From Chitinibacter bivalviorum (lineage in GTDB: Bacteria > Pseudomonadota > Gammaproteobacteria > Burkholderiales > Chitinibacteraceae): a DNA stretch of 64,000 nucleotides. Of this stretch, positions 1 through 64,000 are shown piece by piece (the first letter of the stretch is position 1; each line of letters begins with the position of its first letter). Made by a program: the position numbers and the translations under genes. The stretch covers positions 1,674,001 through 1,738,000 of the forward strand of contig NZ_CP058627.1 in NCBI RefSeq assembly GCF_013403565.1, written 5' to 3'. The notes below the pieces were generated by a model. It ran no database searches, was not told the origin of the DNA, and worked only from the letters and a program-made list of their open reading frames with translations.

Positions 1-521
1 GATTGGTTCAAGAGTTTGTCCCAATTTGGTATGTAATCTTTATAGTCGGATGCACTTCGATATACGGCGGCTTCAAAATAAGAATCAACATTCATTGCAT
101 CTAACATGGCAAGCAAACTTGCAACTCTATCCAGTCGCCCGTCTTCAATTAAAGGCTCAGTCACTTCGAATATTGCATCAAACCCTCTTGAATACTCTGC
201 ATCATTTTGGACATTTATTTGACGCAAACAACTTAATGAACGATAAAAACCAAGAACATCACTTGACACATCTTCTTGGTCTTTTCGCCGAACAACATTA
301 GTTGACGCGATAGAGCGTGCAAAATTAACCGAGTTACTTAAAGTGCCATGACTTGATAAGGAAAAAGCTACTCCAGCTAAAATAGTAGTAACACTTTTCA
401 AGGCATCAAAAACAGCAGACTCTCCCCCCGACACATTCGAAGATAAATTTATCGACTGAGTTGTGGCACTAGAAGTAATTCTTGGTGATATCGTTGAATA
501 TCTAATAGAAGTTGAGGACAT
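1..521 (-). CDS. Unrecognised protein, 3' end cut by window edge
   Basis: Reading the minus strand from the ATG at 521 gives at least 173 codons without a stop down to base 1, so the gene continues outside the window. The first 35 residues are rich in Ser and Thr. A hydrophobic stretch follows at about residues 41-58 (KSVTTILAGVAFSLSS), then a mostly helical, charged region. The start lies 2 nt after the stop codon of the upstream gene (524-1243), so the two are probably co-transcribed and may act together. I do not recognise the family. It sits at the outer end of an accessory element rich in defence genes, but the sequence itself gives no function. Confidence 0.6.
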   Translation of the reverse strand, partial: MSSTSIRYSTISPRITSSATTQSINLSSNVSGGESAVFDALKSVTTILAGVAFSLSSHGTLSNSVNFARSIASTNVVRRKDQEDVSSDVLGFYRSLSCLRQINVQNDAEYSRGFDAIFEVTEPLIEDGRLDRVASLLAMLDAMNVDSYFEAAVYRSASDYKDYIPNWDKLLNQ

Positions 522-523
522 AA

Positions 524-1243
524 TTAAAAACCACCACGTATACATTCATCCAACTGCTCAAAAATGCAATCAATTAGCCGCAAAGGGTTATGGATCGGAT
601 TTTTATTCATAGCATCAGAATTTATATCCCACTCGACCTGAGCAACTAGCTCATTAACAATTGATGCGGGGCCTGAAGTATCAAATGCAATATTCTGAAT
701 TTGCCCGATAGCACATCTAAGAATTCTATTAATTTGCCCAGAATCATCAGCCCAAATTGGCTTATTTATTTGAAAATTAAAATCCTGACTACCATCAGGA
801 ATTTCATAATTAATCAAAGTAGATAATGCTTTTGAAGCAGCACAGTTATCGGCTTCTTTTCTTGAAAATACAATTCCAACCGCGTAACGCAATGCACCAC
901 TTGAGAGTTCATCATTTATACATTGCAGCATCGCTCTGAGGTCTGCAATCGATTGATCATAACTTCCGATAGATAGCAAGCCTTCAACAGAAGGTGAGCT
1001 TGGCTGTATTGCAATGTCGATACGAGTGGGCAACGCAAACTGTACTGCTACATTTTTACTTCCATCAGCCGATGGTCCAAAAGCCATATGCACAGGCGCA
1101 GCAGGTGGATGCAACACACTGGGATTTTGTTGTTTTGTCAGTTTTTTCCATAAACCATCAGGCGATAGGCTAGCATTTTCCAGATGGAAAAAGGTAAAAC
1201 GTAAGCCCTCAACATTCCAACCCGACAAGTCATAACGTGACAT
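524..1243 (-). CDS. Unrecognised 239-aa protein
   Basis: An intact ORF with an ATG start preceded by a purine-rich AAGGGTTGGGAAA stretch. It has no signal peptide or membrane segment and looks like a soluble alpha/beta protein, with alternating hydrophobic strands such as NVAVQFALPTRIDIAIQP around residues 64-81. No catalytic motif stands out. It is the first gene of a tight pair with the partial gene at 1-521 (2-nt gap). The upstream 213 bp to the NERD gene has room for a promoter. The pair could be a small two-gene defence or host-interaction module given its neighbours, but that is inference from position only. Confidence 0.6.
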   Translation of the reverse strand: MSRYDLSGWNVEGLRFTFFHLENASLSPDGLWKKLTKQQNPSVLHPPAAPVHMAFGPSADGSKNVAVQFALPTRIDIAIQPSSPSVEGLLSIGSYDQSIADLRAMLQCINDELSSGALRYAVGIVFSRKEADNCAASKALSTLINYEIPDGSQDFNFQINKPIWADDSGQINRILRCAIGQIQNIAFDTSGPASIVNELVAQVEWDINSDAMNKNPIHNPLRLIDCIFEQLDECIRGGF

Positions 1244-1456
1244 TTAATTTCCCAACCCTTACGAGATAATAACTTACAACAAAAAACACTGAACTAACTA
1301 CATCGTCAACGAATTGTAGACCAAAATCCCTTAGACAGTCATCGCTTTATTCCCTATACAAATAGTAAGACCAACAAAACCAGAAGTTACAACCTTAAAA
1401 TTAGTAAGGATATCGTCATGAATTAGACCAAAAAATTGTTTTGCCTTTATCTGATT

Positions 1457-2491
1457 TTATATAGATCGTAAAGTTTCAGGCCAAATAAAATACGGCCCAA
1501 ATTTAGGACTAAACTTAGCCTCACCGCCCGCAGCCTTGCCCTGTGCGGTTAGTTTTGGCTTGCCCTCAACAATCTCTACAAAACCCTTCTCAACCAATTT
1601 ATCAATCAACTCTTGAGTATTTTTGAGCCCTAGCTTGGCGGCTAGCTTGGAGCTGGTTAGTTTTGCTACCTCTTCCACTGCTTCCGAGATGGGCGCAACC
1701 TCAACAGCTGGCGGTGCGGCCATCGCTGCTTTTTGCTCTTCAACTTGAGCTGTATTTGCAAGCTCATTGATCCCAAACTTTGCTTTGTAGTCGGGTTTTA
1801 TAGAGCGATGGTGTCGGGTGAATATCTCAGCAATTTCCATCACCGTTTCGCCGCTGACGATCTTGGCCAAGCTACCAAACATACGACCAAAGCTTGCATC
1901 ATCTGCATTGGTCTTAGTTACCCATTCCAAAACCTGCTCAGCCTTGATGACGTTTTTGGTATCAAAATTTTTTGGGCGCGTAATGCGTTGCTTGTTGCTA
2001 ACCATCACCACACTGGTAAATGATGGCATCAGCGTTACGCCAAGGCGTGTAGGCAGCGGCAGAGTCTTGCTTAGGGCCTTTAGCACTTCAATGTGCTTTT
2101 CGTTCTGGGCTAATGGGCTGGGAATACCGATGGGCTTCTTGTTGTACCAAGCGGTGAACTCGCCCTGCTCGTTGATTTGCAAGTCAGCGCTGAAGTTCTT
2201 GGTTTCGATCACAAATACATCCAGCAAACGGTTGATCAGTAAATGATCAATCTGCGCCACTCGTCCATTGTGCTCGATCCGTAAGTCATGAATCACCGCC
2301 CAGTTTTTTGAATCCTTCAGATAGAAGTTGATTTCATATTCACTGTTTTGCTCGCCCTGAACCCCTTGCTTGAGAGCATGGATTTCTTTGGTGATTAGCT
2401 CCCGCTGTTTGGCGCTCAAATTCGGTAATGTCAGCAGCTCGTGCAGCTCATCAAGCTGCACTTGTTTGGAGTCTGGATTCTTTATGATCAT
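1457..2491 (-). CDS. NERD-domain protein with C-terminal winged-helix-like region
   Basis: Start chosen at ATG 2491 (MIIKNPDSKQ, 344 aa). The frame stays open to 2569, but those extra residues look like translated intergenic DNA, and a weak GAAG purine stretch lies upstream of 2491. Residues about 60-170 match the NERD (nuclease-related) fold: IDHLLINRLLDVFVIETKNF carries the D and ExK residues of a PD-(D/E)xK-like site, followed by the family's QN-containing helix. Residues about 275-320 (TSSKLAAKLGLKNTQELIDK and onward) look like a winged helix. The C-terminal KFGPYFIWPE motif resembles tails seen behind such DNA-binding domains. A DNA-acting role is likely; the substrate is unknown. It faces the 120-bp repeat array lying just upstream. 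Confidence 0.8.
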   Translation of the reverse strand: MIIKNPDSKQVQLDELHELLTLPNLSAKQRELITKEIHALKQGVQGEQNSEYEINFYLKDSKNWAVIHDLRIEHNGRVAQIDHLLINRLLDVFVIETKNFSADLQINEQGEFTAWYNKKPIGIPSPLAQNEKHIEVLKALSKTLPLPTRLGVTLMPSFTSVVMVSNKQRITRPKNFDTKNVIKAEQVLEWVTKTNADDASFGRMFGSLAKIVSGETVMEIAEIFTRHHRSIKPDYKAKFGINELANTAQVEEQKAAMAAPPAVEVAPISEAVEEVAKLTSSKLAAKLGLKNTQELIDKLVEKGFVEIVEGKPKLTAQGKAAGGEAKFSPKFGPYFIWPETLRSI

Positions 2492-2642
2492 TTTTTTCTT
2501 CAAAACCAAAATTAAATATCTACAAACAAACTTCTGAACCCTAACTACCTGACAAGCTCTACTAGGCAATCAAACAGACAAATCTTTCACGGTGCATTTC
2601 CAGATTTTCTGCAAAAGAACTAAACAATCCCACTTCTGGCAC

Positions 2643-3303
2643 AAATGATGTCAAAAACTATATGCACTAGCCCTTCAGTCCGCTTCAAAAGTTGCACATG
2701 TGCAACTTACGCAAACGATTAGATTTTCCAATCAGCTAATATTTAGCTCAAGTCATGCAAATGATGTCAAAAACCGTATCCTGCGCTAGCTATATACACT
2801 TCAAAAAAGTTGCACATGTGTAACTCGTCTCGACCTCCACCCTCCATAATGAGTGATGATCCATAACACTTATGATGCAAATGATGTCAAAAACTATATC
2901 CTGCGCTAGCTCTGAACTACCGTAAAAAGTTGCACATGTGCAACTCCTGCAAGTCAGCAAAGCAGCTTGATTTACTAATATTTAGTAAATCTCGCTCAAA
3001 TGATCTCAAAAACCGTATCCTGCGCTCAGCTCTCAACCACTTCAAAAAGTTGCACATGTGCAACTTTCTTTTCAAGACAGAACATACCACTCCGTAATAT
3101 TTACCATGGCCAGCACAAATGATCTCAAAAACCATATCCTGCGCTAGCTCAGAACTGCCCTAGAAAGTTGCACATGTGCAACTCCAACATGGTCAGCAAA
3201 GCAGCTTGATCTACCAATCTTTGGCAAATCTCGCTCAAATGATTTCAAAAACCGTATCCTGCGCTAGCCTAGAACTACCCTAAAAAGTTGCACATGTGCA
3301 ACT
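2643..3303. repeat. Six-unit ~120-bp tandem array with an 18-bp palindrome and variable hairpins
   Basis: Units start at 2643, 2759, 2879, 2998, 3117 and 3237 (spacing 116, 120, 119, 119, 120). Each begins with box A, AAATGATNTCAAAAACC, and units 2-6 continue with GTATCCTGCGCTAGC or a near match. After a variable stretch of about 14 nt comes box B, the perfect palindrome AGTTGCACATGTGCAACT, at 2690-2707, 2808-2825 (one mismatch), 2928-2945, 3048-3065, 3166-3183 and 3286-3303. About 45-50 variable nt follow. In units 1-5 these contain a hairpin with a three-base loop: 2734-2748, 2862-2874, 2969-2991, 3094-3104 and 3208-3230. Spacings are not multiples of three, so this is not a coding repeat. 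It fills the 0.8 kb between hsdR and the NERD gene. Function unknown. Confidence 0.9.
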
Positions 3304-3398
3304 TTAACCCTTGCCAGTAACGTCCCTGCTGGGCCGTACAGGCTGTCGGCCTACCTGCTGGTCGGCTCGCCAAAATTCGTTTTGAAATTCTTCAAAAA

Positions 3399-5798
3399 TC
3401 AAACCGTTTCCAGATACAGGTACTTTTGAAACCCGGTAAAAACCTTGTTGATTTCGGCGGGCTTGCCAAGATCAGCTGCAGCATCAGCTAGTGAGTCGTG
3501 ATATTTCAGCTTGAGCAAAGGCGTGAGTTTGGTTTGATCCAGCTCTTCCACGCCCAGATTCACGTAATGCGACAGCACAAAATCCAAAAACACCTGCTGC
3601 TTGCTATTGAAGTTGGTACTGATCAACGCCATCGCCTTGGCTGCACGTTCTTCTCGCGTCAACGGGCTCATTGCATAGGCCACATGGGCTAGCACGTCGA
3701 ATAGATCACTATTCTCGGCATCTATGATTTTCTGCATTTCCTGCAGTTGGTCTTTGCCAAAGCCTTTTTCTGCCAAGCCCTCCAGTAGCTTTTTGCGCGT
3801 ATCGGGCGACATCCACAAAGTACGCAGCTCTTCTTCGTTTTTGAAAAAGTCTGGCAATTGGCCAAATAACATTTCCATGAATTCCTGAGCGGCCATTGGT
3901 GTGCCGTCTGGATGCCAAAAGCTAGTGCAGGTCATGTGTTGAATGGCTCGCACTTTGCCATCGGCCAGCTTCACTTTGGCTTTGGGCTTTTTCTTGCAAA
4001 TGCATGGCTCTTGCCCGCACTGCTTGCAAATTTCTGGCGGGCATACACATGGCTGCTGGCCACAGATCTTGCACGGCTTTGGTGGCGTTTTCTCGCATTT
4101 GCAGGGGTATAGGCCACACGTTGGGCAGGTTGCCGGGTCAACTGGCTCGCCATCCCAATCCGGGTCGCTAAACAGGTGGTGCGCCTTCACAAAATCATAA
4201 ATCGTGAAGTAGTCTTTACCATCGTAAAGCCGCGTACCGCGCCCGATGATCTGCTTAAACTCGATCATCGAAGTCACTGGCCGCATTAGCACCACATTAC
4301 GCACGTTTCGCGCATCAACGCCTGTAGAGAGCTTTTGTGAGGTCGTCAAAATCGTCGGAATCGACTTTTCGTTATCCTGAAAATCGCGCAAATGCTGCTC
4401 GCCCAAAGCACCATCATTGGCGGTAACACGGTGGCAGTAATTCGGGTTGCTGCTGGTTTTGATCTGGTTAATCAAATCGCGCACGGCGAGCGCATGAATC
4501 TGGTTGGCGCAAAACACCAGCGTTTTTTCGTTCTGGTTAATTTGCGACATAAACAGCTTCACCCGATGCTGCTCACGCTCTTTGATTTCGATAATCTTGT
4601 TGAAGTCTTTTTCTTCGTAGCGTTTGCCCTTCTCGACTTCGCCCTCGATCACCGCATCATCCGGGGTGTAAACGTATTCATCCAGCGTGGTCGAAATTTG
4701 CTTCACGCGGAATGGCGTCAAAAAGCCATCGTTGATGCCGTCTTTCAGCGAATAGCTATACACAGGCTCGCCAAAATAGGCGTAGGTATCGACGTTATCT
4801 TTGCGCTTTGGTGTGGCCGTCAAACCCAACTGCACGGCGGGCGAGAAGTATTCCAAGATACCGCGCCAGTTGCCTTCGTCTTTCGCGCCACCACGGTGGC
4901 ACTCGTCAATGATGATGAAATCGAAAAAGTCGGCGGGGTATTCGCCAAAATACGGCAAAGGCTGGCCATCCTTGCCCTTGCCGCTCATAAAGGTCTGAAA
5001 GATGGTGAAAAAGATGCTGCCGTTTTTCGGTACTTTGCCTTTTTTCTTGATGTCGTCTGGCTCGATCCGCACCAGTGCATCTTCGGGGAAGGCCGAAAAC
5101 GAGTTATAGGCTTGGTCGGCCAATACATTGCGGTCAGCCAAAAACAGAATACGCGGGCGGCGTTGTGGCTCGTTGCTAGTTTTCCAATCGGTTAGATTCC
5201 AGCGCGATTGAAACAGCTTCCACGCCAATTGAAAGCCGACAAAGGTTTTGCCTGTACCCGTTGCCAGCGTCAGCAGAATGCGGCTGCGCTGCTCGGCCAC
5301 CGCAGCTAATACGCGCTCAACGGCAATATCTTGATAGTAGCGGCCTTGGAAATAACCGCCTCGGTCTTCAAACGGAATCGCAGCAAAACGATCACGCCAA
5401 GCATTTTGCGTCGCAAAGGTCAGATTCCACAACTCATCCGGGCTTGGAAAGCCAACCCGCTCGCCTTCCGTACCCTGCTCCATATCAATCGCATACACGC
5501 CCTGCCCATTGCTGGCATAGGTGAAGCGAATCGACAGCTTGCCCGCATAATCCTTGGCCTGCCCTACGCCTTCGCTCAGCGGCTTATCCCAAGCCTTGGC
5601 CTCTACAACGGCCAGCTTAGTATTGCGGTAGATCAGCAGATAATCGGCGCTCAATGCCTTGCCGCGTTTGCCATGCCCTTCCAACCGCCCCAGCGTAATC
5701 GGGTATTCCCGGCGAATACGGCTTTCATCGACCACGCCCCAGCCAGCGGCTACCAGCATAGGGTCAATATGGTCTGAGCGGGTTTCGGCTTCGTTCAT
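3399..5798 (-). CDS. hsdR: Type I restriction enzyme R subunit (nuclease and translocase)
   Basis: The 799-aa motor/nuclease subunit of a type I restriction system, which binds the HsdM-HsdS core, pulls DNA using ATP and cuts it. The N-terminal nuclease domain shows D52 and VEAK (E66, K68) of the PD-(D/E)xK site. The SF2 helicase has Walker A ATGTGKT (179-185), DECH (298-301), a LTATP motif and a QIIGRGTRL motif VI. An unusual insert at about residues 557-605 contains three or four CxxCGxxPCxC units, probably zinc-binding. The C-terminal helical region presumably contacts HsdM. It is the last gene of hsdM-yhcG-hsdS-(rhuM remnant)-hsdR, with a 190-bp gap before it, so it may have its own promoter. 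Appears intact. Confidence 0.95.
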   Translation of the reverse strand: MNEAETRSDHIDPMLVAAGWGVVDESRIRREYPITLGRLEGHGKRGKALSADYLLIYRNTKLAVVEAKAWDKPLSEGVGQAKDYAGKLSIRFTYASNGQGVYAIDMEQGTEGERVGFPSPDELWNLTFATQNAWRDRFAAIPFEDRGGYFQGRYYQDIAVERVLAAVAEQRSRILLTLATGTGKTFVGFQLAWKLFQSRWNLTDWKTSNEPQRRPRILFLADRNVLADQAYNSFSAFPEDALVRIEPDDIKKKGKVPKNGSIFFTIFQTFMSGKGKDGQPLPYFGEYPADFFDFIIIDECHRGGAKDEGNWRGILEYFSPAVQLGLTATPKRKDNVDTYAYFGEPVYSYSLKDGINDGFLTPFRVKQISTTLDEYVYTPDDAVIEGEVEKGKRYEEKDFNKIIEIKEREQHRVKLFMSQINQNEKTLVFCANQIHALAVRDLINQIKTSSNPNYCHRVTANDGALGEQHLRDFQDNEKSIPTILTTSQKLSTGVDARNVRNVVLMRPVTSMIEFKQIIGRGTRLYDGKDYFTIYDFVKAHHLFSDPDWDGEPVDPATCPTCGLYPCKCEKTPPKPCKICGQQPCVCPPEICKQCGQEPCICKKKPKAKVKLADGKVRAIQHMTCTSFWHPDGTPMAAQEFMEMLFGQLPDFFKNEEELRTLWMSPDTRKKLLEGLAEKGFGKDQLQEMQKIIDAENSDLFDVLAHVAYAMSPLTREERAAKAMALISTNFNSKQQVFLDFVLSHYVNLGVEELDQTKLTPLLKLKYHDSLADAAADLGKPAEINKVFTGFQKYLYLETV

Positions 5799-5989
5799 GG
5801 AACATTCCTGTTATTTTTTCACGGCACACAGCAATCAGTTTTACACGGACTGACAAGGCTTCATCACTCGCCGCAGTAAGGTCAAACCTTGCAAAAATCG
5901 GCGTCAATCAAAACCCAATCAAGAAAAAATCGCACTACCAATCAGCCATAAACCTTTGATTTCCATCGGTCTACTGCTTAACAAACCAT

Positions 5990-6238
5990 CTACACACCTG
6001 CAACAATCAAAACACGATCAAGAAACTCAAGCCTTAGCCAACTGTTTCCATTTTGGAAACGGTTGCTTCGTTGCTCCAGCTCGCCGCTGGCAAAGATGTT
6101 CTTCAGGTGTTTGGAAATCGCCGCTTTCTGTACGCCAAACACATTCGCCATCTGCTCTTGCGACAGCCATACCGTCTCTTGCGCTACGCGCACTTCGACT
6201 GTGCCGTTATCGGCCCGATAGATCGTAATCTCGCCCAT
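5990..6238 (-). pseudogene. RhuM-family remnant, frameshifted
   Basis: The 82-aa reading frame matches the N-terminal DNA-binding part of RhuM ('virulence protein') family members: IYRADNGTVEVRV, then ETVWLSQEQMANVFGVQKAA and LKNIFASGEL. Full members are about 300 residues or more. After GELE the frame turns into unrelated sequence, while the neighbouring frame reads EATVSKMETVG and then hits a stop. That segment looks like the family's natural continuation, so the gene seems broken by a frameshift and then truncated. RhuM genes often sit between hsdS and hsdR in type I operons, which is exactly the position here. Probably non-functional, although a short HTH peptide could still be made. Confidence 0.75.
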
Positions 6239-6302
6239 GACATACCCTTTGCAGTATTGCCATATAGAACATTATCAACAATGGCTACAAGTATATACCC
6301 CA

Positions 6303-7436
6303 TCACAATTCACCACTAAATGCTTGCTGCAGCAAGGCTTTTTTCAGCTCGTCGAGCGCGGCGAGTTTTTGCTGGTAGATGCTGATTAACTGATCATTTT
6401 GTTGCGATACACTCTGAATCAATTCAACAATCTCGGCTTGCTTCGCAACAGGGGGGATTGCACCCAACTGCAATGCACGAATATCTTTCATATTCACATG
6501 CTGCACCGTCGCACCACGCGAATGCGCTAACAATTTGGTTTGCATTAAGGGCTGAAGCAGAAAATAAGCCAAAAAATGAGAATTAAGAAATTCAGACTTA
6601 GGGCGAATTAAAACAGTTCGCTGCCCCAGACAAAGCGGTTGGTTTTCTGGGATTACGGCTACATTACCAGCGGGAGCCTCACGCGCTAATATCAAATCCC
6701 CTGCTGCCGGAATTGCTCTGCGAGTCCATTCAACGTATGTTTCCTGCGATACGCGATAAACACCATCGAGCAGCAATTTTCCCTTACCGATGTTAGGGGT
6801 GCGAATTGATGGAATGCCTTCGTCCTGAGTGGGAGCTGTTTTATGCTCACAATCAACAATTAGCTCGCACAACTCAGACAGGGGCGTCCCTAAATCTCGC
6901 CAGTTCTGATCTTTATTTGAAAAAATATACTGCAAATGGCTTTCAAATAATGCGCGGGCGTTTTGTAGGTTTTTTTCGGCATTGGCTTTCGCCGTGGCAA
7001 TCCCTTCAAACGCCTCATCCAGAATGGCAACAATGCGCTGCTGCTCTTTTGTATCTGTTGTGAATAGCACACGTTCATCATGAACAAAGTTACGATTTAA
7101 GGTTGGTACACCTGTACCAGTCGCAAACCGTTTTAAATCAAAATTATTTAGGAAATGAAATATAAACTTCGGATCATTTCCATGAAAATCCTTAACATAA
7201 AGAACGGTATTTAATGGCCAATAATCTTTATCAATAAAAAAAACTTTACCAATACTGCCGCTTCGACCTGTAATTACTCCGGGGCTTTTAACTGCTGACT
7301 TATGATGAGAGTCAATTACCCCACTTGAGCTAACCAAGGGAAAAGTGCCGGCAATTCGATTTTGAGTAGGCAAATCGAATCCCCGTTGCAATGTTGCAAC
7401 TTCCCCAAACCTTTTGTACGACCACCCCGCCTTCAT
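6303..7436 (-). CDS. hsdS: Type I restriction-modification specificity subunit
   Basis: The 377-aa protein has the two-half layout of HsdS: target-recognition domain 1 (about residues 1-135), a conserved helical spacer (KEQQRIVAILDEAFEGIATA and onward), target-recognition domain 2 (about 180-330) and a C-terminal helix ending LKKALLQQAFSGEL. The two halves each read one half of a split DNA target and the helices form the ruler between them. The target cannot be read from sequence. Its ATG overlaps the stop of the upstream yhcG-like gene by 4 nt, so translation is probably coupled. Confidence 0.93.
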   Translation of the reverse strand: MKAGWSYKRFGEVATLQRGFDLPTQNRIAGTFPLVSSSGVIDSHHKSAVKSPGVITGRSGSIGKVFFIDKDYWPLNTVLYVKDFHGNDPKFIFHFLNNFDLKRFATGTGVPTLNRNFVHDERVLFTTDTKEQQRIVAILDEAFEGIATAKANAEKNLQNARALFESHLQYIFSNKDQNWRDLGTPLSELCELIVDCEHKTAPTQDEGIPSIRTPNIGKGKLLLDGVYRVSQETYVEWTRRAIPAAGDLILAREAPAGNVAVIPENQPLCLGQRTVLIRPKSEFLNSHFLAYFLLQPLMQTKLLAHSRGATVQHVNMKDIRALQLGAIPPVAKQAEIVELIQSVSQQNDQLISIYQQKLAALDELKKALLQQAFSGEL

Positions 7437-8464
7437 ACCCCATCCCCCAAACGCTGGCGCGCCAGCTCGATGGATTGATGCAACTTCGCTTCAAGGATTT
7501 CTTTGGCGGGCAATAGCGTCAAATAGTCGGCGACGCGAATATTACTTTGATCGAGCTGCAATAGTTCAATATGCTCATTGTTTTTGCCCGCACACAAAAT
7601 CAGCCCAATCGGGCTATTTTCATTGGGTAGTTGCTCGTATTTTTCCAGATAGCGCAAATACAGCTCCATTTGACCTTTGTACGCGGCTTCAAATTCGCCA
7701 ATTTTTAGTTCAATCGCCACCAAACATTGCAAACGGCGATGGTAAAACAGTAGGTCGATATAATAATCGCGCTGGTCGATGGTGATGCGTTTTTGCCGAG
7801 CCATAAAAGCAAAGTCGCTGCCCATTTCGACGATAAAACGCTGCAATTCGGCCACAATGGCCGATTCAAGGTCTTTTTCACTGTAGGTGTCGGCTAGACC
7901 CAGAAAATCCAGCACATAGGGATCACGAAACGCCAAATCAGCCGACATCTGCCCTTCTTCACGCAAAGCCTGCAAATCCTGCTGGATGGTGGTGGCGGGC
8001 TGTTTGGAAATGGCGGTGCGCTCAAACAGCATGGATTTAATGCGCTCTTGTAGCTGGCGCACGCTCCAGCGTTCGAGTCGGCAAATTTCAATATAAAACT
8101 CGCGTTTCAGTGCGTCGTCGATGGCCAGCAACAGGCGCAAGTGTGACCAGCTCAATTCTGCACACACTGTGTTCACAATTGCCGAGTCGGGAAAAACGCT
8201 GGCCAATTGCACGCAAAGCCAAAGCTGGCGCTCGCTCCAGCCTTTGCCATATTCACTACTCAGTTGCCGCGACATACTGGCAATCAGCTGTTTGCCATAC
8301 TGCCCACGCTCGCCTTTTAAGACTTCTTGCTGTAAACGCTGGCCGATATGCCAATACAGCAAACTCAGTTCGGCATTCACCACGGCGGCGGCGCGTTGGC
8401 GAGATCGCTCGATCAGAACACGCAGATCGAGCAAGATCGGTGAGTGCTGGGTAGGCAATGTCAT
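7433..8464 (-). CDS. YhcG/DUF1016-family PD-(D/E)xK nuclease
   Basis: The 343-aa protein has an N-terminal DUF1016 domain (about 10-150, including a WSERQLWLC motif) and a C-terminal PD-(D/E)xK domain. Active-site candidates are the D in YYIDLLFYHR and the ELK in LVAIELKIGEF. It is inserted between hsdM and hsdS, with 4-nt overlaps on both sides, so it is part of the restriction operon. Family members are putative nucleases often found inside type I systems and mobile elements. Whether this one modifies or guards the restriction enzyme is not known. The nuclease fold is well supported; the biological role is inference. Confidence 0.88.
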   Translation of the reverse strand: MTLPTQHSPILLDLRVLIERSRQRAAAVVNAELSLLYWHIGQRLQQEVLKGERGQYGKQLIASMSRQLSSEYGKGWSERQLWLCVQLASVFPDSAIVNTVCAELSWSHLRLLLAIDDALKREFYIEICRLERWSVRQLQERIKSMLFERTAISKQPATTIQQDLQALREEGQMSADLAFRDPYVLDFLGLADTYSEKDLESAIVAELQRFIVEMGSDFAFMARQKRITIDQRDYYIDLLFYHRRLQCLVAIELKIGEFEAAYKGQMELYLRYLEKYEQLPNENSPIGLILCAGKNNEHIELLQLDQSNIRVADYLTLLPAKEILEAKLHQSIELARQRLGDGV

Positions 8465-9915
8465 AGTAAGCCTCGAATGGTCGCCAACACTTCAGCGCTT
8501 TCCACGTCCAGCGCGGCGATTTCATCCATGATGTCTTGCGGGCTACGGTGAATCACCTCTTCACCGCCATTCGGATTTTTAACCGACAAATCGTAAGTCG
8601 CAATATCGAGGTCGGCGACATCCACGCTCCAGCTTTTGGCAGAATCGGCGCTAGTGGCTTGCAGCGTAATAAATTCGGCCAGATCGTCGTCATTGAGCGG
8701 GTTGGTTTTACCCATATTGCGGCCGGGATCAAGCTGGTAATACCAGACTTTGCGCGTGGGCGAGCCTTTTTCAAAAAACAGCACCACGGTTTTAACGCCA
8801 GCGCCTTGGAATGTGCCGCCGGGGCAATCGAGTACGGCGTACAGATTGCAGCTTTCCAGCAGCAGCTTGCGCAAGCTGACCGAGGCATTATCGGTGTTCG
8901 ATAGGAAGGTGTTTTTGATTACCACCGCAGCCCGGCCACCTGCTTTGAGCATTTTGATGAAATGCTGCATAAACAGGAATGCGGTTTCTCCGGTGCGGAT
9001 CGGGAAGTTTTGCTGCACTTCCTTACGCTCTTTACCGCCAAACGGCGGGTTGGCCAGAATGACATCCATACGGTCTTTGTCTTGGATGTCTGCAAGGTTT
9101 TCGGCCAGCGTGTTGGTGTGCTGAATATTGGGCGCTTCGATGCCGTGCAGGATCATATTCATGATCGCAATCACGTAGGCCAGCGATTTTTTCTCTTTGC
9201 CGTAGAAAGTGCGCTCTTGCAGCGTTTTTAAGTCGTCCGTAGTGCGATTGGGCGTTTGATTAAGGTAATCAAAGGCTTCGCACAAAAAGCCCGCAGAACC
9301 GCATGCGCCGTCATAAATACGCTCGCCGATTTTGGGCTTGGTCACGGCAATCATGGCGCGAATCAGCGGGCGTGGCGTGTAGTATTCGCCGCCGTTGCGC
9401 CCAGCGTTGCCCATGTTCTTGATTTTGGCTTCGTACAGGTGCGATAGCTCGTGCTTTTCCACCTGCGAGCCGAATTTCAGTTCGTCGATATGGTCGATCA
9501 CATCGCGCAGCGTGTAGCCGCTTTGAATCTTGTTTTTAATCTCGCCGAAAATTTCGCCGATTTTGTATTCAATGGTATTCGGGCCTGCTGCCTTTTGCTT
9601 GAAGCCCTGTAGATAGGGAAACAGGCGAATATCAACAAACTGGCGCAAATCGTCGCCTGTCATCGCGGCGTTGTGGTCGATCTGGCCTTGCTCATCTTTC
9701 GGCGCGGCCCAATAGCCCCAGCGGAATGGCTCGGCGAGAATGTAAGTGTACTCACGGCCTTCCAGCTCGGCTTCCATAGCCTTGCCCTCTTCCAGCGCGT
9801 CCAGATACTTCAGAAACAGCAGCCAAGAGGTTTGCTCGGTGTAGTCCAGCTCGGTGGTGCAGCCAGATTCCTTGTGCAAGATGTCGTCGATATTTTTAAA
9901 AGCTTGTTCAAACAT
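8461..9915 (-). CDS. hsdM: Type I restriction-modification DNA methyltransferase subunit
   Basis: N6-adenine methyltransferase subunit that, with HsdS, marks host DNA. The chosen start, ATG 9915 (MFEQAFKNID), is the first ATG in the frame and matches the usual HsdM N-terminus, giving 484 aa. The open frame continues upstream only to a TTG at 9969. An N-terminal helical domain (HsdM_N) is followed by the SAM-binding region with DGACGSAGFL and the catalytic NPPF motif (ILANPPFGGKE). It is the first gene of the operon. About 540 bp upstream contain no other clear gene, so the promoter should lie there. Confidence 0.95.
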   Translation of the reverse strand: MFEQAFKNIDDILHKESGCTTELDYTEQTSWLLFLKYLDALEEGKAMEAELEGREYTYILAEPFRWGYWAAPKDEQGQIDHNAAMTGDDLRQFVDIRLFPYLQGFKQKAAGPNTIEYKIGEIFGEIKNKIQSGYTLRDVIDHIDELKFGSQVEKHELSHLYEAKIKNMGNAGRNGGEYYTPRPLIRAMIAVTKPKIGERIYDGACGSAGFLCEAFDYLNQTPNRTTDDLKTLQERTFYGKEKKSLAYVIAIMNMILHGIEAPNIQHTNTLAENLADIQDKDRMDVILANPPFGGKERKEVQQNFPIRTGETAFLFMQHFIKMLKAGGRAAVVIKNTFLSNTDNASVSLRKLLLESCNLYAVLDCPGGTFQGAGVKTVVLFFEKGSPTRKVWYYQLDPGRNMGKTNPLNDDDLAEFITLQATSADSAKSWSVDVADLDIATYDLSVKNPNGGEEVIHRSPQDIMDEIAALDVESAEVLATIRGLL

Positions 9916-10458
9916 GGGATGGATCACTTTAACTTGATGGCGAATGCTCTGCACCGGATTGAAGGGCAAAGCAGCCTAAAGGCGTAATTTACCGACTTGA
10001 GCGGCATAGAACAAACAAAACGGCGTGATTTTGACGAATAAAGTCAGATAAAGCCTGACTGATGCGGCTGGATAGTCGATTGCAGGCAACAACGGGCGCA
10101 AAAGGCAGATCAGCCACTACTCACCTTGCCGAACCGGGTTTGAGTTTTGTGATGGCAGACAGACAATTTTTAGGTGCTATTTTTTAGGAAAAAATTTTGC
10201 GTTGCCAAGTGATGTGCCTAGCAAAATCAAGCATTAGCGCCCAATTTGTACCTACAAATACCGGCAACTGCCTATCCTGCGTGTGCTCAATTTTAAGCTT
10301 GTTTTTACCTCAAAACTAAGCTTTTCTAGTCAGAATTCGCTAAGAAATCGCAAAAATCACAAAGGAAGCAGGAATGAAGCACTAAAGAAACACAAAGAAA
10401 GCATCTAGGAAGCAAAAAAGATGCAGAAAGGCAGCAAAATACGGGATTTTGCAGGCTT
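9916..10458. other. Intergenic region upstream of hsdM
   Basis: I see no convincing gene here. It should hold the hsdM promoter on the minus strand. At 10290-10325 there is an imperfect inverted repeat built on AAGCTTGTTTT and AAAACTAAGCTT, which may act as a transcript end. The stretch 10340-10440 is strongly purine-rich with repeated AAAGAAAGCA-like words. Confidence 0.4.
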
Positions 10459-10785
10459 TTACAGATCAAAATCAGGCAACCACGGGCTGTTTTGCAAAAG
10501 AAGGTCTGCTTCCAATAGCTCACGTGCCAGGCTGATGCTTGAATATCGCTTTCGATCTGAAGCATTGGAATCAACAACAATCTCGATGCCAAAAGAGCCC
10601 AGCCCGTAGCCAATGTTTAACAAGAAAAGCCACGTTTCCAAAGAGTCAGGCCTCTGCATGGGTGCAAGCAGTTTATTCGCCACGGCAGCGCCCCCACAAA
10701 AGTTAGAAAAATACGGTTTGATTTGCAAATCACACGCACTGATGCCACAACAAATGCTGCTTGTATTGTAGGCTAGGCATTCCAT
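10459..10785 (-). CDS. Hypothetical 108-aa protein
   Basis: An ATG-started frame with a weak GAAG stretch upstream. The predicted protein is soluble, has four cysteines near the N-terminus (CLAY, SICCGIS, CDL) and a hydrophobic middle segment (WLFLLNIGYGLGSFGIE). I recognise no family. It lies just beyond the iteron region and is read away from it. An overlapping 95-aa frame (10326-10613) looks like a shadow. It could be a small plasmid-maintenance gene or not a gene at all. Confidence 0.35.
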   Translation of the reverse strand: MECLAYNTSSICCGISACDLQIKPYFSNFCGGAAVANKLLAPMQRPDSLETWLFLLNIGYGLGSFGIEIVVDSNASDRKRYSSISLARELLEADLLLQNSPWLPDFDL

Positions 10786-10839
10786 TATTTTTGCTTCAAA
10801 ACCAGATCCAGCGCGTATTTACGTGCGCCCTGATTAAGA

Positions 10840-11052
10840 AAGATTATAAAAGATTAAGGCGTTTTTCTGAAAACACGGAAAGCTAGTATTGGCGAGGCTT
10901 GCAGGCAGGTTTTGATGCATAAAAATCTGTGTGCTACATCGGGTTTTTATGTGTGCTACATCGGTATTGCCTGTGTGCTACAACGGTAGCTCATGTGTGC
11001 TGCATCGGTATTTTCTGTGTGCTACATCGGCAAGATCTGTGTGCTACATCGG
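10840..11052. other. Candidate iteron-type replication origin (AT-rich stretch plus iterons)
   Basis: Six phased iterons (10928-11052) sit between an AT-rich block and the trfA-like gene. The AT-rich block (about 10840-10870) contains three near-repeats of GATTAAGAAA, GATTATAAAA and GATTAAGG, the kind of easily melted DNA expected beside iterons. No perfect DnaA box was found by eye. The layout (initiator gene, iterons, AT-rich DNA) is that of theta-replicating plasmids such as RK2, but the repeat sequence is different. Whether this origin works in the integrated state is unknown. Confidence 0.65.
10928..11052 (+). repeat. Six 22-bp iterons
   Basis: The 15-bp core TGTGTGCTACATCGG occurs at 10928, 10950, 10972 (CAACGG variant), 10994 (CTGCAT variant), 11016 and 11038. 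The spacing is exactly 22 bp each time, about two helical turns, so all sites face the same side of the helix. The 7-bp spacers are not conserved. The array starts 94 bp beyond the 3' end of the trfA-like gene, so these are very likely the initiator's binding sites. Confidence 0.92.
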
Positions 11053-11145
11053 TATGAATTTAGCCATTTTTTTCCTAATTGCAGGCAAACCTTTGCCGTG
11101 CCGCAAAGTAAGCACTTAGATGGTAGAGCAGGCTGGTGACAAAAA

Positions 11146-12060
11146 CTAAAGCGTGGCGATGTTCGCGTTGAACTTATGCTTTAGAAACTTGGCTTGGGAT
11201 GTCGAGGGAGTACGCGTAACGTGAACGATATTTTGTTTGAATTCAGCATTAAAAATTTGCTGATGCTGCTCAGAGGCCTTAGCTATCAACGCAAACGCTT
11301 TTCGAAGATCGCGCTTAAAGCCGTAGAGATCAGCATTTTCACTGCCGCAAAGTGCATGCAATGTTTCAATCGAATAGGCAAATGGCTTAGCGTGGCTTGA
11401 ATAAAATCCATGCAGCCAAAGGGCAAGCGGAAATCCCGCTAGCTGCTGCCTAACCTGCCAATCTAGCGCGGTCCATTGGTCTTTCTCAAATAAACCGCGC
11501 AGCTTCGGGTTTAGCCGAATCAGATATTGCCGTGTAGCCTGATCCCGATAAACAGAGTCGATCAAGCTGCCTTCATAGCTTAAATTGCCAATTTGAATAT
11601 TTAGCGCGGTTGCATTTAGACGGCTTAGCCGGGCATTTAGAATTTTTCGGTTTTGCCCTGAGTCAAAGAGGCTAACCAGTCTCAATAATTGGTAGGCCGT
11701 TACCCTACATTCATCACCCAGCATTTGCATCCTAGAAGCATGCAAAACGGCCTCCCAAATGCTCAAATCAAATTGATCTAGGGTAGGCCCAGAATAAAGG
11801 ATATTTAAACCTGCGGCGGCGTATATCGGCTTTCGCTCCAAATATTGAGCAGCGCCTTTTCGTCGAACACCAAATAGCGCAGAACGAAGCAAGCCATTGG
11901 GTACACCACGCGCCGTTTCAGGCCACAATGGAAGCTGCACAGACTCGTTGCAAGTCTGATCAACTACTGCAACTGCAGCCTTTTTAGGCTTTAGTAGCGC
12001 CCTTTGATGTGCCTCTTTAACTTTGGTTAGCACTGAATTTTCGTACAGAGAATCATCCAT
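11146..12060 (-). CDS. trfA: TrfA-family plasmid replication initiator
   Basis: About 304 aa from ATG 12060; a GTG at 12081 could add 7 residues, and neither has a clear ribosome site. The sequence follows the TrfA pattern: GVPNGLLRSALFGVR, then a YSGPTLDQFDLSIWEAVLH segment, a winged-helix region, and a second winged helix containing SIETLHALCGSENADLYGFK. TrfA binds iterons, opens the origin and recruits DnaB helicase. It lies 21-42 bp after a small HTH gene and ends beside the six iterons, forming a complete replicon core inside a tRNA-integrated element. It looks intact. Confidence 0.88.
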   Translation of the reverse strand: MDDSLYENSVLTKVKEAHQRALLKPKKAAVAVVDQTCNESVQLPLWPETARGVPNGLLRSALFGVRRKGAAQYLERKPIYAAAGLNILYSGPTLDQFDLSIWEAVLHASRMQMLGDECRVTAYQLLRLVSLFDSGQNRKILNARLSRLNATALNIQIGNLSYEGSLIDSVYRDQATRQYLIRLNPKLRGLFEKDQWTALDWQVRQQLAGFPLALWLHGFYSSHAKPFAYSIETLHALCGSENADLYGFKRDLRKAFALIAKASEQHQQIFNAEFKQNIVHVTRTPSTSQAKFLKHKFNANIATL

Positions 12061-12102
12061 ATACAGGGATGCTCGTTGCACAAATAAGAAACCGCTGATA
12101 AA

Positions 12103-12336
12103 TCAAAGCTTAAACTCTCGCTCAAGCAATTGTTTATTCAGTAAGGCTATGTTCACAAAGCTATATTTTCCAATTTTAACGATCGGCCAATATCCCTTGT
12201 CAATTTGCGCGTTTAACACCCCCTCTGGCAGGCCAATCAGCTCAGAAAATCGCTGGCGCGTCATTAGTGGCGCTAAGCCAGCGACAGAGGTAGAAAGCTG
12301 TGCAAAATCACCATGATCATTCATAATCTCATCCAT
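12103..12336 (-). CDS. Small HTH DNA-binding protein (AlpA/excisionase-like)
   Basis: A 77-aa protein; an internal ATG at 12324 with a GGATGAG stretch upstream is an alternative start. Residues 25-60 (LMTRQRFSELIGLPEGVLNA, then WPIVKIGKYSFVNI) have the form of a MerR/excisionase-type winged HTH, with the characteristic 'P..KIGK' wing. It precedes the trfA-like gene by 21 bp and is divergent from the repressor-like gene. It may control replication or excision of the element. Exact family uncertain. Confidence 0.65.
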   Translation of the reverse strand: MDEIMNDHGDFAQLSTSVAGLAPLMTRQRFSELIGLPEGVLNAQIDKGYWPIVKIGKYSFVNIALLNKQLLEREFKL

Positions 12337-12424
12337 TAAGGAATACGCACTAAAGCGCCAATAGTACAGCTACACGCATCAATGCGTAGAATAAACGCAC
12401 TAAATTTAAGTGTCAAGGCCAGCT
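12337..12424. promoter_or_regulatory. Divergent promoter with direct and inverted repeats
   Basis: The gap between the two divergent regulator genes holds the direct repeat ACGCACTAAA at 12345-12354 and again at 12395-12404. Between them, at 12374-12387, is the perfect inverted repeat ACGCAT-CA-ATGCGT, which shares the ACGCA word. The symmetry suggests operators for one of the flanking HTH proteins. No strong sigma-70 hexamers are obvious, so promoter positions are not assigned. Confidence 0.6.
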
Positions 12425-13084
12425 ATGAATAAAATTACAGATCGACTGCAAGCAGTCATTACTGAAAAAACAGAAGAGCGTCGTCGATGGAAATCGCTCG
12501 AAGAACTTAGCGGGATCACAGCAATGAGCTGGCAAAACTTTTGGCGTGGCAAACAACGGCCAACAGCTGAAATGCTCGAAGCAGTCTGTCAAGAATGGCC
12601 AGAATATGCGTTTTGGATCACAACGGGCATTACCGATCCTTTGCGTGGCCACATCGCACCACAGTCATTTGAACCGTGCTTTCCAGTTGTTAGAGGGAAG
12701 CCGCTTACATTCGCAAATCAGGAATGGAAGTACAAGCTTGCATTAATGCAAACAGAAACTGCAGCAGAAGGCAGCATGGCTGATAAGCGCCTTAAAAGAG
12801 AGCAGCTTGGAAGAGAATTGGCCAACGAAGCGAATGTTCCTGCCCTATTTTTATCTTATGAAGATTTAATCGACCTTTACGGCGAGAAAGGCAGCTATCA
12901 GTACGTCGAACTCGTATTTGATGAAGAGCTTAATAATATCGAAGAGATGCGGCGGCATGAAGAACTGGCGCTTTCAGAAAAACGGGCACGAACCGTACAG
13001 AATATTAAAATTTCTGCAGTCATAGACACACTCTACAAGCGTGGTGTCCATAAAATTCGAGGCTGGTTTTCGCGTGAAATTTAA
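12425..13084 (+). CDS. Repressor-like HTH protein of the integrative element
   Basis: Start ATG 12425 has AAGG 5-8 nt upstream; a GTG at 12410 in the same frame is less likely. The product is 219 aa. Residues about 20-70 (SLEELSGITAMSWQNFWRGK, then PTAEMLEAVCQEWPEYAFWI) form an XRE-type HTH of the kind found in phage and island repressors. The remainder is charged and helical. It ends 2 nt before the integrase, so the two are co-transcribed. Probably controls integrase and replication genes through the divergent operator region. Confidence 0.7.
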   Translation: MNKITDRLQAVITEKTEERRRWKSLEELSGITAMSWQNFWRGKQRPTAEMLEAVCQEWPEYAFWITTGITDPLRGHIAPQSFEPCFPVVRGKPLTFANQEWKYKLALMQTETAAEGSMADKRLKREQLGRELANEANVPALFLSYEDLIDLYGEKGSYQYVELVFDEELNNIEEMRRHEELALSEKRARTVQNIKISAVIDTLYKRGVHKIRGWFSREI

Positions 13085-13086
13085 CT

Positions 13087-14088
13087 ATGGCCATTAAAAA
13101 AGCTGATTCAGGCTGGCTCGTTGACATCCAACCCGGTGGGCGTGGATTCAAACGCTATCGCAAGAGCTTTGCCACCAAAGCTGAGGCATTGGCATGGGAA
13201 ACATGGGTAAAAGGTCAGATTCAACAAGAACCAGACTGGCAACCCAAAAAGCGAGACACCCGCAAACTAACCGAATTGCTAGAACTGTGGTGGGTCAATC
13301 ATGGCCAGCAGCTTCGTGCGGGTAAAAACACTCACTCTCGCCTATTGCTGCTGATTAACTCAATCGGCAACCCGGTAGCTGATCAATTTTCTGCTGATGA
13401 TTTTGCAGCCTACCGCGCCAAGCGTCTGGCGGCAGGAATTTCGGCCAATGCCATCAACCGTGAACACGCCTACTTGCGGGCGATGTTTAATGAACTGAAG
13501 CGCCTCAATCACTGGAGCGGTGAAAATCCGCTATCGGAAATCCGTAGCTTCAAGATTGTCGAAAAAGAGCTGAGTTTTCTCACCAATGAGCAAATCAAGA
13601 TTCTCTTTGCGGCACTAGAGGAAAGCAGCAACCCTGATGCACTGATCGTTAGCCAAATTTGCCTATCGACAGGCGCACGATGGAGCGAGGCAGAAGAGCT
13701 GCGCTCTACGCAGCTCAGGCAAGGTGCAATCGAATATGCCATGACAAAAAGCGGGCGCAATCGCACGATCCCGATTTCTACTGAATTAGAAGCGCAATTA
13801 AAAGCGATAGCCAAAGATGGACGGCATCGACTTTTTGCTAGTTGCTATTCAGCGTTTAGGGAAGCGGTAGATCGTTCAGGCTTGAAGCTACCAGACGGGC
13901 AACTTACGCACGTACTGCGCCACACCTTTGCCAGCCATTTCATGATGAATGGGGGCAATATTCTGACGCTGCAGCGTGTACTCGGCCATAGCGACTTGAA
14001 GATGACAATGCGCTACGCGCACTTGTCGCCAGAGCATTTGCAAGAGGTTAGAAATTTGAATCCGCTGGCGCGGTTGACACTTGGTTGA
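13087..14088 (+). CDS. int: Tyrosine recombinase (integrase)
   Basis: A 333-aa site-specific recombinase. After an Arm/SAM-like N-terminal part, the catalytic half carries the Arg of STGARWSEAEEL, the HxxR box HVLRHTFASHF, a later His in VLGHSDLKMTMR, and the nucleophile Tyr in RYAHLSPEHL. The gene ends 47 bp from the 3' end of the tRNA gene and points at it, the standard layout for an element integrated into a tRNA 3' end. It is translated right after the repressor-like gene. The matching second attachment site was not found inside the window and should lie to the left of base 1. Confidence 0.93.
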   Translation: MAIKKADSGWLVDIQPGGRGFKRYRKSFATKAEALAWETWVKGQIQQEPDWQPKKRDTRKLTELLELWWVNHGQQLRAGKNTHSRLLLLINSIGNPVADQFSADDFAAYRAKRLAAGISANAINREHAYLRAMFNELKRLNHWSGENPLSEIRSFKIVEKELSFLTNEQIKILFAALEESSNPDALIVSQICLSTGARWSEAEELRSTQLRQGAIEYAMTKSGRNRTIPISTELEAQLKAIAKDGRHRLFASCYSAFREAVDRSGLKLPDGQLTHVLRHTFASHFMMNGGNILTLQRVLGHSDLKMTMRYAHLSPEHLQEVRNLNPLARLTLG

Positions 14089-14103
14089 CAGTAGGCAAGA
14101 AAA

Positions 14104-14129
14104 AAGGACTTAGCCGAAGCCAAGTCCTT
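14104..14129 (-). terminator. Bidirectional terminator between integrase and tRNA
   Basis: Stem AAGGACTT/AAGTCCTT. On the minus strand the stem is lengthened by GGC-TTCG-GCT, placing a stable UUCG tetraloop at the tip, and is followed by TTTTTT. On the plus strand it is followed by GATTTTT. It can end both the tRNA/rpoD transcript and the integrase transcript. Confidence 0.8.
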
Positions 14130-14135
14130 GATTTT

Positions 14136-14212
14136 TGGTGGGCCCACACGGACTTGAACCGTGGACCAAAGGATTATGAGTCCTCTGCTCTAACCAACTG
14201 AGCTATGGGCCC
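14136..14212 (-). tRNA. tRNA with CAT anticodon (Ile2 or elongator Met)
   Basis: A 77-nt cloverleaf on the minus strand: acceptor GGGCCC pairs with GGGCCC, D-arm AGCTCAGTTGGTTAGAGC, anticodon loop CTCATAA, T-loop GGTTCAAGTCC, and an encoded CCA end at 14138-14136. The CAT anticodon fits either elongator tRNA-Met or the lysidine-modified tRNA-Ile2; the GGACTCATAATCC arm is seen in both. It follows rpoD on the same strand. Its 3' end marks the boundary of the accessory element. Confidence 0.92.
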
Positions 14213-14261
14213 GTAATCTGTGTCGAATCTGGCCTAAACCAGATTCGAGAGAGGCGCTATT

Positions 14262-16193
14262 TTACTGCTCACTGGCCGCATTTTCAATGAAAGATTTCAA
14301 TCTTTCTGAACGCGTTGGGTGACGCAGCTTACGCAGAGCCTTGGCTTCAATCTGACGAATACGTTCGCGCGTTACGTCAAACTGTTTGCCCACTTCTTCC
14401 AAGGTATGATCGGTACTCATATCGATACCAAAACGCATACGCAGCACTTTGGCTTCGCGTGGCGTCAGTGTGTCGAGCACTTCCTTGGTGGCTTCACGCA
14501 GACCTGCATACACGGCGGCATCAGCTGGCGCCATATTGTTTTGGTCTTCGATAAAGTCGCCGAGGTGCGAGTCGTCGTCATCACCAATCGGTGTTTCCAT
14601 CGAAATCGGTTCTTTGGCGATTTTCAAAATCTTGCGGATTTTGTCTTCCGGCATTTCCATGCGTTCAGCCAATTCTTCCGGCGTCGCTTCCAAACCAGTT
14701 TCTTGCAAGATTTGACGTTGGATACGGTTCATTTTATTGATCGTTTCGATCATATGCACCGGAATACGAATCGTGCGCGCTTGGTCGGCAATCGAGCGAG
14801 TAATCGCCTGACGGATCCACCATGTGGCATAAGTTGAGAACTTATAACCACGGCGATATTCAAATTTATCCACCGCTTTCATCAAGCCGATATTGCCTTC
14901 CTGAATCAAATCAAGGAATTGCAAACCACGATTGGTGTATTTTTTGGCAATCGAAATTACGAGACGCAAGTTGGCCTCGATCATTTCACGCTTCGCACGG
15001 CGCGCTTTGGCTTCACCGGTACTCATTTGACGTGAAATTTCTTTCAATTCTTTAATACTGATGCGCGAATCGTCTTGCAGCTCGTTCAACTTCTGCTGCT
15101 TTTCCATGATCGCGTGCTTGTAGCGGAACATCACGCCCGAATAAGCATGTTCGGCGGCGATTTCTTCCGGCACCCACGTCAAGTCGGTTTCACGACCAGG
15201 GAAATTCTTAATGAAGTAATCACGCGGCATACCCACACGGCGAGTACACAAGTCCATGATCTGGCGCTCTTGCGTACGAATGTCATCCACCATGCCACGC
15301 ATCACGTCACACAGCGACTCCACCTGACGTGCAGAGAAGCGAATATTTTGGAACTCGGCGGCAATCGCTTGCTGATACTCAAGGTACTTCGCGCTTGAGC
15401 TACCTTCTTTATCCAGAGCAGCCAACATTTTGGCGTATAGATCACGGATATTTTCAAAGCATTCACGCGCTTGAGTTTTCAGCAACTCAAGATTGGCACT
15501 GGCTGCAGCTGCGCCGCCATCATCCTCTTCTTCCTCGTCGTCATCTGACTCTTCGAGGATCGCATCTGGATCAGGCAGATCAGGCTCTTGCTCTTCTTCC
15601 TCAACCGCATTCGGGTCGATGAAGCCATCGATCACGTCGTCGATGCGAATTTCGTCGTTTAAACCCTGATCAACCAGATCAATAATCTGGCCAATGGTCG
15701 TTGGGCACGCAGAAATGGCGGTGATCATGTGACGCAGGCCGTCTTCGATGCGCTTGGCGATTTCGATCTCGCCTTCGCGAGTCAATAACTCAACCGTACC
15801 CATTTCACGCATATACATGCGGACAGGGTCAGTCGTGCGACCGAACTCGGCATCAACGGATGACAGTGCGGCCTCAGCCTCTTCTGCCGCGTCTTCATCG
15901 GCTACCGCAGCGGGCGCGTCAGACATCAACAGATCTTCGGCATCCGGCGCTTCATCGTAGACCTGAATACCCATATTCGAGATCATGCTGATGATGCCTT
16001 CGATTTGCTCGGCATCCAACATGTCTTCTGGGAGGTGGTCGTTGATTTCAGCGTACGTGAGGTAGCCGCGCTCTTTACCGAGCACAATCAGCGTTTTGAA
16101 CTTGGCCTTACGCGCCTCAGGATCCAGCTTTTCTGGCTCTGATTTGCCGCTCAATTCAGGGTTTTCTTTGTCGTATTTTTTATCTGCTGCCAT
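14262..16193 (-). CDS. rpoD: RNA polymerase primary sigma factor RpoD (sigma-70)
   Basis: Start ATG 16193 ([10 protein letters not shown]), giving 643 aa; a frame opening 8 codons earlier is less plausible. Region 1.1 is followed by a long acidic non-conserved insert (EEEDDGG and similar), as is usual for proteobacterial RpoD. Regions 2.1-2.4 contain [20 protein letters not shown] and [20 protein letters not shown]. Region 3 follows, and region 4.2 contains [20 protein letters not shown]. It directs housekeeping transcription. It is the last protein gene of rpsU-yqeY-dnaG-rpoD and is followed by the tRNA. Confidence 0.97.
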
Positions 16194-16306
16194 GACTCTA
16201 CTTGGTGTGTCTAGCAAAACCGAAAATTATACCAGAACTAGGGCACTCTTGTCCCGAAGCACTGATCCGTTTGGCAAAAAAATGCCGATATTCACTAAAA
16301 ATTCAC

Positions 16307-18247
16307 TTATTTACGCAATAACAAGGCCAAATATTCTTCACGCTCTTCATCGGTCAAACCACCGTTGGCATCGCGATATTCGAGCTGGCTCTTGCGATCC
16401 AGTGTAGAACTTCGATCCTGACTTTGCGCTGCTGTTTGCAAAGTATCTTGCAACTCGGCCTGCAATTCCTCGTCATCAAAACGATCAAACATCCCCTGCG
16501 ACTCAGCCTGCACCTGCACCAAACGAGCATACAAAGGCTCATCGCGCCAATGCTCTAGCAAAGCCTGAGGCAAAATATCTGCCTGCGAGCGGACATATTG
16601 CAACACCGAGCGCACAGCACCAGCAAAGCCCTGTTGCGACCAATTCGTTTCCACTTCAGCGCAAGCCTGCAACAGGCTGGGCTTATACAAAATCAACTGC
16701 AACACCCGCAATAATGGATCTTGCCGTGGACGTGGCGGTAAGGGCACGCGCTGCGGTTCATCACTATTCCAGCGTTTTGACCGCCCACCTGAAAATGCAC
16801 CGCTGCGCTTTGGCCGCCATTGCTTTTGCTGGAACTGCCGTTTTGGCGGCGAAAAATCTCCCGTTGCATAATCGCGCTCGACAGCGAAATCAGCGGAACT
16901 ATCATTTGGGTATTGCTCAGCAGAGCTTGATTTATATTGCTTGGAATTAGATACCCCAGAAAGCAATAGACTCATCTCTTCCATCGTCAATTGGCACAAC
17001 TCAGCCAATCGTTTGCTCAGCATTAACTTTAAAATAGGGGCGAGTGTTAATTGTTCAAGATAAGGCTGCGTCAAACGCAATAACTTAGCCCGCCCCTCTT
17101 CCATTGTTAAATCAACTTGTGCCGACAATTCTTTCAGCAAATACTGCGACAGAGGCAGTGCATCTTGCACGATCAATTGCTCAAATTGCGCTTTTCCAAA
17201 TTCCTGTACATAAGAATCGGGATCATGCTCAGCCGGCAAAAACAGAAAGCGCAATTCTTTGCCATCTCGCACTTCGGGCATGCTGTTTTCCAGCGCCCGC
17301 CATGCGGCTCGTCGTCCCGCCTTATCGCCATCAAAGCCAAACACCACTTCGTCGGCCAACTTTAGTAGCTTTCGAATATGCTCGGGCGTACACGCCGTCC
17401 CCAACGAGGCAACCGCATATTCAACACCATGCTGATGCAGCATGACGACGTCCATATAACCTTCGGCCACGAGCACGCGCCCATGATCGCGAATCGCGGC
17501 ACGCGCTTGCGGCAAACCATAGAGCTCGCGACCCTTTTCAAAGACCGGCGTTTCTGGCGAATTAAGGTATTTGGGCTCACCCTGCCCCATAACACGCCCA
17601 CCAAAACCGATGATTTGGCTGCGCTGATTCATGATTGGAAACATCACGCGATCGCGAAAACGATCATAGCGCCGTTTTGTTTCTTCTTTATCAATCACCA
17701 AACCCGCCTCAGCGAGGGTTTTATTCCAGTCGTAATCGGCAAAAGCGGTTTTGAGTGGCTGCCAGTCGTCGCCACCCGGTGCAAAACCCAAACCAAAACG
17801 CGCCGCCGTCTTACCAGTCACGCCGCGCTTTTTGAAATATTCAATTGCCTGCGGCGCAGTCTTTAATTGGGCGCGATAAAAATCAAACGCCGTTTTGAGC
17901 ACATCGTAGATGCCAGGGGCTTTTTTTTGCTCTTCGGTTTGCGGCTTATCCTCGACGGGCACCTGCATCCCGACTGATTCTGCCAACTGCCGCACGGCAT
18001 CTGGAAAACTCAGCGCCTGATGCTCCATCACAAAGCTCAGCGCCGAGCCGTGCGCACCACACCCAAAGCAATGATAAAACTGCTTGGTCTGACTGACGGT
18101 AAACGAGGGGGATTTTTCTTTATGAAATGGGCAGCAGGCCATGTAATTTTGGCCCGCCTTTTTGAGCGGCAGATAGCGCTCAACCACGTCGACAATATCA
18201 ACGCGATTGAGCAAATCCTGAATAAAATCTTCAGGGATACGCGCCAT
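16307..18247 (-). CDS. dnaG: DNA primase
   Basis: Start ATG 18247 (MARIPEDFIQ), 646 aa. The N-terminal CHC2 zinc ribbon is visible as CCPFHKEKSPSF followed by YHCFGCG. The TOPRIM core has the catalytic VAEGYMDV and the metal-binding GFDGDKAGRRA. The C-terminal region is the DnaB-interacting helical bundle. It makes RNA primers for DNA replication. It lies 9 bp after yqeY in the macromolecular-synthesis operon. Confidence 0.97.
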   Translation of the reverse strand: MARIPEDFIQDLLNRVDIVDVVERYLPLKKAGQNYMACCPFHKEKSPSFTVSQTKQFYHCFGCGAHGSALSFVMEHQALSFPDAVRQLAESVGMQVPVEDKPQTEEQKKAPGIYDVLKTAFDFYRAQLKTAPQAIEYFKKRGVTGKTAARFGLGFAPGGDDWQPLKTAFADYDWNKTLAEAGLVIDKEETKRRYDRFRDRVMFPIMNQRSQIIGFGGRVMGQGEPKYLNSPETPVFEKGRELYGLPQARAAIRDHGRVLVAEGYMDVVMLHQHGVEYAVASLGTACTPEHIRKLLKLADEVVFGFDGDKAGRRAAWRALENSMPEVRDGKELRFLFLPAEHDPDSYVQEFGKAQFEQLIVQDALPLSQYLLKELSAQVDLTMEEGRAKLLRLTQPYLEQLTLAPILKLMLSKRLAELCQLTMEEMSLLLSGVSNSKQYKSSSAEQYPNDSSADFAVERDYATGDFSPPKRQFQQKQWRPKRSGAFSGGRSKRWNSDEPQRVPLPPRPRQDPLLRVLQLILYKPSLLQACAEVETNWSQQGFAGAVRSVLQYVRSQADILPQALLEHWRDEPLYARLVQVQAESQGMFDRFDDEELQAELQDTLQTAAQSQDRSSTLDRKSQLEYRDANGGLTDEEREEYLALLLRK

Positions 18248-18256
18248 CAATAATCC

Positions 18257-18697
18257 TTAAGCCAGACGAGCTTTGATGAGCTTACTCACCTCAGCCATAT
18301 CGGCACGACCCGCCAATTTTGGCTTCAGATCGCCCATAATTTTACCCATGCTAGCTGGCGTACTACCGTGAGTAGCAATGGCCTCATCCAAATACACGGC
18401 GATTTCGTCGCTCGTTAATTGTTGCGGCATGTAATCGGCCAACACCACCAATTCGGCCTTTTCTTTATCCGCCAAATCCAGCCGCTGCGCGGCTTCAAAC
18501 TGGGAAATACTGTCTTTGCGCTGCTTGACCATTTTTTCAATAATGGCGGCGATATCGGCATCTGATAATTCGATACGCTCATCCACTTCGCGCTGCTTCA
18601 TAGCGGCCAACAACAAACGAATCGTCCCCAAACGCTCAACTTGCTTCTCTTTCATTGCCGTTTTCATATCAGCAGTAATTTGCGCTTTCAAACTCAT
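18257..18697 (-). CDS. yqeY: GatB/YqeY-domain protein
   Basis: Start ATG 18697 (MSLKAQITAD), 146 aa; the frame extends 7 codons further upstream without support. A YqeY-type protein with the conserved TIRLLLAAMKQREVDERIEL segment and the C-terminal GKIMGDLKPKLAGRADM motif. It resembles the tail domain of the GatB amidotransferase subunit, but its own cellular role is not settled. It sits between rpsU and dnaG, a placement common in beta- and alphaproteobacteria. Confidence 0.92.
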   Translation of the reverse strand: MSLKAQITADMKTAMKEKQVERLGTIRLLLAAMKQREVDERIELSDADIAAIIEKMVKQRKDSISQFEAAQRLDLADKEKAELVVLADYMPQQLTSDEIAVYLDEAIATHGSTPASMGKIMGDLKPKLAGRADMAEVSKLIKARLA

Positions 18698-18760
18698 TTT
18701 TGGCTCCAATCTAAGCAATCATCGATAGTGCAACAGTATAAACACGAAGGCTATAAACAA

Positions 18761-18787
18761 CAAAAGGCCGCACTTGGCGACCTTTTG
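18761..18787 (-). terminator. Stem-loop after rpsU
   Basis: The stem CAAAAGG/CCTTTTG, with an inner CGC/GCG, lies 20 bp beyond the rpsU stop on the minus strand, followed by TTGTTT. The weak U-tract suggests partial termination, letting some transcription through to yqeY-dnaG-rpoD. Confidence 0.6.
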
Positions 18788-18806
18788 CTTTATTGCAGGC
18801 TAACTC

Positions 18807-19019
18807 TTAGTAGAGTTTAGCTGGCAATTGCTGGCTACGCAGACGTTTGTGTTGGCGCTTAACAGCGGCAGCCAATTTACGTTTACGTTCAGCAGTTGGC
18901 TTCTCATAGAACTCGCGAGCACGAAGTTCGGTGAGCAGGCCAGTTTTTTCAACAGAACGCTTGAAGCGGCGCATTGCTACTTCGAACGGTTCGTTTTCTT
19001 TAACGCGAACTGAAGGCAT
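18807..19019 (-). CDS. rpsU: 30S ribosomal protein S21
   Basis: 70 aa starting [20 protein letters not shown] at ATG 19019; the open frame upstream (to 19112) is not part of the protein. The basic C-terminus ([20 protein letters not shown]) is typical of S21. First gene of the macromolecular-synthesis operon, divergent from tsaD, with the promoters of both in the 174-bp gap. Confidence 0.97.
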
Positions 19020-19193
19020 TAATCGAGTCCTGTGTAAATAAATGCAATAGCCAAAAACGGCTAGAGAACTAGTAAAGGGTGGCATTATCCCCAATTTCTC
19101 CACACTTGTCAAAGCATGAAAAGCATCAAAGGCTTTATTGTTGCGCCTACGCCAGCTACCATACTGTTTTTGCTGTTTATCTAGGTTGGCAAT

Positions 19194-20219
19194 ATGCTGG
19201 TTTTGGGGATTGAATCATCTTGTGATGAGACAGGGGTCGCATTATACGACACCGAGAAGGGTTTACTCGCACATCAGTTGCATACCCAAATCGCCATGCA
19301 CAGCGAATACGGTGGCGTAGTGCCTGAACTTGCTTCGCGCGATCATATTCGCCGGGTATTGCCATTGACCAGCGCCTGTCTCGCCGATACCAAGCTCGCT
19401 TTAAGTGATATTGACGCGATTGCATATACCGCCGGCCCAGGCCTAGCGGGTGCACTGCTTGTGGGCGCCTCGGTGGCCAACGCGATGGCGTTTGCGCTCA
19501 ATAAGCCAACCATCGCCGTTCATCACCTCGAAGGGCATTTACTTTCACCTTGCCTTGCCGACCCAGCGCCCGAATTTCCGTTTGTCGCACTACTCGTGTC
19601 GGGTGGACACACGCAGCTCATGGCCGTGCACGGCATTGGGCATTATGAATTACTCGGCGAAACCGTCGATGACGCAGCCGGTGAAGCATTTGATAAATCT
19701 GCCAAATTACTCGGCCTGGGCTACCCGGGTGGGCCTGCGCTGTCAAAACTCGCGGATACCGGAGACGCCAGCCGCTTTACCCTGCCACGCCCGATGCTGC
19801 ACTCTGGCACCTTGGATATGAGCTTTTCCGGTTTGAAAACCGCAGTACTGAATTTAGTAACGCAGCAAACTCAAGAAAAACCGCTCGACGACGCAACACG
19901 CGCCGACATTTGCGCGGCATTCCAAGCAGCCATCGTCGAAGTATTACTCAAGAAATCACTCGCGGCGCTCAAACAAACCGGCATGAAGCGCTTAGTCATT
20001 GCGGGGGGCGTGGGCGCCAATCGCCAACTGCGCGCAGCGCTGGATGATGCAGCCAAAAAACGCAAACTGGAAGTTTTCTACCCGCCACTCGCCCTCTGCA
20101 CCGATAACGGCGCGATGATTGCCTACGCTGGCGCGCAGCGATTGAAATTTCAGCAAACGGCAGGCTCATTTGCCATTCAACCGCGCTGGGATTTAGCCAG
20201 CTTAGCCAGAACGGAATAA
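19194..20219 (+). CDS. tsaD: tRNA N6-threonylcarbamoyladenosine transferase TsaD
   Basis: A 341-aa ASKHA-fold protein that transfers the threonylcarbamoyl group to A37 of ANN-decoding tRNAs, acting with TsaB, TsaE and TsaC. It starts [19 protein letters not shown] and carries the metal-binding HLEGH motif, [10 protein letters not shown], and a C-terminal [12 protein letters not shown]. Divergent from rpsU, an arrangement widely conserved in proteobacteria. Confidence 0.97.
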
Positions 20220-20228
20220 ACTCCATTC

Positions 20229-20277
20229 GGGTATTGCCATGCAAAGCAATAATTAAAAGACTTTCAGAGCAATACCC
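20229..20277. other. Inverted repeat between convergent genes
   Basis: GGGTATTGC (20229-20237) and GCAATACCC (20269-20277) form a perfect 9-bp stem with a 31-nt loop, between the ends of tsaD and the MgtC-like gene. There is no clear U-tract, so it may be a weak bidirectional transcript end or a 3'-protecting hairpin. Confidence 0.5.
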
Positions 20278-20282
20278 CTCCG

Positions 20283-21050
20283 TTAATTGCGGGCATGCGT
20301 GAGTTGATAATCCTCCAAGCCATCGAGCTGCGATAACACTTGCGCCAATTGCCCCAAAGGCGAGCCAGCACGTTTATCGTGCGCCACACAGACAAAATGC
20401 CACTCTTGTCGCCCCTGCTGCAAATCAATCGTTACCGTGCCGCCCGCCAAATCATAGCCATGGGTATGCACAAAACCACGTAATACATGCTCAGAGGAAG
20501 GATGCCCCACACGAAACCGCAAACGAACGCCGATCGCTGGGCGTGAAGGCAAATAGCCCTCCAAACGAGCGCCCCACATCATCAGCCCCGCCGATAGCAT
20601 CGATAAAATAATCGCCGCCAAATAAAAACCAACCCCCACCAAGACCCCGATGACCGACGCCACCCAAATCGACGCCGCAGTAGTCAGCCCGCTGATGTTC
20701 ATCCCCTCTTTCATGATCACACCAGCGCACAGAAAACCGACCCCCGTGAGCACACCTTGAATAACCCGGGTTGGATCGCCACTCAATACCGAAGGTGATA
20801 TTTGCTGATTGACCAATTGACCGCCGTACCAGTGATTGGGAAAACCAGCCACAATCACAGCGGCCGCCGAAGCCATACACACCAAAGCATAAGTCCTCAT
20901 TCCCGCTGCGCGTCCGTGGTAACTGCGCTCATACCCCAGCAACAGGCCCAAAACCAAGGCCACCAGCAGGGTAAATATGATCTGCGCATTGGCGCGCATT
21001 TCGGCGTACGACCAGAAATCCAACACGTTTTTCGTAACAAAATCGACCAT
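20283..21050 (-). CDS. MgtC/SapB-family membrane protein
   Basis: Start ATG 21050 (MVDFVTKNVL), preceded by GGGAGGT at a good distance; longer frames up to 21131 lack such a site. The product is 255 aa. The N-terminal half has several membrane segments with the family motif GLLLGYERSYHGRAAGMRTY and GVGFLCAGVIMKEG. The C-terminal about 85 residues form a soluble ACT-like domain. Members are linked to magnesium homeostasis or modulation of membrane ATPases; the exact function here is unknown. Confidence 0.88.
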   Translation of the reverse strand: MVDFVTKNVLDFWSYAEMRANAQIIFTLLVALVLGLLLGYERSYHGRAAGMRTYALVCMASAAAVIVAGFPNHWYGGQLVNQQISPSVLSGDPTRVIQGVLTGVGFLCAGVIMKEGMNISGLTTAASIWVASVIGVLVGVGFYLAAIILSMLSAGLMMWGARLEGYLPSRPAIGVRLRFRVGHPSSEHVLRGFVHTHGYDLAGGTVTIDLQQGRQEWHFVCVAHDKRAGSPLGQLAQVLSQLDGLEDYQLTHARN

Positions 21051-21177
21051 CGCACACCTCCCTGCCACCAAATCTGCCATATGGCTGACGTCTATCATCC
21101 TTTCATTAAAGCGCCAAACCGACAGCGCCACCGAAGTTATTTAACCCATTTCCAGACCTAAGTACGCGCCCCATAAA

Positions 21178-21200
21178 AAAACCCGCCACCGGCGGGTTTT
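21178..21200 (-). terminator. Intrinsic terminator
   Basis: The stem AAAACCCGCC/GGCGGGTTTT with loop ACC lies 29 bp beyond the stop of the FAH-family gene. It is followed on the minus strand by TTTT after the stem. Confidence 0.88.
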
Positions 21201-21228
21201 AATCAATCATCCAGCTAATGAATCTTGC

Positions 21229-21885
21229 CTATGCGGCAGCCAAGACTTCAAACTCAGCAACAAGCCGATTCGGCCACGCCAGTTGCAAGCGATCCCCCGC
21301 CACAATCGGCCCCACACCTTCGGGCGTACCGCTATAAATCAAATCACCCGCTTGCAGCGTGAACTTGCTTGAGAGCCAAGCGATCAATTGCGCCACGGAA
21401 AACGCCATCTGCTGCGTTTGCGCCGATTGGCGGAGCTCTCCATTGATATGCAATGTAAATGCTTGGCAGGTCGGATCAATATCCGCAGCAGGAACAAAGT
21501 CACTCAGCACCGCCGCGCCGTCAAAGCCTTTCGCCAAGGTCCAAGGGTTACCCGCTTTTTTAGCGGCCGCTTGCACGTCACGTGCAGTCAAATCCAAGCC
21601 CAAACCATAAGCAACCACATGCTGGAGCGCAGCTGCCTGATCAATATTTTTACCCCCCTCACCAATCAACACCACAAGCTCCAACTCATGGTGCACATCG
21701 TTCGACCAAGCGGGCAATACAATCGGTGCGCCAGGCTGCAAAACCGCTGAATTAGGCTTAATAAAGATCATCGGCTCATCCGCAATGGTCGAACCCATTT
21801 CCTTGGCGTGAGCGACATAATTGCGTGCCACACAAAAAATATTATTAATCCGATACTGTTGCGAACCGACTTCGATGACCGCCAT
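21229..21885 (-). CDS. Fumarylacetoacetate hydrolase-family protein
   Basis: Start ATG 21885 (MAVIEVGSQQ), with AAGTGAG upstream, 218 aa. Family signatures are visible: CVARNYVAHAKEMG, EPMIFIKPNSAVL, the metal-binding HHELELVVLIG, GYGLGLDLTARDVQ, AKGFDGAAVLSDF and DLIYSGTPEGVGPI. Short single-domain members are metal-dependent hydrolases or decarboxylases acting on acylpyruvates or oxaloacetate. The substrate cannot be fixed from sequence. It stands alone with its own terminator, 24 bp after the CobD-like gene. Confidence 0.92.
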   Translation of the reverse strand: MAVIEVGSQQYRINNIFCVARNYVAHAKEMGSTIADEPMIFIKPNSAVLQPGAPIVLPAWSNDVHHELELVVLIGEGGKNIDQAAALQHVVAYGLGLDLTARDVQAAAKKAGNPWTLAKGFDGAAVLSDFVPAADIDPTCQAFTLHINGELRQSAQTQQMAFSVAQLIAWLSSKFTLQAGDLIYSGTPEGVGPIVAGDRLQLAWPNRLVAEFEVLAAA

Positions 21886-21909
21886 ACACACTCACTTATC
21901 AAATAATGA

Positions 21910-22830
21910 TTAAGACAACCACTGCGCGATCGAAAAGAGCAAAATCACCGCCAGCCACAAGATCGCCGCGCGCCAGACCAAGGCCACCGCGCTCACCAAA
22001 TCTTCGGTACTTGCCTCGGAGCCCACGCCCAGCTCTGGGCGAAATTTCACCGTATGATCTTGATGCAAAGCTTCACCCAAACGGATTCCCAACGCACCTG
22101 CGGCTGAAGCCAGCAAAATACCGTAATCCTGATCCATCCATTGCGCCGCCTGCTCGCGCCAGCAATACACAGCGTCTTCAAAATTTCCCACGATCGCAAA
22201 ACTCACCGCCGCCAAACGCACCGGCACAAAATCGAGCACATCCATGGCCGAATCAGCAAAGCGACCAAATACATCACCATGCCCACCCCATTTTTGCTGC
22301 AACAAACTCGCCGCCCGATAGAGCACTGCGCCTGCGGGCCCAGCAAAAGGCGCCAATACGACAAACCAGAAAATCGTACCGAACACATAACGATGCGAAT
22401 CAATCACGCCTTGCTCGATCGTGAGACGCGCCACTTCATTGTCGCGCAACTCCGAAGTCGATTGCCCAGTCCACCCCCCCAAAAGCTCGCGCGCAGAGCT
22501 TAAATCATCGCGCTGCAAAGCCTTTGAAATCCCCGTGAATGCATAGCTAAATTGCCGAAATCCCATCAGCAAGTACAACACAGCCACATTCCATGCCAGC
22601 GCGGCAAAGACGCTCAAGCTCGTAAACGCCCAATACCCCCCCACCGCACCAACCAGCAATGGGACCACAGCTAGAATCCAGGCATATACCCCATTGCGAT
22701 ACTCACCTGCATTCAAGCTACGCGCCATATTATTGGCGATACGCACAAACATCAGATAAATCGGATTACGATTACTAATCGGACGCAACTGCTCTAAAGC
22801 CAGCGCCAAAATCAATGACAGAATACTCAT
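21910..22830 (-). CDS. CobD/CbiB-like membrane protein
   Basis: Start ATG 22830 ([10 protein letters not shown]), with GAGTGGTGG upstream, 306 aa. It has an N-terminal membrane segment ending ALALEQLRP, several further transmembrane helices, and a C-terminal one ([16 protein letters not shown]). It resembles the CobD/CbiB group annotated in many betaproteobacteria, distantly related to adenosylcobinamide-phosphate synthase. No cobalamin genes are nearby, so a role in B12 synthesis is doubtful. Divergent from sodB. Confidence 0.75.
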
Positions 22831-23044
22831 AAGCCACCACTCATTAATTGCCACACGGCCCATCGTCGCCGTGCTGCGCAAATCTTGTTATAAATCGCAC
22901 TCGACAAAAGCTGCCACGCGAATGCTTTCACGATACCATAGCGACACAAGGCAACCAAACAGAACAATGCCTCTTGAAAAATGCTGCTACAGCGCCATAT
23001 CAGCCGTATCAGCAATGATGACCACCCAACCGGAGATAAAACCC

Positions 23045-23638
23045 ATGGAACACAAATTACCAGAATTGCCATACGCTCAAGACGCACTGGCACCATACAT
23101 GTCAGCCGAGACCTTGTCTTACCACTATGGCAAACATCACCAAACTTATATCACCAACCTGAACAACCTCATCAAAGGTACAGAAAACGAGAGCAAGTCG
23201 CTCGAAGACATCGTTAAAACTGCACCAGCTGGTGGCCTGTACAATAACGCAGCCCAAACTTGGAACCACACTTTCTTCTGGCTGGGCTTTGCTCCAAATG
23301 CTAGCGGCGAAGATCGTGCACCTGCTGGCGCCCTAGCTGATGCCATCGTTGCCAAGTGGGGTTCATTTGACGAATTCAAGAAAGCATTCAATGCCTCTGC
23401 GGCTGGCAACTTCGGCTCAGGCTGGACTTGGTTGGTTAAAAAAGCCGACGGCAGCGTTGATATTGTCAACACTGGCGCGGCGGGCACCCCACTCACGACC
23501 GGCGAAACTGCTTTGCTGACCTGTGACGTTTGGGAGCACGCTTACTATATCGACTACCGCAACAGCCGCCCGAACTACCTTGAAGGCTTCTGGAAATTGG
23601 TAAACTGGGCTGTCGTAGCAGAACGCTTTGCAGCCTAA
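23045..23638 (+). CDS. sodB: Superoxide dismutase (Fe type)
   Basis: Start ATG 23045 ([10 protein letters not shown]), with GGAG about 9 nt upstream; the longer open frame from 22871 is not coding. The product is 197 aa. Metal ligands are visible in [17 protein letters not shown], and [13 protein letters not shown] (Asp and His). The [11 protein letters not shown] segment favours the iron form. It removes superoxide in the cytoplasm. Followed by two terminators. Confidence 0.95.
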
Positions 23639-23649
23639 ATCACAAAAAA

Positions 23650-23716
23650 ACGACCTTTTGTCGTAAATTTTTCACAAAAGATCAAAATAAAAAGGCAGCC
23701 ACCAGGCTGCCTTTTT
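23650..23716 (+). terminator. Two terminators behind sodB
   Basis: The first hairpin is ACGAC/GTCGT (23650-23664), followed by AAATTTTT. The second is AAAAAGGCAGCC/GGCTGCCTTTTT with loop ACCA (23689-23716), a strong intrinsic terminator. Confidence 0.88.
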
Positions 23717-24212
23717 GTTTTTCTTTACCCATCAGAAAATACCACTTCAAAATCCGAACCACTCCCCGCAAAGTGGTATTTAATCAATAAAATAATCGGC
23801 CTTAGCAACACCTACAAAATGCAAGGCTATTTTGAGCAGCACAATTGGTCTGCACGCACCTTTACAACGCCAAACCAAACCTTACAAATACAAAAAGACT
23901 ATATTCCACGCGGGTTTTGCGCTCATTAAAGCTATTGACAAGGCATTTGTAGTCTGCAAAATTATCACTACACAACAGCCAAATCCAAGACTTCACAAAA
24001 GCACAATTTGGATTAGCTGTTGAGATGACTGGTATCTAAAAAAACCGCCAGCATCGAAAATACAATCGGATAAGTACACTCGATCGTGCGCAAAACGACG
24101 ACCCAGTCTTACCTCACTCCGTTTGTATGTCGCAGTGGCCAATTGGCCTTCTGTTTGCAAATTGCAAACAAACAACACGACAAATCTAATCCGTAGGATG
24201 AGAGGAAACCAA
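23717..24212. promoter_or_regulatory. Chitinase upstream region with long inverted repeat
   Basis: There is no gene in these 496 bp. The repeat AAATACCACTT (23737-23747) and AAGTGGTATTT (23771-23781) is perfect over 11 bp, with 23 bp between the arms. The arms contain TGGTATT, a word also seen in operators of GntR-type sugar regulators, so control by amino-sugar availability is possible but unproven. The chitinase ribosome site AGAGG is at 24201-24205. Confidence 0.5.
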
Positions 24213-26207
24213 ATGAACTTTCGCTTAAGCGCAGTAGCCACAGTTGTTGCAGTAGCATCCGTTAGTGCATTCGCAGCCGTTGCATGGACCGAAGGTAGCA
24301 CCTACACCGCAGGCACCGTCGTTACTTATAAAAACAATGACTACAAAGCACTCGTAACTCACACCGCTTACGTAGGTGCTGGCTGGACGCCAGATACAAC
24401 ACCCACCTTGTGGACTTTGGTTGGCGCAGCAAGCGCAACCCCAGCTCCAACAGCGGCTCCAACAGCGGCTCCAACAGCAGCTCCAACAGCGGCTCCAACA
24501 GCAGCTCCAACAGCAGCTCCAACTGCGGCACCTACTGCTGCTCCAACTGCAACTCCAGCAGCAGGTAGCTGCACTGCACAAGCTTGGTCAGCGACGGCTT
24601 ACTCTGCTGGCGCTGTAGTTAGCTACAACGGCCGCACATACAAAGCTCAGTGGTATGCAGCAGCTAGCGATATTCCAAAACAAGTAGCTAACTCTTGGGA
24701 CTCTCCATGGTTAGATCAAGGCGCATGCTCAGGTAGTTCTGTGACCGCAGTACCAACAGTTGCTCCAACTACAGCACCAACAGTTGCTCCAACTACAGCA
24801 CCAACAGCTGCTCCAACTACAGCACCAACAGCTGCTCCAACTGCAGCACCAACAGCTGCTCCAACTGCAGCACCAACTGCAGCACCAACTGCAGCACCAA
24901 CTGCGACACCAGTTGCAAATACTGGCACTAAACAAGTTGGTACTTACTTTGCGGAATGGGGCATCTACGGTCGTAGCTTCTACGTGAAAAACATGCAAAC
25001 TAGCGGTCAAGCAGCCAAATTGACCTTCATTAATTACTCGTTTGCTAACACATACAAACAAGCCGATGGCACTTACAAATGCGATGCTAGTATTACTCGC
25101 ACCGAAACCGGCAATGGCGACGGTGGTGACGCTTGGGCTTCATACCAAAAAGGTTTCGATGCGGCATCTTCAGTTGATGGCGTAGCAGATGCTTGGGGTG
25201 CCGATGGCGTAGGCAGCTTGAAAGGTAACTTTGGTCAGCTGAAAAAACTCAAAGCACTCAACCCTAATCTGAAAGTTTTGATTTCGATTGGTGGCTGGTC
25301 TTGGTCTAAAAACTTCTCCGCTGCTGCCGCGACCGACGCAGGCCGTAAAGCACTGGTTTCTTCATGTATCGACCAATACATCAAAGGCAACCTGAAATAC
25401 GATTCAGGCTCTAATGCTGGCGGTCCAGGCACACTGGCAGGCGTATTTGATGGTATCGACATCGACTGGGAATACCCAGGTGTACAAGGTATCGGCTACA
25501 ACTCAGTTGACCCAGTTAACGACAAAGCAAACCATGTGGCTCTGTTCAAAGAGTTCCGCACTCAATTGGATGCTTTGACCGCTCAAACAGGTAAGAAATA
25601 CTACTTCACAACTGCAATTGGTGTCGGCCAAGCTAAATACGATGCAACTAACCCTGCTGCTGCATATGCATATACAGACTGGGTAAACATCATGTCTTAC
25701 GACTACCATGGCTCATGGGATGCGAAGACCGACTTCCAAGCTAACCTGTACAAAGATCCAAGCAGCCCGAATATCGCAGGCGGTGGCGATCCAGCAACGT
25801 ACTACACCGATCACGCAATTAACAGCTTGATCAGCTTGGGCGTACCTGCAAGCAAATTGCAATTGGGCGTACCATTCTATGGCCGCGGTTGGACGGGCGT
25901 AGCAGCTGGTCCAAATGGTGATGGTCTGTATCAATCTGCTAGTGGCGCCGCAAAAGGCACTTACGAAAATGGCTTTGAAGACTACAAAGTTCTGAAAAAT
26001 GCTGCAGGTACTCTACGTACTCACGCCATTACTGGTGACGCGTGGAAATACGACGGCAATAACTTCTGGACTTATGACACTCCAGCCGTAATTCAAAACA
26101 AAGCTGCATATGCAAAAGCTAAAGGCTTGGGCGGTGTATTCAGCTGGTCTGCTGACGGCGACTCAGGTTCTGAATTGGTAAACGCAATGGCGACCGTTAA
26201 TCAATAA
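24213..26207 (+). CDS. Secreted modular GH18 chitinase
   Basis: Start ATG 24213, after AGAGGAAACCAA, 664 aa. The signal peptide spans residues 1 to about 21 (ending SAFA). Next come a CBM5/12-type chitin-binding module (23-71, WTEGSTYTAGTVVTY), a Pro-Thr-Ala linker of repeated PTAA (75-115), a second chitin-binding module between cysteines C120 and C172, and a longer PT-rich linker (179-235). The GH18 catalytic domain covers about 240-664. Its DxxDxDxE motif is DGIDIDWE at 413-420, with E420 as the acid. It cleaves chitin outside the cell. The neighbouring type II-like secretion operon may export it, which is inference. Confidence 0.95.
   Translation: MNFRLSAVATVVAVASVSAFAAVAWTEGSTYTAGTVVTYKNNDYKALVTHTAYVGAGWTPDTTPTLWTLVGAASATPAPTAAPTAAPTAAPTAAPTAAPTAAPTAAPTAAPTATPAAGSCTAQAWSATAYSAGAVVSYNGRTYKAQWYAAASDIPKQVANSWDSPWLDQGACSGSSVTAVPTVAPTTAPTVAPTTAPTAAPTTAPTAAPTAAPTAAPTAAPTAAPTAAPTATPVANTGTKQVGTYFAEWGIYGRSFYVKNMQTSGQAAKLTFINYSFANTYKQADGTYKCDASITRTETGNGDGGDAWASYQKGFDAASSVDGVADAWGADGVGSLKGNFGQLKKLKALNPNLKVLISIGGWSWSKNFSAAAATDAGRKALVSSCIDQYIKGNLKYDSGSNAGGPGTLAGVFDGIDIDWEYPGVQGIGYNSVDPVNDKANHVALFKEFRTQLDALTAQTGKKYYFTTAIGVGQAKYDATNPAAAYAYTDWVNIMSYDYHGSWDAKTDFQANLYKDPSSPNIAGGGDPATYYTDHAINSLISLGVPASKLQLGVPFYGRGWTGVAAGPNGDGLYQSASGAAKGTYENGFEDYKVLKNAAGTLRTHAITGDAWKYDGNNFWTYDTPAVIQNKAAYAKAKGLGGVFSWSADGDSGSELVNAMATVNQ
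24429..24555 (+). repeat. 12-bp tandem repeats encoding the first PTAA linker
   Basis: About nine in-frame copies of a CCAACAGCNGCT-type 12-mer. Codon-level variation is small (GCGGCT/GCAGCT), so copies remain similar enough to recombine and change linker length. Confidence 0.85.
24750..24908 (+). repeat. 12- and 24-bp tandem repeats encoding the second PT-rich linker
   Basis: Repeats of GTTGCTCCAACTACAGCACC and GCTGCTCCAACTGCAGCACC types give alternating PTVAPTTA and PTAA units. Two repeat orders (24 bp and 12 bp) are nested. Confidence 0.85.
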
Positions 26208-26233
26208 ATAGCAAAATTGAAATAACCACCTTG

Positions 26234-26263
26234 AACGCCCCGACTTCGGTTGGGGCGTTTTTT
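26234..26263 (+). terminator. Chitinase terminator
   Basis: The stem AACGCCCC/GGGGCGTT, with the intervening GACTTCGGTT, is followed by TTTT. It lies 27 bp after the chitinase stop. Confidence 0.9.
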
Positions 26264-26435
26264 ATTTACTTTAAACCCGACTTAAATTACATACACAATA
26301 AGTATTTATATTTTCCAACAAGGAAGTGAGAAACCGCATAGATACTCAGTTTTCCTATGCACAAAGCTATAAAAAGCCTTGATTTTCTCGGTCTTTGGCA
26401 GTTACGATGTCAGGAATAGGATGGATGGTTTAAAC

Positions 26436-26464
26436 ATCTCGATATAACGACATCAACACGAGAT
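26436..26464 (+). promoter_or_regulatory. Leader inverted repeat covering the gspG ribosome site
   Basis: ATCTCG (26436-26441) can pair with CGAGAT (26459-26464). The right arm contains the only candidate ribosome-binding stretch (GAGAT), 5 nt before the gspG ATG, so folding would hide it. The stem is short, so this is a weak candidate for translational control. Confidence 0.35.
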
Positions 26465-26469
26465 CAAAC

Positions 26470-26904
26470 ATGAACAAGATGCATTCCAATCAGTTGCTAC
26501 AAAAGGGTTTTACCCTGCTTGAGTTACTCGTAGTGCTTTTGATTATTGCCCTGCTCGCAGGTTACGTTGGCCCAAAATTATTTGGTGAAGTGGGCAAAGC
26601 GAAAACCAAAACAGCGGCAAGCCAAATGAAGTCGATTGCTGACGCATTAGACCACTACCGCCTTGATACAGGCCGCTACCCAAGCACAGAGCAAGGCTTG
26701 ATTGCTTTGGTGAAAAAACCCAATGAAGAAAGCAAATGGAATGGCCCCTACCTGATGAAAGATGTGCCCAATGACCCTTGGGATAAGCCTTATGTGTATA
26801 AGGTGCCAGGTGACAATGGGCACGACTACGAACTCCTGACATTTGGCCTTGATGGCAAAGCTGGCGGCACAGGCGAAGATGCCGACGTTAGCTACTGGCA
26901 ATAA
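26470..26904 (+). CDS. gspG: Major pseudopilin GspG
   Basis: A 144-aa type II secretion major pseudopilin. The short leader ends in KG, followed by FTLLELLVVLLIIALLAGYV (prepilin-peptidase cleavage after Gly, Glu at +5, then the hydrophobic assembly helix). The C-terminal part has the GspG hallmarks: YRLDTGRYPSTEQGL, WNGPYL, DPWDKPYVY and the FGLDGKAGGTGEDAD calcium-binding loop. First gene of the plus-strand secretion operon, 10 bp before gspF. Confidence 0.95.
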   Translation: MNKMHSNQLLQKGFTLLELLVVLLIIALLAGYVGPKLFGEVGKAKTKTAASQMKSIADALDHYRLDTGRYPSTEQGLIALVKKPNEESKWNGPYLMKDVPNDPWDKPYVYKVPGDNGHDYELLTFGLDGKAGGTGEDADVSYWQ

Positions 26905-26913
26905 GCCTAAATC

Positions 26914-28092
26914 ATGCATTACAAGGTCAAAGCCCTCTCTGCAGGAGTGATGCAGGAGCTGGAGCTCGACGCAGCCAACGTTGATGAGTTAAAGAGCCAA
27001 TTAAGCGCAAAAGGCCTACAACTCATCAGCTTTCAAGCCGAGCGCAGCTTCGGGTTTTCGTTTGGCAAAAACGAATTCCAAGTGTCCCTGTTCACGCAAG
27101 AACTGATCGCTCTGCTTGAGGCTGGCCTCACGCTGGTGGAGGCGATGGAAACACTCAAAGACAAGAGTGGGCACGATCAAAACCGTACCGTACTAACACG
27201 GATGATTGAAGGCCTTTACCAAGGTCTACCGCTGTCAAAAGTATTGGGGCAGATGCCGAACCTATTTCCACCGCTCTACGTTGCGACGGTGGGCTCGGCG
27301 GAAAAAACTGGCCATTTGGCCGATGCCTTAAAACGTTATCACCATTACGAATCACGCTTAGCCGCCGTTAAAAAGAAAATTGTCGCGTCGCTGGTCTACC
27401 CGCTGGTGGTGATCGGCATTGGTGGCAGCATTATGTTGTTTTTGCTGTTTTATGTGATTCCGAAATTCAGCCAAATTTACGCTTCGATGCGTAATCTACC
27501 ATTTGCAGCACAATTAATGCTCTGGTGGGGTGATTTAGTTCATCAGCATGGCACACTGATCTTCGGTAGTATTATTGGCTCGCTCGTTGGCGGTTATTTG
27601 TTGATTAAAACGGGCCCAGTACAAGATTTAATTCGCGAGATTTTCTGGAAAATCCCCAAGCTTGACGGATATCGACGGCTATTCTCGTTGACTCGATTTT
27701 ATCGAACCTTAGGTTTGCTATTGTCAGGTGGTTTATCGATTGTCGGCGCGCTGGATCTGGCTGCGCAACTACTCCCAGCTCAAATGCGCCTCGCCCTATC
27801 GCAGGCCTTGGTAGACATCAAATCTGGGCAGCAAGTGTCTGCAACGTTGCCCAAATATGGTTTAACCACCCCTGTGGCCGAACGCTTGCTTCGAGTCGGC
27901 GAGCAAAGTGGTGAATTGGCAACGATGTGCGAGCGAGCTGCGCAGTTTTGCGATGAAGAGCTCGACCGTGCAATCGAGATGTTCACTAAATTATTCGAAC
28001 CGATTCTCATGTTGCTGATTGGCGTCTTGATCGGCGGAATCGTATTTTTGCTGTATATGCCGATCTTTGAATTGGCCGGGAATATGCAATGA
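26914..28092 (+). CDS. gspF: Inner-membrane platform protein GspF
   Basis: A 392-aa GspF/PilC-type membrane platform with two homologous cytoplasmic domains (about 60-185 and 260-380), three hydrophobic segments (about 160-185, 205-235, 360-385) and conserved GLTLVEAMETL and GLSIVGALDLA motifs. It connects the ATPase to the pseudopilus. Its stop overlaps the gspE start (ATGA), so translation is coupled. Confidence 0.95.
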   Translation: MHYKVKALSAGVMQELELDAANVDELKSQLSAKGLQLISFQAERSFGFSFGKNEFQVSLFTQELIALLEAGLTLVEAMETLKDKSGHDQNRTVLTRMIEGLYQGLPLSKVLGQMPNLFPPLYVATVGSAEKTGHLADALKRYHHYESRLAAVKKKIVASLVYPLVVIGIGGSIMLFLLFYVIPKFSQIYASMRNLPFAAQLMLWWGDLVHQHGTLIFGSIIGSLVGGYLLIKTGPVQDLIREIFWKIPKLDGYRRLFSLTRFYRTLGLLLSGGLSIVGALDLAAQLLPAQMRLALSQALVDIKSGQQVSATLPKYGLTTPVAERLLRVGEQSGELATMCERAAQFCDEELDRAIEMFTKLFEPILMLLIGVLIGGIVFLLYMPIFELAGNMQ

Positions 28093-29747
28093 GTGAGCTC
28101 ACACTCGATTTAATTCAACACCTGCGTAGCACGGGTGGCAATCAACCACTCCCCATGCTGGTTCAGCAATCACTGGGCTTGAGTGACGAGGGGTATTGCT
28201 CGGAAGTTAGCGAATTTCTTGGCATTCCAGCAATTACCCGCGAAGAGTTATATCAACTCAAACCCCGCTACGATTTGCTGTCCTTCGGCGATGCAGCTGC
28301 ACACCAGTGCTTTTTAGCGGAAAGCCCCATCCACGGCAATGTGTTGGTCATGTCCGACCCATTCAGCCCTGTGGTTCGCAACTGGGCACAACAACGCATC
28401 ACCGTTGCATTTCGCTCTTCGTTTGCGCACTACGATGTACTGCAAACGTATTTTAACGAGTACGAAACATCGCACCGCGCGATGGAGCAATTGGCCGTTG
28501 GCGAAAATCAAGATACCAACAACAGCGGCGTCACCGAGATTTCGCTCTCAACGCTGTCACAAGATGCCAATCCTGTCGTTAAACTCGTTAACTCGACGCT
28601 GTACGATGCGCTCAAAGCCAAAGCGTCCGATATCCATATGGAAACCACGCCTGCCGGCATGACGATCAAGTATCGGATTGACGGTGTGCTACTCCATGCC
28701 GGCGGCGCTAATGGCTCGGACACCGCAGAACAAATCATTTCGCGCCTGAAAGTATTGGCCGAGCTGGATATTTCTGAACATCGCGTTCCGCAAGATGGCC
28801 GTTTTAAAGCCTTGGTAAATAACCGCGATATCGACTTTCGTGTTTCCATCATGCCGTCGATTCACGGTGAAGATGCCGTATTGCGGATTTTGGATAAACA
28901 AGGCGGCGGCGATACATTCAAACAACTTCGCCTAGAAACACTCGGCCATGAAGAGCAAACAATGGCGGCCATTCGCGGGCTATCTCATGAGCCCTACGGC
29001 TTGTTACTGGTGACTGGCCCGACTGGTTCTGGTAAATCGACCACGCTATATGCCACTTTGTCGGAAATTAATAATGGCGAAGAGAAAATCATCACCATTG
29101 AAGATCCAGTAGAGTACCAACTCCCGGGCGTATTGCAGATTCCGGTCAATGATAAAAAAGGCCTCACGTTTGCCCGTGGTTTGCGCTCTATTTTGCGCCA
29201 TGACCCAGACAAAATTCTGGTCGGTGAGATTCGCGACGGTGAAACGGCCAATATTGCAGTTCAAGCTGCGTTAACTGGTCACTTGGTACTCACCTCGGTC
29301 CACGCCAACAATGCATTTTCGGTGATCGATCGCTTTATTCATATGGGCGTAGAACCCAACAGCTTTGTCGATGCCTTAATCGGCGTTGTCGCGCAGCGAC
29401 TGATCCGCAAAGTCTGTCCGCACTGCGTCACCGATGATGCTCCAGATGAAAGCCTGCTGATCAATTCGGGGCTTAGCGTCGAACAAGTCAAGGGCTGGAC
29501 TTTCCGCAAAGGCAAAGGCTGCACGTCTTGCCGTAACACAGGATATTTAGGTCGTAAGGCAATTGCAGAAGTGCTACGCCTTGACGATGATATGAAACAA
29601 GCCATTGCCAATCATGCGCCCGCGGTTGAATTAAAGAAAATCGCCCTCGCCAAAGGCTTTGTCTCCATGCGACAAATTGCGGTCAACGCGGTTTCTCGTG
29701 GCGAAACCACCTTGCAGGAAATCAACCGTGTCACATTTGTTGATTAA
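28089..29747 (+). CDS. gspE: Secretion ATPase GspE
   Basis: The 552-aa GspE/PilB-type ATPase powers pseudopilus assembly. N-terminal domain, then Walker A VTGPTGSGKSTT (about 308-317), Asp box IITIEDPVEYQ, Walker B ILVGEIRDGETA and the His box LTGHLVLTSVHANNA. A zinc module follows: CPHC, then GCTSC, separated by about 40 residues. The next gene starts inside its 3' end on an overlapping frame. Confidence 0.96.
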   Translation: MSELTLDLIQHLRSTGGNQPLPMLVQQSLGLSDEGYCSEVSEFLGIPAITREELYQLKPRYDLLSFGDAAAHQCFLAESPIHGNVLVMSDPFSPVVRNWAQQRITVAFRSSFAHYDVLQTYFNEYETSHRAMEQLAVGENQDTNNSGVTEISLSTLSQDANPVVKLVNSTLYDALKAKASDIHMETTPAGMTIKYRIDGVLLHAGGANGSDTAEQIISRLKVLAELDISEHRVPQDGRFKALVNNRDIDFRVSIMPSIHGEDAVLRILDKQGGGDTFKQLRLETLGHEEQTMAAIRGLSHEPYGLLLVTGPTGSGKSTTLYATLSEINNGEEKIITIEDPVEYQLPGVLQIPVNDKKGLTFARGLRSILRHDPDKILVGEIRDGETANIAVQAALTGHLVLTSVHANNAFSVIDRFIHMGVEPNSFVDALIGVVAQRLIRKVCPHCVTDDAPDESLLINSGLSVEQVKGWTFRKGKGCTSCRNTGYLGRKAIAEVLRLDDDMKQAIANHAPAVELKKIALAKGFVSMRQIAVNAVSRGETTLQEINRVTFVD

Positions 29748-30519
29748 ACATATCGCCTGCTTTGGCAAGCAGCGCGTCCGGCTCAGTAGCCTCTCTTTCA
29801 GCGGAGAAGTGTTGAGTCGTCGTCGCGGCTCAATCGATCCCTCACCTGACGTTCTTGTCTCGCGACTTCAGGATTTGCTCAGCAACACGCCGCGCGGTAC
29901 GTTGGGAGTAGACCCCGTCAAGCTGATTTTTGGCTCGCCGTGGGTACGATATGCCTGCCTGCCATGGCAAGACTCGCTAAAAAAAGATAGCGACTGGGAA
30001 AGCTATGCCCGCATTTTGCTTGCTCAACAATATGGCGTCACAACCGAACATTGGCGAATCCGCGTGTCAGCAGGTGCATATGGCAAACCGCGCGTCGCAG
30101 CGGGTATCGAAGAAGGCCTATACCAAACGATTGCGGAATTGTGCCGAAGCAGCAAATTAAAGCTGGCCGAAGTTGAACCACTTTTCACCACAGCGGTAAA
30201 TCAACATCGTCGCGCATTAAAATCAACCGAACATGCCTTGCTGGTTATCGAAACATCCCATGCGATTGTCGGTTTTTATCGTGAAAAAGCTTGGCAAGGG
30301 GTGATTGCAATCCCGATTCAAATCGATAACCAAGAAATCGCACGTTCTTTGTCGGCGATCGTTCGTGAAGCTGCTGTGCTTGCGGGGCAATTCTTGCCCG
30401 AATATGTTTACGTCACATCATCTGACATACAATTGGCCAGCATTAAAGCGGCTGATTTTGATTTTGAGTGGCTAGGCCCTGCTCACCCACAGTTTATTGC
30501 TGGTGAGGTGATCTCGTGA
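29728..30519 (+). CDS. PilM/GspL-like actin-fold assembly protein
   Basis: The frame is open from 29659, but the likely start is GTG 29728, with AGGAAATC upstream, overlapping the end of gspE by 20 nt; 263 aa. A soluble protein with the pattern of PilM/MshI: a divergent actin-like fold with conserved SPWVRYACLPW and a terminal acidic patch. It would sit on the cytoplasmic face of the inner membrane and bind the N-terminus of the next gene's product. The assignment rests on gene order more than sequence identity. Confidence 0.75.
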   Translation: MSHLLIKHIACFGKQRVRLSSLSFSGEVLSRRRGSIDPSPDVLVSRLQDLLSNTPRGTLGVDPVKLIFGSPWVRYACLPWQDSLKKDSDWESYARILLAQQYGVTTEHWRIRVSAGAYGKPRVAAGIEEGLYQTIAELCRSSKLKLAEVEPLFTTAVNQHRRALKSTEHALLVIETSHAIVGFYREKAWQGVIAIPIQIDNQEIARSLSAIVREAAVLAGQFLPEYVYVTSSDIQLASIKAADFDFEWLGPAHPQFIAGEVIS

Positions 30520-31094
30520 AAACACTACAATTAGACTTCAACCGCCGCCCAAGTGTCGTGCCTTGGCTAGGGCTTATTCTTACCGTACTGGGCGTTGTGG
30601 CGGTACTTTGGGTCATGACTCAAATGGATGTTGCCAAGGAAAACAAAGCTCAAATTGAAATTCGCGAGGATGATGTGGCCCTGCGCCTCAAGCAGCTAGA
30701 AGCGAAGAGATTGGCGGCACAGAAAGCATCACCCGTATCGGATAAAGTCGCCAAGGTCACTCGCGCACAAACAAATAATATTGAAACAGGCTTGCTGATT
30801 TTAGAAGATGCATGGCGTCCAGAGATTGCCATTACGCGTATGGAAATTGCCAACTCTGAACGTGACATCAAATTAGAAATTGAAGCCAAAACGCTCAACG
30901 ATGTGTTACTGCTGGTGGATCGTCTCAACCAAGACCCAGCGGTAAAGCAGGTTTCATTGGCACGCAATGCCATTAAAGTTGGCGACCCATTCCGCCCGGC
31001 CGTCGCTTCACTCGAGATCTTCTGGCAAGACAACCGCCCAATCGAAACGGTGGCTTCGCAAGTTGAAGCATCAAAAGCAGGGGTAAGCCGATGA
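30516..31094 (+). CDS. PilN-like inner-membrane assembly protein
   Basis: GTG start at 30516 with GAGGTG upstream, overlapping the previous stop; 192 aa. A short cytoplasmic head (KTLQLDFNRRP, matching the PilN signature 'INLLP/DF'), one membrane helix (about 16-36) and a periplasmic coiled-coil plus ferredoxin-like domain. Part of the PilM-N-O-P alignment subcomplex. Confidence 0.78.
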   Translation: MKTLQLDFNRRPSVVPWLGLILTVLGVVAVLWVMTQMDVAKENKAQIEIREDDVALRLKQLEAKRLAAQKASPVSDKVAKVTRAQTNNIETGLLILEDAWRPEIAITRMEIANSERDIKLEIEAKTLNDVLLLVDRLNQDPAVKQVSLARNAIKVGDPFRPAVASLEIFWQDNRPIETVASQVEASKAGVSR

Positions 31095-31615
31095 ATAAAT
31101 CGCAACTACTCTGGTATCTGCGCTTAATTCCAAAATACGCTGGTATTTTGGGCTTGGCAGGCATCGTCTTATTGGGCTTTGCGGCGGTTCTCTACACGCA
31201 GGACTTAAAACCCTACGAGAAAGACCTAGCCAATCGCGAAGCCGAATTAGAACGTAAATTCAATAGCTTACGTACGCCAATTATTGCCAGCACTGTTAGT
31301 GCAGAATTACCCAAGTTGAATCAGGCAGATACCTTTACCTTCTTTTTGCGTCGCATGAATGAAATCGCGTCCAAAGATCAGGTAGCGCTGAATCAAGTGG
31401 ACTATAAATCGCAAATTGAAGCTGACGGCAAATTAAAACGCTATAGCCTGCAATTTCCTGCCAGTGCACGCTATATGCAGTTTCGCCGCTTTACGGCTGC
31501 ATTGCAGCAAATACCAGGCGTACGCATTGAGGCGGTGAATTTACAACGCCAAGTGATTGGCGAAGAGCAATTGTCTGTTCAGATGCAACTCTCGTATTTA
31601 ACGGAGGTGCGTTAA
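31091..31615 (+). CDS. PilO/GspM-like inner-membrane assembly protein
   Basis: 174 aa with a single membrane helix (about 14-36), a coiled-coil (YEKDLANREAELERKFNSLR) and a periplasmic ferredoxin-like domain. A natural partner of the PilN-like protein. Overlaps both neighbours by a few bases. Confidence 0.75.
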   Translation: MNKSQLLWYLRLIPKYAGILGLAGIVLLGFAAVLYTQDLKPYEKDLANREAELERKFNSLRTPIIASTVSAELPKLNQADTFTFFLRRMNEIASKDQVALNQVDYKSQIEADGKLKRYSLQFPASARYMQFRRFTAALQQIPGVRIEAVNLQRQVIGEEQLSVQMQLSYLTEVR

Positions 31616-32148
31616 TGCTCTCCCGTCCAATGCAATGGCTATTAGGCGGTACGCTGGCCATCACGGCATATACTTTCTGGCATGATAGTCAGCAAGAAGC
31701 TGAGCTCGTGTCGGCAGCCAAGCCTGCACCTCGTGTCCAGGCAAGCAGTGTTAAAGTTAAATTAGCATCTGCTGCCAGTTCAGTTGCATCTGAAGTTGCT
31801 CAGCAAGGCACCAGTCTTTCTGATCTATTTCCCAAACAAAATTGGGCTCCACCACCGCCAAAACCGACACCGGTGCCCAAGCCCACCCCGACGCCAGTAC
31901 CCGTGGCGCCACCATTTCCATTGCAACTCACATCCACCTGGCACGAAAAAGTCAGTGATTACTATGTTTTGGAAGGGCAAGGACAATCTTTAGTGCTCTG
32001 CACGCGTTGTGATACCTTAGGCAGAATTCAACCCGGCGATACCTTCCTCGGCGTCTACCGCCTGGACAAACTGAGCCGTGATGTTCTGACTTTTACTTAT
32101 TTACCACTTAATCAGCAGCAATCGCTGCCGACAGGAGGAACGCCGTGA
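31615..32148 (+). CDS. PilP/GspC-like periplasmic linker protein
   Basis: 177 aa: an N-terminal membrane anchor (about 7-22), a Ser/Ala linker, a proline-rich region (PPPPKPTPVPKPTPTPVPVA) and a small C-terminal beta domain with one Cys pair (LCTRCD). This is the layout of proteins that link the inner-membrane complex to the secretin. The ATG overlaps the previous TAA. Confidence 0.65.
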   Translation: MLSRPMQWLLGGTLAITAYTFWHDSQQEAELVSAAKPAPRVQASSVKVKLASAASSVASEVAQQGTSLSDLFPKQNWAPPPPKPTPVPKPTPTPVPVAPPFPLQLTSTWHEKVSDYYVLEGQGQSLVLCTRCDTLGRIQPGDTFLGVYRLDKLSRDVLTFTYLPLNQQQSLPTGGTP

Positions 32149-34124
32149 AACGTGCGTTAATGACCTCAATTATTTCTTTGGCTTTTTTAGGCGGCTGTGC
32201 TGCGGATATTGCACGCTACCAAGCCGAAACACAGCTTGATGCAGGTAACCCTGAAGCCGCGCTGAAAACGCTACAAGCCCAAATTGCTAGCTCGCCTAAT
32301 GATTTGAAACTGCGTACAGCCTATCAGACCAGCTTGCTCAACTACGTTAATCAAATGCTGATTAAGGGTGATCAGGCCCGTCAGCAAGGCAATAGTGCTG
32401 TCGCAATTAGCGCCTACCAGACTGTCCTGCAATGGGTGCCAAATAATATTCGTGCACAGGAAGGGATTCGTCTGATCGAAATGGGCGTTCGCCATGACTC
32501 CATGCTGCGTTATGCCCGCGAAAACAAAGATGCAAGACCTGATGAAGTACTCGGGATTGTGAATCAAATTCTGCAAGACAACCCTCGCAACGTGCAGGCT
32601 CAAACGCTAAAAAACGACATCGAAAACCGTCGCTCACGTGAAGTCAGCTTGCGCCCTGCGCTCGCTCAAGCACTCAAAAGCCCGATTTCTTTGCAGTTCC
32701 GTGATCAGAGCATGATGAGTGTGTTTGACATCATTTCACGCATCGGCAAAGTCAACTTCATTTTTGACAAAGACGTACCACCCAATCTGAAAACGACGAT
32801 TTATGCGCGCGATACAACGGTTGAGGATGTCATCAATCTGATTTTGGCGACGAATCAGCTCGATAAAAAAATCCTGAATGACAACACCATTCTGATTTAT
32901 CCAAAACGCCCCGATAAAGACCGTGACTACAAAGACATGGTTATGCGCACCTTCTACCTATCCAACGCAGACCCAAAGCAGGTCCTTGCGATGATCAAGC
33001 AGATGGTGAAAACACGTGATGTTTATATTGACGAGCGCCTCTCTATGCTCGTGATGCGCGATACGCCTGACGCCATTGCAGTTGCCGAACGTTTGGTCGC
33101 GGCACAAGATATTCCACAGTCAGAAGTCCTGATGGATGTCGAGGTACTTGAAGTCAGCAACAGCGATGTACTGGACCTGGGTATACAGTATCCAAGCAGC
33201 GTCACCGCTACTGTCTACGGCAATACCATAGCAACGACGCCTACTGTGACCAAAAATGCTGATGGCTCAACCACGACGACTTCTGTAGCGGCAACGAAAG
33301 GCGCAGGTCAGATGACGTTGGATCAGCTTGGCAACTTGAACAAGAGCGATGTCTTGCTCAATTTAGGTGCGCCAACGATTACGGCCAACTTCATGCAAAC
33401 CAAAGGCAACACCAATGTCTTGGCTAACCCCAAAATACGGGTTAAAAACCGCGAAAAAGCGAAGTTGTTGATTGGTGATCGTGTGCCTGTCGTAACCACA
33501 ACCACCTCAAATGGCGTAAGTAGCGAAAGTGTAAACTACCAAGATGTGGGTCTGACACTGAATGTCGAACCAGTATTAACGGTTGATAACGACATCAGCG
33601 TCAAAGTGAGCCTCGAAGTATCCAATATTGTCAAAACGATTACGACCAAATCAGGCCTGATCGCTTATCAAATTGGTACACGCCGCGCCGAAACGAATAT
33701 GACGTCTCGTGATGGTGAAACGCAAGTGCTCGCCGGTTTGCTCTCTCGTTCGGAAATCGACGCAGGGCAAGGTTTGCCATTTATCAGCACGATACCGCTG
33801 CTTGATCGGATTTTTGGCACAAAACGCTCTGAGTCTAGCAAAACCGAGTTGATATTGATGATAACGCCGCGCGTTATCCGCTCATTACCTTTGCCATCGT
33901 CTCATATCACGAGCTTTGACAGTGGCACTGAAGGCGCAATCAGTACTGATCCATTACGTCTACGGAACTCATCAACGGTTAATATCAGCAATCAAGGTAG
34001 CCAAACTACAACATACAATCCGCCACCAGCCCCAGCGCCGGAACAACAACCAGCACCGCAACCAGCAAATACGGGAGATGCACAACCCACGCCACCACCA
34101 ACCCGTGGCCTAGGGCGTCGTTAA
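32145..34124 (+). CDS. Outer-membrane secretin (GspD/PilQ/MshL-like lipoprotein)
   Basis: GTG start at 32145 preceded by a perfect AGGAGG; 659 aa. The signal peptide ends in the lipobox LGGCA, so the protein is a lipoprotein. Residues 20-150 look TPR-like (LDAGNPEAALKTLQAQIA and QQGNSAVAISAYQTVLQ). N0/N1 domains follow, and the secretin barrel occupies about 400-600, with VPVVTTTT and ETQVLAGLLSRSE motifs. The Pro/Gln-rich tail is low complexity. A TPR-secretin fusion is unlike classic GspD and closer to MSHA or Com-type secretins. Confidence 0.9.
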   Translation: MKRALMTSIISLAFLGGCAADIARYQAETQLDAGNPEAALKTLQAQIASSPNDLKLRTAYQTSLLNYVNQMLIKGDQARQQGNSAVAISAYQTVLQWVPNNIRAQEGIRLIEMGVRHDSMLRYARENKDARPDEVLGIVNQILQDNPRNVQAQTLKNDIENRRSREVSLRPALAQALKSPISLQFRDQSMMSVFDIISRIGKVNFIFDKDVPPNLKTTIYARDTTVEDVINLILATNQLDKKILNDNTILIYPKRPDKDRDYKDMVMRTFYLSNADPKQVLAMIKQMVKTRDVYIDERLSMLVMRDTPDAIAVAERLVAAQDIPQSEVLMDVEVLEVSNSDVLDLGIQYPSSVTATVYGNTIATTPTVTKNADGSTTTTSVAATKGAGQMTLDQLGNLNKSDVLLNLGAPTITANFMQTKGNTNVLANPKIRVKNREKAKLLIGDRVPVVTTTTSNGVSSESVNYQDVGLTLNVEPVLTVDNDISVKVSLEVSNIVKTITTKSGLIAYQIGTRRAETNMTSRDGETQVLAGLLSRSEIDAGQGLPFISTIPLLDRIFGTKRSESSKTELILMITPRVIRSLPLPSSHITSFDSGTEGAISTDPLRLRNSSTVNISNQGSQTTTYNPPPAPAPEQQPAPQPANTGDAQPTPPPTRGLGRR

Positions 34125-34127
34125 GCC

Positions 34128-34601
34128 GTGAAACAGCAAGCTGGCTTTACTTTGATTGAGTTGATGGTGACACTCACCATCTTGGCAGTACTTGCGACAG
34201 TGGCCTTGCCACTATCGCAAGTCGCAGCAACTCGATCGCGTGAAGAGGAATTACGTCGTTCACTGTGGCAAATTCGCAATGCGATTGATCAATATAAACT
34301 GGCGGCAGACGCAGGGAAGGTTAATAAATCGCTCGAAGACTCGGGATATCCAGCCACACTGGAAACCCTGGTAGAAGGCGTTAAGGATTTAAAAGACCCT
34401 GGTGGGCGAAAAATCTATTTCTTGCGCCGCTTACCTCGTGATCCATTTTGCGATTGCCCAAGCAAAAGTAACGCACAAACGTGGGGTTTACGCAGCTACG
34501 CCAGCCCGCCCGACTCCCCCGCCGAGGGCCGTGACGTGTATGATGTCTACTCCCTTTCAAGCAATATTGGATTAAATGGTGTTAGCTACCGTGAATGGTA
34601 A
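34128..34601 (+). CDS. Type II-like pseudopilin
   Basis: 157 aa from GTG 34128. A very short leader (MKQQAG) precedes FTLIELMVTLTILAVLATVA (cleavage after Gly, Glu at +5). The C-terminal part contains RDPFCDCP, which could form a disulfide. Probably a minor pseudopilin that helps start or tip the pseudopilus. Confidence 0.88.
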   Translation: MKQQAGFTLIELMVTLTILAVLATVALPLSQVAATRSREEELRRSLWQIRNAIDQYKLAADAGKVNKSLEDSGYPATLETLVEGVKDLKDPGGRKIYFLRRLPRDPFCDCPSKSNAQTWGLRSYASPPDSPAEGRDVYDVYSLSSNIGLNGVSYREW

Positions 34602-34968
34602 ATCTCGCCGCCTCGGCTTTACCCTGATTGAACTCCTCGTCGTGCTAGCAATTATGGCCAGCTTGCTGACTTTGGTTGTGCCGCGCTACTTTCAGCAGAC
34701 CGACCGCGCCCAAGAAACCGTACTCAAGCATAACTTGGTCGCTGTACGGGATGGTATTGACAAATTTTTTGCCGATACAGGTCGCTATCCAAGTACATTG
34801 GAAGAAATGGTTGAGCGTAAATATCTACGCGAAGTACCACTAGATCCAATTACCAATCGACGGGATAGCTGGCGCATTGTGCCGCCTGAAGGCGGCACTG
34901 GTGTTTATGACATCAAGAGCGGCTCGGATGCCGTAGCCAAAGATGGCACTAACTACAATACCTGGTAA
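34576..34968 (+). CDS. Type II-like pseudopilin
   Basis: 130 aa from ATG 34576; GTG 34591 is an alternative. The leader ends RRLG before FTLIELLVVLAIMASLLTLV. It contains GspG-like words (FFADTGRYPSTLEEMV, LDPITNRRDSW), so it is a second GspG-type subunit. It overlaps the end of the previous gene by 26 nt. Confidence 0.88.
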   Translation: MVLATVNGKSRRLGFTLIELLVVLAIMASLLTLVVPRYFQQTDRAQETVLKHNLVAVRDGIDKFFADTGRYPSTLEEMVERKYLREVPLDPITNRRDSWRIVPPEGGTGVYDIKSGSDAVAKDGTNYNTW

Positions 34969-35017
34969 CGAAAGTGCCTAAGCGCCCCCCCTTCAACGGC
35001 AAAATGGCTTTGCCTAT

Positions 35018-35470
35018 ATGTGGGCTCTCATGATGGTGCTCGTAATGAGCATCTATCTCGCTCAGGTTGGGGAAGCCTGGCAAAACCGCATCCAGCGAAC
35101 TAAAGAAGAAGACTTGGTGCGGATGGGTTTAGAAATCAAAACCGCCATTAAGCGTTATAGCGAAAATAATATCGGCGACAACCCACAAACAGCCTATCCA
35201 AAAACGCTGGATGATCTCGTGCAAGATCCACGCGTTCCTTTCCCAAAACGCTATTTGCGAAAAGCCTATAAAGATCCCATTACCGGCGAAGACTGGCTGT
35301 ATCTAAACGCACCAGGCGGCGGCTTTATGGGCGTTTACAGTAAATCATTGCAAAAACCACTCAAATCAGCCAATTTTCCTGAAGATCTGACCGGGTTTGC
35401 CGAAGCAAAAAGCTATCAAGACTGGCGCTTTGCCCATTGGCCCAATCGCGGCGGCGGCGGACGTCGCTAA
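35018..35470 (+). CDS. Pseudopilin missing its leader, probable frameshift
   Basis: The open frame starts at ATG 35018 inside the hydrophobic helix (MWALMMVLVMSIYLAQVGEA) and so lacks a prepilin leader. In the same frame, the bases just upstream read QRQNGFAY, an ideal cleavage site, but the frame is closed by TAA at 34979 and has no start codon. A GTG at 34974 opens a frame (VPKRPP) that would join this one if the C run at 34985-34991 were eight instead of seven. Residues after the helix (IQRTKEEDLVRMGLEIKTAI) match the family of E5-lacking pseudopilins at the end of such operons. It is either a sequencing error, a broken gene or a phase-variable one. Confidence 0.8.
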   Translation: MWALMMVLVMSIYLAQVGEAWQNRIQRTKEEDLVRMGLEIKTAIKRYSENNIGDNPQTAYPKTLDDLVQDPRVPFPKRYLRKAYKDPITGEDWLYLNAPGGGFMGVYSKSLQKPLKSANFPEDLTGFAEAKSYQDWRFAHWPNRGGGGRR

Positions 35471-35500
35471 AAAAAGCCATCTTAAAAAAGATGGCTTTTT
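35471..35500. terminator. Shared bidirectional terminator
   Basis: The stem AAAAAGCCATCTT/AAGATGGCTTTTT sits between the end of the secretion operon and the convergent UDP-sugar dehydrogenase gene, with T- and A-runs on both sides. Confidence 0.9.
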
Positions 35501-35530
35501 AGTGCGTTGACGATTCTTCAAAAATCACAA

Positions 35531-36859
35531 TCAACCCTGCTCTCGCCCAATCGGGAAATATTCAAAACCTTCTTTTTGCATTCGTTTTGGATCATATAAA
35601 TTACGCCCATCAAAGACCAATGCTTGCTTTAACAATGATTTCATTTCACCAAAGTCTGGGCTTCGAAATGCTTTCCATTCAGTCACAATAATTAACGCAT
35701 TTGCGCCTTCTAAAGCCGCTTTAGGATTTTGTGAGAACGTTAATCCCTTCCAGCCTGACATTACGCGTTCTGCTTCGTGCATCGCCACTGGGTCATAGGC
35801 AGTTACAGTTGCACCTCGCTTTAGCAATTCTTGGATAATGACTCGACTCGGGGCTTCGCGCATATCATCGGTGTTTGGCTTAAATGCCAAACCCCAAATA
35901 GCAAAATGCACTCCCGTCAAATCTTCCCCCATTCGGCGTAGAATTTTATTCACTAGCACTGTTTTTTGAGCGCTATTGGCACGCTCAACCGCATCTAGCA
36001 CCCGTAACTCAATGCCATTCTCTTGTGCAGTACGCTGTAGGGCCTGAACATCCTTAGGAAAACATGAACCACCGTATCCCACGCCAGGATAAAGAAAATG
36101 AAAACCAATCCGTGGATCAGAGCCAATTCCTTTGCGAACCTCTTCGATATCGGCCCCCATCACCTCGGCCAAATTAGCCAATTCATTCATAAACGAAATC
36201 CGCGTGGCTAGCATGGCATTGGCCGCATATTTAGTCAGCTCTGCGGATCGAACATCCATATACAAGATGCGATCATGATTACGCACAAAGGGCGCATATA
36301 ACGTCGCCATGAGATCCTTGGCTGTTTCATCTGCAACCCCAATCACGATTCGATCTGGGCGCATAAAATCCTCAACCGCCGCACCTTCCTTAAGAAACTC
36401 GGGGTTTGATACCACAGAAAAACTAATATGTTTATCACGCAGCGTAAGTTCGGATAAAAGTGCCTGTTGAACTTTATCTGCAGTCCCGACTGGCACAGTT
36501 GATTTATCTACGATCACCTTGTAATCGCTCATATACTTGCCAATATTTCGAGCTGCAGCGGTCACATACTTCAAATCTGCCGATCCATCTTCATCAGGTG
36601 GCGTACCAACTGCAATAAACTGTATCGTGCCATGCGCCACAGATTCAGCAACATCAGTCGTAAATCGTAAGCGCCCAGCTTCAACATTGCGCTTAATCAT
36701 TTCCTCTAAACCCGGTTCGTAAATTGGCACACCACCATTTTGGAGTAATGCTATTTTTTCAGGATCCAGATCTAGGCACACAACATCATTGCCATATTCA
36801 GCCAAACAAGTACCCGTGACCAAGCCTACATAGCCAGAACCAATTACAGTTACCTTCAT
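35531..36859 (-). CDS. ugd: UDP-glucose 6-dehydrogenase family protein
   Basis: 442 aa. N-terminal Rossmann fold [20 protein letters not shown], the catalytic Cys in [13 protein letters not shown] and a C-terminal UDP-binding domain ([17 protein letters not shown]). It oxidises a UDP- or GDP-hexose to the uronic acid; UDP-glucose is the usual substrate. It would feed glucuronate into the polysaccharide assembled by the downstream locus. Separate transcription unit from the main EPS operon. Confidence 0.93.
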
Positions 36860-37249
36860 ATGTTCCTCATGATGTACTTATTTATCCGTTCTAAATTCGA
36901 AATCAAGGCAGGTGCACCACAAAATACCGCTGCAAGGATGCAATCCCACATCAAAAAATTGAATGGCTCTTTAGACTTCGCAATCAAACTCCAAAGTGTC
37001 ATATAACTAATTTACAAATTGATGACAAATATTGCGTTTGCACTACAAAAATAGCCCACACGAAGAATTGCTTTAAAAAATAGACAGATTTGATTATTAA
37101 AGAATTAACACTAAGCCGCTATTGAAAAATTCTTAGTAATTTCAAGGAATTGAAACATAAACCACTTTACCAAACCCCGCACTATAAGTAAAATCACCAC
37201 TTATTACGCTAAATGTAATTTAGCAATTACTTATATTAAAGGAATACAC
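36860..37249. promoter_or_regulatory. Divergent promoter region between ugd and a PEP-CTERM gene
   Basis: 390 bp, AT-rich, without a gene. At 37208-37224 there is a perfect inverted repeat, GCTAAAT-GTA-ATTTAGC, 25 bp before the PEP-CTERM start codon, a candidate operator or leader hairpin. The ribosome site AAAGGAA follows at 37238-37244. I found no convincing sigma-54 (-24/-12) site. Confidence 0.45.
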
Positions 37250-37744
37250 ATGAAATTATCTTCAATGCTACTTGCAGCAGCAATCAGCTTTGCAGCAGCA
37301 CCAAGTTTTGCAACAGTATCATTGGTCAATGGTGCTAGCTTCGATGCACAAAAAACCATCACAAAGTCTTGGAGCGATGAATGGATGTTTAGCTCTGAAA
37401 CGTTCAAAGTAAAAGATGGCTCGCCCATCAATTTCAGTTTTGAGTCCATACAAAATCCAAAAGACAAAGATGGTGCTTTTGATTTCTTGTCAGTGAAATT
37501 AGTACAAGGTATGAACGTACTTGGCACTGCATATTTTGGCAGCGCCTCAGGCTCTTACCTGTTTGACACCTCATTTAATGCAAAAAAGAACTATAAATTT
37601 GTCTTTTCAGGTTTTACACCAAACTATGAAGGCAAATTCACTTATAGCGTCGCTGCCGTACCTGAGCCAGAAACTTACGCCTTGATGGGCATGGGTTTAG
37701 TTGGCTTGCTCGCGGCTCGTCGTCGTAAGACCATGAAAGCCTAA
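37250..37744 (+). CDS. PEP-CTERM sorted extracellular protein
   Basis: 164 aa: a signal peptide (1-21, ending SFA), a beta-rich body of about 115 residues of unknown function, and the C-terminal sorting signal: VPEPETYALMGMGLVGLLAA followed by RRRK. The exosortase encoded further on would cut near PEP and release or anchor the protein at the surface. Own promoter and terminator. No homolog recognised for the body. Confidence 0.9.
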   Translation: MKLSSMLLAAAISFAAAPSFATVSLVNGASFDAQKTITKSWSDEWMFSSETFKVKDGSPINFSFESIQNPKDKDGAFDFLSVKLVQGMNVLGTAYFGSASGSYLFDTSFNAKKNYKFVFSGFTPNYEGKFTYSVAAVPEPETYALMGMGLVGLLAARRRKTMKA

Positions 37745-37766
37745 GTTGCAATTCACGCCATAAAAT

Positions 37767-37798
37767 AAAAGCCCCGAATTTTCAATTCGGGGCTTTTT
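37767..37798. terminator. Terminator between the PEP-CTERM gene and manB
   Basis: The stem AAAAGCCCCGAATT/AATTCGGGGCTTTT with loop TTC serves the plus-strand gene. On the minus strand it also follows the manB stop and can end the long EPS operon. Confidence 0.9.
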
Positions 37799-37822
37799 CA
37801 ATGTACTGCTTGATGAACTCGA

Positions 37823-39184
37823 TTACAGTAATTCTAAAATGGCGTCAGTGTGTTTTTGCATCAGAGCAATATCAGCACGACTTTCCACATTTAATCGAAT
37901 TACTGGCTCAGTATTACTGCTGCGTAGATTAAACCGCCAATCCCCAAAATCCATGCTCACGCCATCGGTTTCATCGATCGATTGCGCCTGCGATTCATAG
38001 ACTACGCGAACCTTGGCAATCGCCGCTTTTGCATCAGGGACTACGCGATTGATCTCACCCGAAGATGGAAACGCTGCAATCCGCTCGCTCACCATCTCTG
38101 ACAATTTTTGCCCGCTACGGCTCATCAGCTCAATCACCAACAACCATGGGATCATACCGCTGTCGCAATAGGCAAAATCACGGAAGTAATGGTGTGCGCT
38201 CATCTCTCCGCCATACACCGCATCTTCTTTACGCATGCGCTCTTTGATGAAGGCATGGCCGGTTTTGCTTTGGATTGCTACGCCGCCCGCTTGCTTGACC
38301 ACATCAATGGTGTTCCACGTTAGACGTGGATCGTGAATGATCTTTGCGCCTTGGGTATGCGCTAAAAAGGCTTTTGCTAAAAGCCCCACAATATAATACC
38401 CCTCGACAAACTCGCCAGTTTCATCAAACAGGAAGCAACGATCAAAGTCGCCATCCCATGCAATACCCAAATCAGCACCATGTGCCTTTACGGCATCTGC
38501 CGTATCGGCGCGATTTTCTGGTAACAGTGGATTAGGAATACCATTGGGGAATGTGCCATCGGCTTCGTTATGCACTTTAATAAACTGTACCGGAACATTG
38601 GCGGCCGCAAATTGCGCTTCCAAGGCATCAACCACATGCCCTGCCGCGCCATTACCTGCATTGAGTACAATCTTCATCGGCTTGAGAGCGCCAATATCGA
38701 TATAGCCAAGCAAATGCTGTACGTAATCAGCCAAGATTGATTGCTGACTCAAGCTGCCACGATGTGTAACTGCGGGGAAATTATTGTCTTCAGCGAGACG
38801 TTGAATATCGCGCAAACCCGTGTCGCCACTGATCGGCACCGCGCCACGCTTAACCAATTTCATCCCGTTGTAATCCATCGGATTATGACTAGCAGTCACT
38901 TCGATACCCCCATCGACATCCAGATGGAAGGCGGCAAAATAGACTTCTTCAGTACCCGTCATACCGATATCAATCACGTCACAACCGGCATCCATCAGGC
39001 CATTGGCTAATGCCTGCTTGAGCGACTCGGATGTCAGGCGAACATCGCCGCCGACCACCATGCGTTTGGGCTGCAGAAATTGGCCATAAGCTCGGCCAAT
39101 GCGGTAGGCGATGTCTTCATTCAATTCAGAGCCAAGCTGACCGCGAATATCGTAGGCTTTAAAGCAGGTTAAGGATCCCATCAT
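37823..39184 (-). CDS. manB: Phosphomannomutase
   Basis: 453 aa, alpha-D-phosphohexomutase family. The phospho-Ser loop is [13 protein letters not shown], the metal loop is WDGDFDRC, the sugar-binding loop is GEMSAHHYF, and the C-terminal phosphate site is [12 protein letters not shown]. It converts mannose-6-P to mannose-1-P for GDP-mannose. Its start overlaps the manC stop by 4 nt; last gene of the EPS operon. Confidence 0.95.
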
Positions 39185-40611
39185 TTGGCCCCTACTCGAC
39201 CATAAGTATCTTCAAAGCGAACAATATCGTCCTCACCCAAGTAACTCCCAGATTGCACCTCGATCATTTCCAACGGAAACTTACCGGGATTTTCTAATCG
39301 ATGTGTTGCACCGATGGGGATATACGTCGATTGATTTTCAGTCAACAACAGCGTTTGATCATCATTGACCACACGAGCAGTGCCACTCACCACAATCCAA
39401 TGCTCAGCGCGGTGATAGTGCATTTGCAAGCTCAGCGAAGCGCCTGGGTTAACGACAATACGTTTTACCTGGAAACGAGCGCCTGAATCAATCCCTTCGT
39501 AGCTGCCCCATGGGCGATAGACTTTACGATGCGTCACCGATTCGCTACGGCCCGCAGCCTGCAGGCGATTGACGATATTTTTAACGTCTTGCACTTTATC
39601 TTTGTGCGCCACCAAGATCGCATCGGCAGTCTCAACAATCACCAGATTATCAACGCCCAGCGCAGCAATCATGCGATTTTCGCTGCGGATATAGCTATTG
39701 CTCACGCCCTCAACCATCACATCGCCGACCAGATTATTACCTTCAGCATCGGTGGCACTCACTTCAGCCAAGGCAGTCCAAGAGCCAATATCATTCCAGC
39801 CCAAACCTGCGGCCTCAATGACTGCCGCATGCGCCGTATGTTCCATGACCGCATAATCGATAGAATCGGAAGGACATTCAGCAAACTCATCGTGACCCAA
39901 GCGCACAAAATCAAGATCACGCTGGGATGCAGCAACTGCCGCTTTGACTTGCTCGAGCATTTTGGGCTGATATTGAGCCAGCTCGTGCAGATACACATCG
40001 GCGCGGAACATAAACATGCCGCTATTCCAGTAATAATCGCCACTGGCCAAAAATTCAGCCGCAGTAGCTGCGTTTGGTTTTTCTACAAAGGCCGACACGT
40101 CAAATGAAGTATTGCTCTCAGACAAAGACGCACCACGCCGAATATAGCCATACCCAGTATGTGGCTCGGTAGGGGCAATACCAAACGTCACTAATTTGCC
40201 CTGCGCAGCGACCGTCGCAGCCTGCAATACCAATTGCTGAAACACATCCCCATGGGTAATCACATGATCGGATGGCAACACCATTAACACCGCATCGGGG
40301 TTGTTTTCCAGCGCGATGACCGCTGCTGCTGCAACCGCAGGCGCGGTATTGCGGCCCATCGGTTCCAGCACAATCTTGGCCTTAGCCACGCCCACCGCAC
40401 GCAATTGCTCGGCCACCAAAAAACGCTGCTCGTTATTACTAATCAACAGTGGTGCGGCCACATCAGGCAAGCCCTTCAAACGAGTCGCCGTTTGCTGCAA
40501 CAGGCTTTCATCACCATACAAATTAAGAAACTGCTTCGGGTAGCCACCGCGAGACAAAGGCCACATACGGGTACCTGAGCCACCACATAAAATTACTGGA
40601 GTAATAGTCAC
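39181..40611 (-). CDS. manC: Mannose-1-P guanylyltransferase / mannose-6-P isomerase
   Basis: 476 aa, bifunctional type. The N-terminal nucleotidyltransferase begins [20 protein letters not shown] and contains FVEKP. The C-terminal cupin (about 360-470) carries [17 protein letters not shown], the isomerase metal site. It makes GDP-mannose together with manB. Confidence 0.95.
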
Positions 40612-40617
40612 TTTGAT

Positions 40618-41166
40618 TTATCCAATGAAAACGTCGGCAAGGGCCAGCTGAATGCCCACTTGATCTTTCTTCGACAATTGTGGAGCCCCCATTTGTGGCC
40701 ATTCAATGCCAATCTCCGGATCACTCCACAACAAACTCCGCTCAAACTCCGGATACCAATAATCCGTCGTTTTATATAAAAACTCAGCCACCTCGCTCAC
40801 CACCACAAAGCCATGGGCAAAGCCTTCGGGAATCCAGAGTTGGCGTTTGTTTTCTTCACTGAGCGTAACGCCTACCCATTTCCCAAAGGTTGGAGAGGAT
40901 TGACGTAGATCGACGGCCACATCAAACACTTCGCCGCGTGTGCAACGCACTAGCTTACCTTGTGGGTGCTGGATTTGGTAATGCAGCCCACGCAAGACGC
41001 CTTTAACTGATTTGCTGTGGTTGTCTTGTACAAACTCAACCTTTTTGCCAATGGCCGCTTCAAATTTAGCGTGATTGAAACTTTCGTAAAAGAATCCTCG
41101 CTCATCACCAAAGACTTTGGGCTCAATGATTTTTACGTCGGGAATGTCGGTATCAATGATATTCAT
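40618..41166 (-). CDS. rfbC: dTDP-4-dehydrorhamnose 3,5-epimerase
   Basis: 182-aa cupin epimerase. The catalytic His is in GVLRGLHYQ, and VDLRQSSPTFGKW and PEGFAHGFVV are family motifs. Third step of dTDP-L-rhamnose synthesis. Abuts rfbA by 2 nt. Confidence 0.96.
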   Translation of the reverse strand: MNIIDTDIPDVKIIEPKVFGDERGFFYESFNHAKFEAAIGKKVEFVQDNHSKSVKGVLRGLHYQIQHPQGKLVRCTRGEVFDVAVDLRQSSPTFGKWVGVTLSEENKRQLWIPEGFAHGFVVVSEVAEFLYKTTDYWYPEFERSLLWSDPEIGIEWPQMGAPQLSKKDQVGIQLALADVFIG

Positions 41167-41168
41167 GC

Positions 41169-42053
41169 TTAAAATACTCGCTCTTTAATCATGCGCAGCA
41201 AATATTGGCCGTAGGCGTTTTTCTTGAGCGGCTGAGCGAGTTTTTCGATTTGAGCAGCATCGATCCACCCTTGGCGATACGCGATTTCTTCTGGGCAGCA
41301 GACTTTCAGCCCTTGGCGTGCTTCGATCGTCTGGATGAATTGGCTGGCTTCGAGCATCGATTCATGCGTGCCTGTATCGAGCCAGGCGTAACCACGACCC
41401 ATGGTTTGTACGTCGAGTTGGCCTTGGGCGAGGTAAACGCCATTGACGTCGGTAATTTCGAGTTCGCCACGCGGTGAGGGCTTGATGTTTTTGGCAATTT
41501 CTACAACGCTATTGTCGTAGAAATACAGGCCAGTGACCGCGTAGTTGGATTTGGGTTGCGCTGGTTTTTCCTCGATCGAGAGCGCTTTGCCCGCTACATC
41601 AAAATCAACGACACCGTATCGTTCTGGATCATGAACATGATAAGCAAATACGCTCGCACCGCTTTCTTTGGCTGCAGCAGCTTGTAGCAGCCCAGCAAAC
41701 TCATGGCCGTAGAAGATATTGTCGCCTAAGACCAATGCAACATCGTCGTTGCCAATAAACTCCTCGCCAATGATGAACGCTTGTGCAAGCCCATCTGGAC
41801 TGGGTTGGACAGCGTATTGCAGCTTGATGCCCCACTGACTGCCGTCGCCAAGCAATTGCTCAAAGCGCGGGGTGTCTTGTGGCGTTGAAATAATCAGAAT
41901 GTCGCGAATACCTGCCAGCAATAGTGTGCTCAGCGGGTAGTAGATCATCGGTTTGTCGTAGATCGGCAGCAATTGCTTTGAGACTGCAATCGTGGCTGGA
42001 TACAAGCGGGTACCCGAACCACCCGCCAAGATAATACCTTTCCGGTTTGTCAT
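41169..42053 (-). CDS. rfbA: Glucose-1-phosphate thymidylyltransferase
   Basis: 294 aa. N-terminal [20 protein letters not shown], with [10 protein letters not shown] and VLGDNIFYG, typical of RmlA. Makes dTDP-glucose, the first step toward dTDP-rhamnose. Confidence 0.96.
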
Positions 42054-42084
42054 TGTTTTTCCCCTAAGTTCCTAAGTCTGAATG

Positions 42085-42999
42085 CTATGACTGCTTCAAG
42101 AGCGTCATGACCTGCTGCACACCTTGCTGCCAGTTGGGCAAGACAAGGCCAAACGCGGCTTGCAGCTTTTGCGTATTCAAGCGCGAGTTGGCTGGGCGTG
42201 GAGCTGGTAGTGGGTAATCTGTCGCTGGAATGGCTTGAATGTCTTTTGCTGCGACCTTAAGGGTATAGCCCTGAAGAGCTGCAAGCTCGTTGATTTTCGA
42301 TGCATACCCATGCCACGATGTTTCACCTGCCGCGACTAAGTGGTAGGTTCCGTATGCAAATTCGTCTTGTTTCTCGCTACGCAGGTATTGCGCGATGATC
42401 TGAGCGGTGACATCCGCCAATAAGCTAGCGCTGGTTGGCGCGCCGTATTGGTCGTGGATGACGCTCAGCGCATCCCGCTGCTGCATGAGTCGCAGCATGG
42501 TTTTGAGGAAGTTGCCACCGTGCGCGCCAAACACCCAGCTAGTGCGGAAGATCAAGTGGCGCGGATTGGCCGCAGCTACGGCTAATTCGCCCGCCAGCTT
42601 GGTTTTGCCGTACACCGACTGCGGATTGGGCGTGTCAGTTTCGCTGTACCACCCGTCTTTGCGGCCGTCAAACACATAATCCGTGGAATAATGGATCAGC
42701 AACGCACCCAGTTTGGCGGCTTCTTCCGCGAACACTTGCGGCGCCGTCGCATTCAAGGCGGTCGCGAGTTCAATTTCGGATTCGGCTTTATCGACGGCGG
42801 TATGCGCGGCAGGGTTGACGATGATGTCAGGACGAATGCGTTGGACGAGTTCACGGATGGCGTCCGGATTGCCGAGATCGCACTCTTCCCGATCGACCGC
42901 AATCACCTCACCCAATACGGCGAGGCTGCGTTGCAATTCAAAGCCGACTTGGCCATTTTTGCCCGTAACCAGTATTTTGGGTATTGCGCTCAAAGCCAT
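42085..42999 (-). CDS. rfbD: dTDP-4-dehydrorhamnose reductase
   Basis: Start ATG 42999 (MALSAIPKIL), 2 nt after the rfbB stop, giving 304 aa; the frame opens 10 codons earlier inside rfbB. Rossmann motif TGKNGQVGFEL, YSTDYVFDG and the YGKTKLAGE catalytic stretch are visible. Final step of dTDP-L-rhamnose synthesis. Confidence 0.95.
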   Translation of the reverse strand: MALSAIPKILVTGKNGQVGFELQRSLAVLGEVIAVDREECDLGNPDAIRELVQRIRPDIIVNPAAHTAVDKAESEIELATALNATAPQVFAEEAAKLGALLIHYSTDYVFDGRKDGWYSETDTPNPQSVYGKTKLAGELAVAAANPRHLIFRTSWVFGAHGGNFLKTMLRLMQQRDALSVIHDQYGAPTSASLLADVTAQIIAQYLRSEKQDEFAYGTYHLVAAGETSWHGYASKINELAALQGYTLKVAAKDIQAIPATDYPLPAPRPANSRLNTQKLQAAFGLVLPNWQQGVQQVMTLLKQS

Positions 43000-43001
43000 G
43001 C

Positions 43002-44060
43002 TCAGGCTCCATACTGGGTCGATACCCACTCACGGTATGCACCGCTGGTGACATTTTGCACCCAAGCTTGATTCGTCAGATACCACTCCACCGTTTTACG
43101 GATGCCCGACTCAAACGTCTCAGCCGGTTTCCAGCCCAATTCGCGCTCGAGTTTACGCGCATCAATGGCGTAGCGACGGTCATGTCCTGGGCGATCCGTT
43201 ACATAGGTGATTTGCTCGGCGTAGCCTTGACCATCGGCACGGGGCTGCAATTCATCGAGCAGACTGCAAATGGTTTTAACCACGTCCAGATTGGCTTTTT
43301 CGTTCCAGCCACCTACGTTGTAGGTTTCGCCGACCTGACCTGCTTCGAGCACGCGACGAATCGCGGAACAATGATCTTTCACATACAGCCAGTCACGAAT
43401 TTGCTGGCCATCGCCATAGATGGGCAATGGTTTGCCATTCAAGGCATTCAAAATCACCAGCGGAATCAACTTCTCTGGGAAGTGATACGGGCCGTAATTA
43501 TTCGAGCAATTGGTGGTCAACACCGGCAAGCCATACGTGTGATGCCAAGCGCGCACCAAATGGTCTGATGCTGCTTTAGATGCGGAATATGGGCTGTTTG
43601 GCTCGTAGGTATTGGTTTCACTAAACGGTGGGTCATTCGCATCCAGCGTGCCATAGACCTCGTCGGTCGATACATGCAAAAAGCGGAAAGCCGCTTTCTC
43701 ATCCGCAGGCAGTTCATTCCAGTAAGCACGCACACTTTCGAGCAGATTGAATGTGCCAACGACATTGGTCTGAATGAAATCGCCAGGGCCGTGAATTGAA
43801 CGATCAACGTGTGATTCAGCCGCAAAATTCACAACCGCGCGGGGTTTATGCTCGGCCAGTAATTGGCCAATGACTTCACGATCACCAATATCGGCACGAA
43901 CAAAGAGATGACGGGTATCGCCCTGCAAGCTTTGCAATGTATCGAGGTTACCGGCATACGTCAGCTTATCAACATTGATCACAGCTTCATCGCCAGCAGC
44001 GAGCCAATCGAGGACAAAATTACCGCCGATAAAACCGGCACCACCTGTTACTAAAATCAT
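43002..44060 (-). CDS. rfbB: dTDP-glucose 4,6-dehydratase
   Basis: 352-aa SDR enzyme. NAD-binding [21 protein letters not shown], and the catalytic [13 protein letters not shown], then [10 protein letters not shown]. Second step of dTDP-rhamnose synthesis. Order rfbB-D-A-C within the EPS operon. Confidence 0.96.
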
Positions 44061-44079
44061 ACCAATTCCATCCAGTTAA

Positions 44080-45186
44080 TTACTTCGGTAGCCATTGCAA
44101 TAAAAGCTGCTCGTATTGATTCAAAATATCCTGCCATTCGAATCGAGCATGGAATTGCGTATGAGCAGCAAGTTTCAATTGTTCTACGAGTTTCGAATCA
44201 TTAATTAAATCGCCAAGACGAACATCGCATTCGTCTACAGAGCCAAAATAAACTCCAGCATCCGCAGCCACCCAACGATTAAAGCGATTATCATGCGCCA
44301 ACACCGCACTTCCCGCCCCCAAAGCTTCAACCAGCGATGGATTAGTACCGCCCACCTGATGACCATGCACATAAAAACGAGCACCGGTACGGAGGGTATT
44401 CACCACGGATTTCTCGTAAATCGCACCTAAAAAGCGCACTTCATCACTTGCAGCAGCTAACACTTGAGCATGAAAAGGGTTTTCATCTGGCTTGTAGTTA
44501 CCCAAAACAACCAGCGGCATACCGCGTGGGCGTTTTGAATAAGCTTGAACCACTTCCAGCACCGAATTTTCTGGCTCCGCACGCGCAATCAAAACTCCAA
44601 ACTGATTCGGCTTTAAATCATAGCGGGCCAAAATGTCAGAATTAATATCATCAAGTCGATCGGCACCATAGGGAATCATCGTAATTTTTGATTCAGCAGC
44701 CCCACGTGCTAAATGTTTTTTAATTTCGGGATGATCTGCAATCATATGATTGCCCAGCAAAGAGCCGGCCCATTCATTCAGCCAGAACCACGTCTTAGCA
44801 ATGGCACCCCACTTCCCGCGGCGCCACTCAATACCATCCATATTGACGACATTCGGGACACCTTTTAAGCGCAATACAGCGCCAAAAACAGCGGTGTTAT
44901 AGCCGAGAGTCAAACAAAGGTCTTGAAATTTACCGGCATGTACTGTTGAGATCCAATCAAATACAACCGTACTTTTCGCACCATCCCCCTTTACGGGGAT
45001 ATGAATGCGCCTTACACCTTGCCAATCAGATTCATAGATTTCGCCCTCACCTTCCTCTTGGCAATAAACAATGACTTCCCAACCATTGGCGACCAAGAAA
45101 GGAGCCAAAGCTTCAGCAAATGTTTCAAAGCCACCATGAGAAGCAGGTACGCCCCTGATGCCTAAAATTCTAATTGTTTTTTTCAT
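44080..45186 (-). CDS. DUF1972-type glycosyltransferase (rhamnosyltransferase-like)
   Basis: 368 aa. The N-terminus IRILGIRGVPASHGGFETFA is the DUF1972 signature seen in rhamnosyltransferases of the WchF/Cps2T type. The C-terminal half is GT4-like, with SLVEALGAGSAVLAHDNRFN. Given the adjoining rhamnose genes it probably adds L-rhamnose to the growing repeat unit on the inner face of the membrane. Confidence 0.85.
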   Translation of the reverse strand: MKKTIRILGIRGVPASHGGFETFAEALAPFLVANGWEVIVYCQEEGEGEIYESDWQGVRRIHIPVKGDGAKSTVVFDWISTVHAGKFQDLCLTLGYNTAVFGAVLRLKGVPNVVNMDGIEWRRGKWGAIAKTWFWLNEWAGSLLGNHMIADHPEIKKHLARGAAESKITMIPYGADRLDDINSDILARYDLKPNQFGVLIARAEPENSVLEVVQAYSKRPRGMPLVVLGNYKPDENPFHAQVLAAASDEVRFLGAIYEKSVVNTLRTGARFYVHGHQVGGTNPSLVEALGAGSAVLAHDNRFNRWVAADAGVYFGSVDECDVRLGDLINDSKLVEQLKLAAHTQFHARFEWQDILNQYEQLLLQWLPK

Positions 45187-45189
45187 TAA

Positions 45190-46413
45190 TTATTTAACAC
45201 CCAATTCCGCATACAATTTTTGCATAGCCGAGACATATGCATCTCGACTAAAGTTTCGTACCACCAATTCTCGAGCTGAACGACCTAGACTACTTACTGA
45301 TTCATCGGATTGCGCCCAAATCTGACTTAATAACAAGGCTAATTCATGGCTATCTGCACTGGTAAAAGTCCACCCTGTTTCATGATCAATAACCATTTCA
45401 GGAATACCGCCAATACGTGCCCCAATAACGGGTTTACCTAAAGCAAAGCTTTCCAATACACTCATTGGTGCATTTTCATACCACTCAGAGGGTAAAGAGA
45501 CTGCGCGCGAACCGCGAATCAAATCATGCAACTCTTTACCAGAGCGATACCCTAAGAACTCAATATCCGCGTTTAATTCAGCAGCGAGGATCTTTAGTTC
45601 TGCTTCGATAGGTCCTGTGCCTACAATTTTTAGTGGGATATTTGCAGATTTTGCTGCCTTCATTAAAGTGGCAACGCCTTTCTCTGGTGCTAAACGACCA
45701 AAATAAAGCAAATAGCTGCCAGCATAAAAATCAGGATCAAACTGGCTAGCATCTACATAATTCGGAATATAAACGAATTTATCTGCAGGCCAGCCCCATT
45801 CGACAAACTTATCCATAAAAAAACGACTAGGCACAACCACCTTATCAATATGCTTTTTATATGTATTCAAGAAATTATGAAGCCCAGTTTCAATCGTAAC
45901 GATAGCACTTGCGGCAGTAGAACCACGCAAACACTTATTCTTAACTACATTGAGTAAACTACCGTCCTTACATTTTTCACAAATGCCAGAATCATTCAGC
46001 ATTTTATAGGCAGGACAAGCTATTTTTAAATCATGAGCAGTCATCACCACTGGCACACCAGCATGCTTCAAGGCCGGAATAATAGCAGGAGATAAATGAT
46101 GATAAATACAATGCAAATGCGCTACATCGGGCTTAAAATCGTGAATAAGCGAGCTAATCTTTTTCTTAGCTTCAAAAGAATATACTACTTTTGAAGCCAT
46201 TTTGACTTTATCCCATGCAGAATAAGCATGACCAAACTCTAACTCATCGACAAAATATGAAGACCAAATTGAATCAAAATTTTTTGGGTGATGCATCGAA
46301 AAAAAGGCATTGCTCCAACCAAGTTTTTCCATCAATGCGGCATGCTCTAAATAAACAACATCAGAACCACCACGTCGATAATGGTAGTTATTAACACTTA
46401 ATAACTTAGGCAT
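45190..46413 (-). CDS. GT4 glycosyltransferase
   Basis: 407 aa, GT-B fold. The N-terminal acceptor domain contains NNYHYRRGGSDVVYLEHAAL. The donor domain has YFGRLAPEKGVATL and SVLESFALGKPVIGARIGGI (EX7E motif). It includes a CxxC-x17-C cysteine cluster near residue 150 (SGICEKCKDG) of unknown role, common in this subfamily. Overlaps the upstream transferase by 8 nt. Confidence 0.88.
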   Translation of the reverse strand: MPKLLSVNNYHYRRGGSDVVYLEHAALMEKLGWSNAFFSMHHPKNFDSIWSSYFVDELEFGHAYSAWDKVKMASKVVYSFEAKKKISSLIHDFKPDVAHLHCIYHHLSPAIIPALKHAGVPVVMTAHDLKIACPAYKMLNDSGICEKCKDGSLLNVVKNKCLRGSTAASAIVTIETGLHNFLNTYKKHIDKVVVPSRFFMDKFVEWGWPADKFVYIPNYVDASQFDPDFYAGSYLLYFGRLAPEKGVATLMKAAKSANIPLKIVGTGPIEAELKILAAELNADIEFLGYRSGKELHDLIRGSRAVSLPSEWYENAPMSVLESFALGKPVIGARIGGIPEMVIDHETGWTFTSADSHELALLLSQIWAQSDESVSSLGRSARELVVRNFSRDAYVSAMQKLYAELGVK

Positions 46414-47506
46414 GCTTTAATCCAAGAAAATCAATAATTTTATTTGCGATCAGAGACCATTGAGCATCTGCGCCAGCTGCACCCATCGCATCACAATAAG
46501 CCGAATAGTCCTGCTCAATATTGGCAATCGCATTGGCTAAAGATGATGAAATACCGTGATCTGCTTCAATCACTATGCCTGCGTTTTCTGGTACTTGTTC
46601 GGGAAAATCGCCAACTCGCGTTGCAATAACGGGCTTTGTGAATGCCAAAGCGATCTTCAACACACCACTCGTTGTACCTTCAAGATATGGCAAACAGATG
46701 ACATTACTTGCCGAAAAATAATTTTCCACATCTTCAAATGGGATTCGTCGATCATGAACAATCACATTAGGCATTAATCTAGCGGTTTCTAGTGCTTGCA
46801 CATACTCAGGACCATGCCCTGCAACACTACTGGCGCCCGCAAGAATGAATTTATAATGGGTTTGACTCTGCATGGACTTTGCACATTCTAAGAAAGGAAT
46901 TAATCCTTTTCTCGGTTCTAGGTGCCCAAAAAATAGTGATACAAAATCATTGTCTGATAAACCAGATATAAGCTCACGGGCTTTGGCTTGCGAAATACCT
47001 GTTAAATTGAAAATATCATATATCCCATGTGGCACGACAAGAACGGGGGCTGAGATACCAAGTTCTGAAACACCTTGTTGAGCTGCCAAAGAATGGCAAA
47101 TCACATGCCTAAACGAGCGATAATAAAAGCCAAAAGTAAATCGACTCCAAAATTTAGGGTAATGCGGTAAAACATCATGAACAGTAATCGCCGTAGAAAT
47201 ACCGAATAAATTTAAAAGACGAATAAAAAAGGCATCAAGCAGCGCAAACTTCAACGGCCCTTGCATTAAAATAAAATCAGGATTTCTATTTAACACACCG
47301 AAGAAAAATTTTAAGATATCAATTGGATAATGACGAGAACGTCGAAACACACGCTCTACTTTAAACCCTAAATGATCAAATCGACTGGGTAGCGATTGTG
47401 CTGTTACCACAGTAGTTTCAGCAAGCACTGATAATGCACGCCCTAACGAAACAGCATAATCCGCTAACCCGGAATCACCAGTAAAACTAACCACTTCAAT
47501 TTTCAT
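46406..47506 (-). CDS. GT4 glycosyltransferase
   Basis: 366 aa, GT-B fold, with FFGHLEPRKGLIPFLECA and CLPYLEGTTSGVLKIALAFT in the donor domain. The usual EX7E motif is only loosely kept (EGTTSGVLK), so donor type is uncertain. Two bases separate it from the preceding transferase gene. Confidence 0.85.
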   Translation of the reverse strand: MKIEVVSFTGDSGLADYAVSLGRALSVLAETTVVTAQSLPSRFDHLGFKVERVFRRSRHYPIDILKFFFGVLNRNPDFILMQGPLKFALLDAFFIRLLNLFGISTAITVHDVLPHYPKFWSRFTFGFYYRSFRHVICHSLAAQQGVSELGISAPVLVVPHGIYDIFNLTGISQAKARELISGLSDNDFVSLFFGHLEPRKGLIPFLECAKSMQSQTHYKFILAGASSVAGHGPEYVQALETARLMPNVIVHDRRIPFEDVENYFSASNVICLPYLEGTTSGVLKIALAFTKPVIATRVGDFPEQVPENAGIVIEADHGISSSLANAIANIEQDYSAYCDAMGAAGADAQWSLIANKIIDFLGLKHA

Positions 47507-47508
47507 TG

Positions 47509-48747
47509 CTACTGTCCAATTTCTTTGATAATCGGTACATATATGCGATCAATGAGCGCATCCCAGGTAAATTGGCTTACACGCTGACGACATTGCTGCG
47601 CAAAATTTGGATCTGTTTCAAGTCGAGAAAGGACAGAAATTGTAGCGTCTGCGAAATTTTGGACTGCACGCTCTTGATTGATATCTGCGACAACAGCAGC
47701 ACCGCACGAATGATCGATGACAACTCCTGGCCCACCTAAGCGGTAACAAATCACAGGCAAACCCGCCTGCAGTGCCTCCAACACAACAAAACCACCCGAG
47801 TCACGCAAGCTAGGGTAAAACAACGCATCGTAATCGGTGTACATCGCTAATACTTCTGCTTTGGGCAGCCAACCAAGCCATTCAATTGCATGTGATATGC
47901 CTAAATCTTGCGCCGTCTGCTCCCAGCGTTGCCGATCAACTCCATCGCCAATAATGGTCAAGCGTACTGAAGGCTTTTGCTGCAAGATCAGTGCAAAACT
48001 GCGCAATCCTAAATCCATCCCTTTTAAGCCAATACAGCGCCCAACAAAGATTAGACGCGTCGCTTCAGCGCTGGCGCGACGCGCCAACGGAGCTAAGCGA
48101 GCCAAATCGGATGCATTGCAGCCAATGGCAAGTTCGACTTGCGCCTTATTAGCAACAAATGGTGGCACCCGAGCTAGATGACCGTCAGAAGTAAAAAACA
48201 CTCGCTTTGCATCCCGAAACGTCATTCGCATCATGGGGTCAAAGGCAACACAACGATTGAGTAAACCCCGCAATATTTCTACTAAACGCTGATTCCTAGA
48301 AAATATACGTGAATACCCAGGGGGTATTTCATCTCCACCAGCTACAGGACCGAAATACAGCGGTATACCCAGCCCCCCCATAAAACTAGGCTGACGAAAA
48401 CTAACCCAAGTGACATGGTGCACCAGATCAAAAGCCAATTGCTGATGCATTGTTTTGACATGCTGATAAGCAAACCACTGCCACAAATAGTAATACAGGT
48501 GATTACGGCGATTTATTTTGCTCAATACGGCATGAATACGCGGCAGGTCGAAATATACGAACTTAACCGTATTGCATTCATCAGACTGCGCCAGCCGAGC
48601 TTCGATAGCACGTTGGTGTGACGCGCGAGTCAAAACAGTAACATGATGCCCTCGTTTGCAAAGCTCCTTGGCCCATTGCCAACCAACTTCTTCATCAGAG
48701 CCAAAATCGGGGTCACAAGCAAATGCGGATAATAAGACTCGAGCCAT
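47509..48747 (-). CDS. GT4 glycosyltransferase
   Basis: 412 aa. N-terminal CDPDFGSDEEVGWQWAKEL is typical of a GT4 group in EPS loci. The donor domain shows FVGRCIGLKGMDLGLRSF, then SLRDSGGFVVLEALQAGLPV. Abuts the glycoside-hydrolase gene by 2 nt. Confidence 0.88.
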   Translation of the reverse strand: MARVLLSAFACDPDFGSDEEVGWQWAKELCKRGHHVTVLTRASHQRAIEARLAQSDECNTVKFVYFDLPRIHAVLSKINRRNHLYYYLWQWFAYQHVKTMHQQLAFDLVHHVTWVSFRQPSFMGGLGIPLYFGPVAGGDEIPPGYSRIFSRNQRLVEILRGLLNRCVAFDPMMRMTFRDAKRVFFTSDGHLARVPPFVANKAQVELAIGCNASDLARLAPLARRASAEATRLIFVGRCIGLKGMDLGLRSFALILQQKPSVRLTIIGDGVDRQRWEQTAQDLGISHAIEWLGWLPKAEVLAMYTDYDALFYPSLRDSGGFVVLEALQAGLPVICYRLGGPGVVIDHSCGAAVVADINQERAVQNFADATISVLSRLETDPNFAQQCRQRVSQFTWDALIDRIYVPIIKEIGQ

Positions 48748-48749
48748 GA

Positions 48750-50231
48750 TTATTTCAGCGTAATATCAAATGTACTAACGGAAAGGGGCGATATGGTTAC
48801 TGTTAAATTGCCATTTTTAATTGCAGCGAGCGAAGAGTTGATGCTTAAATTCACACGTGCATTTTGGCTTGCATCAACTGTGCGTAATTGTTTTTGTACA
48901 AGAGAAACATTACCATCAGCCATAACCATGCGCATATTAAGCAGTACTGATTTGGATTTAGCAGATCGATTTACAAGCCATACTCGGTAAGCACGCGGGT
49001 TATTAGCCACATTGAAAATTGCACCTCGAATTGCATACTGTCCAAGATGATCACCATCAAAACTTGAGGTGCTTAACGTTACAAGAGATCGCATAGAATC
49101 AGAAGGATTTAACAAGCGAAATAATTCAGCAATATTACTTGTTTGAAGTTCCTGATTATTATTTTCAATAAAATTCCATGGACCAGCTCTTAAACCGTGC
49201 CACATCGCACCGCGCACACCATTAATCTGACTTAAACCAATTAAAAAGTCCGCCGTAGATAAAACCCCTGAAATATCAGATGTTTGATACCAATTTCTCG
49301 ACCACTCGGTATCAGAAGGATTACCTGCAGGCCAACGAGCATGCTCAGTAATCCAAACACCAGGATTAGCGATACCAGCCTGCTTCATCATCGCAATATT
49401 TTGTGCCAATTTATTTAAGCGATTGACGATACTTGGTCCTTCCGGAGGATTGTCATAATACATATGCAGAGCATAATCAGCTGAATATGATTTGAAGCGA
49501 TTAACAAGGTATTTGTTATGCTCAATATCACTTGACATCCAATCAGGCTGATACTCTACTAACGGAATAACAATTTTAGCAGCAGGATCTGCTTGCAAAA
49601 TATTCGCAACAATAGGCTCAGATCGAAGTGCAATTTTAAATGCATCCCATTTTAAGCGACCACGCTCTAATTCATTCCCAATTTCCCAATAGCGCACCCG
49701 ATTAGGTGAGTTATCTTTAACAAAAGACGCGTAATTCTTTGCAGAAACGCTTAATTGCTCAAGTGGCGACTCTTCGGCATTAAAACCCACTACATTAGCA
49801 ATATGCCACGTTGTTTTAGCCCCTAATTTTCCCAAAGCATTTGCATATTCTGCAGGGCCAAATAAGCATGGCGCAGGTTGCATCCAAGTTGTCACACTTA
49901 GCAGAGGGCGTAGTTTTGTATTATTTGTACAATCAAGCCAATTAATTTCATTGACACCACCGCCATAACGTATCAATTGCACTGATGAATACTTCAATTT
50001 GGATAATGCATCATCAGTTAAATTTCCGGAGGAGTCAGCTAAACTTACTTGGCTTTCCCACCACAAAGAATGAATACCAAATAAATTTTTGAGATCTGTT
50101 TTAGAATCAACAAAGCTGGGAGTGGCAACTAAACGAGTTTCACCTTCAGTAATGTCAAATGTATTTCCTTCACTCTGGCTGCATGCGCTTAACAACACTA
50201 AAGAAAAAATTGCAAATAGATTTTTCATCAT
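48750..50231 (-). CDS. Lipoprotein glycoside hydrolase (clan GH-A type)
   Basis: 493 aa. The signal peptide ends in the lipobox LLSACS, so it is probably membrane-anchored and periplasmic. A TIM-barrel hydrolase is suggested by YWEIGNELERG (acid/base Glu near 185) and WITEHARWP (nucleophile Glu near 295), the two-Glu pattern of clan GH-A families such as GH39 and GH51. The C-terminal beta domain starts near 370. An EPS-locus hydrolase of this kind, like PslG of Pseudomonas, may trim polymer or clear stalled product. The exact GH family cannot be fixed by eye. Confidence 0.75.
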   Translation of the reverse strand: MMKNLFAIFSLVLLSACSQSEGNTFDITEGETRLVATPSFVDSKTDLKNLFGIHSLWWESQVSLADSSGNLTDDALSKLKYSSVQLIRYGGGVNEINWLDCTNNTKLRPLLSVTTWMQPAPCLFGPAEYANALGKLGAKTTWHIANVVGFNAEESPLEQLSVSAKNYASFVKDNSPNRVRYWEIGNELERGRLKWDAFKIALRSEPIVANILQADPAAKIVIPLVEYQPDWMSSDIEHNKYLVNRFKSYSADYALHMYYDNPPEGPSIVNRLNKLAQNIAMMKQAGIANPGVWITEHARWPAGNPSDTEWSRNWYQTSDISGVLSTADFLIGLSQINGVRGAMWHGLRAGPWNFIENNNQELQTSNIAELFRLLNPSDSMRSLVTLSTSSFDGDHLGQYAIRGAIFNVANNPRAYRVWLVNRSAKSKSVLLNMRMVMADGNVSLVQKQLRTVDASQNARVNLSINSSLAAIKNGNLTVTISPLSVSTFDITLK

Positions 50232-51745
50232 TTAATTATACCCACATCCTTTGTATTCTCACCTTGCCCATTTGCACCATAGAATGCAATAAGTCCGATT
50301 GAAAACCAAAACAAATATTGCATACTCACCCCAGCAACAACCGAAGGTTGATATGGCAGCATTGCTAAAAACACTAACAACCATGATTTCATGCCTACCA
50401 TTAACCAGCGTACCCACGGAGATACAGTCTGACTCCGAGACAATCTAAAGGCTTCAATAAAAGCCGCAATAATCATTGATATAAATGCGATTGTACCTAT
50501 TAGACCGAAATTCCAAAGTAGAATGCAAATTGCAGTTGAATCTAAGCCTAGACCATATTTAATTACAGCAGGTCCAGGCCCGGCGAGAAAACTGCTTGGT
50601 GTGACTGCCCCTGGACCAAATCCAATAAATGAATTTAAAAGTGGCATAGTTGCAAATGCCTGCTCACCCCAATATTGTATATTCCCCATCCGACCGCGAT
50701 GTTCAGCATCAATTTTAAAGTTCGGATCAAACGAATAAGTAAATGCATGTAATAACTCCCCATCACTTGTCCAATAGCGTATCGAGTAGACAAGGCAAAT
50801 GACACTTAAAGCAATGCCGATTAATCCAATCATTTTCAACATTGACTTAGAAATACCACCTGGTATTTTCCATACAATTACAAGCAACATCAAAGGCAGC
50901 AAAACAATGACAATTTTAGTTTCAGCCAATCCAATCGCCACTAAAGCGGAGATAAGCGCAGCCCAGAGCCATAATTTTTTTAATAGTCTTTGCTCTACTA
51001 GCAAATAAACCATCATCAGTACCATCACCGTGAAGCACGCCATTTCACCGGTATAGCCTCCACCTAAGGGATTACCTCCAAAAGACCCCACAATAACTTC
51101 AGCTTCACCACCGACAAATGCGCGAGAAGCGAGCCGTTTTGGCACCACAATCAATTGCTCTGCCACACAAAATAACCACTGAACACAGCCAATCCATAGT
51201 ATTGCTTTAAAACATTGCTCAACTGTCGAAGATGAGAGATAGCCCAATGCAACAACACAAAAAACAGCGATAAAAGGTAAAAAGGCTCTCAGACCTACCA
51301 ACAGTTGCCCAGCAGAATTAAAATTTACAAGTGCGGAAAACACTAAAGTCATTAAATATACATACAGCGATAAATATAACAAAGTGCGATAAGGAGAGTT
51401 TATCGATGTTATTTTACAAATATGAGGCCGCGTAAACAACATCGAGATAAATAGCGCCGCAGCTAAAAGCGAAGCTGCCCAATTGGCCTGACCAAAACCC
51501 AAGAAAATTTCTAAACTTCCGCAGATGACTAAACTGGCACCTAGAACTGTATAAGCCAGCCATTTTATATTACTAATTAAACCAGCCCCTAGCAGCAAAG
51601 CTATAAGTGCGAATATAACTAAATAGCTCCCAAAGGCAGCGGCCAGCCCAAGCGCGATTGAAACAAAAAATGCAGCACTGTAAAGCGCCAATTGGCGCCC
51701 GGCAATTTTACCCATAGCTGGCCTCTCTAATCCTATCAATTTCAA
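50228..51745 (-). CDS. O-antigen polymerase/ligase-like membrane protein (Wzy candidate)
   Basis: 505 aa with about a dozen hydrophobic helices and a large periplasmic loop at about 325-420 (HRGRMGNIQYWGEQ, GFGPGAVTPSSF), the form of Wzy/WaaL-family proteins. It is the only polymerase candidate in the locus, so it probably joins repeat units after flipping. Overlaps both neighbours by 4 nt. Confidence 0.8.
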   Translation of the reverse strand: MKLIGLERPAMGKIAGRQLALYSAAFFVSIALGLAAAFGSYLVIFALIALLLGAGLISNIKWLAYTVLGASLVICGSLEIFLGFGQANWAASLLAAALFISMLFTRPHICKITSINSPYRTLLYLSLYVYLMTLVFSALVNFNSAGQLLVGLRAFLPFIAVFCVVALGYLSSSTVEQCFKAILWIGCVQWLFCVAEQLIVVPKRLASRAFVGGEAEVIVGSFGGNPLGGGYTGEMACFTVMVLMMVYLLVEQRLLKKLWLWAALISALVAIGLAETKIVIVLLPLMLLVIVWKIPGGISKSMLKMIGLIGIALSVICLVYSIRYWTSDGELLHAFTYSFDPNFKIDAEHRGRMGNIQYWGEQAFATMPLLNSFIGFGPGAVTPSSFLAGPGPAVIKYGLGLDSTAICILLWNFGLIGTIAFISMIIAAFIEAFRLSRSQTVSPWVRWLMVGMKSWLLVFLAMLPYQPSVVAGVSMQYLFWFSIGLIAFYGANGQGENTKDVGIIK

Positions 51746-52980
51746 CTAATTGTTTTTAATAATTGGGCGGATCTCGACGCGTTCCTCTTACAATCAGGTA
51801 GTTTCTCTGCTAAATAACTTTTAATCTCAGCCTGATTATTTGTCAGAATAGAAAAATGTTCCAATAGTGATTCACTGGTGACTTTGGGGGTTTCTAAGAC
51901 ATAATTCAGATGACCGAATAAATCTTGATTAATGCCTTTTGCCTTGATGCTGTATGCAATTGAAGTCGTTGGCACAGCTTGGGATAGCGCAGCTACGGTG
52001 GCATGCGTACGCGCGCCCATAAAATAATGGCAGCGGCGAATTACGTCTTTGAGTTGAGCTGCATTTAGATTGCGTGGCAACATTTGTACATGCTGCTCAC
52101 CAAATCCTGCTGCTCGTATGCGCTGCAAGATTTTGCTCATATATGCCGAGTCACTGTTTTCTTCAACGCCACTCAGTGGGTCTACATGCGGTACTAGCAT
52201 GACATTGACCTCACCTTGCTTGAGCGTAGCGAGCAAAAAATTAACGACTTCTGTATCCAGAGCTGACTTAGCATCCGCGTCTTCACGAAAATTACGGATC
52301 AAGGGGCTCACATTAAATCCCAGCACTGGTTTTTCTTGCTGAAAAAGTTGCAAAGTATTAGCAGGCGCCTGCTCAAAATCCAATACAAATGCTGAATCAA
52401 CGACCAATTCAACATGATCAATACCTAAACTTTGCAAATATTTAAGTGATGCAGTTTCTCGCACGGTAATCAAAGAAAAACGACGTAAGAAATCTCGCAT
52501 TTTGGCTTCAACCACGGGCATTTTACTAAATGGGCCCACTGAGCCGGCCCACAATACAGTGGTCTTGCCAGCATCCATTGCAGTCTCACAAATGCGCATC
52601 CAGTAATACAGTGAACCTAAACCATAATCGAGAGAAATAATATCGCCCCCCGTCATCACCAATACATCAGAGCTGAGGATGGTCTCACGCGTCGATGCGG
52701 TTACTTTGTATTTGGGTGGCATCCCATCTAGTGCAGGAATGAAACGACGCGCCCTACTCCACCAGCGAATCGCACTTGGAATCGGCTCAGCGGGTACAAA
52801 TTGCACACCACATTTATTGGCATCTGGCCATTGAGCGCTGTCTTTCTTGATATCATGACTAGGTACTATAAATTGGCTATTTGGGATGTGCTGCAAAATA
52901 GTTTTCACATTGGCACGAATTAAGGCCTCACAACCGCGATTACCGAAATTATCTTGTCCTGCAAAATAGATCTTAGACAT
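51742..52980 (-). CDS. Polysaccharide pyruvyl transferase-family protein
   Basis: 412 aa. Family features: an N-terminal FGNRGCEALIRANVKTIL, MTGGDIISLDYG, VLWAGSVGPF, and a C-terminal GARTHATVAALSQAVPTTSI. These enzymes transfer pyruvate from PEP to a sugar, giving an acidic ketal. This predicts a pyruvylated, negatively charged polymer. Confidence 0.88.
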   Translation of the reverse strand: MSKIYFAGQDNFGNRGCEALIRANVKTILQHIPNSQFIVPSHDIKKDSAQWPDANKCGVQFVPAEPIPSAIRWWSRARRFIPALDGMPPKYKVTASTRETILSSDVLVMTGGDIISLDYGLGSLYYWMRICETAMDAGKTTVLWAGSVGPFSKMPVVEAKMRDFLRRFSLITVRETASLKYLQSLGIDHVELVVDSAFVLDFEQAPANTLQLFQQEKPVLGFNVSPLIRNFREDADAKSALDTEVVNFLLATLKQGEVNVMLVPHVDPLSGVEENSDSAYMSKILQRIRAAGFGEQHVQMLPRNLNAAQLKDVIRRCHYFMGARTHATVAALSQAVPTTSIAYSIKAKGINQDLFGHLNYVLETPKVTSESLLEHFSILTNNQAEIKSYLAEKLPDCKRNASRSAQLLKTIS

Positions 52981-53006
52981 ATGGTTCTACTATTTATGAT
53001 TTGAAA

Positions 53007-54041
53007 TTAAGAATGAGTAATTAAGGTGTTTTCTAACGCTCTGCGCGCTGAACGCGGTACTCTCGCGGTGTTTGCAGCATAACCAACTAATAAATACATA
53101 ATGATTCGTTCGGCTTGCGGAATTTCTCCATCGCGATGCGCCGCCTTATCTTGAGCGGGCTCAGCGCACCAATTAAGGCAGCAGGTTGATAGCCCTTGCG
53201 CCTGTAATGCATAAAGTAAGTTCATCGAGAATAGCCCACCATCAACATACGGTTGATTACGCTCGGATGCATCGAAAAAAGTATTCGCGTCAGAAGTAAT
53301 AATCAGCAACATAGGTGCAGTATGGCCAAAACCACGATTTCCATTCTGCAAACTAAGTAATCTCTCAATTTTGTCTTTTGCACTGTAAAGATGCACCCTA
53401 CACGGCTGACGATTGCAAGCGCTGGGACTTAATTGCGCTAAAGAGATTGCTCGTTCAATAAGGAGAGGATCAATTGACTGATCAGAAAATTCGCGAACAC
53501 TTCTCCGTGCTAAAACTAATTTTTCATACGCAGGTAATGCATCGTCTGGATTTATAGTTATGATATTTTGTGGGGTTTCCAGCTCAATTTTAATTTTTGC
53601 ATGCGCTGCGAGTTGTTGATCCAAGCGGCGCAGTAGAATTTCGCCTTTTTTGGGTGGAGTTTGACTAAGACGCATGCGATAAGCTCGCAACGTCTCTATT
53701 GCTCCACAATAAATTGGATCATTAACTGAATAACCCATCTCATACCATGACTGCAATAAATCAATCGTAGCAATAGCAGGATCATAGCCAAAAAAGCGCT
53801 TCTCACCTGGCATGCAAAGCCCTTTTTCCAATTTATGGAACTGGAATAGCAGTTCAGAGCTAATTACTGAATATTGAGTTTGATTTCCACCCGTCCAACT
53901 CATATGTTTAAACGTATGTGTTACATCATAAGCAAAGAATGAGAGCTTTCTTGCTCTATGATAGAAAGCACGAGATCCATTATAAATTGATTTCAAGCTC
54001 CTATTTTCCTGCATTTTTTCACGGATGAATTTTTTAAGCAT
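53007..54041 (-). CDS. Nitroreductase-fold protein in the EPS operon
   Basis: 344 aa. The C-terminal part (about 175-335) is a nitroreductase-type flavoprotein fold with RRSVREFSDQSI (FMN-binding Arg-Arg-Ser), LSPSACNRQPCRVHLY and GLSTCCLNWCAEP. The N-terminal about 150 residues are an extension of unknown role. Such proteins recur beside pyruvyl transferases in polysaccharide loci, but their reaction there is unknown. Overlaps the flippase gene by 8 nt. Confidence 0.82.
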   Translation of the reverse strand: MLKKFIREKMQENRSLKSIYNGSRAFYHRARKLSFFAYDVTHTFKHMSWTGGNQTQYSVISSELLFQFHKLEKGLCMPGEKRFFGYDPAIATIDLLQSWYEMGYSVNDPIYCGAIETLRAYRMRLSQTPPKKGEILLRRLDQQLAAHAKIKIELETPQNIITINPDDALPAYEKLVLARRSVREFSDQSIDPLLIERAISLAQLSPSACNRQPCRVHLYSAKDKIERLLSLQNGNRGFGHTAPMLLIITSDANTFFDASERNQPYVDGGLFSMNLLYALQAQGLSTCCLNWCAEPAQDKAAHRDGEIPQAERIIMYLLVGYAANTARVPRSARRALENTLITHS

Positions 54042-55563
54042 TGTTTAACCTGAGTATCTTAACTAGTTTTGCTGGTAGAACAGATGCCAGCCATTGTTTT
54101 TCTTGCAATGAAAAAACACCTGTAAAATAAATCACAACAAAGAAAAAAAGGCCTGAAGAAAAACCCACTAGCAAATCATACGAAACCATAAATGATGTGA
54201 CTATGTAACCAAAGAGTAATGCAAGAAGCATTGCATTCAATATTTTTAACAGGCCATGATATTCAAACGCTTTCAACGCGTACTCACTTCTAGCCAATAA
54301 TACATAGCAAGTAATCGACCAAATTAATTCACTAACTCCAAATGCAATTGCGACGCCCACTGCTCCATGTTCACGACCTAAATAAATAGCAATTGGTAAG
54401 CCCAGAACACTTAATGCTGTGGCATACAAAGGAGCCCACGATGTTTCTTTGGCCAAACAATACATCGAGAGAGTCGCATGCATGGCGATCGGCAATAGTC
54501 CCAACACAATCAAGGAGAGCACCATCCCCGCAGCAGGATAATTACCAGCAGAAACCTTTGATAAAATAAAATCCCCTGAAAAAAACAAACCGCAAAAAAT
54601 AGGTGCGATAAAGATCCAATTGATCTTTACTAAAAAACTTAACAGCGCTGGGAGGATTTTATCTGAGTCTTCCTTTTTTGATGCTGCGACAAATATTGGT
54701 CGAAAAACTCCAGCAAGAATATTAGCCGGAATATAACGTTGCACGACTGCCGCTAAAGAATATGCAAAACCAAAGACCGCCAATGCATTTGCGCCAACCA
54801 ATCCCGCCAATGTTATTTTTAGCGCATCAGGTCCATATGTTATTCCTAGCAACTGAGCGATAAATGCGGGCAATGCAAACTGTAACATTCTTTTATATGC
54901 AATACGTTCATCATTTGAAGCATATTTTGTAGATGAAGCCAACATAATTGCCAGCATCGTAATCGAAACCAAAGCGCCAACTAAAGTTACTCCAACCTCG
55001 ATATATACAACATTTTGAATATTAAGCTCGCCTTGTAATGCAATAAAACCTATTGCTACCAGCCTTAAAACCGTCCGAATTATTAATGAAATCTGACTCC
55101 GCCCCTGGCAGAGCATAGAGTCAAATATAGACTCTATATAGCGAGCCAGACCTTCACCCACGATGATAGCAGCAACAAAAATCCCTAATTTTTCAGAAAT
55201 ATTGTTATTAGGAAATACAAATTTAAATATGCTCGGAAAAAAGGCCAACACACTTGCGACTGCAAGCAATGTCATTATTCTTAACACTACAAAAGATACG
55301 ACAGGTCCGTGAGCTACTGTGATGCCATTGCTTAATTCACTAGCACTGATATAACGATATGCAGCCTGCAAAAGTCCTAAATTGCTAGCTAAAATTGCGA
55401 TTTCAGCCACTGCCCAAATTGCAAAATAGATAGCATATTCTTGGGGCTGCAATAATCTAGATAAGAAGACCAAAACTAATAAACCACCAACTGCAGATAT
55501 AGGGCGGGCAATTAGCATTGACAACATACTTTGTCTAACACGTTGTGTTGTTGCTTTAGTCAC
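54034..55563 (-). CDS. Polysaccharide flippase (Wzx/MOP superfamily)
   Basis: 509 aa with 12-14 predicted membrane helices and the N-terminal MOP pattern (SMLIARPISAVGGLLVLVFL, then SRLLQPQEYAIYFAIWAV). It would carry the lipid-linked repeat unit across the inner membrane. 15 bp after epsI. Confidence 0.88.
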   Translation of the reverse strand: MTKATTQRVRQSMLSMLIARPISAVGGLLVLVFLSRLLQPQEYAIYFAIWAVAEIAILASNLGLLQAAYRYISASELSNGITVAHGPVVSFVVLRIMTLLAVASVLAFFPSIFKFVFPNNNISEKLGIFVAAIIVGEGLARYIESIFDSMLCQGRSQISLIIRTVLRLVAIGFIALQGELNIQNVVYIEVGVTLVGALVSITMLAIMLASSTKYASNDERIAYKRMLQFALPAFIAQLLGITYGPDALKITLAGLVGANALAVFGFAYSLAAVVQRYIPANILAGVFRPIFVAASKKEDSDKILPALLSFLVKINWIFIAPIFCGLFFSGDFILSKVSAGNYPAAGMVLSLIVLGLLPIAMHATLSMYCLAKETSWAPLYATALSVLGLPIAIYLGREHGAVGVAIAFGVSELIWSITCYVLLARSEYALKAFEYHGLLKILNAMLLALLFGYIVTSFMVSYDLLVGFSSGLFFFVVIYFTGVFSLQEKQWLASVLPAKLVKILRLNNA

Positions 55564-55578
55564 AAAAATATCACTAGG

Positions 55579-56271
55579 TTAATTTAAGCTAAAAGTACTT
55601 TTCCCATAAACAAAATTTCTTTTCTCATCTGGTAAAGCACGATACAAATCATTTATGAATTTTTTCTGTACTTCATACTCAGCTACTTTATCCGAACCCA
55701 GTGTAGAAACTCGAAACAACAATCCATCAGGTATTTGCCCACGCAAACCATATTTTAATTGGGCTAGCTTCCCTTCAACGCCGGTTGCGATTAAATAATC
55801 ACCAACTGTAATCCAATAAGTAATTGGCTCAATCCTTGCTGCATTTTTAGCGACAAGCCGTATGGCATCCATTTTTCTTTCATTAATTTGAAATGTGGCT
55901 GGTATTTTTTGTTCTACAGTAAAGCCTTGAGCTGGATAACATACCTCTGGCCTATGAACTGAATTACTATCACCCTGGTCTTTGCCATAGGCGATGACCA
56001 TCATGATTCTTTCACCTTTTTTATTAACATAAGTTCTACTTATCGTTTCAGAATATACTTTATTAAGTGTTGCTTGCATTTCGGCAGGAACCTCAATTAC
56101 CACCTGATTTGGCTCAACTTTCCATTCTGCAAATTGTTCCGGAATCAATTTCTGAAAATCAATGCTCCTGTTATCCGCTATTTTTTGATACGGTATCAGT
56201 TTATAAGCAAGTAATGCAGTCCCCAGCATCATCACCATAAGCAACAACTGCGTCATTGACTTTTTCTTCAT
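55579..56271 (-). CDS. epsI: Exosortase-associated protein EpsI
   Basis: 230 aa: an N-terminal membrane helix (about 7-25) and a periplasmic EpsI-type domain with YGKDQGDSNSVHRPEVCYPA, whose H-x-P-E-x-C-Y-P motif is the hallmark. Found together with exosortases; the molecular role is not firmly known. Overlaps the exosortase gene by 4 nt. Confidence 0.92.
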   Translation of the reverse strand: MKKKSMTQLLLMVMMLGTALLAYKLIPYQKIADNRSIDFQKLIPEQFAEWKVEPNQVVIEVPAEMQATLNKVYSETISRTYVNKKGERIMMVIAYGKDQGDSNSVHRPEVCYPAQGFTVEQKIPATFQINERKMDAIRLVAKNAARIEPITYWITVGDYLIATGVEGKLAQLKYGLRGQIPDGLLFRVSTLGSDKVAEYEVQKKFINDLYRALPDEKRNFVYGKSTFSLN

Positions 56272-57152
56272 TTTTTTTCAGCCTTGTTTCTCATAAAAAC
56301 GCCTAGTAAGGCATCTAACAGGAACATTCCGATTAGGGCAATTGCAAATAAAGCCATCCCCGCAAAATCATGGATAAATCCTTGCCCGGCTGCATCACCA
56401 AAATGAAATGTGACTAAAATTAAAGTCATTACACGAATAATATTGGCGGCAAATGCCATCGGCAAAATAGCTAAAATTAATAAGGTATTACGAATTCGAT
56501 TGCTGTGATTAGTAATGAAAACGTATAAAGAGCCAACTGCCAGCAAGCTAAACATTGAGTGCATACCTGAGCAAGCATCAGCTACGAGCAATTGATATTG
56601 CCCCACTGTAATCAATACCCCACTTCGCGCAACTGGATAGCCAGCGGCATAGAGGACAACCTCTGCAATATGTGAGACTTGCCCCTTTAACGCACCAGTC
56701 AAAGCATCTACAACAAATCCTGGCAGTGGAATTAAAAAAAGCATAAATACGAGTGCAAACCAACCCACACTAATCGCACGCCAGCCTTTATTTAGGAGCA
56801 GTAAACCAATTACTAGTGGAATGAAAGATCCAATTTCCAACATTAAAATTGCTTGCGATCTGCCTAATATGTAGGCCAGCAAGGCAGGAATAATTACCCA
56901 GAAGGCTGCAAATAATTGTGGTTTATTTTCTAACTCAAATAGTTGATCTTTTACCTGCCAAAATAGCCAGAGCACAATTGCCAAAATAATTGGCCCATGT
57001 GCTTGATCATCGGTTTGCCACAATCCAATTGATAGACTATAGATAGTTGGTATCACTAATGCTAATAAGCCAAACAATATTAGGATATTCTGTTTCAAAA
57101 AAACGGCCAAATCGAATTGGCCATTTTCTGTTGCCGCCTGCAAATTTTGCAT
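56268..57152 (-). CDS. xrtB: Exosortase (EpsH/XrtB-like)
   Basis: 294 aa, about 8 membrane helices. The catalytic triad candidates are C194 in LVADACSGMHSMF, R240 in ANIIRVMTLI and H261 in GFIHDFAG. It processes PEP-CTERM proteins such as those at 37250 and 62772. The subclass (B) is suggested by the EpsG/EpsI context and should be confirmed by profile. Confidence 0.92.
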   Translation of the reverse strand: MQNLQAATENGQFDLAVFLKQNILILFGLLALVIPTIYSLSIGLWQTDDQAHGPIILAIVLWLFWQVKDQLFELENKPQLFAAFWVIIPALLAYILGRSQAILMLEIGSFIPLVIGLLLLNKGWRAISVGWFALVFMLFLIPLPGFVVDALTGALKGQVSHIAEVVLYAAGYPVARSGVLITVGQYQLLVADACSGMHSMFSLLAVGSLYVFITNHSNRIRNTLLILAILPMAFAANIIRVMTLILVTFHFGDAAGQGFIHDFAGMALFAIALIGMFLLDALLGVFMRNKAEKK

Positions 57153-57153
57153 A

Positions 57154-58020
57154 CTAATCTTCCTGAGCTAATACGCAACCTAGGATTTTGGCATTTGCAG
57201 ACTCTATTTGCGTTTTTGCCAACTCCAAACCCTTTATTGGTGTTTTATTGCGTCCGGCCACTAAAATTGCACCTTTAACTCGCGAGGCTACCATTTGTGC
57301 ATCAGCGGCGTCTTTTAATGCTGAAGTGCTATAAATCACAATATCGTATGCCTGCGCTAAATCGCGTGCTATTTGGCTAAATGTATCGCGAGATAATAAT
57401 TCTTGTGGGTTTGGTGCTTTCGTGCCCGCACTTAGAATAGATAAGTCTCGGAAGTCAGTAATGCGCTGCACAGAGTCCAAACCGGCACGACCCGCTAATA
57501 TGTCGCTCAGTCCTTTTCGATTTTCTATGCCAAACAGCTCATGCTGTGTTGCTTCACGCAGATTGGCATCGACCAGCAAAGTACGCTCACCTAATTGTGA
57601 AAATACAATGGCCAAGTTTGCAGCAAGTAAATCACTGCTGTTTTTCGCATCATAAGATGCCAATGCTATTGATTTATTACCACTCTCAATCCAACGTAAA
57701 ACAATTTGACTTCGCAAACTGCGTAGCGCTTCAACCTGAGAATCGAAGGGTGAGTATGCGGCTACAAGCTTTTCGCTAACTTTACTTTGACCAGATACAA
57801 GGTAGGGGTATTCAAATTGTTGTGCTAAGACGTCTTGTATATCTTGCTCAGAAATATATCCGAGCTTGATTGCAGCTTCACCGAAGCGTATGCCAGTTTC
57901 TTTTTGCAGCAACAATACTTTTTCGGCTTGATTTACAGTTAATTTGTCATTATCAAGCAATTGCTGGCCGATATTGCCTTTGGCCATTTGCGTGATCGTG
58001 GTATTTACGTTGGCGTTCAT
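57154..58020 (-). CDS. epsG: EpsG-like chain-length kinase homolog with degenerate P-loop
   Basis: 288 aa. The N-terminal GspE_N/MshEN-like domain (about 15-80, GNIGQQLLDNDKLTVNQAEK) is followed by a BY-kinase/MinD-like domain. Walker A' (RTLLVDANLRE) and the AANLAIVFSQLGE helix are present, but the expected glycine-rich P-loop before it reads YDAKNSSD, lacking the Gly residues and the Lys/Arg-Ser/Thr. There is no C-terminal Tyr cluster. It may regulate EpsF without being a normal kinase. Confidence 0.88.
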   Translation of the reverse strand: MNANVNTTITQMAKGNIGQQLLDNDKLTVNQAEKVLLLQKETGIRFGEAAIKLGYISEQDIQDVLAQQFEYPYLVSGQSKVSEKLVAAYSPFDSQVEALRSLRSQIVLRWIESGNKSIALASYDAKNSSDLLAANLAIVFSQLGERTLLVDANLREATQHELFGIENRKGLSDILAGRAGLDSVQRITDFRDLSILSAGTKAPNPQELLSRDTFSQIARDLAQAYDIVIYSTSALKDAADAQMVASRVKGAILVAGRNKTPIKGLELAKTQIESANAKILGCVLAQED

Positions 58021-59396
58021 GCTTGCGCTCCTACAGTGCGCCCAAATTTGGTTTTCTTGCTGATTTGCGGTGGCAATAAATCTGCCAAGACCGGCAATCC
58101 AAGCATATTTTCAATATCGTCTTTCGAGCGCACTCGGCGATCGATCAATTCAGCCAGCATTGCAAAGCCAATTGCAAGTAGTGCCCCCACAAATACTGCG
58201 AGCACTAAATTGAGCAAGGTTTTGGGGCTAGATTTCTTCAGTGGCGCAGTAGCTGATTTGATAATGGCAATATTGCTTTGATTTGATCGACTTTCTAGCA
58301 TTGTTTGGCTGAAACGCTGCAATGCCTGATCGTAGCTACGCTGCGCATTATCGACGTTACGCTGCAGTACATCGAGCGCTGCACGTTGCGACTTTAACTC
58401 CAGCACTTTCTCTTTCTGTGCTTTAAGCGCTTCTTGTAAAGAGGCTTGGCGTGACGCTGAATTACCAGCCACGCTATTGAGGCCACCAGCATATTGAGAC
58501 ATCAGTTCATTAAGCTGGCTTTTTGTCGCATTGAGTTCCGCTAAAGCCTGTTGATTATGTGGATGGTTTGGGCCATTTTTTTCAGACAGCTCTTTATACT
58601 TGGCTTCTTGAACTGAAAGTTGGCCTTTAAGCTGTTGAATCAATGGGTTATTTAATACATCAGGCGCACCACTACCACCACGAGCACGCGATTGAGCATC
58701 GTAGGTTTGCGCTTGTGCGCCAACTAATTGGCTAGATAATTCATTTAGACGTTGATTTTCAATATCGAGACGTTCATCAGCACCGACAATGCCGTTTTCC
58801 TGCTGATATTGGGATAATTTGTTTTGCGCTTTTTCTAAATTAGCCTGCAAAGATTTTAGTTGCTCTTGGAAAAAGGCATTATTTTGTTGTGCGGCAGCGG
58901 CTTTGATGTCGACGGTAGTCCGGATATAGGCTTGTGTGAACGCATTTGCGAGTGCCGCGGCGAAATTGGGATCTGTGGCAGTATATTCAAGGTTAATTAC
59001 ATTACTTTCACGACTTGGTTTGACATCCAAACCCTTTAATAATGATTCCGCAAACCAATTTCGGATATCGCCACGTCCTTCTGTCGCTTCCTGAAATTGT
59101 GCTTGCGCCTCAGGCAATTGCGTTAACCCCAAAGTATCGACAACTTTCAGCGCCGCATTCTGGCTGCTAATCATGTCGACTTGTGTCGCCATAAAGCTGG
59201 GCGCCATATAGCCAGCCACTTGCTGACCCGTTACCGGATCTGCTGCCTTGATATCAATCGCTAAAGTCGCTTCGGCAGTATATTGCTTTGGCAATAGCAG
59301 GCTAACAATCAAAGTTGTGAGCAGTACGGTCGCAAAAACCGCCAATGCGATCCATTTGCGTGCGCGCAAGATATTTAGGAATTGTTCAAAAGTCAT
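58017..59396 (-). CDS. epsF: Chain-length determinant protein EpsF (Wzz family)
   Basis: 459 aa. A Wzz domain with membrane helices at about 15-35 (KWIALAVFATVLLTTLIVSL) and 400-425, separated by a long periplasmic coiled-coil (about 170-370). It sets polysaccharide length and pairs with epsG, whose ATG overlaps its stop. Confidence 0.93.
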   Translation of the reverse strand: MTFEQFLNILRARKWIALAVFATVLLTTLIVSLLLPKQYTAEATLAIDIKAADPVTGQQVAGYMAPSFMATQVDMISSQNAALKVVDTLGLTQLPEAQAQFQEATEGRGDIRNWFAESLLKGLDVKPSRESNVINLEYTATDPNFAAALANAFTQAYIRTTVDIKAAAAQQNNAFFQEQLKSLQANLEKAQNKLSQYQQENGIVGADERLDIENQRLNELSSQLVGAQAQTYDAQSRARGGSGAPDVLNNPLIQQLKGQLSVQEAKYKELSEKNGPNHPHNQQALAELNATKSQLNELMSQYAGGLNSVAGNSASRQASLQEALKAQKEKVLELKSQRAALDVLQRNVDNAQRSYDQALQRFSQTMLESRSNQSNIAIIKSATAPLKKSSPKTLLNLVLAVFVGALLAIGFAMLAELIDRRVRSKDDIENMLGLPVLADLLPPQISKKTKFGRTVGAQA

Positions 59397-59536
59397 TTCT
59401 TATATCGCTCTAGTTAAATTAGCGCTTGGATTAAATCGCTCGACTTCATTTCACTGGGTATACAGCCAAAGATCTTTCAAAATAAGACTTTCACGCAAAT
59501 ACCCACCTACACATCAATTCTAAAGACCGAATAAAA

Positions 59537-59562
59537 GCAGAGCCAGAAACTCTGGTCTCTGC
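59537..59562 (-). terminator. Terminator between epsE and epsF
   Basis: On the minus strand the stem GCAGAG-ACCAGA/TCTGG-CTCTGC (one bulged base) is followed by TTTTATT, 20 bp after the epsE stop. It splits the EPS locus into an upstream part (epsL to epsE) and the long downstream part. Confidence 0.8.
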
Positions 59563-59581
59563 ATTTAGCGGGGTATAAGAC

Positions 59582-60373
59582 TTAGAACAGACTTTCCTGC
59601 ACAAACACCGTATCGTTCTCTCGCAGTAAGTCCGTTAATTTTGCATCGGTCTTTTCTAACTTACCGTCTGCATCTACTCGGTGGATTTCTACACTGCGTT
59701 TTGCTGCACGATTATTAAAACCGCCGGCAACTGCCAAAGCTTGCATCACAGTCATTTTTGGCTCGAGCTTGAATGCACCAGGGCGATTAACTTCGCCATA
59801 TACATACATCTGCTTGGCTCGTGGCACAAACAAGGTGTCACCATTTAAAATGCGGATGGTACGCTTTTCTGGATTTGCTAACTGAGTAAGTAAACTGAGT
59901 TGAAACTCCAGTTTTTCTTCGCCTCGTAACACAACAACAGTATCGCCCCCCATCGGGTTAATACCGCCAGCAATCGCAAGCAAATCAATTAAATCAGTAG
60001 AGCTATCTAGTGCATAACGGCCAGGTTTATTCACCTCACCCAAAACAGCAACGCGCTGACTGCGATATTGCACAATCAATACATTGACGTTTGGCTTTTT
60101 AATAAAGCCACCCGCGCTCAGTTTCTTGCTAATTAATGATTCTGCTTCGGTGTAATCCAGCCCAGCTAATTTAACTTCGCCAATGAGAGGGAAAGCTAAA
60201 GAACCCTCATTATTGAGTTGTACTTCGGTCGTCAGATCTGGATGATCATAAACCTGAATCTTGACGACATCACCCGCGCCCAATACGTACTCCCCTTTCG
60301 GCGCAGCCAAAACTAAAGTACTAATCATGGTTAAGAAGCAAAACCATAAAGCTACACCAAAAGATTTGCGCAT
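59582..60373 (-). CDS. epsE: Polysaccharide export protein EpsE (Wza-like)
   Basis: 263 aa. Signal peptide about 1-23 (ending VLAAP), a Poly_export domain (GDVVKIQVYDHPDLTTEVQL) and two SLBB domains (VAVLGEVNKPGRYAL, MYVYGEVNRPGAFKL). Forms the outer-membrane export channel. Shares one base with epsD. Confidence 0.94.
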   Translation of the reverse strand: MRKSFGVALWFCFLTMISTLVLAAPKGEYVLGAGDVVKIQVYDHPDLTTEVQLNNEGSLAFPLIGEVKLAGLDYTEAESLISKKLSAGGFIKKPNVNVLIVQYRSQRVAVLGEVNKPGRYALDSSTDLIDLLAIAGGINPMGGDTVVVLRGEEKLEFQLSLLTQLANPEKRTIRILNGDTLFVPRAKQMYVYGEVNRPGAFKLEPKMTVMQALAVAGGFNNRAAKRSVEIHRVDADGKLEKTDAKLTDLLRENDTVFVQESLF

Positions 60374-61269
60374 TATTTCAACCCTTTCAAACCTGCTTTA
60401 AGACTTTCATCCGTCGCCGAGCCTGCTTCTGCATTTGGTTTAGGTGCTTGTGCCGTTTCAGATGCAAAACGCTGTAAATATTCAATCTTAGCTGCACCTT
60501 TCAATGCTTTCATTTTTGCCTCAGCTTGCGTTTGGGCTTCGTTATTACCTAAATAACGTTTAATCATTGGCTCTGCTTCTTTTGGTGCTATTGGAGCTGG
60601 TACTGTCGCTTTCAATTGCAACAAGACCATTTTGTCACCTTCTTGCAGCGCCAAAATATCACCCATATTCATCGCAGCAAATTTTGGCAGCATAGCCATT
60701 GGCAATTGTTCAGCTGCACGTGCAGTTTCATTGGTAGTGAACTGAATATGCGCGGCATCCAAGGCGGATTTAACTTGTGCTGCCGTTGTTGCGGTATCTA
60801 GTGATTTTGCTACGGCATCATTGTATGAGGCTTTGTCGAGTACAAATGTGACAAATTCATAATTTTTACGCTCGGCAAATAACGCGGGGTTTTTTGCATA
60901 AAAATCATCAATGGCTGATTTTGATGGCTCAGTTGGTTTTCCGATTACACGCTCAGCCGCAGCTTGAGCCAGAATTTGTCGTTTCGCATTTTCAATGGCT
61001 TGCAATACATTGGGCTCGCGATCTAATTTAAGTTCAGAAGCCTTTTGTACTAATAATTCTTGATCAATGAGTTGATCTAGTACTTGTTGTTTTTGCGAGG
61101 CTTGTGCATTTGGAATTTGGCCCAAGACAAAATTCAACTGATGCACGGTAATTTCTGCATCATTTACTTTAGCCAATACTTGGCTTGGCGATTTTTTTTC
61201 ATCTTTGTCATTACATGCAGTCAATGAACATGCAATCAGTACAGCAAGAACCAGTGGTTTTACATTCAT
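60373..61269 (-). CDS. epsD: EpsD-like peptidyl-prolyl isomerase lipoprotein
   Basis: ATG 61269 (MNVKPLVLAV) is preferred because AGGATGAT lies upstream; ATG 61278 is possible. About 298 aa. The lipobox LTACN marks a lipoprotein. A SurA_N-type helical region (about 25-110) precedes a rotamase-like domain. It belongs to the EpsD family of EPS loci; isomerase activity itself is inferred. Confidence 0.9.
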   Translation of the reverse strand: MNVKPLVLAVLIACSLTACNDKDEKKSPSQVLAKVNDAEITVHQLNFVLGQIPNAQASQKQQVLDQLIDQELLVQKASELKLDREPNVLQAIENAKRQILAQAAAERVIGKPTEPSKSAIDDFYAKNPALFAERKNYEFVTFVLDKASYNDAVAKSLDTATTAAQVKSALDAAHIQFTTNETARAAEQLPMAMLPKFAAMNMGDILALQEGDKMVLLQLKATVPAPIAPKEAEPMIKRYLGNNEAQTQAEAKMKALKGAAKIEYLQRFASETAQAPKPNAEAGSATDESLKAGLKGLK

Positions 61270-61284
61270 TGTGATCATCCTAAT

Positions 61285-62742
61285 TTAAAATGCATTCCGA
61301 TCGCGGAACATCATTGTTGCAGTTTGCCAAATTATCTTTACGTCCAACCAAACAGACCAATTGCGTAAATAATCAAGATCGTATTCAACCCGGCGCTGCA
61401 TTTTTTCCAGTGTATCAGTTTCACCGCGGTAGCCGTTCACTTGCGCCCAACCGGTAATACCCGGTCTAACTTTATGCCGAATCATATAACCACGAATCAA
61501 CTGTCGATATTGCTCATTATGTGCATTTGCATGTGGGCGAGGACCGACAATACTCATTTTGCCTTCAAGCACATTGATAAACTGTGGTAATTCATCCAAT
61601 GACGTTTTGCGAATAAACCCACCAATCGGCGTTAAACGGCTGTCGTTTCTCGTGGCTTGGGTTACTTTATCCCCGTCTTCCATGACTTTCATCGACCGGA
61701 ATTTATACACCAACACACTTTGACCATCTTCGCCATAGCGTCTTTGCTTAAAGAATACAGGCCCTTTCGAAGTGATTTTTACCGCAATAGCGACCGCCAA
61801 CAATATTGGCCAGATCAAGCTCAAGATAAACAAGGACAAAATAATGTCAGTGATTCGCTTCACGACACCATTCATACCTAAAAATGGACTTTCACAAATC
61901 GCAACTACCGGCACCCCGGCCACATTGTCAAAGCGCGCATTAATGAGGTCAAAGACAAATAAGTCAGGAACAAAATAAATCGACACCGTACTATCTTGCA
62001 ATTGCTCCAACAAATCGACTACCCGCGGCTGAGCCGTCATCGGTAAAGAGATATAAATTTGCTGAATATTATGTGCCTTGACATAGCTATTAACTTCTTT
62101 TAACCCACCAAGCAATTTGCCTTTTTGCACATTCGGTAAACGATCTTCCGTACGGTCGTCAAAAAAGCCGACAAAATCCATTTTTAGGAATGGATGCTCC
62201 TGCATATTTTTTGCCAACACCAATCCTGGTTGGTTGGCTCCAATAATGATTACTTTCTTTGCATCTGCTCGTTTATCGCCATCGGGCCTGAGCACTAACC
62301 ACCGAAACATAGCATGCGTAACCAATAGCGATACTGGCGCAACCACAAACCAAGTCAGGATAAATGGTGGGTAAAAATAATCATCAAATCCCGATAGTCG
62401 CCCGAGCAAAGTAAGGCTAACAACCACAGCTAACCATTCGAGTGAAAATCGCCCAACCCCCAGCAAAGGGCGTGAATATCCAGGCACAAAAAGGAAAACA
62501 CCATCCAACAATAATGCTGTTAGCAAAAAAGCAAATGCAGCGAGCAGTAATTCATGTCCATCAGTAGCAATCTGAAACGGCACGCTTAAAGCATACAAAC
62601 ATGCGACAACCAAAATCGGGTCTAAAAAGAGCTTAAAAAAACTAACCATGGGCGCAGCGTTCGAGAACTCTCGAAAGCGATCCCCCAATAAGCTAGGGCG
62701 CTCAATATAATTGTCAAATAACCCAATTTCTGTTGCTTTCAT
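61285..62742 (-). CDS. epsB: Undecaprenyl-phosphate sugar phosphotransferase EpsB
   Basis: ATG 62742 (MKATEIGLFD), 485 aa; a GTG at 62769 could add 9 residues. Four to five N-terminal membrane helices, a Rossmann-like CoA-binding region (KKVIIIGANQPG) and the C-terminal bacterial sugar transferase domain with KRITDIILSLFILSLIWPIL, VYKFRSM and DELPQFINVLEGKMSIVGPR. It starts repeat-unit synthesis by loading a hexose-1-P on undecaprenyl phosphate. Confidence 0.94.
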   Translation of the reverse strand: MKATEIGLFDNYIERPSLLGDRFREFSNAAPMVSFFKLFLDPILVVACLYALSVPFQIATDGHELLLAAFAFLLTALLLDGVFLFVPGYSRPLLGVGRFSLEWLAVVVSLTLLGRLSGFDDYFYPPFILTWFVVAPVSLLVTHAMFRWLVLRPDGDKRADAKKVIIIGANQPGLVLAKNMQEHPFLKMDFVGFFDDRTEDRLPNVQKGKLLGGLKEVNSYVKAHNIQQIYISLPMTAQPRVVDLLEQLQDSTVSIYFVPDLFVFDLINARFDNVAGVPVVAICESPFLGMNGVVKRITDIILSLFILSLIWPILLAVAIAVKITSKGPVFFKQRRYGEDGQSVLVYKFRSMKVMEDGDKVTQATRNDSRLTPIGGFIRKTSLDELPQFINVLEGKMSIVGPRPHANAHNEQYRQLIRGYMIRHKVRPGITGWAQVNGYRGETDTLEKMQRRVEYDLDYLRNWSVWLDVKIIWQTATMMFRDRNAF

Positions 62743-62771
62743 CAAATGGGTGTGATCATCTTGATGCACGT

Positions 62772-63251
62772 TTATTTCGCTTTTTTCAACTGTCGGGTTA
62801 ATAAGATAGTTACTCCCATCGCCATCAGCGCCAACGTTTCAGGTTCTGGCACAGGGGTAACTGGTGCTACCGGCTTTTCAACACTTGGCGGAATTACACT
62901 TACAGGTGGAATTGTGATCACAGGAGGAACGATCACTGCGGGCGGAACAGCGCCCCCCGGCGTGCTCGGAACAACTCCGAGAGCTCGTGAATTAAAGCTT
63001 GATATTTGACGCCCTATTCCTTGTGCAAATGGTAAAGAATCATGCATCGAAATAGTTCGTGCCGTTTGATATTGCCCACCTAATCCCTGCGTCACATTTG
63101 TAAACACTTGTTCAATGGCCGTTACGCCATTACGCTGGTTACCACCTAATACCCGAATCAGTGGATCGTTCAGCTCAGTAACAGGCTGACTAATTGCAGC
63201 AAAGGCTGAATTAGCAATAATTAGACTTAAAATACAACTTATCGTCTTCAT
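62772..63251 (-). CDS. PEP-CTERM protein within the eps operon
   Basis: 159 aa: signal peptide 1-19 (NSAFA), a short body, a Pro/Val/Ile-rich spacer (about 95-130) and the sorting tail PVPEPETLALMAMGVTILLT with a basic RQLKKAK end. It lies 12 bp after epsL and before epsB, so it is made with the export machinery. The spacer suggests a small surface protein embedded in the polymer. No family recognised for the body. Confidence 0.88.
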   Translation of the reverse strand: MKTISCILSLIIANSAFAAISQPVTELNDPLIRVLGGNQRNGVTAIEQVFTNVTQGLGGQYQTARTISMHDSLPFAQGIGRQISSFNSRALGVVPSTPGGAVPPAVIVPPVITIPPVSVIPPSVEKPVAPVTPVPEPETLALMAMGVTILLTRQLKKAK

Positions 63252-63263
63252 AATAATCCCCTC

Positions 63264-64000
63264 TTAATAGTCATAGCGCACAAATACACCTGCTTGCGCA
63301 TCATCGTAATCATCAAGGCCTTTATCCACATTGCTTGTTATATATTGGAAATAAGGATTGATAGATACACTACGTATTGGTCGATATGCTGCACTTAATC
63401 TCGTGGTGTTGTAATTTTGCTTACGTCCATTAATGCCTAGAGTACTTTCTCTTTCTTGTTGACGATAATTAAAATTAAATAACCATGACAATTTTTCGGT
63501 CATAGCCCATCCGCTAGAGAAATAAGCAGTGCGCTCTAGATTGCGCCCAGCACCATCATTAAATTGCTCAAAGTTTTGACCAACGCCAGCACTTACTTTT
63601 GTCTTATCGGTAATCTGCCAATTAAAACCTATATCGCCTTGTGGTTTTGACTCGGTTGAAGCCGTATCTGCTTTTGATTTCCAGCTACTTAATCCAGCAT
63701 TCGCAGTGAGATTCAAGTTAGCAGTTACAGGCCACAGCAGCGACAAGCGCGTATTTTGCTCATGATATCCGCGTTTATCGGCGGGCAAAAATAAGTTTCT
63801 GAGATAGCTATAGTCTTGCCATTGGTGAATCAGACTAATCACCGAGCCTTTATCGGTATTAAACCGCACACCCAGTCCGTAATTGACAACCCTTGCATCT
63901 TGATATTTCAAATCACTATGTGTTTGTTCATCGTAACCAATATTTGCAAGCAAAGCCCAGTTGCTACTAAATAGCCAATTTCCATTCCAGCTCGCACTAT
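63264..64000 (-). CDS. epsL: EpsL-like outer-membrane beta-barrel, 5' end cut by window edge
   Basis: The frame is open through base 64000, so the gene continues outside; at least 245 residues are visible and no true start codon is seen (the apparent start near 63953 is a TTG). Alternating aromatic strands (WNGNWLFSSNWALLANIGYD, NLTANAGLSSW, NWQITDKTKVSAGVG) and a terminal FVRYDY (ends in Tyr) are those of an outer-membrane barrel. Matches the EpsL family of eps loci. Confidence 0.85.
   Translation of the reverse strand, partial: SASWNGNWLFSSNWALLANIGYDEQTHSDLKYQDARVVNYGLGVRFNTDKGSVISLIHQWQDYSYLRNLFLPADKRGYHEQNTRLSLLWPVTANLNLTANAGLSSWKSKADTASTESKPQGDIGFNWQITDKTKVSAGVGQNFEQFNDGAGRNLERTAYFSSGWAMTEKLSWLFNFNYRQQERESTLGINGRKQNYNTTRLSAAYRPIRSVSINPYFQYITSNVDKGLDDYDDAQAGVFVRYDY

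Follow-up and report, generated by a model that had tools for sequence, protein, structure and literature searches.

The window analysed in this work, a 64,000-nucleotide stretch of the Chitinibacter bivalviorum genome, was found to carry a row of six related units that very probably represents six tandem, same-strand copies of an origin of transfer (oriT) of the IncU/RA3-like MobP1 class, by which the surrounding island would hitch on helper plasmids. The unit is homologous to a relaxase-linked oriT and shares its anatomy, the copies are individually conserved, no relaxase was found in the element, and a sister element also carries a tandem array. The array and its units, with the predicted nick given by its two flanking positions, are as follows.

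2643-3303, plus strand (the nick strand): tandem array of six units, read as oriT; unit starts 116-120 bp apart
2643-2707, plus strand: unit 1, box A and a perfect box B; it has lost its nick core and is probably dead
2759-2825, plus strand: unit 2, box A, core TATCCTGCGCTAGC and box B with one mismatch; predicted nick 2783/2784
2879-2945, plus strand: unit 3; predicted nick 2903/2904
2998-3065, plus strand: unit 4, one-base insertion 3' of the core; predicted nick 3022/3023
3117-3183, plus strand: unit 5; predicted nick 3141/3142
3237-3303, plus strand: unit 6; predicted nick 3261/3262

Work on RP4 provides both the P-type nick consensus and the transfer polarity, and the nick position is taken by us to be that of RP4, TATCCTG/C (the slash marks the nick). 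Each unit would thus comprise a relaxase recognition and nick site, made up of box A and TATCCTG/C, and then a palindrome about 25 nt 3' of it. The first-pass annotation had described six units in which conserved boxes alternate with variable stretches, and this arrangement was confirmed. Box A (AAATGATNTCAAAAAC) starts at 2643, 2759, 2879, 2998, 3117 and 3237, and box B, an 18-bp palindrome, at 2690, 2808, 2928, 3048, 3166 and 3286, about 25 nt 3' of the nick core. Box B had been called a perfect palindrome, which holds for five of the six copies, the one at 2808 having one mismatch. The core reported for units 2-6 is present in all of them, though in two variants, GTATCC in units 2, 4 and 6 and ATATCC in units 3 and 5, and with a one-base insertion in unit 4, where the region reads CGCTCAGC; in unit 1 a three-base gap stands where the core should be. 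The conserved nick core (T/A)ATCCTGC is found in units 2-6 and is missing from unit 1, and the exact ATCCTGCNNTAG occurs only in units 2, 3, 5 and 6 (four matches in the window against 0.07 expected). The five inter-unit spacers have a near-constant length of 51-53 nt. Six box B matches at up to three mismatches were obtained in none of 100 shuffles of the window, and the five exact box B copies of the 3.68-Mb genome all lie within the array. Box A at up to two mismatches has 14 matches in the genome, the best six of which (0-1 mismatch) are those of the array, and a reversed control gave one. The array does not fill the whole gap between hsdR and the NERD-domain gene, as had been stated: since the probable NERD start is at 2491, the gap extends over 2492-3398, and 661 of its 907 bases are occupied. 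That the array is non-coding and located in a tRNA-integrated defence element was upheld.

Mean pairwise identity over the six units was 0.98 for box B, the most conserved part, 0.87 for box A plus core (unit 1 included), 0.61 for the short spacer between nick and box B (shuffled 0.48), and 0.53 for the five inter-unit spacers. Without the u4/u6 pair, itself 0.83 identical, the inter-unit spacers gave 0.495 versus 0.506 for shuffled sequence. Because these spacers, one pair aside, are at the level of shuffled sequence, the array is not a recent amplification. The sites are intact in old copies whose spacers are randomised, so that the copies look as if kept by selection, or by repair between copies. 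The earlier idea that the array grows by copying holds for one nic-to-nic block and fails for the other spacers, which remain at the shuffled level: the module nic3-nic4 is 86% like the module nic5-nic6, which is suggestive of a single recent copying event, and the remaining module pairs are 57-69% alike.

The spacers also bear on the proposal that the units form a family of small RNAs or RNA hairpins, which we regard as extremely improbable. Read on the minus strand, box B runs into three or more additional T in five of the six units (two in unit 5), inverted repeats are present in the spacers of units 2, 3 and 4 (base-shuffle p ≤0.027; at a different distance in unit 3), and units 2 and 4 fold better than their dinucleotide shuffles; the inverted repeats are however not significant in units 1, 5 and 6, and spacer identity is at the shuffled level. 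Rfam gave no family at gathering score other than tRNA, and a consensus scan detected no promoter-like or terminator-like site. A conserved spacer hairpin was considered and is not claimed, the stem being of 10 bp in unit 4, of 6 bp in unit 2 and weaker or displaced elsewhere.

Among 43 genomes of the family, both the 16-bp palindrome and a DNA search with the whole array gave matches in the genome under study and in an Iodobacter genome (G031) alone. The box B palindrome was absent from the other five genomes of the genus, from 41 of the 43 family genomes and from the other 398 of 399 sampled genomes of the order. A known dispersed repeat was rejected as an explanation, as the exact palindromes of this genome are all in the array and the other five genus genomes have none. 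Plasmid and phage collections searched with the array gave nothing at E 1e-5, and no exact palindrome was found in viral contigs. A strict scan for box A plus core in the genome_contigs collection (one genome for each of 84,980 species; it may omit the window's own record) returned a single record, from Iodobacter sp. BJB302, a contig of 11,931 bases that agrees with the G031 contig in length and in the position of the core. Tandem nick cores were detected among the 399 order genomes only in the genome under study; such sampling can miss them, since the congener with the sister array described below (G002) is outside the sample. In viral contigs 30 matches to tandem nick cores were obtained, 29 of them in open frames with periods divisible by three. 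The thirtieth (L090) is outside an open frame and has a palindrome after each of two cores; it is a doubtful case and was not counted, as further copies of this palindrome occur on the contig, which is rich in low-complexity repeats.

The Iodobacter contig (L028, 11.9 kb) has identical 127-bp ends and was therefore taken as a circular plasmid. It encodes an RPA-type replication protein, a KfrA_N protein, a ParA-like protein, a MobC/NikA-like protein and a relaxase, and it carries one unit between a 141-aa gene and mobC, directly upstream of mobC-relaxase and with the core antisense to mobC. This unit is 82% identical to the array over 68 bp and its palindrome is the same; a second box B is located away from the nick. 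The relaxase matches MobP1 with E 3.5e-30, which is below the curated cut-off, as is the match of RA3's own relaxase, to which it is 42.6% identical; no match to it was found in the PDB. MobC of this plasmid (708-1484) has 258 aa, as against 176 aa in RA3, and its NikA/MobC-like part is preceded by an HTH-like stretch at the N-terminus. The oriT of RA3 contains AATCCTGCCCTAG, with a palindrome at the box-B distance. The array had first been assigned to no known class; its core matches a MOBP nick site and its unit an oriT, and the suggestion of repeated protein-binding sites, one of several made, was upheld.

From 345 relaxase records at E ≤1e-25, 11 plasmids (RA3 and ten others) were picked by hand and analysed with the Iodobacter plasmid, 12 in all, and the mobC start could be placed in 11 of them. 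In 10 of these 11 plasmids, including that of Iodobacter, the 150 nt upstream of mobC contain ATCCTGC in antisense orientation, and none of the 11 has it there on the sense strand (base shuffles 0.9%). L046 lacks ATCCTGC upstream of mobC and has TATCCGGC there instead, and in the unannotated L042 the core is on neither strand. Nine of these ten plasmids have a palindrome 3' of the nick, with a stem of 6-12 bp that begins 21-37 nt beyond it, at base-shuffle p values of 0.001-0.038; pMRAD02 has the core with no palindrome after the nick. In the same test, units 3-6 of the array gave p 0.001-0.003, and unit 2, with its mismatched palindrome, was not significant (p 0.47). The palindrome sequence differs from plasmid to plasmid, that of the Iodobacter plasmid being the one of the array. 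The full ATCCTGCNNTAG core occurs once per mob-bearing plasmid locus in 9 of the 12 plasmids and is absent from the other three.

The array is part of an island of about 15.1 kb at a tRNA-Met gene, with the following features in the window.

1457-2569, minus strand: NERD-domain gene, probable start 2491, ORF residue 27 being where its homologue begins
3399-5798, minus strand: hsdR
6303-9969, minus strand: hsdS, YhcG/DUF1016 nuclease gene and hsdM
10926-11055: about six 22-bp iteron-like repeats beside trfA, probable oriV
11146-12081, minus strand: TrfA-type replication initiator
12410-13084, plus strand: HTH-like protein P0004, no Pfam family over cut-off, candidate box B binder
13087-14088, plus strand: tyrosine integrase
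14135-14182: 48-bp att repeat in the 3' end of tRNA-Met; second copy at G000:C1:1672990-1673037

The second att copy lies 15,145 bp to the left, upstream of the window. Between the two copies the gene order is integrase, HTH-like protein, TrfA, hsdM, YhcG nuclease, hsdS, hsdR, array, NERD and three genes with no Pfam family. As an integrase, TrfA, iteron-like repeats and type I restriction-modification and other defence genes are enclosed by att repeats, the island looks like an integrated replicon with defence cargo, and it is probably replication-competent. An integrase and att repeats are also what is expected of a relaxase-less mobilisable island. The three consecutive genes left of NERD (239, 204 and 251 aa, from 524-1243 of the window to about -821) have no Pfam or NCBIfam match and possibly form an undescribed system in this defence island; their interpretation as diverged mob genes was rejected, as no Pfam match was obtained. 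A small ORF at 5990-6238, between hsdS and hsdR, has weak Cro-like HTH similarity below the cut-off.

Neither the Pfam scan of selected ORFs of the element nor a Pfam search of the whole genome placed a relaxase within its span, and a similar search of the genome for VirB4 was negative; both genome-wide searches gave a positive signal in a control genome. A helper would therefore be needed. The Pfam relaxases of the genome are on C2 (three copies), on C3 and at C1:1521222; those of C3 and C1 were typed as TraI/MobP-like, the C1 one below the cut-off of the model, and the C2 relaxase was left untyped. On C2, a contig of 42,950 bases, the three relaxase matches have equal scores and are about 13.5 kb apart, which may reflect a plasmid multimer or an assembly artefact. 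The Iodobacter relaxase had no match in the present genome at E 0.1, in a search run without a positive control, and no helper with a matching oriT was found in this genome, the only match being on a plasmid of another genus. Since the transfer enzyme was not found in it, the island probably hitches on other plasmids. The same facts could also describe a decoy, in which the sites titrate or trap the relaxase or MobC of incoming plasmids as an anti-conjugation defence: the array stands among defence genes, it offers many binding sites for which no partner enzyme was found, and the same palindrome and core occur on a plausible competitor plasmid. Such a sponge would however not need full nick cores, and simple hitching accounts for the same data, which makes the decoy quite improbable.

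The congener G002 (L065) was found to carry a 15.2-kb element in the same tRNA-Met, with integrase, HsdR, NERD and TrfA proteins 98%, 99%, 92% and 68% identical to those of the island. The homology ends at window position 2491 and resumes at 3313, and the hsdR-NERD gap of the sister element contains no array. Upstream of its hsdM there are three same-strand tandem nick cores, spaced by 117 and 136 bp. One of them is degenerate and the other two are intact, and the units have a different box A and a different palindrome, which is perfect in one of the three. The ten units from the two islands and the Iodobacter plasmid align through box A, core and palindrome. Positions 3405-3580 of L065 hold an iteron-like repeat set similar to that at 10926-11055 of the window, and an ABC-3C CTD12 gene and a DUF2326 gene lie to the right of NERD (L065 12540-15560), as variable cargo in a fixed position. 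The sister palindrome had five matches in viral contigs, none with a nick core within 80 bases; the sister box A plus core had none there, and the sister array none in plasmids.

A third close TrfA element (G026, 55%) has no TATCCTGC core in the 19.9 kb fetched; tandem oriT-type arrays are thus present in two of the three close TrfA elements examined, with different specificity and position. The surroundings of four more distant TrfA genes (25-31%; G010, G011 twice, G020) hold single cores at most and no tandem. In G004 a further att copy is located 7.75 kb away at the same tRNA-Met (L066 482-8331), which suggests a third, smaller element, and within the genus this tRNA-Met is perhaps a hot spot of integration; among the matches listed, G001, G003 and G005 have no second att copy of comparable identity beside it.

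For RA3, the IR-SnaBI palindrome is described as the KorB site of a centromere-like region, MobC as binding another operator, and plasmids with two-base changes in the nick site as not transferable (PMC4175270); KorB is also reported to control mobCp (PMC7414963). Because in RA3 KorB acts at the palindrome and nick-site changes block transfer, box A and the core are read as the relaxase site, and the palindrome of box B is proposed to bind a protein with a role in the relaxosome, in partition or in regulation. P0004 would be a candidate binder of box B. The N-terminal HTH-like stretch of Iodobacter MobC resembles the N-terminal part of P0004 (E 2e-5, one comparison) and a 121-aa protein of the sister element (E 2e-7), and P0004 matches the 121-aa protein at 1e-11; from these pairwise matches, all three replicons with such sites encode an HTH-like domain of this kind. 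The resemblance may be merely that of the common HTH fold, and no box B copy was found near P0004.

The position of the KorB site raises the alternative that the array serves chiefly as a centromere (parS) or as a set of regulator sites, box B working in the partition of the excised TrfA replicon or in gene control and the nick cores being inherited from a composite parS-oriT. In its favour, the palindrome stands, at the box-B distance, in the place of RA3's KorB site, box B is the best conserved part and is retained by unit 1 after loss of the nick core, and the Iodobacter plasmid combines a second box B off the nick with a ParA-like gene. We consider it unlikely, as a pure parS array would have no need of the box A and core kept in units 2-6, the sister array has an intact nick core in two of three units but a perfect palindrome in only one, and no ParB was recognised among the element genes scanned.

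Under the oriT reading, an Iodobacter-type plasmid with mobC-relaxase, and a transfer apparatus, would share a cell with the island, and the foreign helper relaxase would nick units 2-6 on the plus strand. Transfer would lead into hsdR, with the polarity presumably as in RP4, and the island would re-circularise, replicate by TrfA and integrate at tRNA-Met. The array is not upstream of a mobC-relaxase of its own, a placement that the Iodobacter plasmid alone shows. If active, as many as six copies would be surprising, because relaxases are expected to delete same-strand oriTs; the simplest idea for their number is that an island present in single copy would have to compete with the oriT of the helper itself and would gain from a multiplied oriT. 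We infer nicking, mobilisation, replication and this benefit of multiplicity from sequence comparison. A broader proposal, to which we give slightly less than an even chance, is that a family of relaxase-less TrfA defence islands has evolved tandem same-strand oriT arrays as a module, in which copies are selected, specificity is swapped to suit helpers, multiplicity itself increases transfer or burdens the helper even though deletion is expected, and nic-to-nic blocks are gained and lost.

Like the array, the RA3-type IncU oriT (MobC-Nic, MobP1-like) has an ATCCTGC(nn)TAG core and a palindrome about 25 nt 3' of the nick, and the plasmid sharing the array's unit encodes a related relaxase. The loci compared from RA3 and the other plasmids have one full ATCCTGCNNTAG core or none, beside mobC-relaxase, whereas the array has six units, no relaxase found with it, and a different palindrome and box A. 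In having a foreign-type oriT and no relaxase found, the island resembles the oriT mimics, namely the relaxase-less S. aureus mimics of pWBG749, an example of single oriT mimicry (PMC4652767), and the relaxase-less hitcher elements with foreign-type oriT (PMC11389934). It is unlike the S. aureus mimics in that its six copies are in tandem on one strand with near-constant spacing. The S. aureus set, as described, comprises two-oriT plasmids with the sites on opposite strands and no three-oriT plasmid with all on one strand, and the same report states that same-strand oriTs recombine and that relaxases are expected to delete them (PMC4652767). Several oriTs per element are known, and one survey predicts several on almost two thirds of oriT-bearing plasmids (PMC11389934, PMC7755788). 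No natural tandem same-strand oriT array was found in the open-licence literature searched. Recombination between tandemly repeated oriTs of R64 has reportedly been studied in the laboratory. A tandem row of borrowed oriT signals, each apparently kept by selection, thus seems unusual; it could offer a concrete route for defence genes to spread without encoding transfer enzymes, and it poses a puzzle, since relaxases recombine same-strand oriTs and yet the array has retained six divergent copies, in five of which the nick site is conserved. Another close system is the island of G002, which shares the tRNA-Met site, the integrase (98%), HsdR (99%), TrfA (68%), iteron-like repeats and a tandem oriT array, and differs in having three units, another palindrome and box A, and its array upstream of hsdM. 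That two such similar backbones carry arrays of different specificity points to transfer specificity as a module open to exchange, so that both the number of copies and the choice of helper are accessible to direct study.
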